Positions 1-60,256 of a DNA stretch of 60,256 bases are shown here, piece after piece (the stretch's first letter is position 1; each line of letters begins with the position of its first letter). Below the pieces are notes generated by a model. That model saw nothing but the letters and a program-made list of their open reading frames with translations, was not told the DNA's origin and did not search any database. Position numbers and translations under genes: made by a program. The stretch spans positions 1 to 60,256 of the forward strand of contig QIGL01000039.1 of assembly GCA_003228915.1 (NCBI GenBank), given 5' to 3'. This stretch comes from Acidiferrobacteraceae bacterium (GTDB lineage Bacteria; Pseudomonadota; Gammaproteobacteria; Acidiferrobacterales; SZUA-150).

Positions 1-515
1 TTAAATCAAATCTGTATTTTTGACAAGAAATTGTATTTAAATTTTGACTGCAACCGGCAAGTAAACCATTAAAAACAATTCTGGCGGTAAATAAGACCGG
101 TAAAGCAATAGTCATTCTGGCAAAACCAATAAAATTTCCTCCTGCAATCACTCCAATCAAGGTAATTAGTAGGTGTAAATTTGCCGCCCGGGTCAAAATA
201 ACAAGAACCACAACAAAATTATCGTTGATCTGGGCAATTATCATCACTAAAACGACTAACATCCTGGTTTCGACTGGTACACCAATCGATAACGCCGCCA
301 AAACTGCTGGTATCAAGGCCAGTCATGGCCCCAGCTAAAGGATTAAATTTACTACCCCGGCCGCTACGTCCAATGGTATGGCCATGAGAATGCCAAATAT
401 AAAAAAACCGGCTCCGGCAACAAGGCTCATTAACAATGATTGTGGTAATACGCCACGAACAGGTCGCTGTAAATGGCCAATCCTTGCGCAAAGATGTGAT
501 TTAACAGGGCGTCAA
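1..515 (-). pseudogene. Degraded polytopic membrane protein (runs off the window start)
   Basis: One minus-strand frame reads ...RGVLPQSLLMSLVAGAGFFIFGILMAIPLDVAAGVVNLIL*LGP*LALIPAVLAALSIGVPVETRMLVVLVMIIAQINDNFVVVLVILTRAANLHLLITLIGVIAGGNFIGFARMTIALPVLF..., strongly hydrophobic but broken by in-frame TAG (335-337) and TGA (323-325). Confidence 0.4.
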
Positions 516-562
516 TCAGCGTATTACGTCATGTACGATACGACGAAAATTTGTAGTCAGGG

Positions 563-1306
563 TTATTTAGTTTTGGTGACGAGCACAGCTGCTTCAGAAC
601 GCCCTTCCAGTTTCTGTACTGTGCTTTCAATCCAGTCTTCTGTTAAGCGCCTTATTTGTTCTGCCGAATTTTCCTTACTGTCAATGACGGGCCCGATAAC
701 AATTTTTACCACGCCTGGTTTAATTACAAGCCCACGTTTAGGCCAATAAGTACCGGCATTATGGGCAACCGGGACTACCGGGTACCCGGTTTCATGAGCC
801 AGGATCGGCCCACCCAAACGATAACGGCCTTTTTTGCCAACGGGAATGCGCGTGCCTTCCGGGAAAATAACGACCCATAAGCCACTTGCCAATCGTTCCC
901 GTCCCTGTTCTATTAATTGTCCCATTGCCTTGTGGCCAGAACTGCGATTAATTGCGATGGGGCGCAACAATGCCATGCCCCAGCCAAAAAATGGCACCCA
1001 CATCAGCTCACGCTTCAAAACCCAGGTATACGGCGGAAACAAGTAATTCAGGACAAATGTTTCGTAGGTCGACTGGTGTTTGGCCAAAACAATGGCCGCA
1101 CCGTCAGGCAAATTTTCCAGGCCCTGCACCTCGTATCTCAAATTGCATAACATCTTGAGCAGCCAGATATGGTACTTCGGCCAGGCAGTTACGACCCGGT
1201 AACGAATGATGTAGGGAAATGGAAAGGTCAGTAATGTCAGTGGCGCATACACCACCAGGCTGGACCACATTAACAATCTGAAGAGTATTGAGCGAAGCTG
1301 GAGCAT
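563..1306 (-). CDS. plsC: 1-acyl-sn-glycerol-3-phosphate acyltransferase (PlsC family)
   Basis: AKHQSTYETF (HxxxxD-like variant), VIFPEGTR motif, N-terminal TM segment; next to gmhB. Confidence 0.85.
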   Translation of the reverse strand: MLQLRSILFRLLMWSSLVVYAPLTLLTFPFPYIIRYRVVTAWPKYHIWLLKMLCNLRYEVQGLENLPDGAAIVLAKHQSTYETFVLNYLFPPYTWVLKRELMWVPFFGWGMALLRPIAINRSSGHKAMGQLIEQGRERLASGLWVVIFPEGTRIPVGKKGRYRLGGPILAHETGYPVVPVAHNAGTYWPKRGLVIKPGVVKIVIGPVIDSKENSAEQIRRLTEDWIESTVQKLEGRSEAAVLVTKTK

Positions 1307-1336
1307 ATGTTTTTAACAATCCTGATTGTTATTTAG

Positions 1337-1480
1337 GGAGCCTCTGATTAATTTATCAAGTGGATGATGGCAAGGCAAAAAGGAACGAGAAAGCGGAGTT
1401 TACACGGTAGTAAAAGAGCATTTCGAGTTCCTTTTTAACACAGCCAGCGCCACTTCAGGGATTAATCAGAGGTTCCTTAG
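1337..1480. repeat. MITE-like element E1, TIR-bounded
   Basis: Left end TTAGGGAGCCTCTGATTAAT; right end ATTAATCAGAGGTTCCTTAG; core shared with the element at 53940-54230. Confidence 0.7.
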
Positions 1481-2022
1481 CTTATTTCTTCATTAACCAG
1501 GGCCCGGCTAAATGTCGCCAGGTCATTAAAAACAGGTATGCCTGTAACCCAGGAACTGCTCTCCTGGGTTTTTTTGCCCTTGCCAGTCAGCACCAATACC
1601 GGTCGGGCACCAACTTTGCTGGCGGCCACAATATCCCGCTCGGAATCACCGACCGCAAAAACACCGTTTAGATTCATCTTAAAACGTGCTGCTATTTGGT
1701 CAAAAAGTCCGGTTGCGGGTTTCCGGCAGTCACAACCATCATCTGGGCCGTGGGGACACAAAAATACCCCATCAATCTCGGCACCCCGTTGACGAATTGC
1801 ATGAATCATTTTCAAATGAATTGTGTTGAGGGTGTCCATATCAAATAAACCACGGGCGACCCCGGACTGGTTAGTGGCAATCACAACCTGGTATTGGGCC
1901 CGTTTTAACCGGGCAATGGCTTCCAGGCTGCCAGGGATGGGCACCCATTCATGGGGTGATTTAATAAAGGCATCAGAATCTTCATTGATGACACCGTCGC
2001 GATCGAGGATGACCAGTTTCAT
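1477..2022 (-). CDS. gmhB: D-glycero-beta-D-manno-heptose 1,7-bisphosphate 7-phosphatase
   Basis: MKLVILDRDGVIN HAD motif; CPHGPDDGCDCRKP zinc-binding motif; VGDSERDI. Confidence 0.9.
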   Translation of the reverse strand: MKLVILDRDGVINEDSDAFIKSPHEWVPIPGSLEAIARLKRAQYQVVIATNQSGVARGLFDMDTLNTIHLKMIHAIRQRGAEIDGVFLCPHGPDDGCDCRKPATGLFDQIAARFKMNLNGVFAVGDSERDIVAASKVGARPVLVLTGKGKKTQESSSWVTGIPVFNDLATFSRALVNEEIS

Positions 2023-2058
2023 GGCAAGCCTGGCCCGATTTGTTTTGTTCTGACCTGA

Positions 2059-2439
2059 TTATTCCTGGTCATCGTTGACCCCCCTGAATTCGGACACCCT
2101 GATGCGGCCATTAACCATGCGACTGTCTCGCTTATCAAGAATTTTCATTTTATCCCAAAATGCCTGGTTGAGATCAAACCCTGCGGCAATGGCGGTGCCC
2201 ATGATGAGGATAAACAAATCGGCACATTCCTCGGCCAGCTCCTGTTTTGATTTCCCCTTGGTGACACAGGCAGAGATTTCACCCAGCTCCTCGGCCATCA
2301 ATGCCAGCCGGTAGGTCATTTCTTCGCCACCGGTATTTTTAAAATCATGCTTGTCGTGAAAGGCCTGAACAGTTGCCAGCATATCGCTATATGAGTCGCG
2401 GGAAGAATTCTTTGATGAATGGTTTGTCATGTTGTTCAA
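2059..2439 (-). CDS. MazG-like nucleotide pyrophosphohydrolase
   Basis: LALMAEELGEISACVTKG...ELAEECADLFILI: the EExxE...ExxD pattern of the MazG fold. Confidence 0.75.
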   Translation of the reverse strand: MNNMTNHSSKNSSRDSYSDMLATVQAFHDKHDFKNTGGEEMTYRLALMAEELGEISACVTKGKSKQELAEECADLFILIMGTAIAAGFDLNQAFWDKMKILDKRDSRMVNGRIRVSEFRGVNDDQE

Positions 2440-4574
2440 CCCTGTAATTTTGATAAGTCTGCTATCTGTAAAAATAACTTATTCAGGCGGTATAACAGCG
2501 ATAACCTGTTCTCCCGCACCGTTTCATCGTCAACATTGACCATCACATTATCAAAAAATGAATCGACATCTGGTCGCAGTTGCGCCAACACATGCATCGC
2601 CTTTGTATATTCCTGGCTTTCCATGAGCGGCTGGACTTCTTTTTCTACAAGAACAATGCGATCAAATAATGCGCGCTCGTTTTTATCAGTCAGTAGATCG
2701 GGTTTAACCTCATTCCATTGCGCCTTATTAGCTTTCTTTAAAATATTACTAATTCGTTTATTGGCAGCAGCCAGACTTTCTGCTTCTTTAAGCTTTAAGA
2801 ACGCCTTCACTGCTTTGATCCGGCAATCAAAATCGTAAGGTCGGTTGGGACGACAGGCTAAAACAGATTCGAATACATCACCGGAAAAGCCCTTCTCCTG
2901 GTAATAAGCGCGCAATCGGCCCATTACAAAATCGTAAACGCTTAGTGCAACACTCCTGGCGTCATAACGCTCTTTGTAATATCCGGCTACATCTCGCAGC
3001 GCAGAAAATAAATTCAGGTTTATCTTTTTCTCAATGAGTATGCGCAACGCACCTAACGCTGCGCGCCGTAAACCGAATGGATCTTTTTCGCCCGTCGGTA
3101 GCTCACCAATGGCGAAGATTCCAGCCAGAGTGTCCAGCCGGTCGGCCAGTGCCAATGCCAGGCCAGTTTTAGTTGCTGGCAAGATATCACCGGCAAACCT
3201 GGGCAGATATTGTTCTTCAAGTGCCGCGGCAACTTCGGTATTTTCACCATCATGCAAGGCATAATAACGCCCCATAATGCCCTGTAAATTAGGGAATTCG
3301 TAGACCATACCTGTCATCAGGTCGGCCTTTGCTAGCTCTGATGCGCGATCGATATTTTCTGGTAATGCCCCTGTTTCTTCGGCAATATCCGCGGCTAATC
3401 TTTTTACGCGTCGGACTTTATCGGCAACCGATCCCAGCTTGTTATGAAATACCACACTTTCAAGACTCCTGGCACGATTCGCCAAGGGTGTTTTTTTGTC
3501 CTGCTGCCAGAAAAACTGGGCGTCTGCCAATCGGGCATTGAGCACACGCTCGTTACCTGCTTGTACCATGGCTTTTTTCTTGCTCTGGATGTTGCTGACC
3601 GTAATAAAAAACGGTAACAATTTGCCTCTTTTGTTAACAACCGGAAAGTACTTCTGATTGTCCTGCATGGTAGTGATCAGTGCCTCCTGGGGCACTTCCA
3701 GGTAAAGCTCATCGAATTTTCCAAGAATGGCCTGGGGCCATTCAACCAGGCTTGTCACTTCATCGAGCAGGGCCTCATTTTTTACAATCACGCCCTTATG
3801 TTTAGCCGCCAGTCCATTAATTTGCTTTTCAATTTTCTGTTTCCGTTTAGCAAAATCGGCAATGACAAATCCGTCATTTTGCAAACGCTTTTCATAACTT
3901 AATGCATCCGCCAGGCTAATGGCCTTGGGATAATGGAATCGATGACCATAGGTTTTACGGCCGGCCTTAACCGATAACAATTCGGTTTTAATAATATTTT
4001 TTCCGTGTAATAAAACCAGCCAGTGCACGGGCCGGACAAACTCCGCATCCAGGTCGCCCCAGCGCATGCGTTTTGGAATTGGTAACTGTTTTAAGGCCTG
4101 AGCAAGTATTTCAGGCACAATTTCTTTGGCCTGCCGGCCTTTGGTTTTTACCAGCAGTCCCACATGACCCTCTCGCTGCTCCAGCTTATCTGGCGTAGTT
4201 TTAAGGCCGCGTGCGAAACCCTGGGCTGCTTTTGTTGCCTTACCGTCATCATCGAATGCGGCTTTAATAGCAGGGCCTTTTTTAAAATTCTCCTGGTCGG
4301 GTTGTTTATTTAATACTTTTGGAAATAATGCTGCCAGTCGCCGCGGTGTTGCATATGAACTCGCAACATCATTTTCACTCACCAGTCCGGCTTTCATTAA
4401 TTGCTCAGTTAATGAGCGAGTCAATGCATCGCTTAATTTTTTTAGCGACTTGGGCGGTAATTCTTCAGTACCAATCTCTATAAGCAAAGGCGCAATGGCT
4501 TTTTTTGCAGCAGGCTTTTTGATTTTGGACTTTATTTTAGCCCTGGATTTCTTTTTCTTTTTTCTCGCGACCAT
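2436..4574 (-). CDS. glyS: Glycine--tRNA ligase beta subunit with a Lys-rich N-terminal extension
   Basis: LLIEIGTEELPPKSL; FPVVNKRGKLLPFFITVSNI; full length, upstream glyQ. Confidence 0.95.
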   Translation of the reverse strand: MVARKKKKKSRAKIKSKIKKPAAKKAIAPLLIEIGTEELPPKSLKKLSDALTRSLTEQLMKAGLVSENDVASSYATPRRLAALFPKVLNKQPDQENFKKGPAIKAAFDDDGKATKAAQGFARGLKTTPDKLEQREGHVGLLVKTKGRQAKEIVPEILAQALKQLPIPKRMRWGDLDAEFVRPVHWLVLLHGKNIIKTELLSVKAGRKTYGHRFHYPKAISLADALSYEKRLQNDGFVIADFAKRKQKIEKQINGLAAKHKGVIVKNEALLDEVTSLVEWPQAILGKFDELYLEVPQEALITTMQDNQKYFPVVNKRGKLLPFFITVSNIQSKKKAMVQAGNERVLNARLADAQFFWQQDKKTPLANRARSLESVVFHNKLGSVADKVRRVKRLAADIAEETGALPENIDRASELAKADLMTGMVYEFPNLQGIMGRYYALHDGENTEVAAALEEQYLPRFAGDILPATKTGLALALADRLDTLAGIFAIGELPTGEKDPFGLRRAALGALRILIEKKINLNLFSALRDVAGYYKERYDARSVALSVYDFVMGRLRAYYQEKGFSGDVFESVLACRPNRPYDFDCRIKAVKAFLKLKEAESLAAANKRISNILKKANKAQWNEVKPDLLTDKNERALFDRIVLVEKEVQPLMESQEYTKAMHVLAQLRPDVDSFFDNVMVNVDDETVRENRLSLLYRLNKLFLQIADLSKLQG

Positions 4575-4599
4575 GTCTGATTAATTATTCAAAAATTAA

Positions 4600-5484
4600 C
4601 TATGTGTTCTGAGTACTTTTAACGATTCGAGGAAATCCCAAAGACTCACGACTGTCGTAATAAGCCTGGGCAATCAAGCGGGCCAGCGCCCGCACCCGGC
4701 CAATAAACCTGGCCCGTTCGGTCACGCTAATGGCGCTGCGAGCATCCAGCAAATTAAAACTGTGTGAGGCCTTGAGCACCATTTCATAGGCCGGCAAGGG
4801 TAAATTAGCCTCGATCAGGCGTTTGCACTCACTCTCATAATCATCAAACTGCCTGAATAACAGCTCGGTATTGGCCTGTTCAAAATTGTATCCTGAAAAC
4901 TCGACCTCGTTCTGGTGGTAGATTTCGCCATAACGCACCTGGTCATTCCAGGCCAGGTCAAAAACGCTATCCACCTCTTGCAAATACATGGCAATGCGCT
5001 CGAGGCCATAGGTAATCTCACCGGTGACCGGCCGACACTCGAGGCCACCAACTTGTTGGAAATAGGTAAACTGGGTGACCTCCATACCATTGAGCCACAC
5101 CTCCCAGCCCAGGCCCCAGGCCCCTAATGTGGGCGATTCCCAGTTATCCTCAACAAACCGAATATCATGAATTTTAGCGTCAATACCAACCTTTTTAAGA
5201 GAATTTAGATACAATTTCTGGATGTTTTTTGGCGAAGGTTTAAGTATTACCTGGAATTGGTAATAGTGCTGGAGCCGATTCGGGTTTTCGCCATAACGGC
5301 CATCGGTGGGTCGCCGACAGGGTTGCACATACGCTGCTCGCGTGGGTTCCGGGCCAATGGCGCCGAGAAAAGTCGCCGGATGAAAAGTGCCTGCCCCCAC
5401 TTCCATATCAATAGGTTGCATCAGGACACAGCCCTGATCGGCCCAGTATGTTTGTAATGTCAGGATAAGTTGTTGAAAATTCAA
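4600..5484 (-). CDS. glyQ: Glycine--tRNA ligase alpha subunit
   Basis: [76 protein letters not shown] is diagnostic. Confidence 0.98.
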
Positions 5485-5684
5485 AATAAATGTCTTTTTT
5501 AATATTTTATATTTACAAAATTTGTCCGCTTGGAAAGTAGCGTGCGGCTGTCCCTACTATATATATGGTCGCTATCAGCCGCGAGTATCTGTCATTCTTA
5601 ATCAGCTTTCCAGCCATCCGGTCTTGTTTTTGGCTCTGGCCTGACATTAATACGCTGACACTAACCCTGGATCCCACACCTATG

Positions 5685-6455
5685 TTATTGATTTTGAGTC
5701 AGCCAGTAGTAAACCCGCTCGGTTCTGCTTTGGAAGCTTTTAGTGGCAGTGGCCGGATTATGTTTTCTGGGACTTGGCAAGCTGGCCGCCAATTGTGCCG
5801 CCTCCAGGAGTGATAGCTCGGTCACAGATTTTCCCCAGTAATGGCGGGATGCGGCCTCGACCCCGTAAACCCCCAGGCCAAATTCGGCGATATTCAGGTA
5901 GATTTCCAGGATCCGGCGTTTCGATAATCGATCCTCCATGCCCCAGGTCATGAGTAATTCGTGCCATTTTCGTAACGGCGTACGACTGCCGCTTAAAAAC
6001 AGGTTTTTCACGGTTTGCTGAGAAATTGTACTGGCACCGTAGCGCATGCGGCCTTTTTCCACATTGCGTCCCATGGCTTCCCGAAAGGCAATAAAATCAA
6101 AACCACCGTGGTCATAAAAACGACTATCTTCACCCACAATCACCGCCCGGCTGACATGGGCGGGTATTTTACTGATTGGCACCCGGACCCAGTGTCGATA
6201 TGGCCAATTTTTGTGTTTTTTTCTTTCCCGGGCGTAAATATGCATAAAGTTACTTTTAGGCACTGCCCCTTTGCTTAATTTGTCCCAATCAGGCCAGATT
6301 TTGGCCACATAAAACAAATCAACAATTATAATCAGTATCAAGAGGCGCGAACCCCAAACCAGCAGCCGCCATAAAAAACGCAGGCGCCGGGGCTCGTTAG
6401 CAGCTTTCGGCCGCTTCGATTTTTTGTATCGCCAATGCGAGAATCGCCAAAACAT
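5685..6455 (-). CDS. mtgA: Monofunctional biosynthetic peptidoglycan transglycosylase
   Basis: GT51 motifs RAVIVGEDSRFYDHGGFD, GASTISQQTVKNLFLSGSRT, KRRILEIYLNIAEFGLGVYG; N-terminal TM. Confidence 0.93.
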   Translation of the reverse strand: MFWRFSHWRYKKSKRPKAANEPRRLRFLWRLLVWGSRLLILIIIVDLFYVAKIWPDWDKLSKGAVPKSNFMHIYARERKKHKNWPYRHWVRVPISKIPAHVSRAVIVGEDSRFYDHGGFDFIAFREAMGRNVEKGRMRYGASTISQQTVKNLFLSGSRTPLRKWHELLMTWGMEDRLSKRRILEIYLNIAEFGLGVYGVEAASRHYWGKSVTELSLLEAAQLAASLPSPRKHNPATATKSFQSRTERVYYWLTQNQ

Positions 6456-6622
6456 AGTCTAGAAGGTTATGATTGCAATTATATGATTGAAAAAAGACAC
6501 GACATTCCTTTGTTTAGCACAATTTTTATGGCCGCCCTAAATCAAAATCATCGGCAATACGATCAATCTGCCAGTATGACAGGCAGACGGGACCCTATAT
6601 TTCCAGCTGGAGTTGCATACTA

Positions 6623-7936
6623 ATGCAGGCGACCCGCCAACAAAAACAACTTTTTTTTGCGGCTTTAACCGTTTCCCTTATATTCTGGTCAGGCCTGTTC
6701 AGCTTTATTTTTTATGAGCTGGCCAACTTCAGGCTGCTACTGGAACAATACCAGCTGAGCTGGCAGTTGCTACTGGCGGCGGCTTTGGTGGTGCTATTAG
6801 TCACAATTATTGTAAATGTCGTAATCAGGATCCAGCGCCTGGCATATTTACGCGGTTTTGCCGTAAAACTGGGCCCGAATCAATATCCGGACTTGTTTAA
6901 AAGGGTGAAGTCTGTCTGTAAACGTCTGGGGGTAGAACATGAAATACATAGTTACCTGCTCAACCAGACCACCACCGGCAGATTTAACAGCCAGCGTGTT
7001 GGTAAAAAAATACACGTGGTTTTACCCGCCGATAGTGTCGGTATCCTGACCGATCGTCAGGGCAGTATTGATTTTATTATTGGTGCTGAAGTCGCCAGGC
7101 TATTTGTTCCGCACAGTAAATGGTCCTGGCTGCTGTGGCCAAGTACCGTTTTCCCCCTGATTAGTGCGGCCAGGAAAAGACTGGAGCTATTCCGCCGTGA
7201 TGGTATTGCTTTAGCGGCCTGTAAATCACAAGTGGATGCGGCACTGGCCCTGGCTATAAGCGTGGCCGGTGATCCACGCTGGATATCACTGAATATTCCA
7301 GAATTTAACAAGCAAAACGCACCCATCTCTGGTTTTACGATGTCATTAGCAGAATTACTTTCCGATGCACCCTGGGCCTCAAAAAGAATGGCCAACTTGC
7401 GTGCCCTGGCAACAAAAAGTGATGCCTTTATTCCGCGTTATCACCCGTTGTCATACCTGGTGGCGGCCCTGTTTCCTTTTATTCAACCGCTAAAGCTGGT
7501 GTTCCTGTCACAAATACTGGCATTAGGCTTGTGGGTAGTCGTGGCTGGGTACTGGGCGCCAGTTGCAAAAAATTTTACCGCTACTCAAATCGAACTCCGC
7601 TGGCCTGACGAAAATAAACATGCCAAACAGGAGCCTGGCATTAAAACCACAGCCGCGAAAACAACCTCCCGGAATAAACGCCCCTATGCCCGTATCCATC
7701 TCGACCTGAAAAAACTTGGTAAAAAAATCAGGAGTAAAACAAGTAAAAATAATGGTAACCCCTGTGAGCTGTCAGATGTAAACAATATCAAACTAAATTA
7801 TGGAGCCAGTCGTTACGCCTTTGATTGTAATAAACCTATTGTCTATACCCATATCGAACAAGGTGAATTTGAACCCGGCAGGGGCGCCCACATGCAACGC
7901 TACAATTGGAAAAAGAAACGAATTTTAAGTAAATAA
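6623..7936 (+). CDS. Membrane protein with degenerate M48-like domain (predicted pseudoprotease)
   Basis: Two N-terminal TM helices; YPDLFKRVKSVCKRLGV...VGKKIHVVLPADSVGIL...IDFIIGAEVARLF resembles the M48 region around HExxH, but His residues are missing. Confidence 0.55.
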   Translation: MQATRQQKQLFFAALTVSLIFWSGLFSFIFYELANFRLLLEQYQLSWQLLLAAALVVLLVTIIVNVVIRIQRLAYLRGFAVKLGPNQYPDLFKRVKSVCKRLGVEHEIHSYLLNQTTTGRFNSQRVGKKIHVVLPADSVGILTDRQGSIDFIIGAEVARLFVPHSKWSWLLWPSTVFPLISAARKRLELFRRDGIALAACKSQVDAALALAISVAGDPRWISLNIPEFNKQNAPISGFTMSLAELLSDAPWASKRMANLRALATKSDAFIPRYHPLSYLVAALFPFIQPLKLVFLSQILALGLWVVVAGYWAPVAKNFTATQIELRWPDENKHAKQEPGIKTTAAKTTSRNKRPYARIHLDLKKLGKKIRSKTSKNNGNPCELSDVNNIKLNYGASRYAFDCNKPIVYTHIEQGEFEPGRGAHMQRYNWKKKRILSK

Positions 7937-8191
7937 TGCGTGTTATTTACCAGGCTGGCAGATCAAAAACGAGAACATACAGTCAGGGATAGACAGGGCC
8001 TGAACATTGGTTTATCTTGATCTGGCCTTGGGTTAAAGACCAGAATCATCCATGATCATATATTGGCATGCACTGGATAGTTTAGGGGGATAATAAATCC
8101 TGATGAATTATCACCTAAAAGTTCATAAAGAAATGATCATAAAGGCAGGAGGAGATCTCCAAGGCACAAAAAAATAATTAGAATAGTCAAA

Positions 8192-8226
8192 CGGGCCCCA
8201 TTCATTTAAACCGGGGCCCGTTTTTT
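8192..8226 (+). terminator. Rho-independent terminator
   Basis: CGGGCCCC-loop-GGGGCCCG stem followed by TTTTTT. Confidence 0.85.
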
Positions 8227-8276
8227 GTTATTTTGTTATTAATATTTTTTTTAAATACCAGTTTGGCACAAAAATT

Positions 8277-9344
8277 ATGAAGCAATCCCAGGCAAACAAT
8301 CTGAACCAACCCCATAAAGCCATCGCTTTAATATCTGGCGGACTGGACAGCTTGTTGGCCGCAAAAGTAATGATCGAACAGGGCATACATGTTGAAGGTA
8401 TTAATTTTTACACCGGTTTTTGTGTTGAAGGTCATACCCACGCGATCCGTAACCAGGACAAAAAAAAACAAAAAAGAAATAATGCTTTGTGGGTGGCCGA
8501 ACAACTGGGCATCAAGTTACATATCGTTGACGTCATTGATGAATACAAGGATGTGCTCACTAACCCGAAGCATGGTTATGGTGCCAACCTGAATCCATGC
8601 CTGGACTGCAAAGGGTTCATGGTACGCAAGGCCCATGAGTGGATTATTAAACATAATTTCGATTTTATTGTTACCGGTGAAGTCATCGGCCAAAGGCCCA
8701 TGAGTCAACGCAAGGAAACCATGCCGGTAATTGCCCGCGAGTCAGGCGCAAACGACTTGTTACTCAGGCCACTTTGTGCGCAGTTTTTACCTGAAACATT
8801 ACCCGAGAGAAATGGCTGGGTTGACCGTAAGCAACTACTGGCATTCAGTGGTCGTAATCGCAAGCCACAAATGGCACTGGCAAATGAATTTGGCTTTCAG
8901 GACTATGCCCAGCCGGCAGGTGGCTGCTGTTTTTTAACGGACGCCAGTTATGCCAAAAAACTTGGTGATTTGTGGCAGGCAAGGGGTAATAAAAATTATG
9001 ATCTCGACGACATAATGCTGCTGAAAGTTGGCAGACATATTCGCCCCAGTGAGAATATTAAAATTATTATCGCCCGTGACGAGGGAGAAACTAATTTCCT
9101 CAGTGGTTACCGAAAACGATTTACCAGTCTCCAGGCTACCAGCCACACTGGCCCGCTTGCGCTCATAGATGGCGATGCCAGTGAAGCCAATATCAGGTTG
9201 GCGGCACAACTCACGGCCCGTTACGGTAAAGGGCGAGATGCCGAGCAAGTCACGTTTGAAATTCTTGCTGCCAGTGGTCTCAAACACGAGCTCGCTGTTT
9301 CGCCACTACCAAAAGACAACATTCCAGCAGACTGGTTTATTTAA
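8277..9344 (+). CDS. PP-loop tRNA thiolation-type protein (MnmA/ThiI-like N-terminal domain)
   Basis: ALISGGLDSLLAAKVM PP-loop (SGGxDS); NPCLDCKGFM CxxC; VTGEVIGQRPMSQ; GGCCFL; tusA immediately downstream. Confidence 0.7.
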   Translation: MKQSQANNLNQPHKAIALISGGLDSLLAAKVMIEQGIHVEGINFYTGFCVEGHTHAIRNQDKKKQKRNNALWVAEQLGIKLHIVDVIDEYKDVLTNPKHGYGANLNPCLDCKGFMVRKAHEWIIKHNFDFIVTGEVIGQRPMSQRKETMPVIARESGANDLLLRPLCAQFLPETLPERNGWVDRKQLLAFSGRNRKPQMALANEFGFQDYAQPAGGCCFLTDASYAKKLGDLWQARGNKNYDLDDIMLLKVGRHIRPSENIKIIIARDEGETNFLSGYRKRFTSLQATSHTGPLALIDGDASEANIRLAAQLTARYGKGRDAEQVTFEILAASGLKHELAVSPLPKDNIPADWFI

Positions 9345-9364
9345 TTTAGCTGTTTGCCACTATT

Positions 9365-9589
9365 ATGAAAAAGCTCGATGCTACTAACCTGCTCTGCCCG
9401 ATGCCTGTTATCCGAACCCAGGATAAAGTAATCACCATGGCGCCAGGAGAAAAACTGGAAATAACCTGCACCGACCCCGGCGCCCTCCATGACATTCCCG
9501 CCTGGTGTCGAATTAATGGCCATCGCCTGGTCTCTACTGAGGAACGCGATAAAAAAATACTGATAATCATCCAGGTGGGTGGGCCATGA
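9365..9589 (+). CDS. tusA: TusA-family sulfurtransferase
   Basis: LDATNLLCPMPVIRTQDKV carries the CPxP motif. Confidence 0.85.
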   Translation: MKKLDATNLLCPMPVIRTQDKVITMAPGEKLEITCTDPGALHDIPAWCRINGHRLVSTEERDKKILIIIQVGGP

Positions 9590-10803
9590 CTGCAAAAAAA
9601 TCACCGGACGCGACCCCCCAACCATCTCGGGGCTCAACCCCGGCATCAATCGCAACTGGCCAGGATAAAAATAATAATAAAAGCCGCTTCCAGCAAACCT
9701 TAATAGTTACGCTGGTAGGTTCTGTTGCTGACCTGCTTTTGGCGATTAGCAAGATTGCTATTGGTACCGTTAGCCATTCACAGGCATTGATTGCCGACGG
9801 GCTCCATTCTCTCTCTGACCTGGCAACTGACTTACTGGTGATTTATGCGGCCAAACACGCCAACGTGGCGGCCGATGAAGAACATCCATACGGACACGCC
9901 CGTATTGAAACTGCTGCGACAGTCGGTCTTGGCGCAATATTAATAGCCGTGGCCGGTGGCATCAGTTATGACGCCGTCAGAAGATTGTTTGAGCCTGATT
10001 TATTACTCCAGCCCGGCTGGCTTGCGCTGTCAGTTGCCCTGCTTTCAATTTTTATCAAGGAAGCCATCTACCACTACACCATGTCGGTGGCAAAAAAATT
10101 ACGCTCGGATATACTTAAGGCAAATGCCTGGCACAGTCGCACCGATGCCATCTCCTCTATCGTGGTTGTGATTGGCATTCTCGGCACTATGGCTGGCCTC
10201 ACCTATCTTGACGCCATTGCTGCTATCACCGTTGCCGCCATTATCGCCAAGATCGGCTGGGACCTGAGCTGGAAAAGTTTGCGCCAGCTCGTGGATACTT
10301 CCCTCGACAAAGAAACGGTCGCGGCCATTCACCAATGTATTACTGCTGCCAGCGGGGTTGATTCACTACACATGTTACGGACCCGTGGCATGGGCGGAGA
10401 TGCGCTGGTAGATGTCCACGTACAAGTGAGTCCCTTGCTGAGTGTTTCTGAAGGTCATCATATTGGTGAGTCGGTCCGCAAAAAACTAATCGAGGAATTT
10501 CCCCACATTAGCGATGTCATGGTCCATGTCGATACGGAAGATGACCAGGCTGCTGCTGCCAGCCTCGCTTTGCCTGGACGCGACACAATCATTGATCATA
10601 TCAATGCGGCATTCACGGGGCTGGTACTGGCAAACAGCATACGACGGACAACGCTACACTATGTTAATGGTCAGCTCCATGTAGAAATTATCCTGCCCCT
10701 GGCCTTACTTGGGGATAAAGATGCAGACCAATTGGCGCAACAATTTCAGGAAAAACTGAAAAACGATAAATATGTCTCGCATCTGACCGTCTTATTTTGC
10801 TAA
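9586..10803 (+). CDS. Cation diffusion facilitator (FieF-like) transporter
   Basis: SQALIADGLHSLSDLATDL (HxxxD in TM2), AWHSRTDAISS (HxxxD in TM5), HPYGHARIETAAT; cytoplasmic C-terminal domain. Confidence 0.92.
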   Translation: MTAKKSPDATPQPSRGSTPASIATGQDKNNNKSRFQQTLIVTLVGSVADLLLAISKIAIGTVSHSQALIADGLHSLSDLATDLLVIYAAKHANVAADEEHPYGHARIETAATVGLGAILIAVAGGISYDAVRRLFEPDLLLQPGWLALSVALLSIFIKEAIYHYTMSVAKKLRSDILKANAWHSRTDAISSIVVVIGILGTMAGLTYLDAIAAITVAAIIAKIGWDLSWKSLRQLVDTSLDKETVAAIHQCITAASGVDSLHMLRTRGMGGDALVDVHVQVSPLLSVSEGHHIGESVRKKLIEEFPHISDVMVHVDTEDDQAAAASLALPGRDTIIDHINAAFTGLVLANSIRRTTLHYVNGQLHVEIILPLALLGDKDADQLAQQFQEKLKNDKYVSHLTVLFC

Positions 10804-10809
10804 AATCCA

Positions 10810-10826
10810 TGCACCAAAAATGTGCA
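10810..10826 (+). promoter_or_regulatory. NtrC enhancer site 1
   Basis: TGCACCAAAAATGTGCA, matching the GCAC-N7-GTGC dyad of NtrC sites. Confidence 0.8.
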
Positions 10827-10838
10827 TTAATAAGTAAT

Positions 10839-10855
10839 CGCACTCTAATGGTGCG
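10839..10855 (+). promoter_or_regulatory. NtrC enhancer site 2
   Basis: CGCACTCTAATGGTGCG, a second GCAC-N7-GTGC dyad 29 bp downstream centre to centre. Confidence 0.8.
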
Positions 10856-10917
10856 ACTATTGGACGTTTGGCCTTAAAATTTATAATAAAAACAGTAAAT
10901 TAGGAAAATAAATCAGC

Positions 10918-10932
10918 TGGCACGCTTAGTGC
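10918..10932 (+). promoter_or_regulatory. Sigma-54 promoter (-24/-12) for glnA
   Basis: TGGCACGCTTAGTGC: GG and GC elements with correct spacing. Confidence 0.8.
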
Positions 10933-11210
10933 TAGTACAAGGCGCAACTTTGGTGCTTTTTTACACCTGCCAGTGGACTGGTTTGGAAAGCGCTAACTTT
11001 ATCCCCGCTTAAAACAGTTTGGGAAACTAATGGAGCAGGTTCAGGTCGCGTGTTGTTGTCAGGTTTGACCTGGCGCTGATGCCCCGCTGGGTACTTATAA
11101 CATTGGGGCTTTGAACAACCACAACCCAAACCAACAATCATGAATTCCGTCTTTGTAAATTTAACTGGAATAAATCAAATTGAAAAACCGAAAATTGAGG
11201 AGAAAGAAAC

Positions 11211-12620
11211 ATGTCAGCCGCTGATGTAACAAAAATGATGAAAGACAATAACGTCACTTTCGTCGATCTTCGTTTCACGGATACCAAGGGCAAGGAACAA
11301 CACGTTTCCTTACCTGCCAGCCAGGTAACAGAAGAGATGATGGAAGAAGGAAAAATGTTTGACGGTTCAAGTATTGCCGGCTGGAAAGGCATTAACGAGT
11401 CTGACATGATCCTGGAGCTGGATACCAGTACTGCAGTAATGGATCCCTTCATGGAAGAACCGACCCTGATTATCACGTGTAACATTGTCGAGCCAAACAC
11501 AGGCGAAGGTTATGAGCGCGACCCGCGCAGTATTGCCAAACGCGCCGAGGCTTACATGAACTCAACCGGTATTGCCGATACGGCCTATTTCGGTCCCGAA
11601 CCAGAATTCTTTATTCTCGACGATGTTCGCTGGGGCTCAGACATGAGTGGTGCATTCTTTAAAGTAGATTCTGACGAAGCGGGCTGGAACTCAGAAAAAA
11701 CCTTCGAAGGCGGCAACATTGGTCACCGCCCAGGGGTTAAAGGTGGTTACTTTCCCGTGCCACCGGTTGATAGTTTGCAGGATATGCGTTCATCCATGTG
11801 CCTGGCGCTGGAAGAGATGGGTGTGGAAGTAGAAGTTCATCACCATGAAGTTGCCACGGCTGGTCAATGCGAAATTGGAACCGCTTTCAACACATTGATT
11901 AAAAGAGCCGATCAAAATCAAATTCTAAAATACGTCGTCCACAATATTGCCCACTCTTATGGCAAAACCGCCACCTTCATGCCGAAACCACTGGTTGGTG
12001 ATAATGGTAACGGTATGCACGTGCATCAATCATTAGCCAAGGGCGGAAAAAATCTTTTCTCCGGTGATGAGTACGGCGGCCTGTCAGAAATGGCATTGTT
12101 TTACATTGGCGGCATCATTAAACACGCCAAAGCCTTAAACGCTTTCACTAATGCCTCCACCAATAGTTATAAGAGACTGGTGCCAGGATATGAGGCCCCG
12201 GTAATGCTCGCTTATTCAGCCCGCAACCGATCGGCATCAATTCGAATTCCGTATGTTGCTAATCCCAAAGGCCGACGAATCGAGGTCCGGTTCCCGGATG
12301 CTGCTGGTAATCCTTATTTCACCTTTGCCGCTATGTTAATGGCCGGGCTTGATGGCATCCAGAATAAAATCCATCCTGGTGAAGCAATGGATAAAGATCT
12401 GTATGACCTGCCACCTGAAGAAGAAGCAGCCATTCCCCAGGTCTGTTATTCACTAGACCAGGCGCTTGAGGCGCTCAGCGAAGACAGGGAATTCCTGAAA
12501 GCAGGCAACGTTTTCACCGATGACACCATCGATGCCTACATTGAGCTAAAAATGGAAGAAGTCACACGCTTGCGTATGGCGACTCACCCTGTTGAGTTTG
12601 ATATGTATTACAGCGTGTAA
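11211..12620 (+). CDS. glnA: Type I glutamine synthetase
   Basis: [37 protein letters not shown], and C-terminal NLYDLPPEE-type sequence ([10 protein letters not shown]); SD AGGAG upstream. Confidence 0.98.
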
Positions 12621-12641
12621 ACAGAAGTAATAATGCTGGCC

Positions 12642-12675
12642 GACCAGCAGACCCTGAATTTTTGGTCTGCTGGTC
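12642..12675 (+). terminator. Stem-loop after glnA (terminator or attenuator-like)
   Basis: GACCAGCAGACC / GGTCTGCTGGTC, 12-bp perfect stem, but no U-tract follows. Confidence 0.55.
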
Positions 12676-12682
12676 ACCAATA

Positions 12683-12730
12683 TCAATCCTGGAATCAGTC
12701 CCGAAATCAATCCGGGAATTAATTCAGAAA
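12683..12730 (+). repeat. Degenerate 12-bp tandem repeat, 4 units
   Basis: TCAATCCTGGAA TCAGTCCCGAAA TCAATCCGGGAA TTAATTCAGAAA. Confidence 0.7.
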
Positions 12731-12818
12731 TTTGGCCTCTCGCTTTTTTAAGGGCCTGAAAATTTTTAGGGCCCGCAAGTTACGAAAATGAGAACTTGTT
12801 GTCCGCGCAAACAAAGCA

Positions 12819-13874
12819 ATGGATCAATATAGAAGGATATTTGAAAATCTGCATACTGCCATTCTGACACTGGATAATCAGCTCAGAATAACCAGTGCCA
12901 ATCCGGCATGCGAAATGTTGTTTGCCCAAAGTCGGAACCAGATAAACCTGCAACCAATTTCTTCAATAATACATACCCCGCAATTACTGGAGTCTCTAAA
13001 TGAAGCCCTCAAGAGCGGTCACCCTTTTACATCACGAAGCTGCCAGTTAATTTTGCTGAATAAAAATGAATCAACCGTTGACTACACAATCACCCCCATA
13101 GATGACTCTAAAACGGAAGATATAATGCTGCTTGAGCTCAATCCGATTGACCGCCTGATGCGCCTGGCCAGGGAAGATAAAATACTTAATTACCAGGTGA
13201 CAAATCGCGCGGTCATCCGCGGCCTCGCCCATGAAGTAAAAAATCCCCTCGGAGGCATTCGCGGTGCCGCCCAGCTACTGGAAAAGGAATTACCGGGTCA
13301 AAACTTGCACGAATATACCGATGTCATCATCCGGGAAGTTGACCGCCTGCGGGCCCTGGTCGACAGGATGTTTGGCCCAAACCAGCCCCTGAATCTTGAA
13401 GCCATCAGTATCCATGAAATTCTGGAGCACATGATTCGGCTATTACTGGCTGAAACTAAAGACGGGATTTCGTTTCACCGGGATTACGACCCGAGCCTGC
13501 CGGCACTAGAGGGTGATAAAGATCAGCTCATACAAGCCATACTCAACCTGGCAAGAAACTCTATTGAAGCCATGAAAAATAAAGGTGAGTTGATATTCAG
13601 GTCCCGGGTACAAAGACAGTTTGCCATTGGCAACATCCGTCATCGGCTGGTTATTCAACTGGATATTGAAGATAGCGGGCCAGGAATTTCACCAGACCTG
13701 ATTGAGTCAATATTTTATCCCATGGTAACCAGCAGGCCGGAAGGCACAGGCCTTGGTCTTTCTATTGCACAGGATATTGTTGCCAAACATAATGGCCTGA
13801 TTGAAGTCACAAGCCAGCCTGGACAAACAATTTTCTCGGTATTTCTGCCGCTGGAGCATACCAATGAATTCTAA
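12819..13874 (+). CDS. glnL: Nitrogen regulation sensor histidine kinase NtrB
   Basis: PAS domain, GLAHEVKNPLGGIRGAAQLLEKEL H-box, DSGPGI / GTGLGLSIAQDIV; upstream of glnG. Confidence 0.95.
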   Translation: MDQYRRIFENLHTAILTLDNQLRITSANPACEMLFAQSRNQINLQPISSIIHTPQLLESLNEALKSGHPFTSRSCQLILLNKNESTVDYTITPIDDSKTEDIMLLELNPIDRLMRLAREDKILNYQVTNRAVIRGLAHEVKNPLGGIRGAAQLLEKELPGQNLHEYTDVIIREVDRLRALVDRMFGPNQPLNLEAISIHEILEHMIRLLLAETKDGISFHRDYDPSLPALEGDKDQLIQAILNLARNSIEAMKNKGELIFRSRVQRQFAIGNIRHRLVIQLDIEDSGPGISPDLIESIFYPMVTSRPEGTGLGLSIAQDIVAKHNGLIEVTSQPGQTIFSVFLPLEHTNEF

Positions 13875-15252
13875 AGACAGGGTTTGGATTATCGATGATG
13901 ATAAATCTATCAGGTGGGTACTCGAAAAAGCACTGGACCAGGCCGGGTTAATCGTTGAATCGTTTTCTTCGGCAGAAGGTATTGCCGAGTTGCTTGATAA
14001 AAAAAGACCCCATGCCATTGTTTCCGATATTCGCATGCCGGGTACCAGCGGACTTGAATTGCTGGAAATTATTCAAAGCAAGGCACCTGAAGTACCCGTC
14101 ATTATTATGACTGCCCATACTGACCTTGATAGCGCAGTGGCCTCGTACAAAGGTGGCGCCTTTGAATATCTACCCAAACCATTTGACGTGGATGATGCGA
14201 TCGCACTGGTCAAGCGAGCCATTGAGCACAAACGTAACCAGTTTGAGAGCTCTCCAGCAACGGTATCACCGCAAACAGATATCATTGGTGAAGCCGCCTC
14301 TATGCAGGAGGTTTTTCGGGCAATCGGTCGCCTGTCCAAATCAAACCTAAGTGTTTTGATTAACGGCGAATCCGGAACCGGCAAGGAGTTAGTTGCACGG
14401 GCACTGCACAACAACAGTCCCAGGACGGACAAGGCCTTCATTGCTATAAATATCGCGGCCATTCCCAGTGAACTTCTGGAATCCGAACTCTTTGGTCATG
14501 AAAAAGGTGCGTTTACCGGTGCCCACAGCCAACGTTACGGGCGGTTTGAACAGGCCAACGGCGGTACGTTATTTCTGGATGAAATCGGTGATATGCCCTC
14601 TGACCTGCAAACCAGGTTGTTACGTGTTTTATCCGATGGCAAATTCTACCGGGTTGGCGGTCATCAGCAAATTACCACTGACGTACGCATTGTCGCGGCA
14701 ACAAACCAGAACCTGGAACAACGTGTTGCAGAAGGTAAATTTCGCGAAGATTTATTTCATCGTTTAAATGTTATTCGCATTCACTTGCCGCCACTACGTG
14801 AACGCAGCGATGATATACCAGCCTTAACCAATTATTTTCTTGATCGAACTGCCAGGGAGCTGGGCGTTGCCCCCAAACACCTGGATAAAAAAACAGAGGA
14901 TTTTTTGTGTCGCTTGCCATGGATGGGAAATGTCCGGCAACTGGAAAATACCTGTCGTTGGTTAACCGTCATGGCACCAGGAAAGTCAATTCAGCTGGAA
15001 GACCTGCCACCTGAATTACAGGCACACAATGCAAACGATAGTGGCCAGTGGCAAGACACATTAAAAACTGATATTGATCAACGGCTGGCCCGGGGTGATG
15101 CCAATATATTTCATGATCTGAATAATGAATTTGAACGTATTCTCATCCAGGTGACACTTAAACATACCGGTGGTCGCAAACAGGATGCAGCAAAAATACT
15201 GGGCTGGGGCCGAAACACCCTGACCAGAAAACTAAAAGAACTAAACCTTTAA
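13864..15252 (+). CDS. glnG: Nitrogen regulation response regulator NtrC (ORF opens at 13801; start ATG likely 13864)
   Basis: [18 protein letters not shown] receiver, [15 protein letters not shown] Walker A, GAFTGA, Fis-type [27 protein letters not shown]. Confidence 0.97.
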
Positions 15253-15358
15253 CCGATTGATACTTATAAATTTTTTCAGTATATTTTGCCTAATATAATA
15301 TGGTTTTTAAATCAATTTCGATCCATAATCATAGATACATGTCGAGGAGCTGAAAATA

Positions 15359-16354
15359 GTGAAAAAAATTATATTTAAATCTTTTTTCCCACTGTTTATT
15401 TTAATTTTTTTCATTGAGACTGCCCATGCAGTCGAAAGTTTGAGGATTGGCTGGGTTTATGCCATGGCCAATGCCCCTATTCTTATTGCCAAAGAAAAGG
15501 GATTTTTTAATGAGCAGGGCCTGGATGTTAAAATTATTAAATTTAATAGCGGACCTCTAATCCGCCGGGCAATCACTGCCAATGAACTGGACCTGGCTTA
15601 TATCGGTGCACCCCCTGTCTACCACTGGTATGCAGAGGGCCTCAAAAGCAGGATTTTAGCCAAGGTCAACTACGGCCAGGCCTCTGTCATCGCGCGTAAG
15701 GATTCAGGCATCAATAACATGAAAGATTTTAAAGGCAAACGCTTTGCTGGTGTCCGCACGGGCAGCGGCATGGATGTATTATTAAGGGGTTATGTCCTCG
15801 GTGAAATTGCTAAACTGGATTCAAAAAAAGATCTCGACATCATAACCATTTCTTCAGCTAACATGGACCCTGCCGTTGAAGAAAAAATTGTTGCCGGCGC
15901 ATTCATTTGGGAACCATTTACTTCCCGGTCACTAATGCGCGGCAATACAAAAGTTATTCTCGACATGAACAAGGAAATCCCGAACTATCCCTGGTACATC
16001 ATCATGGCGCCAGAAAATATAATTAGCACAAAACGCCCGGCGATTTTAAAAGTATTGATTGCCCATAAAAAAGCCGTTGATTTTTTAAACTCTTCGCCGA
16101 CAGCCGGTAATGAAATTATCGCAAAATCATTTAAGCTGGGAAAAATCACTGATAACAAAGGCAAGGTGCATGATGCAAATTCAATAATCAGTGAGGCCAG
16201 GAAAAGACTGGGCTGGGAACACAAGCTAGATAAAAAAGATATTGCTTTTATTCAACAGCTAATGAATTATTCCTACGAACTGGGTGTGATGAAAACAAGG
16301 CTTAATGCAACTGATATTGTTGATACCAGCCTGATGAAAGAGGCATACAAATAG
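15359..16354 (+). CDS. ABC transporter substrate-binding protein, NMT1/SsuA-TauA-like
   Basis: Signal peptide; LRIGWVYAMANAPILIAKEKGFFNEQGLDVKIIKFNSG; no permease or ATPase adjacent. Confidence 0.82.
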   Translation: MKKIIFKSFFPLFILIFFIETAHAVESLRIGWVYAMANAPILIAKEKGFFNEQGLDVKIIKFNSGPLIRRAITANELDLAYIGAPPVYHWYAEGLKSRILAKVNYGQASVIARKDSGINNMKDFKGKRFAGVRTGSGMDVLLRGYVLGEIAKLDSKKDLDIITISSANMDPAVEEKIVAGAFIWEPFTSRSLMRGNTKVILDMNKEIPNYPWYIIMAPENIISTKRPAILKVLIAHKKAVDFLNSSPTAGNEIIAKSFKLGKITDNKGKVHDANSIISEARKRLGWEHKLDKKDIAFIQQLMNYSYELGVMKTRLNATDIVDTSLMKEAYK

Positions 16355-16410
16355 TTTCAATCACATCTTAAATTTCCATGTCCATGTAGTTCCAGCTTAT
16401 GGATGGTCTT

Positions 16411-17643
16411 CTATTTTTCCAAACCAGCAAAAAGTCGCTTAATCGTCAGGCCCTGAACAATAATAGAAAATAAAACCACCGTATAAGTCAGGGCCAGTAT
16501 TAGTGTACGCTCAGGACTTGTGGGTATCGACAATGCCAGGGCCACTGAAATACCACCGCGCAACCCGGCCCAGGTCAGGATTTTGATCACACCGGGGGTA
16601 AATTTGCGACGCCATTTCATTAATGTAATCGGTATTGCAACACTGACAAAACGGGCGAACAAAATAATCGGTATTGTCAGTAACCCCGCCAACCAGTATT
16701 GGCCGTTAAAAGTAAGCACCAGAATTTCCAGACCGATCAGGACAAATAATACTGCATTTAGAATTTCATCCATTAATTCCCAGAATGTATCCAGGTGTTC
16801 ACGGGTCTTGTCAGACATCGCCAGTGTCCTGCCATGGTTACCTATCAACAGGCCGGCAATAACAATCGCAATAGGTCCGGAAACGTGTAGTGCGTGGGCC
16901 AGGGAGTAGGTGCCCATGACCAAACCAAGCGTCAGCAATACTTCCACCTGGTAATTATTAATAGTTTTGAGCATGCGGTAGACACCAAAGCCGGCCACGA
17001 AGCCCAGCAACGCACCACCGATTGCCTCGACAAGAAATAAAACAATCACAGAGCCGGCTTGTACGGCCTCTCCACCCGTGGCCAGTCTTAAAATAATTAT
17101 GAAAACCACAACTGCTACACCATCATTGAAAAGTGATTCGCCGGCAATTTTTGTTTCCAGACTTTTTGGTGTGCCAACACTTTTTAACATGGCTAAAACG
17201 GCAATCGGATCAGTGGGTGATATTAATGCGCCAAATAACAGGCAGTAAATAAAAGAAATCGAAAACCCCAGTCCATTGAGCAATAACCAACTGGCAACAG
17301 CAACAATAAAAGTAGAAATAATCACACCCAGGGTAGCCAGGGTTAACACGACCCATGCCTGCTGACGCAGGTCATTAATATTAATATGCAAGGCTCCGGC
17401 AAATAATAAAAAACTCAACATGCCGTACATCAGGGTAATATTAAAATCTATACCAGCGAGTAGCTTGCTGGCATAAACCTGGGCATCAACACCAAAAAAG
17501 GATAACGAAATTAACAGCAGGGAAAAAACCAGGGCAATGAGCATCACGCCGATAGTTGTCGGCAGATGAATGAACCTGGCGTTGACCCAGCTAAACAGGG
17601 CAGCCAGTGCCAACAGTGCGGCAGAAATATCAAATAATTGCAT
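16411..17643 (-). CDS. Na+/H+ antiporter, CPA1/NhaP type
   Basis: GALISPTDPIAVLAMLKSVG, ESLFNDGVAVVVF, LTWAGLRGGISVALALSIP. Confidence 0.93.
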   Translation of the reverse strand: MQLFDISAALLALAALFSWVNARFIHLPTTIGVMLIALVFSLLLISLSFFGVDAQVYASKLLAGIDFNITLMYGMLSFLLFAGALHININDLRQQAWVVLTLATLGVIISTFIVAVASWLLLNGLGFSISFIYCLLFGALISPTDPIAVLAMLKSVGTPKSLETKIAGESLFNDGVAVVVFIIILRLATGGEAVQAGSVIVLFLVEAIGGALLGFVAGFGVYRMLKTINNYQVEVLLTLGLVMGTYSLAHALHVSGPIAIVIAGLLIGNHGRTLAMSDKTREHLDTFWELMDEILNAVLFVLIGLEILVLTFNGQYWLAGLLTIPIILFARFVSVAIPITLMKWRRKFTPGVIKILTWAGLRGGISVALALSIPTSPERTLILALTYTVVLFSIIVQGLTIKRLFAGLEK

Positions 17644-17665
17644 TGGGATTAACGTGCCAGAGTAA

Positions 17666-18946
17666 TTACCAGCGACTGCCTATAACAGGCAAAGCGGCCC
17701 TGGGTAAATTTCCTGCCACACCGGTAATTATTCCAGAGGACATGCCGGTTGCCGTTCCAGATGCTAACCCGGATGCCAGTCGCATCATTGATCGACGCAC
17801 AGGCGGCAGGCCTGAAACAAAATTCATCCCCAGGCCGCGCACATTATTTAATAAAGAATGGTCCATGCCAAAAACTCTTTTAAAACAATCTGTGGCTGAT
17901 AACATTAACTGGTTGTCGTGTTTGCGCCAACGTGTATAAGCCTTGAGACGAAAGGCCTTGCCAAAATCCCGGTCCTGTACTGCATGCCCCTGAATGATTT
18001 CGGCAAGCACAGCGGCATCAAGCAGTCCCATATTGACTCCCTGGCCAGCCAGCGGGTGCATTCTGTGGGCGGCATCACCAATTAATGCCAGTCGTTCATC
18101 GGTATAAACTTCTGCATGGGCAAGTGTCAGCGGGAACCCGTTCCGGGATCCGACGTTTTTTATTTCACCGAGGCGATATTCAAATTTCTGGCCCAGTGTT
18201 TCTTTAAAGTCAGTATCATTTAATTGCAAAAGTTCATTGGCATAAGCCGTGTCGGCAGACCAGACAATTGATGTTTGGTGGGAATCGGCCAATGGCAGGA
18301 ACGCCAGTGGGCCGGTAGGCAAAAAACGCTGCCAGGCAGTATTGTTGTGTTGTTTTTCTGATTCTACCGTCGCAACAATGGCGGTTTGATTATATGACCA
18401 GCCATGATTTTCCAAACCGGCAATGGTTCGCACCCTTGAACAGGCGCCATCGGCGCCAATTAATAACCTGGCAGTAATCGTTTCTCCTGCTTCAGTTAAA
18501 ACAGCGACCTGGTCCCGACTAATACTGTAATCTCTTAACCCATTGTCATATTTAATATTTAAATTACCACTATGTTTAAGCCGTACATGTAAACTGTCCA
18601 ACACCTGTTGATTACTAGTGATATAACCCAGGCAAGGCTCGCCAATCTCGGCACTATCAAAATGAATCTGGCCACGACTGCCCGCATCCCAGATATGCAT
18701 TTCCATGATGGGTGCTGGCGAGTTTTCGGCGTCACTAACAGGCCGCCAAACGTCAATGGACTCCAGAATATTTTTTGTTGCCAGGGTCAGGGCACTGACA
18801 CGAATATCCTTGCTGGCTTTTTTATCACCTGGCGACAAGTTTGACTCAAGTATCACAATAGACAACCCCGAGTCGGCCAGTAAACATGCCAGGGTGCTAC
18901 CAACCATCCCGCCACCGTTAATAATAATGTCGCAGTCAGTGTTCAT
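17666..18946 (-). CDS. ubiI: FAD-dependent 2-octaprenylphenol hydroxylase (UbiI/VisC family)
   Basis: DIIINGGGMVGSTLACLLA FAD motif; LIGDAAHRMHPLAGQGVNMGLLDAAVLAE; in tandem with ubiH. Confidence 0.85.
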   Translation of the reverse strand: MNTDCDIIINGGGMVGSTLACLLADSGLSIVILESNLSPGDKKASKDIRVSALTLATKNILESIDVWRPVSDAENSPAPIMEMHIWDAGSRGQIHFDSAEIGEPCLGYITSNQQVLDSLHVRLKHSGNLNIKYDNGLRDYSISRDQVAVLTEAGETITARLLIGADGACSRVRTIAGLENHGWSYNQTAIVATVESEKQHNNTAWQRFLPTGPLAFLPLADSHQTSIVWSADTAYANELLQLNDTDFKETLGQKFEYRLGEIKNVGSRNGFPLTLAHAEVYTDERLALIGDAAHRMHPLAGQGVNMGLLDAAVLAEIIQGHAVQDRDFGKAFRLKAYTRWRKHDNQLMLSATDCFKRVFGMDHSLLNNVRGLGMNFVSGLPPVRRSMMRLASGLASGTATGMSSGIITGVAGNLPRAALPVIGSRW

Positions 18947-18948
18947 GA

Positions 18949-20250
18949 TTAAGTCGTGAAACCTTTTTTATTTTCCTGGAGTGGTAACCCGCGTGCCAGT
19001 CTCGGCAGCGTGCCCATCAAACCGCTGGTGCGCCGGGTAAATTCCCGTTTCAGGGGCGGACATAAATCAACAGCTATTAATCCAATATTACGCGCCAGGG
19101 CCAGGGGCGGGAAATCGTTTGAGAAAATCCGGATCAGGCCATCGGTAAACAGTGGCACCATTTTATTGTCTCGTTTGCGCCACTGGGCATAGTGCGCCAA
19201 AACTTTTTCGTCGCCAATGTCATTTCCATTATTGAGCGCGTCTTCCAGGACCTGCGCCAGGCAGGCGACATCTCGCAAGCCCATGTTGAAACCCTGGCCG
19301 GCCACGGGATGTACGGTGTGGGCAGCATTACCTGCCAGGATCACCCGCTGTTTCACCAGGTCGACTGGTTTACTCATGTGTAAAGGATAGGCCTGGCGTT
19401 TGCCGATTTTGGTAAATTTTCCCAGGCGCCAGCCAAAACGTGATTGCAGCCGAGCCAGAAATTTGTTGTCGTCCCAGGAAAGAATTTTTTCGACCTGATC
19501 CGGGGCAGTACTCCAGACAGCCGCGCAACGGGATTGTGTACCTGATTCTCCCATGGGCAACAAAGCCAGTGGCCCGGTTTTGGTAAAACGCTCGTAAGCC
19601 GTGTTGTTGTGAGGTCGCGTTGGGCTGACATTAGTAACGATTGCAGTTTGCTGGTAGTCCTGTTTAATCACCTGGAAGCCCAACTGTTCCCGCAGTCCCG
19701 AGCGACCACCATCAGCCAGGATGACAATACGGGCACGGAATTTTTTCTTGCTGTTCTTTTTACTGGCACCGTCAGCCAGTTGCCATAACACCTCGTCTTG
19801 CCCATTCTCGATCGACTGAATTTCCGCGGGACACATCAGATCTATATTTTTCTGGCCCTGAATAAAATCAAATAACACCGCGCCGATCGCCCGGGTATCG
19901 GCCACATAACCCAGGGCCTCAAGACCAGCATCCGCAGCCGCCAGGCGAGTGATGCCAAAACGACCCTGGTCGCTAATGTGGATACGATTGATTGCCGTGG
20001 TGTCTGCCTTGCTCAGGGAAGACCAGATGCCTATGCCCTCGAATATTCGTCGCGAGCTGAATGCCATGGCAATAGTGCGATCATCGTAACTGGGCTGGTC
20101 TTTGGCACCCAGAGGTTTGGCTTCAACCAAGGCCAGTTTTAATTTTTCCTGACCCCCCGATTGACCTCCTATCTGACTCAGCGCGCAAGCCAGGGTGGCG
20201 CCAACCAGGCCACCGCCAACAATTAATACATCGTGATCAAACTTGTCCAC
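18949..20250 (-). CDS. ubiH: 2-octaprenyl-6-methoxyphenol hydroxylase
   Basis: DVLIVGGGLVGATLACAL; VILAGNAAHTVHPVAGQGFNMGLRDVACLAQ; downstream of pepP. Confidence 0.88.
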   Translation of the reverse strand: MDKFDHDVLIVGGGLVGATLACALSQIGGQSGGQEKLKLALVEAKPLGAKDQPSYDDRTIAMAFSSRRIFEGIGIWSSLSKADTTAINRIHISDQGRFGITRLAAADAGLEALGYVADTRAIGAVLFDFIQGQKNIDLMCPAEIQSIENGQDEVLWQLADGASKKNSKKKFRARIVILADGGRSGLREQLGFQVIKQDYQQTAIVTNVSPTRPHNNTAYERFTKTGPLALLPMGESGTQSRCAAVWSTAPDQVEKILSWDDNKFLARLQSRFGWRLGKFTKIGKRQAYPLHMSKPVDLVKQRVILAGNAAHTVHPVAGQGFNMGLRDVACLAQVLEDALNNGNDIGDEKVLAHYAQWRKRDNKMVPLFTDGLIRIFSNDFPPLALARNIGLIAVDLCPPLKREFTRRTSGLMGTLPRLARGLPLQENKKGFTT

Positions 20251-20280
20251 TATTTTGTATCTCGCTTAATTCCTTGCCTA

Positions 20281-21597
20281 TTAAGATTTCATTAACGCTT
20301 CAATTTCAGCAACACTTTTTGGTATGTCTTTCGATAAAACATCACAGCCATTTTTTGTTACCAACACATCATCTTCAATACGAATGCCGATATTCCACCA
20401 TTTCTCGTTGATTTTTTTATTACCACCGGCAATATAAAGACCAGGCTCAACGGTCAACACCATGCCAGGCTCCAGCTCACGCCAGTTATTTTCAATCTTG
20501 TAATCACCGACATCATGGACATCCATACCCAGCCAGTGGCCGGTACGGTGCATATAAAATTTTCGATACTCGCCTTTCTCAATTAATTCATCAGTACTGC
20601 CATTGAGTAGTTTCAAATCACGTAACCCGGCTACCAGCACCTGTACCGCCGCATCATGGGGTTCATTCCAGTGGTTGCCAGGTTTCACTTTTTTTATGGC
20701 AGCCAGTTGCGCGGCCAGTACCAGCTCATAGATTGCTTTTTGCTCGCCAGTGAACTTCCCGTTAACCGGAAAACAACGGGTAATATCAGCAGCATAACCA
20801 TCTATCTCGGCGCCGGCATCAATTAACAGCATGTCGCCATCATTTAGCTGCGATTGATTTTCTACATAATGTAAAACACAGGCATTGGCGCCGCCACCGA
20901 CAATCGATGAATAGGCCGGGAACGGACTACCGCCTTTTTTAAATTCGTAAAGTAGCTCCGCCTCAACCTCGTACTCCATCATGCCTGGTTTACAACTTTG
21001 CATGGCCCGCTTATGAGCCCGGGCCGAGATTTTAGCTGCTTTTTTCATTAACTTGATTTCTTCGGCACGTTTAATTAAACGCATCTCGTGCAACATATGG
21101 TCCAGGTTGACGAATTCCCCCGGTGCATGGACACCGTTGCGAGCTTTTTCACGAACTTCATTCACCCAGTTCATAAGACTCTTATCAAAGTCCGGATAAC
21201 GACCCATGCTATAAAAAACCTTGTCCCGGTTTTCCAGCAGGCCCGGTAAAATATCGCCAATGTCTTCAATGGGAAATGAATCGTCAGCACCATAAAGTTT
21301 ACAGGCGCCTTCCTGGCCAGCACGGTAGCCATCCCAGATTTCCTTCTCCGGATTTCGCTCACGACAAAAAAGAATAAACTCGCCATGTTCACGGCCGGGC
21401 ACGAGCACGGCAACCGCCTGTGGTTCAGGAAAATGGGTCAGGTAATAAAAATCACTGTCGGCACGGTAGGGGAACAACACATCATTATTGCGAGTTTGTT
21501 CCGGTGCCGTTGGAATAATGGCGACACCTGCCTCCATGTGATCCATTAACTCCTGGCGTCGTTTTGCAAACAGGGCCATATCTATTGTTGTGTTCAT
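20281..21597 (-). CDS. pepP: Xaa-Pro aminopeptidase (ORF opens at 21759; likely start 21597)
   Basis: M24 motifs: LLIDAGAEIDGYAADITRCFPVNGKF, MHRTGHWLGMDVHDVG, VLTVEPGLY. Confidence 0.95.
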   Translation of the reverse strand: MNTTIDMALFAKRRQELMDHMEAGVAIIPTAPEQTRNNDVLFPYRADSDFYYLTHFPEPQAVAVLVPGREHGEFILFCRERNPEKEIWDGYRAGQEGACKLYGADDSFPIEDIGDILPGLLENRDKVFYSMGRYPDFDKSLMNWVNEVREKARNGVHAPGEFVNLDHMLHEMRLIKRAEEIKLMKKAAKISARAHKRAMQSCKPGMMEYEVEAELLYEFKKGGSPFPAYSSIVGGGANACVLHYVENQSQLNDGDMLLIDAGAEIDGYAADITRCFPVNGKFTGEQKAIYELVLAAQLAAIKKVKPGNHWNEPHDAAVQVLVAGLRDLKLLNGSTDELIEKGEYRKFYMHRTGHWLGMDVHDVGDYKIENNWRELEPGMVLTVEPGLYIAGGNKKINEKWWNIGIRIEDDVLVTKNGCDVLSKDIPKSVAEIEALMKS

Positions 21598-21643
21598 AAG
21601 CATTATTATGCCCGAAAGCTGATTAGTGTGGCGACCACCCCGG

Positions 21644-22264
21644 TTAATGCCTGGTGCCTGGTTTTTCTCTGCGGGGCGGTTTTTTTGTCCCTGCATCAGG
21701 AGCTGGATCAGGCTGGCTTTCATCAAACACCATTTGGACACCGACCCGAACAAACTCATGTAACTCCATTAAGTCTTTTTCTGCGTCTTTCTCGTGCTCC
21801 TGCCCTGACTGGACATTGGATATTTCGATTAAGTCCTCAACAAATTCTTTTTTTTGCGCTGCCAGATTTTGCTTACCCGCCGGGCCATGGACTGACAGGC
21901 CCAGCAAATAACCCCGACACCAGTCAGACAGGGCTGTGATACGTTCTGCCACCGGCTTGTCATCATCGGGCACAATTAAATCAAACGTAAAATTACCCGA
22001 TTTAAGTGCATCAAGTGTGTGTTGATGAATAACCATCAGGGAAAGGGACAGTTTTTTTGCCGCCTCTGGTTCCATTTGGGCGGCATCGGATAGAAGTATT
22101 GGCACCCATTTTGAGCCCGTCCGGTCATCACTGGAGACACACAACACGCCTGATATCACGCCATGGGCCTCACCAGCCGAGGTATCACTATCTGCTGCCT
22201 CTAAAGCACGACTCAGGGTTTCGTGGTCCACCTTTTCACGCTTGTTTTCTGTCATTGCCATCAA
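21644..22264 (-). CDS. ygfB: UPF0149 family protein YgfB
   Basis: AGEAHGVISGVLC; LSDWCRGYLLGL; located upstream of pepP–ubiH. C-terminus overlaps upstream part of the pepP ORF, supporting the shorter pepP start. Confidence 0.85.
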   Translation of the reverse strand: MMAMTENKREKVDHETLSRALEAADSDTSAGEAHGVISGVLCVSSDDRTGSKWVPILLSDAAQMEPEAAKKLSLSLMVIHQHTLDALKSGNFTFDLIVPDDDKPVAERITALSDWCRGYLLGLSVHGPAGKQNLAAQKKEFVEDLIEISNVQSGQEHEKDAEKDLMELHEFVRVGVQMVFDESQPDPAPDAGTKKPPRREKPGTRH

Positions 22265-22415
22265 ATACTTAATCCGTCCTTTAAAAACATGCGGTTATAA
22301 TATCGCTATTCTAACACCACTGGCCCGATAGTTTGCCATGGGCATTGACCCGCGACCGGTGCGGCCCTAATATTCGGTAAGTTTTTCCATTTATTTATCA
22401 AAAAATGACCGATCC

Positions 22416-22622
22416 ATGACTGATCAAGACCTGAAAAACCTGGAACAAAAAATTGATGCGCTGATATCAGCCGTCGAGGAACTTAAGTCTGAAAATAAGG
22501 ATTTGCGTGGCCAGCAGGAAAAATTAACGACTGAGCACGAACGCCTGCTGGACAAAACCCATTCTGCCCGGGACCGAATTGAAACCATGATCACGCGCCT
22601 GAAAACATTGGAGCGAAGTTAA
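22416..22622 (+). CDS. Small coiled-coil protein (TIGR02449/ZapB-like)
   Basis: 68 aa heptad-rich protein immediately upstream of zapA. Confidence 0.75.
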   Translation: MTDQDLKNLEQKIDALISAVEELKSENKDLRGQQEKLTTEHERLLDKTHSARDRIETMITRLKTLERS

Positions 22623-22916
22623 ATGAAAAGTTCCCAGGCAGGCATTAATGTCAAAATTCTGGGAAAAGATTTCCTGGTAGCCTGTCCAGATGAACAGCGG
22701 CAATCCCTGACCCAGGCGGCCAGCCTGCTTGACCGAAAAATGCGTGAAATCCAGAATTCCGGTCGCGTAATTGGCGCTGAGCGTTGCGCCATTATGGCCG
22801 CACTAAACCTGGCCGATGAACTGATAAAACTTGAAAACACGGGTGGGGTCCCGCCGGAAACCACTAACAAAATTCGTAACTTGCAATCAAAAATTGAAGC
22901 AGTACTGCATAATTAA
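22623..22916 (+). CDS. zapA: Cell division protein ZapA
   Basis: VKILGKDFLVACPDEQRQSLTQAASLLDRKMREIQNSGRVIGAERCAIMAALNLADEL. Confidence 0.93.
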   Translation: MKSSQAGINVKILGKDFLVACPDEQRQSLTQAASLLDRKMREIQNSGRVIGAERCAIMAALNLADELIKLENTGGVPPETTNKIRNLQSKIEAVLHN

Positions 22917-22984
22917 ACCCGAAGTCCTCCTTTCTAAAAGTCTTTAGTTAAAAATTCGTTCGTAAAAATTACAAGTCTATTTCG

Positions 22985-23215
22985 GGGTTCTGGATATTAT
23001 TGCCAGTAGTGCCATAATGGAACTGTTCTCTGCTGTGTTTGTGTTGTCCTTACAATCTTTGAACCTATAAGCTACAGACCGGGAGCCGAACGTGGATGCT
23101 GTTGTGCTAGCCCACCTTGAAGTGGGAAGCCTGATGTGTCCCCCAGGCACCCTCCTACTTCGCCTGGTTCAAGGCGGAGGGGCAACACGGCACAAGTGGA
23201 GGATTCTACTATCTT
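22985..23215 (+). ncRNA. ssrS: 6S RNA (SsrS); boundaries approximate
   Basis: Conserved zapA–ssrS–ygfA context; long non-coding GC-rich interval with GGGAGCCGAACG..., ACCTTGAAGTGGGAAGCC and CGCCTGGTTCAAGGCGGAGGGGCAACACGGC segments. Confidence 0.65.
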
Positions 23216-23346
23216 CCGCATCTTCCCCTTGTTTCGTAATCGTAAATTTACTATTTTCCCATATCAAAATATAACTACATTAGTCCGAGTATATGTGATT
23301 TATTTACGTTATACTTTTTATTCAAATTTCTAACTTTTTTATTTTC

Positions 23347-23943
23347 GTGAAAAAAACAACGCTTAGAAAAAAAATTCGGGCACAACGCCGTGAGCTCACC
23401 CTGGAACAACAACAACAGGCGGCAACTGGCCTCGCTTCAAACTTGGTGGCCAGTCGATTTTTGCGTAAACATAAACGTATCGCCTGTTACCTCGCCAGTG
23501 ATGGCGAAATTGAAACCTGGCCCATCATAGAAACTTTGTGGTCATTAAAAAAACAAGTGTACCTGCCGGTCATTTCTCATTTGCCCTGGGCGCCATTGTG
23601 GTTTGCACCGTTTAACCCGGATTCCAATATGGCATACAACCGTTTTGGTATTGCTGAACCTGTTGTCCTGCCTGGCAAAAGAATCACTGCCCATCGACTT
23701 GACCTGGTTTTTTTGCCGCTGGTTGCTTTTGATCCCGCAGGCAATAGAATTGGCATGGGCCAGGGTTATTATGACCGCAGCCTGCAATTCATTAAACAGC
23801 GTAAATACTGGCGCGCTCCGTTACTGACAGGCCTGGCACACGATTTTCAGTGTATTGATAATATTGATAGCGAAAAATGGGATGTGCCACTTCGATACGC
23901 TATAACAGATAAACGTTTTATTGATTTTGCTAAACTGCAATAA
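23347..23943 (+). CDS. ygfA: 5-formyltetrahydrofolate cyclo-ligase
   Basis: LVFLPLVAFDPAGNRIGMGQGYYDRSL; downstream of 6S RNA locus. Confidence 0.93.
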   Translation: MKKTTLRKKIRAQRRELTLEQQQQAATGLASNLVASRFLRKHKRIACYLASDGEIETWPIIETLWSLKKQVYLPVISHLPWAPLWFAPFNPDSNMAYNRFGIAEPVVLPGKRITAHRLDLVFLPLVAFDPAGNRIGMGQGYYDRSLQFIKQRKYWRAPLLTGLAHDFQCIDNIDSEKWDVPLRYAITDKRFIDFAKLQ

Positions 23944-23979
23944 TGACGGGATATTTAAAAAATTAACAACGGTAAAAAA

Positions 23980-24294
23980 ATGTTTGGCCAGATAATAACC
24001 AGGAAAGACAAAAAAGTTTTAGCGCGCGCAGCTGCCAGTGAAATTATTCACCTGGAAGGAAACCACTATTTTACGCCAGAATCCGGCCAAAATGATTTCA
24101 TGGAAATTAGTGATAGAACCTACCATTGTCCAAAAAAAGGCATCTGCAACTGGATTGATTTAAAATCGGATAACGGTTATTTCAATGATGTAGCATGGGT
24201 ATACCCCACAACAAAACCAGAATTTACGAACATCGCCGGCCGTTACGGATTTTATGGAGACCACAAACTGTACGAATATAGTGAAAGCGAATAA
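23980..24294 (+). CDS. DUF427 domain protein
   Basis: TYHCPKKGICNWIDL...DVAWVYPTTKPEFTNIAGRYGFY. Confidence 0.75.
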   Translation: MFGQIITRKDKKVLARAAASEIIHLEGNHYFTPESGQNDFMEISDRTYHCPKKGICNWIDLKSDNGYFNDVAWVYPTTKPEFTNIAGRYGFYGDHKLYEYSESE

Positions 24295-24297
24295 GGT

Positions 24298-24756
24298 ATG
24301 AATTACTGGTTATTCAAAACTGAGCCAATGGAATTTTCCATTGATGACCTGGCAAAAAAACCAGCCAAAACTGAACATTGGGATGGCGTTAGAAATTACC
24401 AGGCCAGGAATTTCATGCGCGATGAAATGAAAGTTGGCGACAAGGCTTTTTTTTACCACTCAAATTGTGAGGAACCAGGCATTGTCGGAATAGTGACAGT
24501 CGCCAGTAAGGCCTATCCTGATCACACGGCATTCGATAAAAAAGACAAACATTTCGATCCCAAGAGCGATCCCGATAAACCGCGCTGGATGATGGTGGAT
24601 GTTAAAATGGCAAGAAAACTAAAGCGCACCATAAGCCTGAAAGAATTAAAAGAAAGATCTGCGCTTACGGGCATGCGCCTGGTACAAAGAGGAAACCGGT
24701 TATCCGTTATGCCGGTTGAGAAAAAACACTGGGATATAATCCTGAAAATTGAATAA
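24298..24756 (+). CDS. EVE domain-containing protein
   Basis: NYWLFKTEPMEFSIDDL...TEHWDGVRNYQARNFMRDEMKVGDKAFFYHSNCEEPGIVGIVTV is typical of the EVE/thymocyte nuclear protein 1 family. Confidence 0.92.
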   Translation: MNYWLFKTEPMEFSIDDLAKKPAKTEHWDGVRNYQARNFMRDEMKVGDKAFFYHSNCEEPGIVGIVTVASKAYPDHTAFDKKDKHFDPKSDPDKPRWMMVDVKMARKLKRTISLKELKERSALTGMRLVQRGNRLSVMPVEKKHWDIILKIE

Positions 24757-24772
24757 AACTTTTGGAAAAAAT

Positions 24773-25426
24773 ATGAACTATAAAACGATTAAAAGAACCC
24801 CCGGTCTCAGACTTGCTAGTCCATTAATGATAGCCAGTGTAATTTTTGGTCTCCTGGCTTTCCCGGCTTATTCATTTGCTGACAAAAATAATGCAACGAA
24901 AAATAATCCTGTTGTTCGTTTGCAAACAACAGCGGGTAATATTGATATTGAATTGTACCCGGCCAAATCACCGGTGACAGTGAAAAATTTTCTTGCTTAC
25001 ATTGACAGCGGATTTTACAAAGGCACTATTTTTCATCGTGTCATTAAGGGCTTCATGGTACAGGGCGGCGGATTTACCAGTGGCATTAAAAATAAAAAGG
25101 AAAATCTTAAAGCAAATATAAATAATGAAGCGGACAACGGTCTAAAAAACAAAACCGGGACTATCGCAATGGCGCGTCTGCCCCAACCCCACACCGCCTC
25201 ATCACAGTTCTTTATCAATACTAATGATAATTCGAATCTTGACCACAAGGGCAAAAGCATGACGGGCTGGGGTTACGCGGTATTTGGCAAAGTAATCAAG
25301 GGTATGGAAGTCGTCCGTAAAATAGAAAACACGGCCACGACCACAATTGGTTATTATCAAAATGTACCGAAGACAGAAATTATTATCACAAAAGCCTGGG
25401 TATTAAATAAACAAAAAAAGAAATAA
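24773..25426 (+). CDS. Cyclophilin-type peptidyl-prolyl cis-trans isomerase, periplasmic (start 24749 or 24773)
   Basis: FYKGTIFHRVIKGFMVQGGG, ASSQFFINTNDNSNLD, VFGKVIKGMEVV; signal/TM N-terminus. Confidence 0.92.
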   Translation: MNYKTIKRTPGLRLASPLMIASVIFGLLAFPAYSFADKNNATKNNPVVRLQTTAGNIDIELYPAKSPVTVKNFLAYIDSGFYKGTIFHRVIKGFMVQGGGFTSGIKNKKENLKANINNEADNGLKNKTGTIAMARLPQPHTASSQFFINTNDNSNLDHKGKSMTGWGYAVFGKVIKGMEVVRKIENTATTTIGYYQNVPKTEIIITKAWVLNKQKKK

Positions 25427-25449
25427 CCGTGTCCTGATCTTTAATAATC

Positions 25450-26961
25450 TTAACTTAAAAATAACTTGTAGGCAGGATTATCGCTCTCTTCGAGAAACTC
25501 GTAACCCAGGTTATCAAGAAATTTATTAAACGCTTTCTTGTCATCGGGCGGCACCTGCATACCAACCAGTACGCGACCAAAATCTGCCCCGTGGTTTCGG
25601 TAATGAAACAGGCTAATATTCCAGCCTGCGCCCATTTGTTTTAAAAAATTTGTTAAAGCGCCAGGTCGCTCAGGAAACTCAAACCGGTACAGAATTTCAT
25701 TTTCTGCAGACGCTGCCCGGCCTCCGACAAGATGCCTGATATGTAATTTTGCCATTTCGTTATCAGTCAGATCGACGACCTTGTAACCCCGCTTGCGCAG
25801 GCTGCTTACCAGCATCTTTAGCTCTTTGTCATCACTAATCTGAATGCCTGCAAAAACATGAGCGTTACCTGAATCAGAATACCGGTAATTAAATTCAGTA
25901 ATGCCGCGCTTGCCGATTGCAGAACAAAATTTACGAAAACTGCCCGGTTTTTCCGGGATAGTAACCGCCAATAATGCCTCTTTTCGTTCGCCCAGATCAG
26001 CACGCTCCGCAACATGGCGCAAACGATCAAAATTTACATTAGCGCCAGAGGCAATTGCCACCAGTGACTTGTTGCGAATCTTCTTTTTCTGGACATATTT
26101 TTTCAACCCGGCTACAGACAAGGCGCCGGCAGGTTCGAGAATAGCGCGGGTATCTTCAAACACGTCCTTAATGGCTGCACAAATTTCATCATTACTGACA
26201 ACCACCATGTCATCGACATATTTTTTGGCCAGATCATAGGTTTCCTTGCCCACCTGGCGGACAGCCACGCCATCGGCAAATATACCCACGTGATCAAGCT
26301 TGATGCGACGTTTTGCTGCCAGGGAGCGGGTCATGGCATCGGCATCTTCTGGTTCAACACCAATAATTTTGGTCTTGGGATTAAAAGATTTAACTGCCAG
26401 GGCTATCCCTGATATCAACCCGCCGCCGCCGACAGGGACAAATATGGCGTAAATCTCACCCTGGTGTTGTTTCAGAATCTCCAGGCCAATTGTACCTTGG
26501 CCGGCAATCACGTCCGGGTCGTCATAAGGATGGACAAAGGTGAGGCCACGCGCTTTTGCCAGGGCCATGGCATGATCATAAGCTGCATCATAATTCTCAC
26601 CATGCAAGACCACCTTGCCACCCAGGCGGCGGATTGCATCAACCTTTATATGTGGTGTGGTTTTGGGTACGACAATGACCGCCCTGGCTTTCAGTCGATT
26701 GGCTGCCAGGGCCACGCCCTGGGCATGATTGCCGGCAGACGAGGTAATCACCCCTTTTTTAAGCAAGCTCGGGGATAAGCTGGCCATTTTGTTATAGGCA
26801 CCGCGTAATTTGAAAGAAAATACCGATTGCTCGTCTTCACGCTTTAACCAAACGGTATTATCCAGCCTCCGCGACAACCCTGGTCCGCGCTGCAGGGGCG
26901 TCTCCCGGGCAACGTCGTAAACCTGCGCATCCAGTATTTTCTTTAAGTAATCCTTTGACAT
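25450..26961 (-). CDS. ilvA: Threonine ammonia-lyase, biosynthetic, with two ACT-like domains
   Basis: [23 protein letters not shown] lysine motif; [21 protein letters not shown]-terminal duplicated regulatory domain. Confidence 0.95.
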
Positions 26962-27084
26962 GGCCGTAATCTAACAGAGCTCAAGGCGATGGGCGACCCG
27001 AAAGACTTCTTTCGACACTTGAGACGGGGTATGCTCACGCCCCCCGTAAAGAAATATTATGGATTTGTCACAACTGGAAATAGT

Positions 27085-27741
27085 ATGAATCAGGACGAAA
27101 TGAAAAAAGCAGCCGCACTGGCCGCGATTGATTATATTGAGGCAGGTTCCGTGGTCGGTGTCGGTACCGGGTCTACCGCCAATCATTTCATTGATGCGCT
27201 GGCCCAGATCAAAGGCAAGATTGAGGGTACAGTTGCCAGCTCCGAGGCCAGTGCTGACAGGATTCGGAGTCACGGGATCGAAGTCCTGGATTTGAATTCT
27301 GTTGGCTCAATTCCGGTTTATGTGGATGGTGCCGATGAATCCACCAAACACCTGCACCTGATCAAAGGTGGCGGTGGCGCCCTCACCCGGGAAAAAATTG
27401 TTGCGGCTGCCAGTGAAAAATTTATCTGTGTCGCTGACGGCTCCAAGCTCGTGGATGTACTGGGCGAGTTTCCGTTACCGGTAGAGGTTATTCCCATGGC
27501 CCGCAGCTACGTGGCCCGGGAAATTGTAAAATTGGGCGGTGAGCCGGCATTACGAGAGAGATTCACCACTGATAATGGTAACCTGATCCTGGATATCCAT
27601 AATATGAAGATTATCAACCCGGTCGAAATGGAAACTACGCTTAACCAGATAACTGGCGTAGTGACCAATGGTTTATTTGCCCGACGAGGTGCAGATATCC
27701 TGATTTTGGGAACTGAATCGGGGGTAAAAACAATTAGTTAA
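27085..27741 (+). CDS. rpiA: Ribose-5-phosphate isomerase A (ORF opens at 26989; likely start 27085)
   Basis: [35 protein letters not shown]. Confidence 0.95.
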
Positions 27742-27781
27742 GATTGCACTTACCCGGAAAAATAGATAGCGTTACCCCCAG

Positions 27782-28663
27782 ATGAAAATTACCTTAACCA
27801 GAACCGTAAAACGATCATTGCAGGTCTTCATTACTGTTGGCTCAGTCCTGATAGTTACCGGCTGTGCCAGCCTGATTTCATCCCAGGTGATGGGCCTTGC
27901 TGATAATCTCAGCCTGGCAATCATGAACCAGGATGACCCCGAGACTGTAAGAGATGGTGCGCCCGCCTATTTATTATTGATGGACTCTCTGGTTGAAGGC
28001 GATCCGGAAAATCCAAAAATTCTACTAGCCGCTGCCAAGCTCTATACCGCTTATGCCGCAGTTTTTGTTGAAGACAACGAACGAGCAAAACGCCTCAGCA
28101 CGCGGGCATGGACTTATGCTCGTAAAGCTATATGTATCGACAAACCGAAGGTGTGCCAATCTATCAACAAACCTTTGGCCGAATTTGAAAAAAGCATGCA
28201 CGAGTTCAGCAAGGATGAGGTTGGCTTGTTGTATGCGCTGGCCACTACCTGGGCTGGCTGGATCCAGGCCCACCGAGACGACTGGAGTGCGGTCGCTGAT
28301 TTGCCCAAAGTCAACGCCAGTATGAAGCAGGTAGTGCAAATGGATGTAAATTTTGATAACGGTGGCCCCCATTTATATCTTGGTTTGATGAATTCTCTGG
28401 TGCCCAAAACTCTCGGCGGCAAACCAGAACTTGGGAAAAAGCACTTCGAAAATGCGATCGTCATTTCCAAGGGTAAAAATCTTATGATTAAAGTGCAATA
28501 TGCCGAGACCTACGCCAAGCTGGTTTTTGACAGGAAGCTGCACGACCAGCTGTTGAACGAGGTGATTAAAGCAGATGCCAATCACCCCGGATTTATATTA
28601 TTTAATACCCTGGCTAAACGAAAAGCCAAACAGCTTTTAAGTGAAGCTGACGAATATTTCTGA
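27782..28663 (+). CDS. TRAP transporter TatT/T-component-like lipoprotein
   Basis: Lipobox-like VTGCASL; helical-repeat protein immediately upstream of DctP; PHLYLGLMNSLVPKTLGGKPELGKKHFENAI. Confidence 0.8.
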   Translation: MKITLTRTVKRSLQVFITVGSVLIVTGCASLISSQVMGLADNLSLAIMNQDDPETVRDGAPAYLLLMDSLVEGDPENPKILLAAAKLYTAYAAVFVEDNERAKRLSTRAWTYARKAICIDKPKVCQSINKPLAEFEKSMHEFSKDEVGLLYALATTWAGWIQAHRDDWSAVADLPKVNASMKQVVQMDVNFDNGGPHLYLGLMNSLVPKTLGGKPELGKKHFENAIVISKGKNLMIKVQYAETYAKLVFDRKLHDQLLNEVIKADANHPGFILFNTLAKRKAKQLLSEADEYF

Positions 28664-28680
28664 TATGGAATAATTTAACA

Positions 28681-29688
28681 ATGAAGCAATTACTATTAGT
28701 CATTTTTCTGGTTGCAGCCATTACGCCAGTACAGGCCAGAACACTCAAGTTGGCGACACTGGCGCCGGATGGCACGACCTGGATGAAAGAATTTCGCAAG
28801 AGTGCCGCCTTGATCGCCAAACAGACAAATAACAGGGTCAAGCTCAAGTTTTACCCTGGCGGCATCATGGGTAATGAAAAAAGTGTCCTGCGAAAAATCC
28901 GTCTTGGCCAACTCCAGGGCGGTGCCATGACAAGTGGTGGCCTCAGTAAAATATCATCCAAAAACCAGATATACGGCTTACCCTTCAAGTTTAAAACCTA
29001 TGATGAGGTCGATTACATACGTGCCAGAATGGACCACGTAATCACTGACGCTGTTGAGAAAAAAGGTTTCGTGACATTCGGTCTGGCTGAAGGTGGTTTT
29101 GCTTACATAATGTCAAAAGTCCCCGTTGAGCGTTTTATGGCACTCAAGGGCAAAAAAATATGGACCCCTGAAGGAGATGCAATATCACGTACCTTGATGG
29201 AGACATACGATTTATCGCCTACTGCCCTGCCATTAACAGACGTGTTAACCGGGCTGCAAACAGGGCTAATCAACGTGGTTGCGGCCACCCCTTCATTTGC
29301 AATCGCCTTGCAATGGCATTCCAAGGTTAATTACCTGACCCACTACCCTGTATTTTATTCAATCGGTGCCTTTATTATTAGTAAAAAAGTATTCAATAAA
29401 ATTAGCCCTGCTGATCAAAAAATTGTCCGCAAGGAACTCAGCGCTGTAGTTAAAAAACTAAACAAGATAAATCGTGAAGACAATAAAAAAGCCTTACTGG
29501 CATTAAAAAAATATGGTATTAAATTTATCGTGCCTGATGCCGAAGCTGAAAAAGCACTGAAAGAGATTACAGCTACTTTGGCAAGAAAATTATTAGCTCA
29601 GGGCGCCTATACACCTTCGGTCCTGAAGCAACTGGATGAAAACCTGGCACAATTCAGAAAAAATAAAAAATTGGCTGCAAAAAGATAA
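28681..29688 (+). CDS. dctP: TRAP transporter substrate-binding protein DctP
   Basis: LATLAPDGTTWMKEFRK...VKLKFYPGGIMGNEKSVLRKIRLGQLQGG. Confidence 0.92.
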   Translation: MKQLLLVIFLVAAITPVQARTLKLATLAPDGTTWMKEFRKSAALIAKQTNNRVKLKFYPGGIMGNEKSVLRKIRLGQLQGGAMTSGGLSKISSKNQIYGLPFKFKTYDEVDYIRARMDHVITDAVEKKGFVTFGLAEGGFAYIMSKVPVERFMALKGKKIWTPEGDAISRTLMETYDLSPTALPLTDVLTGLQTGLINVVAATPSFAIALQWHSKVNYLTHYPVFYSIGAFIISKKVFNKISPADQKIVRKELSAVVKKLNKINREDNKKALLALKKYGIKFIVPDAEAEKALKEITATLARKLLAQGAYTPSVLKQLDENLAQFRKNKKLAAKR

Positions 29689-29691
29689 CAA

Positions 29692-30216
29692 GTGTCTGAG
29701 CAACAGACTTCCTTTTTTAACAAAATAAATCATACTCTCGATAAACTTGAGAGTTTCGTTTTATCCTTACTCCTGTTTTCCATGATAGGCCTGGCCAGCC
29801 TGCAAATTATTCTGCGCAATTTTTTTTCAGGGGGGTTTATCGATGCCGAACCCCTGCTCAGGCTCATGGTCTTGTGGATTGGTCTAATAGGTGCAGTGGC
29901 AGCCAGCCGCGTTTATAAACATATTGCGATCGATGTAATCACGCGTTTTTTATCACAACGAAACAAACTAATCGCGCTCGCATTTAACCATCTGTTCGTG
30001 GCTAGTGTTTGCGCCATTATTGCCTGGCATGCGGGACGTTTTGTATTAATGGATTACGAGGCCGACTCTCCCGCTTTTGGCGCTATCCCTTCATGGGTAA
30101 TGGAATTAATTTTGCCTTTTGCTTTCGGTGCCATGGCCTTACGCTATGGCATTTCTTTTATAGAAAGCATATCGCAACTACTCAATAAGTCATCGCAAGG
30201 AACGCAGGAATCGTGA
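29692..30216 (+). CDS. dctQ: TRAP transporter small permease DctQ (GTG start)
   Basis: Four TM helices, LRLMVLWIGLIGAVAASRVYKHIAIDV. Confidence 0.88.
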   Translation: MSEQQTSFFNKINHTLDKLESFVLSLLLFSMIGLASLQIILRNFFSGGFIDAEPLLRLMVLWIGLIGAVAASRVYKHIAIDVITRFLSQRNKLIALAFNHLFVASVCAIIAWHAGRFVLMDYEADSPAFGAIPSWVMELILPFAFGAMALRYGISFIESISQLLNKSSQGTQES

Positions 30217-31484
30217 GCCTGGTTTTTATAATTCTCCTGGCATTACTTGGCGTACCGTTGTTTGTGGTTATTGTCACGGGTGCCATGATCGGCTTTAACG
30301 ATTCAGAAATAGATTTGTCAGTGATCGCAGTAGAGATTTATCGCATTGCCGAAATGCCGGCACTACTGACCTTGCCCTTGTTTACTTTTGCTGGTTATTT
30401 ATTAGGCGAAAGCCAGGCGCCGACACGGTTACTAAACCTTACCAATGCCTTACTGGGCTGGATCCCTGGTGGCATGGCTTTTGTGGCTTTAGCCGCCTGT
30501 GCATTTTTTACCGCCTTTACCGGCGCCACGGGTATCACGATCGTTGCCCTCGGCGCCTTGTTATATCCCGCCCTCAAACAGGCGGGTTACCCGGACAACT
30601 TTAACCTGGGGCTGATCACCACCTCGGGCAGCCTGGGCCTGCTGTTCGCGCCCTCACTGCCACTGATCCTCTACGCTGTTATCGCCCAGCAAATGAACCT
30701 GCCGCAACCCCTGACCATAGACCAAATGTTTCTTGCCGGTATTTTGCCAGGCATCCTGATGATTATTATGCTCACTGCGTGGAGCCTCTGGGTAAATCGT
30801 GGAACGCGGGTACCACTGACATCCTTTTCTTTTCAGGAATTAGCCAGTGCGATCAAGGCCGCGGCCTGGGAGTTACCCATACCCTTCATTATTCTGGGTG
30901 GTATTTATGGCGGCGTATTTGCCATCTCGGAAGCAGCGGCTGTGACAGCGCTTTACGTCTTGATAGTTGAGGTTTTTATTTTAAAAGATGTCACCCTAAA
31001 AAATCTACCTGGAATCGTCCGCGAGTCCATGATCCTGGTGGGTGCCATTTTGATTATTCTGGGTGTTTCACTGGCTTCCACCAATTACATGATTGACTCA
31101 GATGTGCCAACCATCGTTTTTGATGCAGTTAAGGAATTTATAACCAGTAAGCTGACTTTCCTGCTGGTGCTTAATGTTTTCCTGCTAATACTCGGCGCCT
31201 TCCTGGATATATTTTCGGCCCTTGTCATTATGGTGCCATTATTAATTCCGCTGGCACTGGCTTATGGCATAGATCCCGTGCACCTGGGGATTATTTTTCT
31301 GGCAAATATGCAGATTGGGTATATTACCCCCCCTGTCGGCATGAACCTGTTTATCGCCAGTTACAGATTTAATAAACCGGTACTACAATTATATGTGGCG
31401 ACCCTGCCCTTTTTCTTCCTGTTACTGGCTGCGGTTCTAATTATCACTTATGTACCGGCCCTTTCGTTAATATTAATCCAGTAA
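30213..31484 (+). CDS. dctM: TRAP transporter large permease DctM
   Basis: LPLFTFAGYLLGES, AFFTAFTGATGITIVALGALLYPALKQAGYP, IGYITPPVGMNLF. Confidence 0.93.
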   Translation: MSLVFIILLALLGVPLFVVIVTGAMIGFNDSEIDLSVIAVEIYRIAEMPALLTLPLFTFAGYLLGESQAPTRLLNLTNALLGWIPGGMAFVALAACAFFTAFTGATGITIVALGALLYPALKQAGYPDNFNLGLITTSGSLGLLFAPSLPLILYAVIAQQMNLPQPLTIDQMFLAGILPGILMIIMLTAWSLWVNRGTRVPLTSFSFQELASAIKAAAWELPIPFIILGGIYGGVFAISEAAAVTALYVLIVEVFILKDVTLKNLPGIVRESMILVGAILIILGVSLASTNYMIDSDVPTIVFDAVKEFITSKLTFLLVLNVFLLILGAFLDIFSALVIMVPLLIPLALAYGIDPVHLGIIFLANMQIGYITPPVGMNLFIASYRFNKPVLQLYVATLPFFFLLLAAVLIITYVPALSLILIQ

Positions 31485-31568
31485 CCCTGCTGGGCGAGAC
31501 AACTCTGTTATCCCCGGTAATTCAAAACCCTTGAAAACAAGGTATAATGCACCAATATATAAAGTAGA

Positions 31569-32036
31569 ATGATTGATATTTTAAGGGGCGGGCTGGCAAT
31601 GGTTATTTACGATTTAAGTTGTGCAGGTGGACACAAATTTGAGGGCTGGTTCAAGCAACCCGATAATTTTACCGACCAGCTTGAAAACAGCATGCTCAGT
31701 TGTCCCGTGTGTGGTTCTGTTAATATCAGGAAACTGCCAACAGCCAGCCACATCAAAACTGGCCCTGCCCGGGAATCAGTAAACAAGTCACAAGAAATGC
31801 ATAATGACGCTTCGTTGGTTGAAGCTATGCAAAGCCTGCGCGCCCATATTGACGAAAATTTTGTTAACGTAGGCGCACAATTTCCCGAAGAAGCCAGGAA
31901 AATGCATTATGGCGAAAGCGAGGAAAAACAAATTCGTGGCACGGCAACCCAGGACGAAGTGCACTCACTTGCCGAGGAAGGAATAGATGCCTTTCCATTA
32001 CCCGGGATCAGCGTTGATAAAAACAAGTTAAACTAA
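31569..32036 (+). CDS. DUF1178 family protein (likely start at the internal ATG, 31599)
   Basis: MVIYDLSCAGGHKFEGWFKQPDNFTDQLENSMLSCPVCGSVNIRKLPTASHI. Confidence 0.85.
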   Translation: MIDILRGGLAMVIYDLSCAGGHKFEGWFKQPDNFTDQLENSMLSCPVCGSVNIRKLPTASHIKTGPARESVNKSQEMHNDASLVEAMQSLRAHIDENFVNVGAQFPEEARKMHYGESEEKQIRGTATQDEVHSLAEEGIDAFPLPGISVDKNKLN

Positions 32037-32196
32037 TATTGATTGGGGCTTCTATAAAAATTAATCATACATCTACAATGCACGTGCTGGTAACAACCGC
32101 CACGGAAATATTATGTTCTTAATTTCTAAATAAATCATATGCTGAAATTTAGCATCGAGAAATACCAGTAAACGGGCCAGTAAACAATATGCAGCC

Positions 32197-32436
32197 ATGA
32201 ATGGAACAGTCATCGCCTTCAATAAAATAAAAGGTTTTGCGGCAATAAAAACCGGGGGCGGGATTACCGTGGCCGAATTATTCAGCTGTGAAGCCGATAT
32301 TGGTGATGTGATCACTGGTGACCTGGAAAATCTGGGTGACGAGACATTCTATAATAGTACCCAGTCAGAAGAATTTGATGTTTACGTCCATGGCGTCAGA
32401 TGCAGTGAGTCCGATTCAGAAAAACTTATGGACTAG
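32197..32436 (+). CDS. Small acidic protein, weak cold-shock-domain-like N-terminus
   Basis: MNGTVIAFNKIKGFAAIKTGGGITVAELFSCEADIGDVI; pattern like GxVxxFNxxKGF of CSD proteins. Confidence 0.5.
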   Translation: MNGTVIAFNKIKGFAAIKTGGGITVAELFSCEADIGDVITGDLENLGDETFYNSTQSEEFDVYVHGVRCSESDSEKLMD

Positions 32437-32470
32437 CACTTGCAAGTGACCGTTCTAATAAGACAGGTCT

Positions 32471-35455
32471 TTATAATATATAAGATGCCATTCCCAATTT
32501 CTCCATTTGATCGGCCTGGGTACTATTGGTAATCACGGCAACACTGGCATTTTCTGTCTGTAAATATTTTTTTCCCACCCGTAACAAGTCATCCAGCTTT
32601 ACCGCCAGCACCTGGTTACGGTAGGTACGTCTTTGCTCAGGAGTTCGGCCAAACAAGTTACTGTAAAAAGCCTTACGCGCTTCACCTGAAGGTGATGCAG
32701 GTTTATCGATAGCACCTATGACACCGAGAATCGCCTCTTCGACCTGGCGCCATTGATGTTTTTCGTTAAGCAGCCAGTTGATGGAGGCATCAAAATCATC
32801 CAGCGTCTCGCCGAGCCTCGGGTCTCGGTACGAATAAAAACGAAAACATGCATTGTCCGTGTCATGGCCGGCACCGCCACCATAAGCACCGCCCTGCTCT
32901 CGAATGACACGGTGCAAAAAACCATTCCGGAGAAAGCCGGACAAGACAGACAAGGGCGCAGCATCGGGATGATTCACGGGCACGGTCGGGTAGGCCTTGG
33001 CGCAGAAATTTACCTGGGTGCTGGTAATCCAGCCTTGCTTAACCTGGTCGCGCACTTTAGCCGTTGCAAAGGCAGATGGTTTTTTGCTGCCCGGTTTTTT
33101 GTCGCGCCACGTATTTCCCAGCGTTTTGATAACCTCACTGGCTCTGGTGGCTTCGCTTATGATCAGGAATTGACGTGGTGACTGCAAAATTTTCTGATGG
33201 ATTAGCTGGAATTTTTCCAGCAATTCAGCCAGTTTATTTTTATCGTCCAGGGAATCATCAAGCGCCTTCAGGGAATGAATGCCTTGCAGGCCCCTGAGGC
33301 GATGGGATAGCGCCGCCGCTGGACTCATTTTACTGCTGGCAGCTGACATGGCTAGCATATGACCACTACCGGTAACGCTCTGCTCTGACCGTGCCCGCAT
33401 TTGGGCAATGACTTCACGGATACGGGCCGACTCATCAAAACGTACAGTCTCGAGCATTTGTTGCATTAAGTCAGCGAGCTTATCCTGGTTGCGAACCAGG
33501 GCCCGTCCAGACAAGGTAAAAAAAGCGCTGATTTTTTGCTCATCATTGATTGCGCCGCGCATGGACGTTGATGCCGAGATACCACCACTGACTGCGTCCT
33601 GCCAATCCTGGGTAAATAAATAATCTTTCTCGCCAATACCTAATTCTGCCAGGCAATTTGTGTAAATAGGCAACAATTGCACCAGCTCATCTTCCAGTTG
33701 CGGCAGATCAATAATAATTTGCTCATAGACCAAACCGTTAGTTCCCTGGGCATAACAGGCAGCCGGGAAATGTTCAATGGTTTTTTCTTCGGCAGCAGGA
33801 ATAAGCAGGTCGTTTGGCACATCATCCAGACCTACCTTGGGTAAAATTTCCGGATCATCATCTTGCTTCTGGCGTTTTGCCAATGCGGCGGCCAGATTTA
33901 TGACGTTTTGTTTATCGTTATCACTCATGGCTGCTTTCATTCGTGCCAGTTTCGCCGCTTCAGCCGCATTCTCCTTGTCACTCAAATCGGTATCGGGTAC
34001 CAGTGTGACACATAAACGATGGGGATTTTCGAGTAGCCAGTCACGAACAAGATTTTTTATAAACTCGGGGTCAGTTATATCTGCTTGTAATGTTGCCAGT
34101 ACTTTATCAAGGTCCAGTAAATTAACGGGATCGCCTTCATGGATGGCAGCGGGTAGCGCCTCAAGAATTAGTTGCAAACCATAGGGATACCCATCACCAC
34201 TGACTTCCCGTTGCTGTAATTCCAGTTGATGCAAAACCGACGCCAGTTTTTCGTGGCTAATGCCATTAGCTACCACGTCTTTTAAAACATTCAGCACCAG
34301 CTTTTCAACTGCTTTGGTATTTTCTGCAGTCGTGCCTTCCAAACCACACATCAAAGCCATTTCACGGTTAGAATCCTCAAGCCCGCACAATGGTGAAGGA
34401 GCGCTGCCAAGGTCAGTGGTTTCCAGTGCATAACGAAGGGGAGAGGCGCCATTATCCAGTAATACCGATGACAGCAAATGTGCCCGCATCAACTCCAGTG
34501 GGTCTGTGCATTTTCCCAGCAACCAGCCAACGACAATATGGGTCTTGTTGCCTTCGGCATCTGCTTTATCAAGGGCATAGGGCTTCGTTACCGATAACGC
34601 TTTGCTGAATCGTTTTTCATCATTAACTTTAATATCGTTATCAAGCTTCTCAAAACTGGATAAGGCGTTGTCCTGAAAGCGGGTTTGTAGCTCAAACGCC
34701 GGTATGTCACCGTAGGTCATAAAAATAGCATTGGAGGGATGATAATGGCTTTTATAAAAATCCTTTAACTGTTGGTAGCCAAGATCAGGAATGTCGCTGG
34801 GCTCACCGCCACTATTATAGTGATAGGTGGTTGTGGGAAATAAATGTTCTGTAAACACCTGCCATAATTTACTTGTAGTCGCGCTCATGGCCCCTTTCAT
34901 TTCATTAAAAACGACCCCTTTAAAAACCAGGTTTGTATCAGCATCATCCGGTTTTTCGAATTCAACCCTGTGCCCTTCCTGGGAAAAATCCAGCTCATGC
35001 AAACGTGAGAAAAATGTCGCATCCAGGTAAACATCCAGTAGATTATAGAAATCTTTTCGATTCTGACTGGCAAAAGGATAAGCGGTCCAGTCGCTGGAAG
35101 TAAATGCGTTCATAAATGTATTGAGTGACCGTCGGATCATCATAAAAAATGGATCACGGACGGGAAACTTTTCACTGCCACAAAGTGCAGTATGCTCGAG
35201 GATATGGGCAACGCCGGTGGAATCCATTGGCACAGTTCGGAAGGCAACCAGGAAAACATTTTCGACATTGTCAGATGCAAGGTGAAAATGGCTGGCGCCA
35301 GTAACTTTATGGCGATATTCCTCGACACGAATATTTAATGAGTTTATCTGGCGTGTTTGGATTAACTCAAATGCGGGGTGCACTTTGTTAACAGACTGTT
35401 TATTGCTGGAAGGCTCTTCACCCAAAGATTTCTTTTTAGCGGCTGCCGTTGTCAT
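32471..35455 (-). CDS. M16C insulinase-family metalloprotease (presequence protease-like)
   Basis: GVAHILEHTALCGSEKFPVRDPFFMMIRRSLNTFMNAFTSSDWTAYPFASQN: HxxEH motif; ~994 aa. Confidence 0.94.
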   Translation of the reverse strand: MTTAAAKKKSLGEEPSSNKQSVNKVHPAFELIQTRQINSLNIRVEEYRHKVTGASHFHLASDNVENVFLVAFRTVPMDSTGVAHILEHTALCGSEKFPVRDPFFMMIRRSLNTFMNAFTSSDWTAYPFASQNRKDFYNLLDVYLDATFFSRLHELDFSQEGHRVEFEKPDDADTNLVFKGVVFNEMKGAMSATTSKLWQVFTEHLFPTTTYHYNSGGEPSDIPDLGYQQLKDFYKSHYHPSNAIFMTYGDIPAFELQTRFQDNALSSFEKLDNDIKVNDEKRFSKALSVTKPYALDKADAEGNKTHIVVGWLLGKCTDPLELMRAHLLSSVLLDNGASPLRYALETTDLGSAPSPLCGLEDSNREMALMCGLEGTTAENTKAVEKLVLNVLKDVVANGISHEKLASVLHQLELQQREVSGDGYPYGLQLILEALPAAIHEGDPVNLLDLDKVLATLQADITDPEFIKNLVRDWLLENPHRLCVTLVPDTDLSDKENAAEAAKLARMKAAMSDNDKQNVINLAAALAKRQKQDDDPEILPKVGLDDVPNDLLIPAAEEKTIEHFPAACYAQGTNGLVYEQIIIDLPQLEDELVQLLPIYTNCLAELGIGEKDYLFTQDWQDAVSGGISASTSMRGAINDEQKISAFFTLSGRALVRNQDKLADLMQQMLETVRFDESARIREVIAQMRARSEQSVTGSGHMLAMSAASSKMSPAAALSHRLRGLQGIHSLKALDDSLDDKNKLAELLEKFQLIHQKILQSPRQFLIISEATRASEVIKTLGNTWRDKKPGSKKPSAFATAKVRDQVKQGWITSTQVNFCAKAYPTVPVNHPDAAPLSVLSGFLRNGFLHRVIREQGGAYGGGAGHDTDNACFRFYSYRDPRLGETLDDFDASINWLLNEKHQWRQVEEAILGVIGAIDKPASPSGEARKAFYSNLFGRTPEQRRTYRNQVLAVKLDDLLRVGKKYLQTENASVAVITNSTQADQMEKLGMASYIL

Positions 35456-35675
35456 AAAATATTCCGGTTAAGTATGATAGTGTAATCGTTTAGACGTTTT
35501 AGAGCATATTTCCAGAAACGGCAAGTCTTGCCATATTAGTCACGAATATAGCAGGGGAATTGATGAAAAATCTCCCTGTTTCGAATCACTTTTTTTATCC
35601 TAATTTTCCGAAAATCACTTTTTTGACCTGGAACTGGATACGTTTTTTTAATTTCAATTTCAATTTAAAATAATT

Positions 35676-36176
35676 ATGGGTAGATATCGGCCCCCGGCAC
35701 CAAAAAAAACTGCTGTCATAACACAACAAGGCCATGAGCGCCTGACCGAGGAACTGCGTTTTTTGTGGCGTGAGGAACGCCCAAAAATTACCCAAACCGT
35801 TTCTGAAGCAGCGGCCCAGGGTGACCGTTCTGAAAATGCTGACTACATTTATGGCAAAAGACGTCTGGCTGAAATCGATCGTCGTGTACGTTACTTAAAA
35901 AAACGACTGGAAGAGATGGTAATCGTAAACCAGCCCCCGGACGACTTAAGTAAAATATATTTTGGTGCCTGGGTCACAGTAAAAGATGAACAAGGGCTGG
36001 GGAAAAAATACCGGATAGTGGGCCCCGATGAGTTTGATGATAAAGATGAGTATATTAGTGTTGATTCTCCGGTGGCCCGGGCAATCATGGGCAAGTCGGT
36101 AAATGACGAGGTATCTGTTTTAACGCCTGATGGCCAGATAAATTTAACAATAATCGCAATTGAATATGATCAGTAG
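35676..36176 (+). CDS. greB: Transcription elongation factor GreB
   Basis: ITQQGHERLTEELRFLWREERPKITQTVSEAAAQGDRSENADYIYGKRRLAEIDRRVRYL. Confidence 0.95.
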   Translation: MGRYRPPAPKKTAVITQQGHERLTEELRFLWREERPKITQTVSEAAAQGDRSENADYIYGKRRLAEIDRRVRYLKKRLEEMVIVNQPPDDLSKIYFGAWVTVKDEQGLGKKYRIVGPDEFDDKDEYISVDSPVARAIMGKSVNDEVSVLTPDGQINLTIIAIEYDQ

Positions 36177-36666
36177 ATACACCGAAAACAAGTTAATAAA
36201 ATACAATGCCGGGATTTTATCTGGATTCCTGCGACACAAAAATGATGCAGATAATAAGCTAAGCCATCATTTTGCTGGTCGTTATGAAAATATTTACATT
36301 GATCAGGATAAAATACCCGAACTAGCCCCGGTATTTGATGTTGTTAGCAGGCATGCTTCAGAAATTCTTGGTTTAGGCAGCAATAAATTACAGTCGGGAT
36401 ACTGGTTCAACTACATGCTAACCGGTCAGCGGACACTGCCACATAGTCATGATGAGGACAATGAGCTACTGTCCTGTATTTATTATGTTTCCGTACCAGA
36501 CCAGTCAGGCCAGCTTTTTCTTGGTGAAGGAAATAATCAGGAAATTATAATCCCTGAAGAATCATTAATAGTTTTCTTTCCAACTGACCTGATCCATAGC
36601 GTAGGTGAAAATAAAAGCGCCCAGCCAAGGCTATCAATTGCCATTAATATAGGAGAAATTATATGA
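36166..36666 (+). CDS. Putative 2OG-Fe(II) oxygenase (overlaps greB 3' end)
   Basis: PHSHDEDNELLSCIYYVSVPDQSGQLFLGE...VVFFPTDLIHSVGENKSAQPRLSIAINIG (VFFPTDLIH). Confidence 0.7.
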   Translation: MISRYTENKLIKYNAGILSGFLRHKNDADNKLSHHFAGRYENIYIDQDKIPELAPVFDVVSRHASEILGLGSNKLQSGYWFNYMLTGQRTLPHSHDEDNELLSCIYYVSVPDQSGQLFLGEGNNQEIIIPEESLIVFFPTDLIHSVGENKSAQPRLSIAINIGEII

Positions 36667-36677
36667 GATGTTTATCT

Positions 36678-36907
36678 AGGGAAACTCAGATCAATATACG
36701 TTAGTCATCCCGACCTATGTTTGTCATTCCGACCGAAGCGGAGGAATCTTGTCACTTCCTGATACTATTGAAGTTCCTTGGAGTGAGATCTCTCGGCAAC
36801 TGCTCCATGCGTTGCTCTAGCTCCTCCATCTGACCGCCATGGAAGGCGGGAATGCAATAGGATTGTCTGGAACACGGTCGAGATGACAATTGATCAGAGT
36901 TTCCCTG
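36678..36907. repeat. MITE-like element E2 with nested hairpin unit
   Basis: TIR GGGAAACTCAGATCAAT ... ATTGATCAGAGTTTCCC; core shares GTCATTCCGACCG...GGAGGAATCTTG...ACTTCCTGATACT with E3 (reverse orientation). Confidence 0.75.
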
Positions 36908-36917
36908 GTATATAAAA

Positions 36918-38201
36918 CTATATACTAGACAACATAGCATCTGCCTTGGCTAGCCTACTTGCCATTATTTTCATAAACATACGATTGAATTGTAATTGTA
37001 AATTATCAGATGACTGGTTCAGGGACTCTGATTTAATTTTTATCACCACTACTTTTGATGTTGTCAGGACTGTTGCAGTCCTGGGCATAGCTACACCATT
37101 GATATAGGCCATTTCTCCAAAACAATCACCTGCATTGAGCACACCCAGTAATTTACCCGCCTTCATTACCTTCATGGTGCCAGTAGCAATGACAAAAAAA
37201 GAGCTGCCCATTTTCCCTTCCGTGAGAATTTCTTCTTTGGGCTGGAATTTCCCCCAGCGGCTAATTCTTAAAGTTTCCCAAATTTCAGTTTCTGTGAAAT
37301 CATCAAAAAAATTAAGACTCTTAAGGGTGTTATATTTTTTAGTATCAGAGATGTCTTCTTCGGGCGCATCCAGGGAAATAAATATGTCTGATAAATCTGT
37401 CGCAAAATCATTCCAGTTATGATATCTCTTGTTGCGATCCCGCTCCATGGCACGTTTAACTATGCCTTCAAGCGCGCCGGGAACCTCGGTACGTAAATTT
37501 CGTATGCTTTCAGGCGTATCTTTCAGGATTTTATTAATTAGCAGCCCCTGGTTCTTTGCCTTGAACGGCAACTGGCCCGTTAACAGTTGATACAAGACAA
37601 CGCCCATAGAATAGATATCAGTTTGATGAGTAAGCTCTGCATCATTTAATTGTTCCGGTGACATATAGAAAAGCGAACCAACCACGCCCATTATCTGTGT
37701 CTGGTCGGCACCAGTCGAAAGCGCGGCGCCAAAATCTGCAATTTTAATGTCGCCCTCATCAAACATAATATTGGCAGGCTTAATGTCCCGGTGGATAATG
37801 CCCAGCTTACTGGCGTAATCAAGCGCCCGACCACATTTAAAAATGATCTCAACTGCGCGATCGATCGGCAACAAATTTTTCACGTCACAGTAAGGTTCTA
37901 GTGTGCCACCGTTGACATACTCCATGACAATATAATGAATATCGTTATCAATAGCCGCATCGTAAACTTTTATGATGTGCGGGTGTTCAAGTTTGCCAGC
38001 CAGGCTAGCCTCATTGATGAAAAATTTGCGGTATTGACTGCCAAACTGGGGATCATCCATGACTGCACTTGACGCCACTTTGATCGCTACCTCGCAATCC
38101 TGAAACGGGTCACTGGCCAGGAAAACACTGGCTGTCGTTCCCTCACCAAGTAGTTTTTTTACCCGGTACTTGCCAATTTTATTTGGTATCCCAGTATTCA
38201 T
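36918..38201 (-). CDS. Ser/Thr protein kinase with C-terminal cyclic-nucleotide-binding-like domain (ORF opens 38231)
   Basis: IHRDIKPANIMF, IADFGAAL, YMSPEQL; C-term PKEEILTEGKMGSSFFVIATGTMKVMKAGKLLGVLNAGDCFGEMAYINGVAMPRTATV = cNMP-binding fold. Confidence 0.92.
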   Translation of the reverse strand: MNTGIPNKIGKYRVKKLLGEGTTASVFLASDPFQDCEVAIKVASSAVMDDPQFGSQYRKFFINEASLAGKLEHPHIIKVYDAAIDNDIHYIVMEYVNGGTLEPYCDVKNLLPIDRAVEIIFKCGRALDYASKLGIIHRDIKPANIMFDEGDIKIADFGAALSTGADQTQIMGVVGSLFYMSPEQLNDAELTHQTDIYSMGVVLYQLLTGQLPFKAKNQGLLINKILKDTPESIRNLRTEVPGALEGIVKRAMERDRNKRYHNWNDFATDLSDIFISLDAPEEDISDTKKYNTLKSLNFFDDFTETEIWETLRISRWGKFQPKEEILTEGKMGSSFFVIATGTMKVMKAGKLLGVLNAGDCFGEMAYINGVAMPRTATVLTTSKVVVIKIKSESLNQSSDNLQLQFNRMFMKIMASRLAKADAMLSSI

Positions 38202-38567
38202 GCCAAACTTAGCCCAATAAGTTAAAACCAAAAATTAGGGGATTATAATAATTCAAAAGCTCAACACCGGTCTCTGACAACCAGGGCGCCTGTGAATAAC
38301 GAGTTAAACACGTCATTTTCAGCTAAAAACCAAAAAATCACTACTTTTCTTCAGATATATGCAGTCGCACTTAACTATATAATTAATCATCTGTTTCATA
38401 TATACCCGAGCTGCAAAACATAAACCTGGCATCCATAGATCCGTAATGTGCCTATATGCATGTATTTACAGTCAGAAGTTGCAGGAGTCGCTTTCAGGAG
38501 CTATTTTTTAGTATGTGAGGAAACCCTCAATACCACCCTATATTACTTATTTCTAATATTCGCAAAC

Positions 38568-40862
38568 ATGGAAACTGCCAGAAAAAAAATTGCCCCTAAC
38601 CCCGACGGTTCTTTACCGGTTAATTACCGCCTCGGCGAATACAGAATAAAATCTGTACTGGGCGTTGGCGGTTTTGGCATTACTTATCTTGCCAGGGATA
38701 CCAAACTGGGCGCACTGGTCGCAATCAAGGAGTATTTTCCCCAGAACATGGCGTTCAGGGGCGACCGCTACACGATTGTCCCCCGTGGCCGAGGCAATGC
38801 CACCGTTGCCCAGAATTATTCCTGGGGACTGAAAGAGTTTTTGAAAGAAGCCCGGGTGCTGGCAAAATTTAAACATCAAAATATTGTGCGAGTATTGCGT
38901 TTTATAGAGGGTAACGGTTCAGCCTACATGGTCATGGAGTATGAGAAAGGCCAGAGCCTGGCAGAATTTCTTAAAAAAAGGGGTGGCTTTTTAAATGAAA
39001 AAGATTTGCTCAATGTATTTCTGCCAATACTGAGTGGTTTGCAGGCAGTACACAAGGCGGGGATCCTGCACCTGGATATCAAACCCGACAATATTTACCT
39101 GAGATCCGATGGCCAGCCAATGCTTATAGATTTTGGCTCAGCAGGACGAGTGGCGAAAGAAAGTGATGACAAAAAAACAATTGCACTGACGCCCGCCTAT
39201 TCTGCCATCGAAAATTATCCGGACATGGGCGAAAAAGGACCATGGTCTGATATTTATTCAATTGGCGCTACTTTCTATCGCTGCATTACGGGAAAACATC
39301 CCAAGAATGCAATAGACAGATATGAAGCAAGAACTGCAAGCAAAGGTGATCCCCTGAAAGCCGCAACCAGTTTCGAGCGACCACGTTATGCCGGTTATAT
39401 CAGGGAAAGCATAGATTGGGCCCTAGAGATTAACCAGGAAGATCGCCCCCAAAATGCGCTTACTTTACAACAAGGCATTATGGGTCGAGGACGATTCAGG
39501 GAAACCAGCGACGAGAATAATTTTAATAAATTCAGATCAGGGTTTATTGGTGTGGTTAATGTCCGGGAAGAAACAAAAAAAACCGGCAGAAGTTTATTGG
39601 AAATCACAATCTTCAGCTTTCTGGTACTTGCGATTGTTGGATTTTATTTAACGACAACGGGCGCAATCAACAAAGATTCGATTCTGGCTTCAGTGAGTGA
39701 TGTAAAAAAACTCATTACAGGTTCTAGTGACGATAAAGAAGTAGAAGAAATAAAAAATAAATTTACTACGGCGATTGAAACTGCCCAGTATAATATATTA
39801 GGGATAGAACCACCGAAGAAAGATGTACCTGCCAGGAAAGTAAAGGCAGTATCAAAAGATATTTCTGTAAAAATCATTCCTGTTTTTAATCCAGATTTAA
39901 AACTAGTCAGTAAAATTAAAAACCGATATGGAAATATTCGTCATTTAAAAATCGCGGGGGAAAATAATCTGCTCCTGGCAAGTAGTGATGGTGGCAGAAT
40001 AAGAATATGGAACCTCGACAGTGGAAAACGGATGAAATCATTTTCGTACGCACGCAAGGATGCCCCGGAAATAGCAGTATCTAGTGATGGCCACCTGATT
40101 GCCATCGCTGATAATAAAAATGTACTACTGATCGATGCAATGAATTTAAAAACAATGGCAATGCTTGTCGGCCATACTGATCTGGTCACAAATATTTCCT
40201 TTTCACCGACCAATGATATGATTGCTACATCCGGTAAAGACAAGAAATTGATTATATGGAATATACATAAACAAAAAATTATAAAAAAAATATCTCTGGA
40301 TAAAATAGTCATTAGCAGTCTCGATTTTTCACCAAATGGAAAAAGACTTGCTTCGGCTGATGAGAGCGGCGGAATACGGTACTGGGAATCAAAAACAGGA
40401 AAATTACTGGCAAGTTTTCCAGTCCACAAAGGCAGGGTTACTTCAATCCTCTATTCGGGTGATGGCCGCTGGTTAGTCACTGCTGGCGACAATAAATTTT
40501 TAAAATTATTGAGTACTGGCGCAACAGTAAAAGACCAGGTGCCGGAGCGAGTACCGACTGATATTCAGAATATAATCATAACGCCTGATGGGAAATGGCT
40601 ACTGGCCGCTGGCACAAGCGCAAACATCTACATGTGGAATCTTGCTGAAAACAAGCGTATGCCGGACTTGCCAGGCCATCGTGGCGAAATTTTCTCAACT
40701 GCACTCTCTCCCGATACCAGGTTATTTGCTGCTGCCGGGTTATCCAGTGAGATTTCAATCTGGCGGTCAAATTCTACCAATGAGAAAAATCCAAAAATGA
40801 CGTTGCCAGAAAAGAAAGTTGCGAATAACAAAAAACCCGCCAAACCGGTAACTGTCAAATAA
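38568..40862 (+). CDS. Membrane Ser/Thr protein kinase with C-terminal WD40 propeller (ORF opens 38448)
   Basis: GVGGFGITYLARD, VAIKEYFPQNMAFR, ILHLDIKPDNIYL, LIDFGSAG; TM ~LLEITIFSFLVLAIVGFYL; about seven WD-like repeats. Confidence 0.92.
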   Translation: METARKKIAPNPDGSLPVNYRLGEYRIKSVLGVGGFGITYLARDTKLGALVAIKEYFPQNMAFRGDRYTIVPRGRGNATVAQNYSWGLKEFLKEARVLAKFKHQNIVRVLRFIEGNGSAYMVMEYEKGQSLAEFLKKRGGFLNEKDLLNVFLPILSGLQAVHKAGILHLDIKPDNIYLRSDGQPMLIDFGSAGRVAKESDDKKTIALTPAYSAIENYPDMGEKGPWSDIYSIGATFYRCITGKHPKNAIDRYEARTASKGDPLKAATSFERPRYAGYIRESIDWALEINQEDRPQNALTLQQGIMGRGRFRETSDENNFNKFRSGFIGVVNVREETKKTGRSLLEITIFSFLVLAIVGFYLTTTGAINKDSILASVSDVKKLITGSSDDKEVEEIKNKFTTAIETAQYNILGIEPPKKDVPARKVKAVSKDISVKIIPVFNPDLKLVSKIKNRYGNIRHLKIAGENNLLLASSDGGRIRIWNLDSGKRMKSFSYARKDAPEIAVSSDGHLIAIADNKNVLLIDAMNLKTMAMLVGHTDLVTNISFSPTNDMIATSGKDKKLIIWNIHKQKIIKKISLDKIVISSLDFSPNGKRLASADESGGIRYWESKTGKLLASFPVHKGRVTSILYSGDGRWLVTAGDNKFLKLLSTGATVKDQVPERVPTDIQNIIITPDGKWLLAAGTSANIYMWNLAENKRMPDLPGHRGEIFSTALSPDTRLFAAAGLSSEISIWRSNSTNEKNPKMTLPEKKVANNKKPAKPVTVK

Positions 40863-40892
40863 AACTCAATACCTTGCCCCTGTGTGCTGTGC

Positions 40893-41825
40893 CTAAAATC
40901 CTGCTTCGTTCAGGACGTAGCCAACTTGTACTTTAATCGCGGTCTGCAAATCAAAATCATCTCCATTTACGTAATTTCCCTCGACAGTTTTGACGATTAT
41001 TTTCCCGGTATCACAATTGAAGTAAGTAATAGATATTTCCTGTGAAACAGAACTACTGTTTGTGTCGGTATTATCAATATCAATTCCAATAGTAATGACG
41101 CCTTGTGCTTCATTGGCATCACATGCCAATTTGTTTTTGCTCACATTGTATCCGCTTTTTACGAGTTTTTGAGTCTCGCTGCTCCAGTCAAGACCGGAAT
41201 ATACATGTTTTGTGCCATATTTTTCATTTAGTGCATCAACTAAAGATCTGGAGATCTGCGCTGACCATATAGGTGTATTTCGCCTGCGGTTAATATCTGG
41301 CACTGCTCGAATTGCAATAACAACCAGGCCTTTACCGGCAGCTATACCCTTTAAGATTTCACGGTTCTTGGCGCTGACAAGTTTTAGTTTATACCTGGAC
41401 TGCGCTGATTTTTTTAATTCCTTACGAAGTGACTTAACCCACTTGTTATACATATCCCGAATATACTTTTTGTTCTGTCTTTCACGGAAGCGCATCCTCT
41501 CGCTGTCGACGTAGCTAATTTTAAGACCTTCCCTGCCCATATAAATATCAACAACTGCATACAACCTGCCCTGTTCGGCTTCAACACGGATGACTCCTCT
41601 TTTGCTACTTCTCTTTTTCCATACAGGTTTTTTAGTTTTTGCTAACGCATCTAAAACCATCTTTTTAGCTTGTGTGCCAGTAATTTTTCCAGGGGTTGCA
41701 TAATAGAGTTCTACCGGGTCTTTCATTACCTCCATCCCACGCGCATGGGCATCAGCAAACGAAGACAGCACTATTATTGGCAATATAAATATTATATTTT
41801 TTGTCAGTTTTGTTTGTAATTTCAT
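40893..41825 (-). CDS. Secreted hypothetical protein
   Basis: Signal peptide; no recognised domain. Confidence 0.6.
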   Translation of the reverse strand: MKLQTKLTKNIIFILPIIVLSSFADAHARGMEVMKDPVELYYATPGKITGTQAKKMVLDALAKTKKPVWKKRSSKRGVIRVEAEQGRLYAVVDIYMGREGLKISYVDSERMRFRERQNKKYIRDMYNKWVKSLRKELKKSAQSRYKLKLVSAKNREILKGIAAGKGLVVIAIRAVPDINRRRNTPIWSAQISRSLVDALNEKYGTKHVYSGLDWSSETQKLVKSGYNVSKNKLACDANEAQGVITIGIDIDNTDTNSSSVSQEISITYFNCDTGKIIVKTVEGNYVNGDDFDLQTAIKVQVGYVLNEAGF

Positions 41826-41886
41826 TCGGTATTACTCCCTATATTTCTCAATCATAAGCTTGCAATTAATGTTGCTCAAGAAATAA

Positions 41887-42543
41887 TTAATGCGAAGATA
41901 AATAAATATCACCATAGTACGAAACAGCATGGCCGCCAGAATTATCAGTATCTGTCATAATTGCTATAGCATCGGCCGAATCAATATCTTCACCATACAA
42001 TAGTTTGTAGTCTTCCCGGATATTTCGCTTCTCATTTATCCACTGACCAGCCCGGGCATCTCCGGTACGGATCGCAATCATTTGTGCATTGCCTGTATAG
42101 GCATTTGGCCAGGTAGTTCCGATTTTTTGATTGTTAGACCAAACATAGTTAATTGCCCGGGTTTTCCAGAAAAAAATACCGCCAGAGAAAACGACATAAA
42201 CACGAGCCGGGTAATCGTCACCTTTTTTGGTTGTTTCTTGAAGACCTTTTAAAACCTTGTCCACTTTCCAGCTCCAGTTGATAACTGGTGTTTTCTTTAA
42301 GTTGATTTCTTTTTCATAAAAAAGCCCGGAGGCAGACCCATTGCTCTCGGCACGCAAAACTGATTTATTCTTAACCGTAACAAATTGATAATCTGTAGAA
42401 CCACTGAACGACTTTTCCTGCCATCCTTCAAGAGAAGATTCTGAAAACTTTCCTATAGCAATATTAGTTGAATCATTTGCTTCAACAAACGAAAATAATA
42501 CTAGTCCGGGCATTATTGCAAATATCTTTAAGATTCTACTCAT
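41887..42543 (-). CDS. DUF3047-like secreted protein
   Basis: INWSWKVDKVLKG...KKGDDYPARVYVVFSGG...TWPNAYTGNAQMIAIRTGDARAGQWINEKRNIREDYKLLYGED. Confidence 0.82.
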   Translation of the reverse strand: MSRILKIFAIMPGLVLFSFVEANDSTNIAIGKFSESSLEGWQEKSFSGSTDYQFVTVKNKSVLRAESNGSASGLFYEKEINLKKTPVINWSWKVDKVLKGLQETTKKGDDYPARVYVVFSGGIFFWKTRAINYVWSNNQKIGTTWPNAYTGNAQMIAIRTGDARAGQWINEKRNIREDYKLLYGEDIDSADAIAIMTDTDNSGGHAVSYYGDIYLSSH

Positions 42544-42566
42544 CACAGTAACAACTACAAAATAAT

Positions 42567-42674
42567 TTATTGAAATTCCGATTGATTCACAGGCCCACCA
42601 AGGCGCATGATTTTATTGCCTACTGACCCCTGGCGCGTGACATAATCATACCCTTTGCGATCAAGTCGGTTCAT
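42567..42674 (-). CDS. MicroORF 2: MNRLDRKGYDYVTRQGSVGNKIMRLGGPVNQSEFQ
   Basis: ATGA overlap with microORF 1; not in the supplied ORF track because of length. Confidence 0.35.
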   Translation of the reverse strand: MNRLDRKGYDYVTRQGSVGNKIMRLGGPVNQSEFQ

Positions 42675-42748
42675 GTTTGGCTTTTAAAGTTGTCTGCCAT
42701 TATTTGCAATTGCTGGTTCAGCTGGTACATGTGGCTTGTGTGTTTCAT
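42671..42748 (-). CDS. MicroORF 1: MKHTSHMYQLNQQLQIMADNFKSQT
   Basis: Good SD (AAGGAG-N4-ATG) and AT-rich TATAAT-like boxes just upstream on the minus strand. Confidence 0.4.
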   Translation of the reverse strand: MKHTSHMYQLNQQLQIMADNFKSQT

Positions 42749-42950
42749 AATTCTCCTTAACCTATTGATTATAATGATAACATTATATGCTGGAACGTTT
42801 TCGCCATGTTAATGCTAAAGTTCATCCAGTAAATCTCTTATGATTTATCTTACCATTCTAAACATGTGGCTTTATTGACATTCGACCAAACAACATTCAT
42901 ATTTTGTATTGATAACAATATCTTATAATTCATCCAGGCACTAGCACCAG

Positions 42951-44435
42951 ATGTCGGCAAATAAAAATATCATCTTCATTAACCCGCCTTACGAGCGAAT
43001 AGCGCCTGGTTATGAATTTGTAAAACACATAACGAACAAATCACCTTCTCTTGGTTTGCTACACCTCGCTGCTGAAGTGCGCAATCATGGTTACCAGCCA
43101 AGCATCATTGAGAGCGACATATTTAACATGTCGATTCTCGACGTGGCCAATAAAGTTATCCGGGGAAACCCGGTATATGTCGGTATCACGCTATTCACCG
43201 TTGGCGTATGGGGGGCAGCCTCGATTGCCCGTGAAATTAAAAAGAAACTGCCTGGCGTAATAATCATTGTCGGGGGACCACATATATCGTCCATGGGGCC
43301 GGAAACACTGGCACGCTTCCCTGAGTTTGATTTCGCTGTGAACGGCGAGGGTGAAAAAACCCTGATAGATTTACTCAGCGCAATAGAAACGGGCAGCAAA
43401 ATTAGCGAAGTCCCGGGAATATTGTACCGGGATAAATCTCTTGTCCAGCAAACTGCTGGCAAAGCAATTAACAGGAATCTAGATGAGCTGCCTTTTCCAG
43501 CCTGGGATTTACTGGAAAATTTTCCCAATGCCTACAAGCCTGCAATCTATGATTTTCCGCGCGGGCCTGTGGCTACAATAGCGGCTTCCCGTGGCTGTCC
43601 CTTTCATTGCAAATTTTGTGACACTTCTACCTTTGGCGCCAGGGTACGACACTATTCTCCAGCCAAAGTTTTTGAAATGATGAAACATCTCCATGATACA
43701 TACGGCGTACGCCACATCATGTTTGTAGACGATCTGTTCCTGGCAAGCAAAATCAGGGTCACTGAACTCTGCAATATGATTCTTGAGGACGGACTCAAAA
43801 TGACCTGGACCTGTACTGCCCGTGTCGACACTGTTAAACCAGGTGTGCTGGATTTAATGCAAAAAGCGGGTTGTTGGGAAATTTCGTTTGGGCTGGAAAC
43901 AGGATCAAACGACTTATTGAAAAAAATGGACAAGGCCGCCGAAGTTGAAAAATCTGAACAGGCCATTAACTGGACTTCAAGTGCCGGCATCCGCACCAAA
44001 GGCCTGTTTATGCTGGGCTTCCCCGGAGAAGACGAGGGCACAATTGATCAAACCAAAGATTTTATCAAGCGCATCCCGATGACCATAATGAACCTGACAA
44101 AATTCACGCCCTATCCTGGCTCACCAATTTACCGGGATATTTATGGCACCAACATTCGCGATGATCACTGGGAAAAAATGAACGGCATGAACTTTGTCTG
44201 GGCCCCGGAAGGTATTACAGTTGAAGAACTGGATCGCCACTACCAGGAAATTCTAACTGCTTTTTATAAACGGCCTGGCATTGGATTTTATTACCTGAAA
44301 TTAACACTAAGATATCCCAATCATTTTCTGCGTCTTTTACGCTTTGGTCTGGGATTCCTGGCGGCCAAGGCACGTAGTTTTCTTTCCGGTCGCGGTGGTT
44401 TGCTGGTTCAGCCATATGAAACCCACCTGGATTAG
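42951..44435 (+). CDS. B12-binding-domain radical SAM protein
   Basis: N-terminal Rossmann-like B12 domain (GITLFTVGVWGAASIAREIKKKLPGVIIIVGGPHIS), then ASRGCPFHCKFCDTS (CxxxCxxC). Confidence 0.93.
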   Translation: MSANKNIIFINPPYERIAPGYEFVKHITNKSPSLGLLHLAAEVRNHGYQPSIIESDIFNMSILDVANKVIRGNPVYVGITLFTVGVWGAASIAREIKKKLPGVIIIVGGPHISSMGPETLARFPEFDFAVNGEGEKTLIDLLSAIETGSKISEVPGILYRDKSLVQQTAGKAINRNLDELPFPAWDLLENFPNAYKPAIYDFPRGPVATIAASRGCPFHCKFCDTSTFGARVRHYSPAKVFEMMKHLHDTYGVRHIMFVDDLFLASKIRVTELCNMILEDGLKMTWTCTARVDTVKPGVLDLMQKAGCWEISFGLETGSNDLLKKMDKAAEVEKSEQAINWTSSAGIRTKGLFMLGFPGEDEGTIDQTKDFIKRIPMTIMNLTKFTPYPGSPIYRDIYGTNIRDDHWEKMNGMNFVWAPEGITVEELDRHYQEILTAFYKRPGIGFYYLKLTLRYPNHFLRLLRFGLGFLAAKARSFLSGRGGLLVQPYETHLD

Positions 44436-44492
44436 TTAATCCAAATAAATATTTATCCTAATACAATCACCAAATACTCCCCTGGAAATCTT

Positions 44493-45374
44493 TTGTCACT
44501 ATTATTGAAAATATTTATTTGGATATTTTCTCTGTTACCATTACCCATTGTTCATTTAATCGGTGTAATACTGGCCTGGGGATTTATCCTGGTACCCAAC
44601 AAAAGGCGCAGTACGATAAAAACAAACCTGGCCATTTGTTTCCCCGATCTATCCAACAAACAACGATCCAGGCTTTTAAGAAACAATTTGCTGGAAACGG
44701 GTAAGGGCGCGATTGAAACTGGCGTGCTCTGGTATTGGCCCAGGAAACGCGTAATTAAACTGATTAAAAAAGTAGAAGGACTGGAATTAATCACTACCGC
44801 CATGAAGTCAGGGAAAGGCTGCATCGTTGCCGCACCTCATCTAGGCGTTTGGGAGATAATTGGCCTGTATCTTTCTACACAACACCCCATGACATTATTA
44901 TATCGCCCACCACCAATGGCTGGCATGGATAGTCTCATTCGTTCAGCACGCGAGCGGGCAGGTGCAAATCTGGTGCCTACTAACCGAGCAGGCGTCAAAT
45001 CACTTTATACAGCCCTGGGGAAAGGAGAAATGGTCGGCATCCTGCCTGATCAGGACCCTGGACATGGCGCTGGCGTCTTTGTGCCTTATTTTGGAATCCA
45101 GGCCAATACCATGACGCTGCTGTCAAGATTAGCCGCCAAAACCGGTGCTACTGTAGTTTTTAGTTATGTTGAAAGGTTGCCGCTGGGACGAGGTTACAAG
45201 GTTAATTTTATAAATGGATCAGAAGAGATCAACCAGAAAGATATTGTTACATCTTGTACAGCAATTAATGCCGGTGTTGAAAAATGTGTTCGTGTTTTAC
45301 CAGATCAGTATTTGTGGTGTTATAAACGATTTCGGTGTCGACCTGAAGGAGAGCCCAGTTTTTACAGTCGTTAG
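44493..45374 (+). CDS. LpxL/HtrB-family lysophospholipid acyltransferase (TTG start)
   Basis: APHLGVWEIIGLYL (HxxxxE), MVGILPDQDPGHGAGVFVPYFG, CYKRFRCRPEGEPSFY. Confidence 0.9.
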   Translation: MSLLLKIFIWIFSLLPLPIVHLIGVILAWGFILVPNKRRSTIKTNLAICFPDLSNKQRSRLLRNNLLETGKGAIETGVLWYWPRKRVIKLIKKVEGLELITTAMKSGKGCIVAAPHLGVWEIIGLYLSTQHPMTLLYRPPPMAGMDSLIRSARERAGANLVPTNRAGVKSLYTALGKGEMVGILPDQDPGHGAGVFVPYFGIQANTMTLLSRLAAKTGATVVFSYVERLPLGRGYKVNFINGSEEINQKDIVTSCTAINAGVEKCVRVLPDQYLWCYKRFRCRPEGEPSFYSR

Positions 45375-45401
45375 CTCTGAAAAATTTCTTGATAATTATT
45401 A

Positions 45402-46202
45402 TTATTTACTTTTTCCTAGTCTGGAACCCAGCTCTCCGCTTAATTTTGTTAGTGACATCACTACTTCTGCATCATCACCGGACTTATAGGTAATACGAAC
45501 TGGTAAATATTCCAGTTTCGGGACACTCCAGAAAATAGTCTGCCGTTTTGGCTTATTCCGCTTTTTACTTTTCTGAACCGTCTCGACAAGCACAGCATCG
45601 AATCTCCCAAGTTTAGTATCAACCTGGTCCTGACCAATAATTTTAAATTTATATTTTTTTATTCGTCGCCTGTCTACATAACGATACTCATCCCTCAATT
45701 TTTTTCTTTTCAAATCCTGCATTACGGCCAGTGGCACCAGGGATTGATCAAGGTCTCCATCCTCCAACGGAACTTTTCTAACTTTCTTATTATGGGTAAC
45801 CGTAGCAACATGACTGGACCAGTCATATACACTGAACATTCTCTTGTTTACCAGAACAATACTGGCTTTATACTTATACCAAACGGGCTGGATATGCCCA
45901 TTAATATATTTCCATCTGCTCTTTATACTTGCACTAACATTAGGGATCAACCCAAGTACTCCTGACGTGGATGCAGTTCCTTCTGATGTATAATTATTAT
46001 TACCCACATGTTTAAATGAAAAGATGAGCTCTCCAATTTTACTGTCACCATTGTAAACTTCGTAACTGGCGCTAAATGGTATTGGTTTAGCAAGCTTCGA
46101 TTTAGTAACATCTGGCTGGGCCAGAACTACCTCTGTACCAAGCAATAATGCCAAACTGAATGAAACTATTTTTATGTAGTTTGATAAAGTAGCGAGTTTC
46201 AT
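45402..46202 (-). CDS. DUF3108 domain protein
   Basis: Signal peptide; PFSASYEVYNGDSKIGELIFSF...FDAVLVETVQKSKKRNKPKRQTIFWSVPKLEYLPVRITYK. Confidence 0.85.
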   Translation of the reverse strand: MKLATLSNYIKIVSFSLALLLGTEVVLAQPDVTKSKLAKPIPFSASYEVYNGDSKIGELIFSFKHVGNNNYTSEGTASTSGVLGLIPNVSASIKSRWKYINGHIQPVWYKYKASIVLVNKRMFSVYDWSSHVATVTHNKKVRKVPLEDGDLDQSLVPLAVMQDLKRKKLRDEYRYVDRRRIKKYKFKIIGQDQVDTKLGRFDAVLVETVQKSKKRNKPKRQTIFWSVPKLEYLPVRITYKSGDDAEVVMSLTKLSGELGSRLGKSK

Positions 46203-46336
46203 CTGAATTATTTACCGGCCGCGTGTATTTTTACCTGATTACCATAACACAAACAGGAATTTAGGCTTACATTCTATTTATGGCAACTGTAACATTGAGC
46301 GGTTAGTAAAATATAAAAATTATATAAGCACAAACT

Positions 46337-47140
46337 ATGGATCTTATCCAAATACTGGTACTGGCACTTGTGCAGGGATTAACTGAATTCCTGCCCATAT
46401 CCAGCTCAGCACATTTAATTCTGGTACCAAAATTACTTGGCTGGCAGGACCAGGGACTGGCATTTGATGTGGCCGTTCACCTGGGCACATTACTGGCAGT
46501 GGTGATTTATATGCGCGGTGAAATTCGTCCCCTTTTTGCCGACTGGGTTAAATCTATTGCAACAAGATCACACTCTGGTGACAGCCGCCTGGCATGGGGA
46601 ATCATCGTAGGAACTATACCTGCGGGCATTGCCGGTATTTTATTAAAGGACTATGTCGAATTATATTTGCGCTCACCTTTGGTTATTGCCACCACGACCA
46701 TTCTTTTTGGCCTGTTACTTTGGTGGTACGACCGTTCCAGGAAACTTAAAAAAAACGAACACCAGCTGGGTATTGGTGGTTTCCTGATAATAGGCTGTGC
46801 CCAGGCCCTGGCCCTGATACCAGGCACCTCTCGTTCTGGTATTACCATCACTGCTGCTTTGGCACTGGGCCTGACTCGATCTGCTGCCGCTCGCACATCC
46901 TTTCTCTTGTCTATTCCAATCATACTGGCTGCCGGCGGCCTCAAGACCGTGGATTTATTACGACAGGCTACACCGGTTGACTGGTCTGCAATCACAATTG
47001 GGGCAATTGTTTCATTTGCCAGTGCTTATTTTTGTATTCATTTTTTCCTGAAATTACTGGATAAAATCAGTATGCTTCCCTTTGTTATATACCGTTTAGT
47101 GTTAGGTAGTTTTCTTTTTTTGGTTTTCTTGCCAATATAG
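46337..47140 (+). CDS. uppP: Undecaprenyl-diphosphatase (BacA/UppP)
   Basis: ALVQGLTEFLPISSSAHLILVPKLLGW; LIPGTSRSGITITAALALGLTRSAAARTSFLLSIP. Confidence 0.97.
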   Translation: MDLIQILVLALVQGLTEFLPISSSAHLILVPKLLGWQDQGLAFDVAVHLGTLLAVVIYMRGEIRPLFADWVKSIATRSHSGDSRLAWGIIVGTIPAGIAGILLKDYVELYLRSPLVIATTTILFGLLLWWYDRSRKLKKNEHQLGIGGFLIIGCAQALALIPGTSRSGITITAALALGLTRSAAARTSFLLSIPIILAAGGLKTVDLLRQATPVDWSAITIGAIVSFASAYFCIHFFLKLLDKISMLPFVIYRLVLGSFLFLVFLPI

Positions 47141-47188
47141 AAAATAATGGCTTACGCATTGTGCAATGATACTACCGTGACGGTTTTA

Positions 47189-48109
47189 TCAACTAGCAAG
47201 ATCAAAAAATAATTCTTCCTGTCCGGATATATTTACCGGTTCCAGAAAACTTAATTCAATTGCCAAAATAGTATTCGAAAATAGTTTTTCAGGCAGCTGA
47301 CGAGCCAGGTCTTTAAATAAAAGTTTACCATCTAATGGATTTTCGACTTCGATTAAAATATTTTTTTTCTGTTTTCTGATATAAATGTTTAACTGAATTT
47401 TATTACAAATCTTGTTTTCTAAACGCGCCAGATTAGCCAGCCTGGCTGATAATTGCTTCAAGTATCTTAAAATTAAACGTCTGCCTTTTGTGTTTGGTGG
47501 TAGCACCTGGTGTTGGCTAATTTGTCTTGAATAGTTATACCCGGTGAGTGTGTCTACAAAACGATCCTGGCCACGGAATACATCCAGCAACATAAGCCCT
47601 TGCTGGCCAAACATTTTGGCTATTTCTAATCTGTTTAATTCCAAAAACTGATATACCTTGATGATTCCATGTAACTTCAACCTTTGCCGTAAATGATTCG
47701 GAATAAATTGTAATTTATTTAATTGAACCCGGCCTATTTCAGTATTGATTCTCCATGGAGCAATAACATGAGACTTGCCCGGAAAACACAAGCTGGCGGC
47801 ATATTTTGCTAAAGGTTTATTCATGGCGAGACCTAATCGTGCGCGACTGCCAAGTGTTTTTTGGACTTGCCGGCAAATCATTTCCGGTGAACCGGTCCTG
47901 ATCTGAGCATGGGTAATATCGAGATAGTATTCTCTTCCAGAACTGGAGAGCCCTGAGTTTTTGACCCTGGTAAAAATATCCGCTGCCAATTCCTGCACAA
48001 GCAAACTAACATCCCTGGGCCCGGTCATTAATTCAACATTGTTGGCAGAACCAATACACAATATCGCCCTGGGCCAGATGCATTCCTGTTGCAACAAATT
48101 AACTGCCAA
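47189..48109 (-). CDS. Degenerate Y-family DNA polymerase-like protein downstream of lexA
   Basis: REYYLDITHAQIR aligns with Pol IV DEAYLDVT; RLGLAMNKPLAKYAASLCFPGKSHVIAP aligns with GVAPxKFLAKxASDxNKPNGQ; DxDxFYA N-terminus absent. Confidence 0.7.
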   Translation of the reverse strand: MAVNLLQQECIWPRAILCIGSANNVELMTGPRDVSLLVQELAADIFTRVKNSGLSSSGREYYLDITHAQIRTGSPEMICRQVQKTLGSRARLGLAMNKPLAKYAASLCFPGKSHVIAPWRINTEIGRVQLNKLQFIPNHLRQRLKLHGIIKVYQFLELNRLEIAKMFGQQGLMLLDVFRGQDRFVDTLTGYNYSRQISQHQVLPPNTKGRRLILRYLKQLSARLANLARLENKICNKIQLNIYIRKQKKNILIEVENPLDGKLLFKDLARQLPEKLFSNTILAIELSFLEPVNISGQEELFFDLAS

Positions 48110-48127
48110 AATTAATCCAGAATTAAT

Positions 48128-48793
48128 TTAGTAAGCCCGGAACTGGCCAACAACCTGGCCCTGAATACTGACACGCTCAGCGGGATACCGCATTGGTTGC
48201 ATATTTATGTTAGCTGGTATCAAGGAAATACTGCCATCGAGATTGTTCTTAATGCGTTTTAAGGTGGCCTCCTGGGAGTCTATCAAGGCAACGACAATAA
48301 GCCCGTCCCTGGCAGTCTGGCATTTTTCAACCACGACCATATCGCCATCAAGAATACCGGCCTCAATCATAGAATCACCCTGCACCCGCAAAACGAATCT
48401 ATTGTCACTGACAAAAAACTCGCTCAAGTCAATATGATCAAGATCGGGAATGGCTTCAATTGGTTTGCCAGCGGCAATCGTGCCGGCCAGCGGCAGAATA
48501 GCGGACAAGCTCCCGGTTAAACCGTGTTGGCCACTTTCTGTATTAAATTCTGGGGGCACAGGGTCTACTAAACCCGGACGACTCAGCCGAATTCCTCGTG
48601 ATTTATTAGCGAGTACTTCTACCAGGCCCTGGTTTACCAGGGCTGTCAAATAGCGGTGAACAGTGCCGCGTGAGCGAATACCAAGAGCAGTGGCTATTTC
48701 GACCAGTTTTGGCCCATACCCATACTCCCGGATGTGGGATTTGATAAACTCGTAAGTCTGGCGCTGACGGTCAGTGAGCTGGTTTAATGGCAT
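48128..48793 (-). CDS. lexA: LexA repressor (divergent recognition helix)
   Basis: LTDRQRQTYEFIKSHIREYGYGPKLVEIATALGIRSRGTVHRYLTAL; AAGKP cleavage site; LRVQGDSMIEAGILDGDMVVVE; ATLKRI catalytic Lys. Confidence 0.93.
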   Translation of the reverse strand: MPLNQLTDRQRQTYEFIKSHIREYGYGPKLVEIATALGIRSRGTVHRYLTALVNQGLVEVLANKSRGIRLSRPGLVDPVPPEFNTESGQHGLTGSLSAILPLAGTIAAGKPIEAIPDLDHIDLSEFFVSDNRFVLRVQGDSMIEAGILDGDMVVVEKCQTARDGLIVVALIDSQEATLKRIKNNLDGSISLIPANINMQPMRYPAERVSIQGQVVGQFRAY

Positions 48794-48794
48794 A

Positions 48795-48817
48795 GACCAT
48801 ATGTTCTCATTATGTTC
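48795..48817. promoter_or_regulatory. Candidate LexA operator
   Basis: GACCATATGTTC (one mismatch to GAACATATGTTC) followed by a second ATGTTC half-site 11 bp away. Confidence 0.5.
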
Positions 48818-48915
48818 TCACTTTGTCTACATGTCCGACTGGATGAACCGGATAAGAGAACAACTCACAGATGCAATTTATATGCGACTTTCAGGAAAAG
48901 CTTGATTTGCAGCAC

Positions 48916-50454
48916 ATGAAAAATTATCGACTTCGGTTGTTACTGCCGGGGCTCCTGATACTACTAATAACCAGCTGTCAGGGCCTGCAGTCAAATCAAG
49001 CGCCGCTCAATCTGGTTCCGGCGGTCACAGAGTGTCGACAATACCTGGACAAACTAAATCGAGTTACAGGGCAAGCAGGCCTGCGCGATGCCCAGGCGAC
49101 AATGCTGCCAGATTACCCCCACCTGCGGGTCGATAGATTTTTGGTCAGTCTCTTGCCCCCTATAAACAGTACGATTAAATATCATTTCTGGCTTGATCAG
49201 TCCGCGGCCCTGGCCCGGGAAGGATTTAATGTCGAGCTGGATAACCTTGGCTTGTCTGCTTTTCGCAACCAGGTCCGCAGTCAGTCTAAAACAATTGCAG
49301 ATGCCAGGCGCCAGACGATGACGTGCATTCAAACCCTGCTGGCAAATGAAAAAAAGGCTGGCCTGCCGGATTTGAAATTACAGGCACAAGCCGTAGTCAA
49401 GGATGACTATAATATCTGGTTAAGAGCCCTGGGTATTTACCCGCTGGCGGTATTACCGGCCGCCTTCGGCATTCAATCGCATTACGAGGGATCATTGGCT
49501 GCCCACCAGAAAACTGGTTTCCCGGAACAAGGGTCTTATACAACTACCATTTATCAACCGCCGCCCGATACATTGCTGAACCGTCATGAGCTGAAGACAA
49601 TATTTGCCGAGGCCAGTAACAATGCCCTGTCCCTGCCTTTGTTTTCGCCACGAAATCAACAACGGCTATTTCAACATTACGCGCCTGTCTGGGTTGTCCA
49701 CAGAAAAGGGGCCGCAGACGACATCGGCACCATATCCTGGTCACCAGATGGTTTGCTGCCGCTGGTAAAAACAGATCGAGCAACAGTTTACACCCAGGTT
49801 TCCTATACCCGCTTCAAGGGGGAAAACCTGCTGCAATTAAATTATATTACCTGGTTTCCTGAACGGCCCCTGAAATCAAGTTTTGATTTATTAGGTGGTT
49901 ACCTTGACGGTATTACCTGGCGCGTAACATTAGACAGTCGTGGTCAAATCCTGATGCAGGACACCATGCACAATTGCGGTTGTTACCACATGTTTTATCC
50001 CGGTACTCAGTTGCTAGCTAAAACACCACCTGACAGTTTGGCGGAAATTGCCTTTGTCCCCCAATTTAGTCCCGACCTCAAGCATGGTGAGCGACATCAC
50101 ATCCATGTCGCGCATTCCAGTCATTATATTATTGGCCTCGACGCAAAAATGATGCCCCCGGTCACGGCCAAAAACCATGCCAGGCTGGTTGGTAACAATT
50201 ATCATTTCGCCTCTTACAAAACCCTGCGCATGCTGCCCCACCCGAAGCTAGGCAAGAGGAGCATGTTTAATGACGATGGACTTGTTCCCAGCAGCCGTCG
50301 TCGGGAAAGATATTTTTTCTGGCCATTTGGTATCAGCTCACCCGGGGCAATGCACCAATGGGGCAATCACGCCACAGCTTTTATTGGCAGGCGTCACTTC
50401 GATGATCCCGACCTGATTGAGAAAGGGTTTTTCCTGAAAAAAATAACGAAATAA
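48916..50454 (+). CDS. Hypothetical lipoprotein, ~510 aa (ORF opens 48871)
   Basis: Signal with lipobox LLITSCQG; MHNCGCYHMFYP motif. Confidence 0.75.
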   Translation: MKNYRLRLLLPGLLILLITSCQGLQSNQAPLNLVPAVTECRQYLDKLNRVTGQAGLRDAQATMLPDYPHLRVDRFLVSLLPPINSTIKYHFWLDQSAALAREGFNVELDNLGLSAFRNQVRSQSKTIADARRQTMTCIQTLLANEKKAGLPDLKLQAQAVVKDDYNIWLRALGIYPLAVLPAAFGIQSHYEGSLAAHQKTGFPEQGSYTTTIYQPPPDTLLNRHELKTIFAEASNNALSLPLFSPRNQQRLFQHYAPVWVVHRKGAADDIGTISWSPDGLLPLVKTDRATVYTQVSYTRFKGENLLQLNYITWFPERPLKSSFDLLGGYLDGITWRVTLDSRGQILMQDTMHNCGCYHMFYPGTQLLAKTPPDSLAEIAFVPQFSPDLKHGERHHIHVAHSSHYIIGLDAKMMPPVTAKNHARLVGNNYHFASYKTLRMLPHPKLGKRSMFNDDGLVPSSRRRERYFFWPFGISSPGAMHQWGNHATAFIGRRHFDDPDLIEKGFFLKKITK

Positions 50455-50467
50455 TCAATAAGAAATC

Positions 50468-50604
50468 AAGAAAACTCTGATCAATTGCCATCTCGACCGT
50501 AGCCGAGAGATCTCAACCCACGGAAATTTAGCAGTATCAGGAAGTTACAAGATTCCTCCACTACGGTCGGAATGACAACCATATATTAATCAGTGGCTCC
50601 TTAA
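50468..50604. repeat. MITE-like element E3
   Basis: AAAACTCTGATCAATTG...ATTAATCAGTGGCTCCTTAA; core reverse-complementary to E2 core. Confidence 0.7.
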
Positions 50605-50651
50605 ATAAAACATCGGCTTTACACTGGCCAAGGGCTGGCTAGACTTGGGAT

Positions 50652-50840
50652 ATGATACTTACACAGTCAGTCCGCTGCCCTTATTGCGGAGAATTTTTCG
50701 ATAGCTCGCTTGATGTATCCGCTGGCAGCCAGGAATACTTTGAAGACTGTTACGTCTGCTGCCGACCAATAATTTTTTTTACCCGTGTCGACCATGAGGG
50801 CGGTTTATTGAGTGTAGAAATTCGCCGCGACGATGATTGA
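50652..50840 (+). CDS. CPXCG motif-containing cysteine-rich protein
   Basis: SVRCPYCGEFFDSSLDVSAGSQEYFEDCYVCCRPIIFFTRVDHEGGL. Confidence 0.92.
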   Translation: MILTQSVRCPYCGEFFDSSLDVSAGSQEYFEDCYVCCRPIIFFTRVDHEGGLLSVEIRRDDD

Positions 50841-50942
50841 CCGTCCAGAGAGAGAATTTAGGGCTAATAATCTCACCTAAAAATTTCATTTAATCACGAC
50901 TACAAATTCACACGTACCTGCATTGGGTACCGTGGAATACAG

Positions 50943-50985
50943 GCGACCGCCAGGGATGGCGGAAGTTAGAATAATGCAGGGAACG
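50943..50985 (-). repeat. Solo copy of hairpin repeat family
   Basis: GCGACCGCCAGGGATGGCGGAAGTTAGAATAATGCAGGGAAC, similar to reverse complement of 54161-54207. Confidence 0.55.
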
Positions 50986-51043
50986 TTGCCAAGATATGCA
51001 AGAACGGCTTCTTTATTTGCAACCGACAGATTACAATCACAAA

Positions 51044-52000
51044 ATGAAAATAAATTTGAGAATGAGAATCAATTTCATTTTACTCCTGCTGGCGCTCAAC
51101 CTGCCTGCAGCATTCGGAGCCCAGTGCCCGGATCAAGGCCTGCAGTTACAAGTGCTCGGTTCCGGTGGATCGAGTCTGAGCCCGGGTCGTGCCGGGCCTG
51201 GTTACATTATCTGGTACCAGGGCCATGCCCGGATCCTGGTAGATATCGGTCCAGGCACAGCCATGCGATTCCGGAAAACCGGTGCCAGATTTAATGATCT
51301 GGAAACAGTTCTGCTAACTCAAGTTAACTCAGCACATACGACTGATCTGGCGGCATTTATGTCAGCGGCGGCTAATGGAGGCAGGCTCCAGCCCTTGCCA
51401 ATATATGGCCCGGTTGCGAGCAAAACAACGCCTTCAACCGTTTCGTTTGTTCGCAGTCTGTTTGACCAAAAACGTGGTGCCTTTCGTGATCTTGGTTCGT
51501 TAGTCAGTCCGTTGGGCACACAAACATTCAAACTTAAACCCCACAACACACCAGTTGTCTCCAAAAAAATAGTAACAGGGGAAAATAAAAATACCAATAT
51601 ACCGATTTTCAGTAATGCAATATTTAAAATTTACAACTTTAATGCATCTGATAAAAAGGGTGAAAAACTTGGCTGGCTTATCAAGGCCGGAACAAAAAAA
51701 ATTGTTTTTACCGGTGATATTCAGCCCAATACTAAAAACCTGAAAGATTTTACAAGCAATGCAGATATTCTCGTGGTCCACCATGCCATTCCGGAAAGTG
51801 GCCCGAATTCCACAGAAAAGATATTTTTATCACCTTCTGCTATTGGCTCAATAGCCTATAAAGCCCAGGCCAGGCAACTGGTGCTTGGTCATCGCAGGTT
51901 TGTAACACTTGGCAAAGAAAAAGAAACCACTGCGGCAATAAAAAGTAAATTTTCCGGATTGCTACAATTCGCCAATGACCTGGATTGTTTTACCCCGTGA
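51044..52000 (+). CDS. Secreted MBL-fold protein, degenerate metal site (ORF opens 50996)
   Basis: Signal peptide; LQLQVLGSGGSSLSPGRAGPGYIIWYQGHARILVDIGPGTAMRF; canonical THxHxDH replaced by TQVNSAH. Confidence 0.8.
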   Translation: MKINLRMRINFILLLLALNLPAAFGAQCPDQGLQLQVLGSGGSSLSPGRAGPGYIIWYQGHARILVDIGPGTAMRFRKTGARFNDLETVLLTQVNSAHTTDLAAFMSAAANGGRLQPLPIYGPVASKTTPSTVSFVRSLFDQKRGAFRDLGSLVSPLGTQTFKLKPHNTPVVSKKIVTGENKNTNIPIFSNAIFKIYNFNASDKKGEKLGWLIKAGTKKIVFTGDIQPNTKNLKDFTSNADILVVHHAIPESGPNSTEKIFLSPSAIGSIAYKAQARQLVLGHRRFVTLGKEKETTAAIKSKFSGLLQFANDLDCFTP

Positions 52001-52030
52001 TTAATATATTAAAAACTAATTAATATTATA

Positions 52031-52831
52031 TTAATCTGTCATTTTCTCCAGGCTGTTTAATTCTTGCTCGCTAAATCCTGCCTGTTTCCGTGCCACACGA
52101 TTTACTGGTTTTCTAATCTGGCTGCCTGCATTTTTTTTGAGTAAATCAAAAAATGTGTTATGGGGATCAAAGCCGCGCTGCTTGCATACATACGAAAACC
52201 ACTGGCTACCGATTTTTACATGACCAATTTCATCTTCGAGAATCTTTTTTAGTATGTCCGCAGTCTGATGGTCGTTAATTTCCAGTAAGCGATTTATCAT
52301 ATCTGGGGTCACATCCAGTCCCCGGGCTTCCAGCATTCGCGGCACCAGCGCCAACCGATCCAATACATCATGGGCTGTTTTTGTTGCCATGGTCCAGAGA
52401 CCATTGTGCACGGGTAAATCGCCATACCTGGATCCCAGGCTTAACAACCTTGTGTTTAATAATTCGAAATGACTGGCTTCTTCTGCGGCAACCTGAACCC
52501 AGTCCTGGTAAAACTGTCGTGGCATATCCTGAAACCTGGCAATGATATCCAGCGCCAGGTTGATGGCAGTAAATTCAATATGGGTCAGGGCATGGATAAA
52601 GGCAATTTGTCCCGATGCTGAATGCAGGGTCCGGCGAGGTAATTTTGATGGTACTACAAATACCAGGTTAACCGGTTGTCCGGGTTCACTACATTTGAAT
52701 TTTGATTCAGGAATTAATGCCAGCTTCCCGGCTAGCCAGTCTTGCTGCAATTCCCTGGTCAGCCTGAGTTTTTCAGGCACACTATTTTGCAAGAGCACAT
52801 TATTTGCCCGGGAAAAAACTGAATCAGTCAA
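52031..52831 (-). CDS. DUF455 ferritin-like protein
   Basis: HALTHIEFTAINLALDIIARF...VQVAAEEASHFELLNTRL...EDEIGHVKIG. Confidence 0.9.
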   Translation of the reverse strand: MTDSVFSRANNVLLQNSVPEKLRLTRELQQDWLAGKLALIPESKFKCSEPGQPVNLVFVVPSKLPRRTLHSASGQIAFIHALTHIEFTAINLALDIIARFQDMPRQFYQDWVQVAAEEASHFELLNTRLLSLGSRYGDLPVHNGLWTMATKTAHDVLDRLALVPRMLEARGLDVTPDMINRLLEINDHQTADILKKILEDEIGHVKIGSQWFSYVCKQRGFDPHNTFFDLLKKNAGSQIRKPVNRVARKQAGFSEQELNSLEKMTD

Positions 52832-53253
52832 AACAACCTCGCGGTGTCACTAGTAAAATTATACGGAAAAAATTTAAGGTGACTGTGACAGGAATTTACG
52901 CAATCCGATGAACCAAAACCTGGCACCGGAATTTCTCCTTCACATGCCTGGTTAAGATTACATTCTGCCTTCGAGTTAAACCGTACGTTTACAATCCTGA
53001 CAAATTTATTTGCCAGGAAATAATCGATATGCCAATGAAGTTTCTGGTGTGGCGAACTTAAATGTCTGGTCACACGAGAAATCATATTACGCCTGGCACT
53101 GCCAGTGTAAACATAATGGCCTGCCTGAAATTTATAACATCCCAGCTTGCCTACCTGTATTTTCGCCGGTTGCTCGACAAAAATGGTCAGCTGGTAGGTC
53201 TGGACAGAAAACTTATACACGTTTAAATACCAGATCCCGCACCTTATGGCCAA
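52828..53253 (-). CDS. GIY-YIG/DUF123-family protein (start uncertain, overlaps trmB)
   Basis: GKLGCYKFQAGHYVYTGSARRNMISRVTRHL...KLHWHIDYFLA. Confidence 0.82.
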   Translation of the reverse strand: MAIRCGIWYLNVYKFSVQTYQLTIFVEQPAKIQVGKLGCYKFQAGHYVYTGSARRNMISRVTRHLSSPHQKLHWHIDYFLANKFVRIVNVRFNSKAECNLNQACEGEIPVPGFGSSDCVNSCHSHLKFFPYNFTSDTARLF

Positions 53254-53902
53254 GCTTCAGACCACGCCGTTCAAATTTTGTCTCGGGTCGATAACCAGGT
53301 TTTTCTGAATATTCATTGTCACCGGCGGTGTTTTGAAATAACTCATGCCGGCCCAGCTCCTGCATCATGTACGCGGCATAATCCTGCCAGTCCGTCGCCA
53401 TATGCAATAAGCCTGCTGGCTTGAGCACCCTGGCGATTTCTGACAAAAAGGCCTGGCTGACAATTCGTCTTTTGTGGTGTCGTTTTTTTGGCCACGGATC
53501 TGGGAAAAAAAGGTGTACCGCATCCAGGCTATTATCGTTTATCTGGTTTTTGATCACGACAATCGCATCCCTGTTACTAATGCGAACATTTTTTAAGCCG
53601 GCGACTTCGAGGGCCTGTAACAAACTACCAATACCTGGTCGATGCACTTCGATACCCAGGAAATTTGTTTCTGGTTGAGCCTGGGCCATGGCTGCCAGGG
53701 ATTTACCATCGCCAAAACCGATTTCAAGTACGGTGCGACCACAGCAGTTGAACAATACATCAAAATCAAGCTTTTGGTTATTTTCGGGAATAAAGTAACG
53801 TGCTGCCAGCTTATCCAGTGCCCGCTTCTGGGCAGTGGTGAGTCGACTCTCACGACGAACAAAACTTCGAATTGGCCTGATCGGCTTCAAACCATGAGAC
53901 AT
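53213..53902 (-). CDS. trmB: tRNA (guanosine(46)-N7)-methyltransferase
   Basis: VLEIGFGDGKSLAAMAQAQPETNFLGIEVHRPGIGSLL; VHLFFPDPWPKKRHHKRRIV. Confidence 0.95.
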   Translation of the reverse strand: MSHGLKPIRPIRSFVRRESRLTTAQKRALDKLAARYFIPENNQKLDFDVLFNCCGRTVLEIGFGDGKSLAAMAQAQPETNFLGIEVHRPGIGSLLQALEVAGLKNVRISNRDAIVVIKNQINDNSLDAVHLFFPDPWPKKRHHKRRIVSQAFLSEIARVLKPAGLLHMATDWQDYAAYMMQELGRHELFQNTAGDNEYSEKPGYRPETKFERRGLKLGHKVRDLVFKRV

Positions 53903-53938
53903 TCTGGAATCACTATATTAAGCCCTAGGCGCTAATGT

Positions 53939-54230
53939 TTAAGGAGCCTCTAATTAATTCATCAAGTGGATGATGGCAAAGCTACCGCGTCCTGCTCTCG
54001 CTCCTCGCCTACGTCCATGTAGGCGAGGCAAAAAGGAATGAGAAAGCGGAGTTTAAGGTCAGGATGACCTTATGTCGCATAGTCCATGGAGGGACGGGAG
54101 CGACTAACACATCATTTCTCAACATCTCGAGTTCCTTTTTAACGCAGCCAGCGCCACTTCTCGGCTTTGTCTCCTGAGTCGCTCTACCTCCTGCATCCAT
54201 GCAGTCGAGGGATTAATCAGGGAGTTTTAA
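53939..54230. repeat. MITE-like element E4 carrying three nested hairpin insertions
   Basis: TTAAGGAGCCTCTAATTAAT...ATTAATCAGGGAGTTTTAA; same core as E1 with three extra blocks. Confidence 0.75.
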
Positions 54231-55075
54231 GTGAACGTGTCCTCAATCGGCGAAGAAGCAGATGCATAACGCCGGGCCTGCATGCGCCCTGCCAGGAATG
54301 CCTCGCGGCCTGCTGCCACACCTTTTTTCATGGCCGACGCCATTAACACCGGATCCCTGGCAGCGGCAATGGCCGTGTTCATTAAAATACCGTCACAACC
54401 AAGCTCCATGGCAATAGCAGCATCTGATGCCGTGCCGACGCCGGCATCCACAAGAATGGGCACCTTTGCATCTTCAAGAATGAACCTGATGTTATGGGGA
54501 TTTCTTATGCCGAGACCGGAACCGATGGGCGCTGCCAGTGGCATCACTGCCACACAACCCATTTCCTCAAGCCGTTTCGCTACCAGCGGATCGTCATTAG
54601 TGTAAACCATGACCTTGAACCCGTCTTTGATCAGGATTTCTGCTGCTTGTAAAGTCTGAATGACATCGGGAAATAGTGTTTTTTCATCACCCAATACTTC
54701 GAGTTTCACCAGGTCATGGCCATCAAGTAGTTCCCGGGCCAGGCGACAGGTACGCACGGCGTCATCGGCGGTGTAACAACCGGCGGTGTTAGGTAGCAGC
54801 GTGTAACGTTCCGGGGAAATGACATCCAGTAAATTTGGCTCGTCTGGATTTTGACCAATGTTGGTACGACGGATGGCCACGGTGACAATTTCGGCACCAC
54901 TGGCCTCAATCGCTTTTTGTGTTTGCGCCATGTCTTTGTACTTGCCGGTGCCAACCAGCAATCGTGAATCATAGGATTTGCCAGCAATAATTAATTTATC
55001 CTGAATTGCCGGGCCAGCCTGATTATCCTGTTTCGCCTGTTTGGTTTTTTTAGTTTCTGCTGCTACTGTGCTCAT
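54227..55075 (-). CDS. thiG: Thiazole synthase
   Basis: [67 protein letters not shown] (as [16 protein letters not shown]). Confidence 0.96.
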
Positions 55076-55275
55076 TAGCCACCACCTATTGCATGGACGA
55101 CCTCGACCCGGTCATCACTTTTTAATCGATGCGTATTATGTTCGCTACGCGGAATTATTTCCTGGTTAATCTCAATGGCGATACGCTTGCCCGAATAATC
55201 CATCTCGAGCAACAGTTCTGTCAATGTCATTGCATCTGCGACATGAATAACCTTGCCGTTTAGATAAATATTCAT
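55075..55275 (-). CDS. thiS: Sulfur carrier protein ThiS (ORF opens 55353; likely start 55275)
   Basis: [12 protein letters not shown]...[10 protein letters not shown]: terminal GG. Confidence 0.93.
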
Positions 55276-55391
55276 CAGAGAATCAGGGGGTAATTTAGTC
55301 AATAACATCGCCATTGTAGCGCGTCTTTTGGGCCGGTGGCCATAGATAGCCACGGTATCAGCGAGGGTCGTCCCGGTTAAACCTGCGGTGA

Positions 55392-56399
55392 CTAGAACAG
55401 CTCTATATCGCCTGAACGGGCGCTCACATCCGGTAGTTTATTCTCTGCCAGCAGTGTTTCGTAGGCCTGGACCTGGTTGCGGCCATTTTCCTTGGCGAAA
55501 TACAATGCCTTATCGGCCTTATCTATAATATTCGTCAATAATTCTTTTTTTGTTACCTGGACAACACCAATGCTCATGGTGACAGAACCTACCTGTGGCA
55601 CCCGATAGGCCTGGACCGCCTTTACGAACCGTTCCAGAATCTGGACTGCTGGTTTTATACCGACACCGTTAATGGCAATGGCAAATTCTTCACCGCCGTA
55701 ACGACAAATCAGATCCTGGTCTCTAAAGCTACGATTCATTAACTGGGACAAATGGACAAGCACTTCATCGCCAAACAAGTGTCCAAACTCATCATTAACT
55801 TTTTTGAAATAATCTATATCGGCAATGGCGATACAAAGGTCGTCCGGTGTGCCAGCACGCCTTTCTTTGCCAAAATTATGGTTAATAATTCTATGTATTC
55901 TATTTTCAAAATCAAGACGGTGCAGCAGGCCCGTCAGGCCATCGCGTTCTTTTTTATATATCAAGATAAACAAGTTTCCGAACAACCTGGTCAGGAACCC
56001 AAGTTGCTCCATTACCTTGTTTTCATGGACAGGTATTTTGAAATCAATTAATCCAAATACTTGCAAGCCAACTACAACCGGGTATATGCAGCGCCGGTGA
56101 CCTGTCTCGGAGGTGTCACCCATAAACATTTCCCGGGACTTATAAACATCAAGCAACTGGCTATCAAATTCCTGGACTATGTTTATATTTGTCAGGGGGT
56201 TAAACAGCTTGGGAAATTCTTGCTTTTCATTGTTGTTCTTTTCATTATTCTTCAGGTCATGGCTGTGTATTTCATAATAAAAAGCATCCTGGGCACTAAA
56301 TTCTTTTGTCAAAAAATCCAGGAAACAACGAACCATAGACAACTGATCATGTTGTTTTGTTAGCGTATCAATAAAACTATATAAACCGGGAGTATCCAC
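55392..56399 (-). CDS. GGDEF-domain diguanylate cyclase
   Basis: DIDYFKKVNDEFGHLFGDEVL; CRYGGEEFAIAI (GGEEF). Confidence 0.94.
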   Translation of the reverse strand: MDTPGLYSFIDTLTKQHDQLSMVRCFLDFLTKEFSAQDAFYYEIHSHDLKNNEKNNNEKQEFPKLFNPLTNINIVQEFDSQLLDVYKSREMFMGDTSETGHRRCIYPVVVGLQVFGLIDFKIPVHENKVMEQLGFLTRLFGNLFILIYKKERDGLTGLLHRLDFENRIHRIINHNFGKERRAGTPDDLCIAIADIDYFKKVNDEFGHLFGDEVLVHLSQLMNRSFRDQDLICRYGGEEFAIAINGVGIKPAVQILERFVKAVQAYRVPQVGSVTMSIGVVQVTKKELLTNIIDKADKALYFAKENGRNQVQAYETLLAENKLPDVSARSGDIELF

Positions 56400-56434
56400 G
56401 CTTGCTGTATTCCTATATTAATGACAAAAAGTAA

Positions 56435-56578
56435 TTAAGCACGTACGGGATATTCAGCAACCACTTCTTTGCCCAGGGCGTGGGCAATTTCACTCATTGC
56501 CTGAGATCGACCCAGCGTGCTGTGGAGGTTGAATATATTCACATATTCCTTGTCCTCGTATTTTTTCTTATATTCCAT
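56435..56578 (-). CDS. Small hypothetical protein (ORF opens 56617)
   Basis: MEYKKKYEDKEYVNIFNLHSTLGRSQAMSEIAHALGKEVVAEYPVRA; between GGDEF gene and tRNA. Confidence 0.4.
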   Translation of the reverse strand: MEYKKKYEDKEYVNIFNLHSTLGRSQAMSEIAHALGKEVVAEYPVRA

Positions 56579-56818
56579 GGATTTAGGATAACCACAGGAT
56601 ACAATATACAATTGCAAATGTTATGCCAGTAACAACGGCCTGGTGCAGGCAGTTTTCATCTCTTCAAAGAATAGACAGCCCTGACAAACTGTCTACGAGT
56701 ATTAGTATCAATAAATACAGTAAGTTAAATGTGCTAATCTATCCACACATCGTATCCGGCCAGTGCTAACAACAAACCACGAAACTGGTACACTGCCTAC
56801 GATAATCGCCAGTAAAAT

Positions 56819-56892
56819 GCGGGTGTCGTATAACGGCATTACCCTAGCTTCCCAAGCTAGAGACGTGGGTTCGACTCCCATCACCCGCTCCA
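56819..56892 (+). tRNA. tRNA-Gly (anticodon CCC), CCA encoded
   Basis: GCGGGTG acceptor pairs with CACCCGC; CTAGC-TTCCCAA-GCTAG anticodon arm; TGGGT-TCGACTC-CCA T arm; 3' TCCA. Confidence 0.95.
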
Positions 56893-56912
56893 TTAGAACT
56901 TGAGGTGCTGTT

Positions 56913-58880
56913 TTGTCTAAGGTCGGAAAATATATTCTTGTTAGTTTTGGCGTGGTCCTGGCTGCCATTATTATTTTAATGGTGATGGCGTCAGTTTTTA
57001 TTGACCCGAATACTTACCGTCAACAAGTGGTTGAGCTGGTGAAAAAACAAACGGGTCGCGACTTGCAAATTAATGGCGATGTTTCGCTTTCGTTATTTCC
57101 CTGGCTGGGTATCCAGTTTAAAGAAATGCAGCTTGATGGGCCGGCGGGTTTTGAACCAGCCAAATTTGCCCGCTTGCGCTCGGCAGATATCCGGGTCGCT
57201 GCCCTGCCACTGCTTTGGGGCCGGGTCGACATTGATCAAATCCTGATCGACGGCCTGAATCTGAACCTGGTGCGCACCAAACAGGGTCGTGATAACTGGA
57301 CTTTTGCCTCGCAACAACCGGCTGAGCCGAAAACACCCAGTGAAAAAAAACCAGCACAGGAAAGCAGTGCCATGGCCGTAATTCGACTGGGCAGCCTTAC
57401 TTTTAAAGACAGCAATATTCTCTGGCAAGATAACCAGTCTGGCGCCAGTTTTGCTGTCAAACATCTTGGTCTAACCCTGGACCGGCTCGCTTCTGGAGAA
57501 CTGGCTGAATTTTCTTTGGTCACAGATTTAACAATTGCAAAAAACCCACCCCTACCCATCGCAATTAATAGTCAACTCATGATTGACTGGCCACAACAAA
57601 TCGCTGAATTAACTGCTGCCAAAATTGAGCTCGGTGAAGTAGTGATAACAACAGAATTAAAAGCACGAAATATATTTAGCGCTATTAATGTCAACGGGGT
57701 GGTGCGTCTGAAAAAAGTCTCACCCCGGGCGTTGCTGCGCACTTTTGGTGTTAGCTATCATCCCGCCAATAAAAAAGCATTAAAGAGCCTGAAAGGGAAA
57801 ATGAATTTTTCCTATGCGTCTGAAATAATCAAACTTAAAAATATTAACCTGGCCCTGGATAAGGCTGGTTTGACAGGCGACATGTCGATTGGCTTAAAAA
57901 ATAATACCGGTTACAAATTCGATTTGCAGGTCAGCAACCTCAATACAGATCTTTATTTACCGGCTGCAGCAGAAAAAATACCGGCCGCGCCTCCCAAATC
58001 TGCTCATACCCGAATCCGGAAAAAAACAGATAAAGAGATTTCACTGCCAACGGCAACGCTGCGGGCATTACAGGCTAATGGAAAACTCAGGCTGGAAAAT
58101 TTTCGCGGTGGCGGTGTCGGCTTTAAGTCAATCGATACAAATCTGAGTGCGAATGCCGGACTGATCAAACTGGTCCCTTTTAATGCCAGACTTTATGAAG
58201 GCCGGTCCAGGGGGCACATAATAATTGATACCCGCAAGCGCAAGCCCCGTTACGTGATTGAGCAAAAAATTAAAAATATCCAGGTGGGTGACTTGCTAAA
58301 AGACCTGGAGATTTATAAAAATTTTCAGGGTAAAGGTAATTTTGATTTTAAACTTTCTACTACCGGCAACAAGGTCAGCTCACTAAAAAAAAATCTCAAT
58401 GGCTCGTTCGCCACCAAACTTAAATCCGGCAAACTTATTGGCGTTGATTTTATCCGGCAACTACGAGAAGCCCGGGAACTATTGGAAACAGTACAGGGAA
58501 AACAAAAAAAACATAACAGCAGAACAGGCAACGAAACCGTTTATGAAAAATTGACAGCCACTGGCAAAATTAATAACGGTGTCATTACCAATAATGACCT
58601 GTGGCTGACCAGCCCCAAGCTGCAAATGACCGGCAAAGGCACGATCGATTTGCCAAAAAACTGGATTTACTATCGCCTGAAAGCAACATACCAGGAAAAA
58701 AAGGGTATCGACCCAATCAAGGCGCCGATAAAAATTAAAGGCCCGCTTGATGATCCCCAAATAAAAGTCGAGTACCAAAAAATCCTGCGCAAGGAGGGTG
58801 AAAAACGCCTGCGTAAAGAAGCAGAAAAGGCGCTGGAAAAAGAACTTCGCAAAGGTCTGGAAAATTTATTTCGCAGGTAA
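56913..58880 (+). CDS. AsmA family protein
   Basis: N-terminal TM then [40 protein letters not shown]. Confidence 0.93.
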
Positions 58881-58929
58881 TCGTTATCTTAATTTACCTG
58901 ATATTATTTATCCGATATTTTTATCCGGC

Positions 58930-60027
58930 ATGCCTGATTTCAGCGCTAAAATTTTAACCTGGTTCGACAGTTACGGGCGTAAAAATCTACCGTGGCAACG
59001 AAACAAGGATCCCTATCGGATCTGGCTGTCGGAAATTATGTTGCAGCAAACCCAGGTCAAAACAGTCATCCCCTATTTCGAAAAATTTATTCAGGTCTTT
59101 CCGGATGTCAAATCCCTGGCCACGGCCGACCTCGACCAGGTGTTACATCTCTGGACCGGCCTGGGTTATTACGCCCGGGCACGTAACCTGCACAAGACCG
59201 CAAAAATTATTTGTGAAAATTACGGCGAACACTTCCCGCAGTCTTTTGATGAAGTGCTAACGCTTCCTGGCATTGGTCGCTCCACCGCCGGCGCGGTCCT
59301 GTCCCTGGCCCACGACCAGCACCAGGTAATACTCGATGGTAATGTCAAACGGGTGCTGGCCCGTTTTCACGGCATAACCGGCTGGCCCGGTAATAAAAAA
59401 GTAGAAAATCAACTTTGGCAACATGCGACCAAACACACACCACGAAAACGAGTAGCGCAATACAACCAGGCGATCATGGACCTGGGTGCCACTGTCTGCA
59501 CCCGCAGCCAACCGGATTGCGGGCCCTGCCCCGTTACTAAAAAATGTTACGCCCGGTTAAACGGTGAACAAAAAAATTACCCCGGGTCAAAACCCCGGGT
59601 ATCCCTGCCACAAAAAAATGTGGTCATGGCCATGATCCAGAATGATCAAAATGAAGTCTTGTTGTTACAACGGCCCCCAACAGGTATCTGGGGTGGTTTA
59701 TGGTGTTTCCCGGAACTTGAGCAGGCTGCAACAAAAAACCCGGATCGGGACATGGACGAGACAAATAATAAAACAGACGATATTACTGGCTGGGCTAAAA
59801 GAACACTGGATATTGAAATAACCACCAACCCTGCCTGGCCAACCATGAAACACAGCTTTACCCATTTTCACCTGACCATCACGCCAGTACCCGCACGGTT
59901 ACTGCGTTTGCGGCCTGGGATCATGGAGAACCCGGGGGCAGTCTGGTATAACCCCTGCAAGCCGGATCAACGGGGCCTTGCCGCCCCGGTGAAAAAACTA
60001 CTTGAAAAATTAGGGGAGAAACAATGA
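58930..60027 (+). CDS. mutY: A/G-specific adenine glycosylase (ORF opens 58798)
   Basis: [69 protein letters not shown]; 4Fe-4S CxxxxxxCxxCxxxxxC; C-terminal NUDIX-like. Confidence 0.97.
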
Positions 60028-60256
60028 CGCGAATGGTGCAATGCGTAAAACTGGGCAAAGAAGCGCCGGGCCTGGAACGGCCGGTTTACCCCGGTGAGCT
60101 GGGCCAGAAAATATGGGACCAGGTCTCCCAGGAAGCCTGGCAATTATGGCTCAAACACCAAACCATCCTTATTAATGAAAACCGGCTTAGCCCGGTAGAC
60201 CCTAAATCCCGGGCAATACTGGTGAAAGAGATGGAAAACTTCTTTTTTGGTGATGG
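60024..60256 (+). CDS. yggX: Probable Fe(2+)-trafficking protein YggX (truncated by window end)
   Basis: [59 protein letters not shown] overlap with mutY. Confidence 0.95.

Follow-up and report, generated by a model that had tools for sequence, protein, structure and literature searches.

A catalytically dead, fingerless Y-family protein encoded with a second LexA in Gammaproteobacteria, possibly a clamp-binding modulator of polymerase access

The window, that is, the whole stretch of 60,256 nucleotides of Acidiferrobacteraceae DNA that was analysed, contains an operon in which a second LexA paralogue is followed by a short Y-family protein (short PolY) predicted to be catalytically dead. Both the identity of the protein and the assignment of a direct-repeat operator in front of the operon are, in our judgement, secure. 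From its retained parts and its regulation we suggest that short PolY could be an SOS-induced, clamp-binding pseudopolymerase that modulates the access of polymerases to lesions. We give this reading as a whole an even chance, and the modulating role taken by itself slightly less. The elements of the operon are as follows:

48802..48819, minus strand: operator GAGAACATAATGAGAACA, a direct repeat GAAC-N7-GAAC 5' of lexA (conserved; 12 genomes searched)
48809..48837, minus strand: promoter-like CGGACA-17-CATAAT (consensus scan only; such matches are no more numerous than in shuffled sequence)
48128..48793, minus strand: lexA, the second LexA paralogue, first gene of the operon, recognition region SRGTVHRYL (TIGR00498, 163.8 bits)
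47189..48109, minus strand: short PolY, a catalytically dead protein of the Y family, 306 aa, encoded by the operon's second gene (ORF, homology and dN/dS of 0.225)

The ORF of short PolY starts with TTG, and the ORF calls and coordinates bear out the 18 bp between it and the lexA stop codon reported in the initial annotation. The operon holds these two genes and nothing else; uppP (46337-47140) converges with it. The frame 5' of the start is open only as far as the lexA stop codon, and an upstream extension restoring the catalytic aspartates, which had been raised as a possible objection, was rejected: it would comprise only seven codons, none of them catalytic. PADLOC gave no matches. Elsewhere in the window, two divergent large ORFs (36918-40862) resemble protein kinases by eye, one with a C-terminal region like a cyclic-nucleotide-binding domain, the other with WD40-like repeats.

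Sequence comparison identifies short PolY as a relative of DNA polymerase IV, which is its best match in the PDB (phmmer, E 9.5e-10); NCBIfam Pol IV models match it with E-values down to 2e-13, and Pfam IMS and IMS_C match below cut-off. Its parts, all on the same strand, are arranged in this order:

48053..48082, minus strand: CIWPRAILCI, residues 10-19, palm strand beta1 (alignment with CYWPRAIIHID; strand at 16-21 in both structural models)
47933..48052, minus strand: residues 20-59, a 40-residue linker in place of a 94-residue stretch of fingers and palm (alignment; dN/dS 0.44; low pLDDT)
47909..47935, minus strand: REYYLDITH, residues 59-67, second acidic site (alignment with SVDEAFLDVTH of active relatives)
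47570..47818, minus strand: thumb-like helical region, residues ~98-180 (AlphaFold2, pLDDT ~90-97 in the 30-row model)
47240..47527, minus strand: little-finger-like domain, residues ~195-290 (AlphaFold2; dN/dS 0.13)
47207..47221, minus strand: QEELF, residues 297-301, putative beta-clamp-type motif (its Gln is the same in every aligned relative, short or full-length)

The initial annotation had the protein begin after the region of the first catalytic aspartate. This proved wrong: in the alignment, ECIWPRAILCI at the N-terminus pairs with CYWPRAIIHID of the full-length lexA-linked PolYs, these relatives start at the same point, and the strand, with its CxWPRAxxxI pattern, is kept up to Gly20, which occupies the position of the first catalytic Asp. 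The alignment confirmed the Asp to Arg replacement reported at the second acidic pair (SGREYYLDITH versus SVDEAFLDVTH in active relatives); the Glu of the pair is kept, as is the non-catalytic DxTH. All 17 full-length relatives measured have 94-95 residues between the first Asp and the second acidic pair; the eight short forms have 29-48, and the window protein, one of these, has 40. Judging from this alignment, an internal deletion has removed most of the fingers. The three catalytic carboxylates and the fingers of an active Y-family polymerase are thus missing (Asp1 to Gly, Asp2 to Arg, 40 residues versus 94), and the protein should be unable to catalyse synthesis by the known Y-family chemistry, in agreement with the earlier description of the protein as catalytically dead. 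The search for a clamp-binding motif that it had recommended turned up QEELF, a QxxLF-type motif at an exposed end, which at the sequence level would suit clamp binding. The chain stops five residues past it. In full-length relatives the motif (QMELF, QLELF or QLDLF) is followed by a conserved C-terminal tail, for example INxxYGEFTVAPATLLxRSxMPNVIAPAWRPxGHRQ, which is absent from short PolY; its loss had gone unnoticed before. The start of this tail resembles, by eye, the RecA-NT motif, which PMC6511836 describes in the tails of Y-family proteins.

The predicted structure agrees with this anatomy. AlphaFold2 gave a mean pLDDT of 76.5 from a 30-row alignment (~90-97 across residues 91-180), which includes DinBs and therefore leans to the DinB fold, and 62.4 from three close rows without DinBs. 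In both models the elements follow one another as beta1, helix, beta2, helix, beta3, thumb helices and little finger, the last being of the strand-helix-strand-strand-helix-strand type; alignment and model together confirm that, as noted initially, a thumb and a little-finger-like C-terminus remain. The best 50 Foldseek matches of each model are all Y-family polymerases, with E-values of about 1e-12 to 1e-9 (the best quoted for short PolY is 6.6e-13), and the fold check that had been proposed thus gave no sign of another family. TM-scores are only 0.30-0.46, which may result from hinged domains, low-confidence parts and the missing fingers. Sequence and fold likeness over palm, thumb and little finger place the protein in the Y-family superfamily.

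The lexA-short PolY arrangement is found in eight genomes of two orders: the window's own (G000), G004 of the same genus (its short form is 72% identical), G001 and G003 of the same family, G024 and G025 of a sister family in the same order, and G149 and G255, which belong to a different order within the class. Overlapping lexA and polY frames are seen in G025 and G024, abutting ones in G255 and G149. In each of the eight short forms the catalytic set and the fingers are missing, whereas beta1, the DxTH segment, thumb and little finger are present together with an end motif of the form Q-x-x-[LM]-[FL]; G004 (QEELL) and G003 (QMNML) have weaker versions of this clamp motif. In a class-wide sample of 370 genomes, full-length forms were many, but the short form was confined to the window's family plus G149 and G255; a scan of the genome contigs with three short sequences returned only the two known relatives and ordinary DinBs. 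The genomes bearing the short form are draft assemblies.

We estimated dN/dS by the Nei-Gojobori method, with regional values taken from single pairs. For the window and G004, short PolY has a value of 0.225 (0.154-0.323), lexA 0.112 and uppP 0.052; for G255 and G149, short PolY has 0.133 (0.088-0.190) and lexA 0.053. The gene is maintained by purifying selection and evolves faster than lexA. In the window pair, beta1 (0.14), little finger (0.13) and the clamp end (0.14) contrast with the linker (0.44), which is the least constrained region in the G255-G149 pair too (0.43). These regional values are noisy, since that of the thumb is 0.40 in the window pair and 0.06 in the other.

A polymerase gene that is slowly being lost, its frame open by chance or through its linkage to lexA, might be suspected from the 18-27% identity of short forms across genera, their long branches, and a dN/dS two to four times that of the neighbouring lexA and uppP. 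We regard such a remnant as highly improbable: dN/dS is well below 1 in two independent pairs, and open frames with the same architecture and a conserved C-terminal motif persist in eight genomes of two orders. Nor is the gene a local pseudogene, which both dN/dS and conservation in relatives contradict. The initial annotation had considered that relatives might carry a normal full-length version, implying local decay, and had asked for conservation and dN/dS; instead, the short form is what four genomes of the family and two of the sister family have. Dead, lexA-linked short forms of equivalent build are present in all eight genomes and are under purifying selection in the two pairs compared; local decay is therefore not the explanation.

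Phylogenetic reconstruction (50 proteins, junction columns left out) united the short forms and full-length lexA-linked PolYs in one clade (support 100/100), separate from DinB and ImuB. Within it the short forms are one group (97/91) with long branches; a tree with two origins is only 1.5 log units worse and is not rejected (AU p 0.48). Because of the long branches, the tree alone is also compatible with a grouping of the window protein with ImuB (AU p 0.53). Profiles separate the two: the window protein scores 85.4 bits with lexA-linked PolY, 60.7 with DinB and 21.6 with ImuB, and hhalign of the window pair gives a probability of 98.8% for lexA-linked PolY versus 1.1% for ImuB. We rejected identity with ImuB on these profiles and on the absence, beyond the clamp motif, of a RecA-NT motif and an ImuB-C domain; moreover, imuA and dnaE2 are not in the operon, imuA lying elsewhere behind another lexA. 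The kinship with ImuB proposed initially consequently gives way to a Pol IV-like, lexA-linked ancestry. Clade support, lexA linkage and the direct-repeat operator mark the short forms as a short, dead branch of the lexA-linked PolYs.

The genomes of the window's genus also contain an intact lexA-type PolY without adjacent lexA, at G000:C22:19492-20807 (L008:1548-2807, L290:2548-3807) and on C5 of G004. It groups with more distant Gammaproteobacteria on the tree, which suggests horizontal acquisition, and we rejected an origin of short PolY from this copy (AU p 0.0475). Directly 3' of it, in both genomes, lies a gene for a 136-aa protein starting MCGGVYYTI (L290:3840-4247, L291:3761-4168) with no match among Pfam families; Pfam thus gave no support to its identification as SRAP.

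The LexA encoded with short PolY is not the canonical one of the window's genome, which lies elsewhere (G000:C30). Inspection of its sequence shows that the Ala-Gly cleavage site is retained, as are LexA's Ser and Lys residues. Exact GAGAACA-N4-GAGAACA precedes the paralogue in all 12 genomes searched, versus a chance expectation of ~0.02 copies per genome for its 14 fixed bases, and direct-repeat sites of this spacing are found throughout the class close to lexA-polY operons of the full-length type. GTTC-N7-GTTC is the site type known for alphaproteobacterial LexA. The second hexamer of the promoter-like sequence, resembling a -10 element, sits inside the operator, an overlap that would fit repression. 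G000 and G004 have exactly two exact operator copies each, one before lexA-short PolY and one before the intact PolY (at C22 and C5, respectively). The initial statement that short PolY has no partner holds within the window, but not for the genome, where the intact PolY has the same operator. In G003, G024, G025, G149 and G255 the exact operator occurs only at the lexA-short PolY operon.

Two further observations concern these sites. In G038 alone, five one-mismatch copies occur (C28, C34, C58, C63 and C78), four of them GAGAACACnGAGAGCACA, and they are probably copies of a repeat element and not the sign of a regulon. Across many Gammaproteobacteria (e.g., L064-L090), full-length PolY is accompanied by a second LexA whose recognition region reads SKG/SRG-xxHR and by GAAC-N7-GAAC-type sites, as a small, separate LexA regulon.

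The distribution of operator copies bears on the idea that the target of short PolY is the SOS circuit itself (LexA cleavage or the RecA filament, for instance) and not the polymerases. In the five genomes with a single operator, the regulon may consist of nothing but LexA and the dead protein, and in G149 and G255 the pair adjoins recA (among genes reading as recA, recX and alaS). We nevertheless find such a feedback regulator quite unlikely: the tail of full-length relatives that by eye resembles RecA-NT is gone from the short forms, and the parts retained are those for DNA and the clamp.

The other polymerases available differ among genomes. A single intact PolY or DinB is present in each of G000, G004, G149 and G255, in which no ImuB was detected; G001 has DinB and ImuB besides the short form; in G003 and G025 ImuB is the only other Y-family protein; and in G024, a genome 85% complete, no other was seen. 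A complete lexA-imuA-imuB-dnaE2 cassette lies elsewhere in G001, G003 and G025. Canonical lexA-imuA without adjacent imuB or dnaE2 occurs at G000:C30 (L286:8419-9914), G255:C12 (L287:2323-3584) and G149:C46 (L288:1920-3181), and the G004 copy stops at a contig edge. The absence of ImuA noted initially is therefore true of the window but not of the genome, in which the search recommended for imuA and dnaE2 found imuA next to the canonical lexA and neither imuB nor dnaE2 adjoining it. The assembly of G000 contains just part of a single dnaE and that of G004 none, so that a lack of dnaE2 is not established there. SulA models, too, match the ImuA-like proteins of G000 and G255, though less strongly, and the gene that follows canonical lexA in G000, G255 and G149 could be an orphan imuA or else something related to SulA.

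That the short form occurs alongside several sets of partners speaks against a role restricted to DnaE2 or ImuA. This matters for the principal rival, in which short PolY, in the manner of ImuB, would recruit to the clamp a partner able to catalyse synthesis, whether the intact PolY, a DnaE-type polymerase or an ImuA complex. Its dead, clamp-motif-bearing, SOS-linked architecture does resemble ImuB, which recruits DnaE2, and G000, G149 and G255 carry imuA without imuB or dnaE2 alongside; PMC12926913 reports reduced ImuBs that lose structural elements and retain little finger, thumb and ImuB-C. The same paper has ImuB-C and the tail binding ImuA and DnaE2, and short PolY lacks both; in addition, profiles put it far from ImuB, and G001, G003 and G025 retain the short form despite a complete imuAB-dnaE2 cassette. 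On balance we consider recruitment of this kind a lesser possibility. The stand-alone adaptor first proposed remains plausible as far as thumb, little finger, clamp-type motif and lexA operon go, but not in its kinship with ImuB.

Our preferred reading, in which a pseudopolymerase modulates polymerase access, can be put as a series of steps, for which damage induction, clamp binding and DNA binding are deduced from sequence. A lexA-linked Y-family polymerase would have lost fingers, catalytic carboxylates and C-terminal tail, whereas its palm scaffold, thumb, little finger and clamp motif would have stayed. Cleavage of the adjacent LexA, stimulated by RecA, would free the direct-repeat operator, and lexA and short PolY would be induced together. 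Short PolY could then dock on the beta sliding clamp through QxxLF and its little finger, hold primer-template DNA without synthesis, and so control which polymerase uses the clamp at a lesion. In G000 the likeliest effect would be to limit or stage the access of the intact PolY, because the latter has the same operator. The intact PolY cannot be the general target, since several genomes with the short form have no intact PolY of the lexA-linked clade; outside the window's genus, the target would be the replicative or another lesion polymerase. The weak constraint on the thumb in the window pair (dN/dS 0.40) speaks against a modulator, as do the weaker clamp motifs of G004 and G003. A more speculative variant, which we hold to be unlikely, is a two-subunit Y-family polymerase, with the dead short PolY on the clamp and the intact PolY synthesising, both under a private second LexA in a two-operon regulon, and with partner-less lineages reusing the dead subunit.

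Inactive PolYs and reduced ImuBs are already known (PMC6511836, PMC12926913). In the accessible text of these sources, inactive Y-family proteins appear mainly as ImuB-type partners of DnaE2 or RecA, and proteins without catalytic residues in the 2026 survey are dispersed or in diffuse groups (PMC12926913). In open-licence literature we found no description of a fingerless, tailless PolY with a clamp motif and strict linkage to a second LexA, and to that extent the combination described here, with fingers and tail lost, the clamp motif kept and a regulon of one or two operons, appears new. Such a protein under a dedicated LexA would suggest that clamp occupation is itself an SOS output, an idea made directly testable by the two-operon regulon of the genus, in which one repressor would govern one dead and one intact Y-family protein.

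Among known systems, the nearest is the full-length lexA-linked PolY of Gammaproteobacteria (~405-420 aa), which matches DNA polymerase IV models below their cut-offs. It shares with the short form the lexA linkage, direct-repeat operator, xWPRA, thumb, little finger and QxxLF, but retains the fingers, all catalytic residues and the conserved C-terminal tail, none of which the short form has. ImuB, like the short form, is a dead Y-family protein with a clamp motif in an SOS operon; unlike it, ImuB belongs by profiles to another clade, and the short form has no ImuB-C, no tail, and no imuA or dnaE2 in its operon. According to the accessible text of PMC6511836 and PMC12926913, the inactive PolYs of the scDinB2-like, gbDinB2-like and Kyrpidia-type groups are Pol IV-type relatives from genomes without imuA, some near lexA, and differ from the short form in having a RecA-NT motif and DnaE2 and/or a stand-alone ImuB-C; finger loss is not described for them in that text (PMC6511836, PMC12926913). 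E. coli DinB (Pol IV) shares the fold of the kept domains and the C-terminal clamp motif, but in contrast to the short form it is active, complete and outside any lexA operon.
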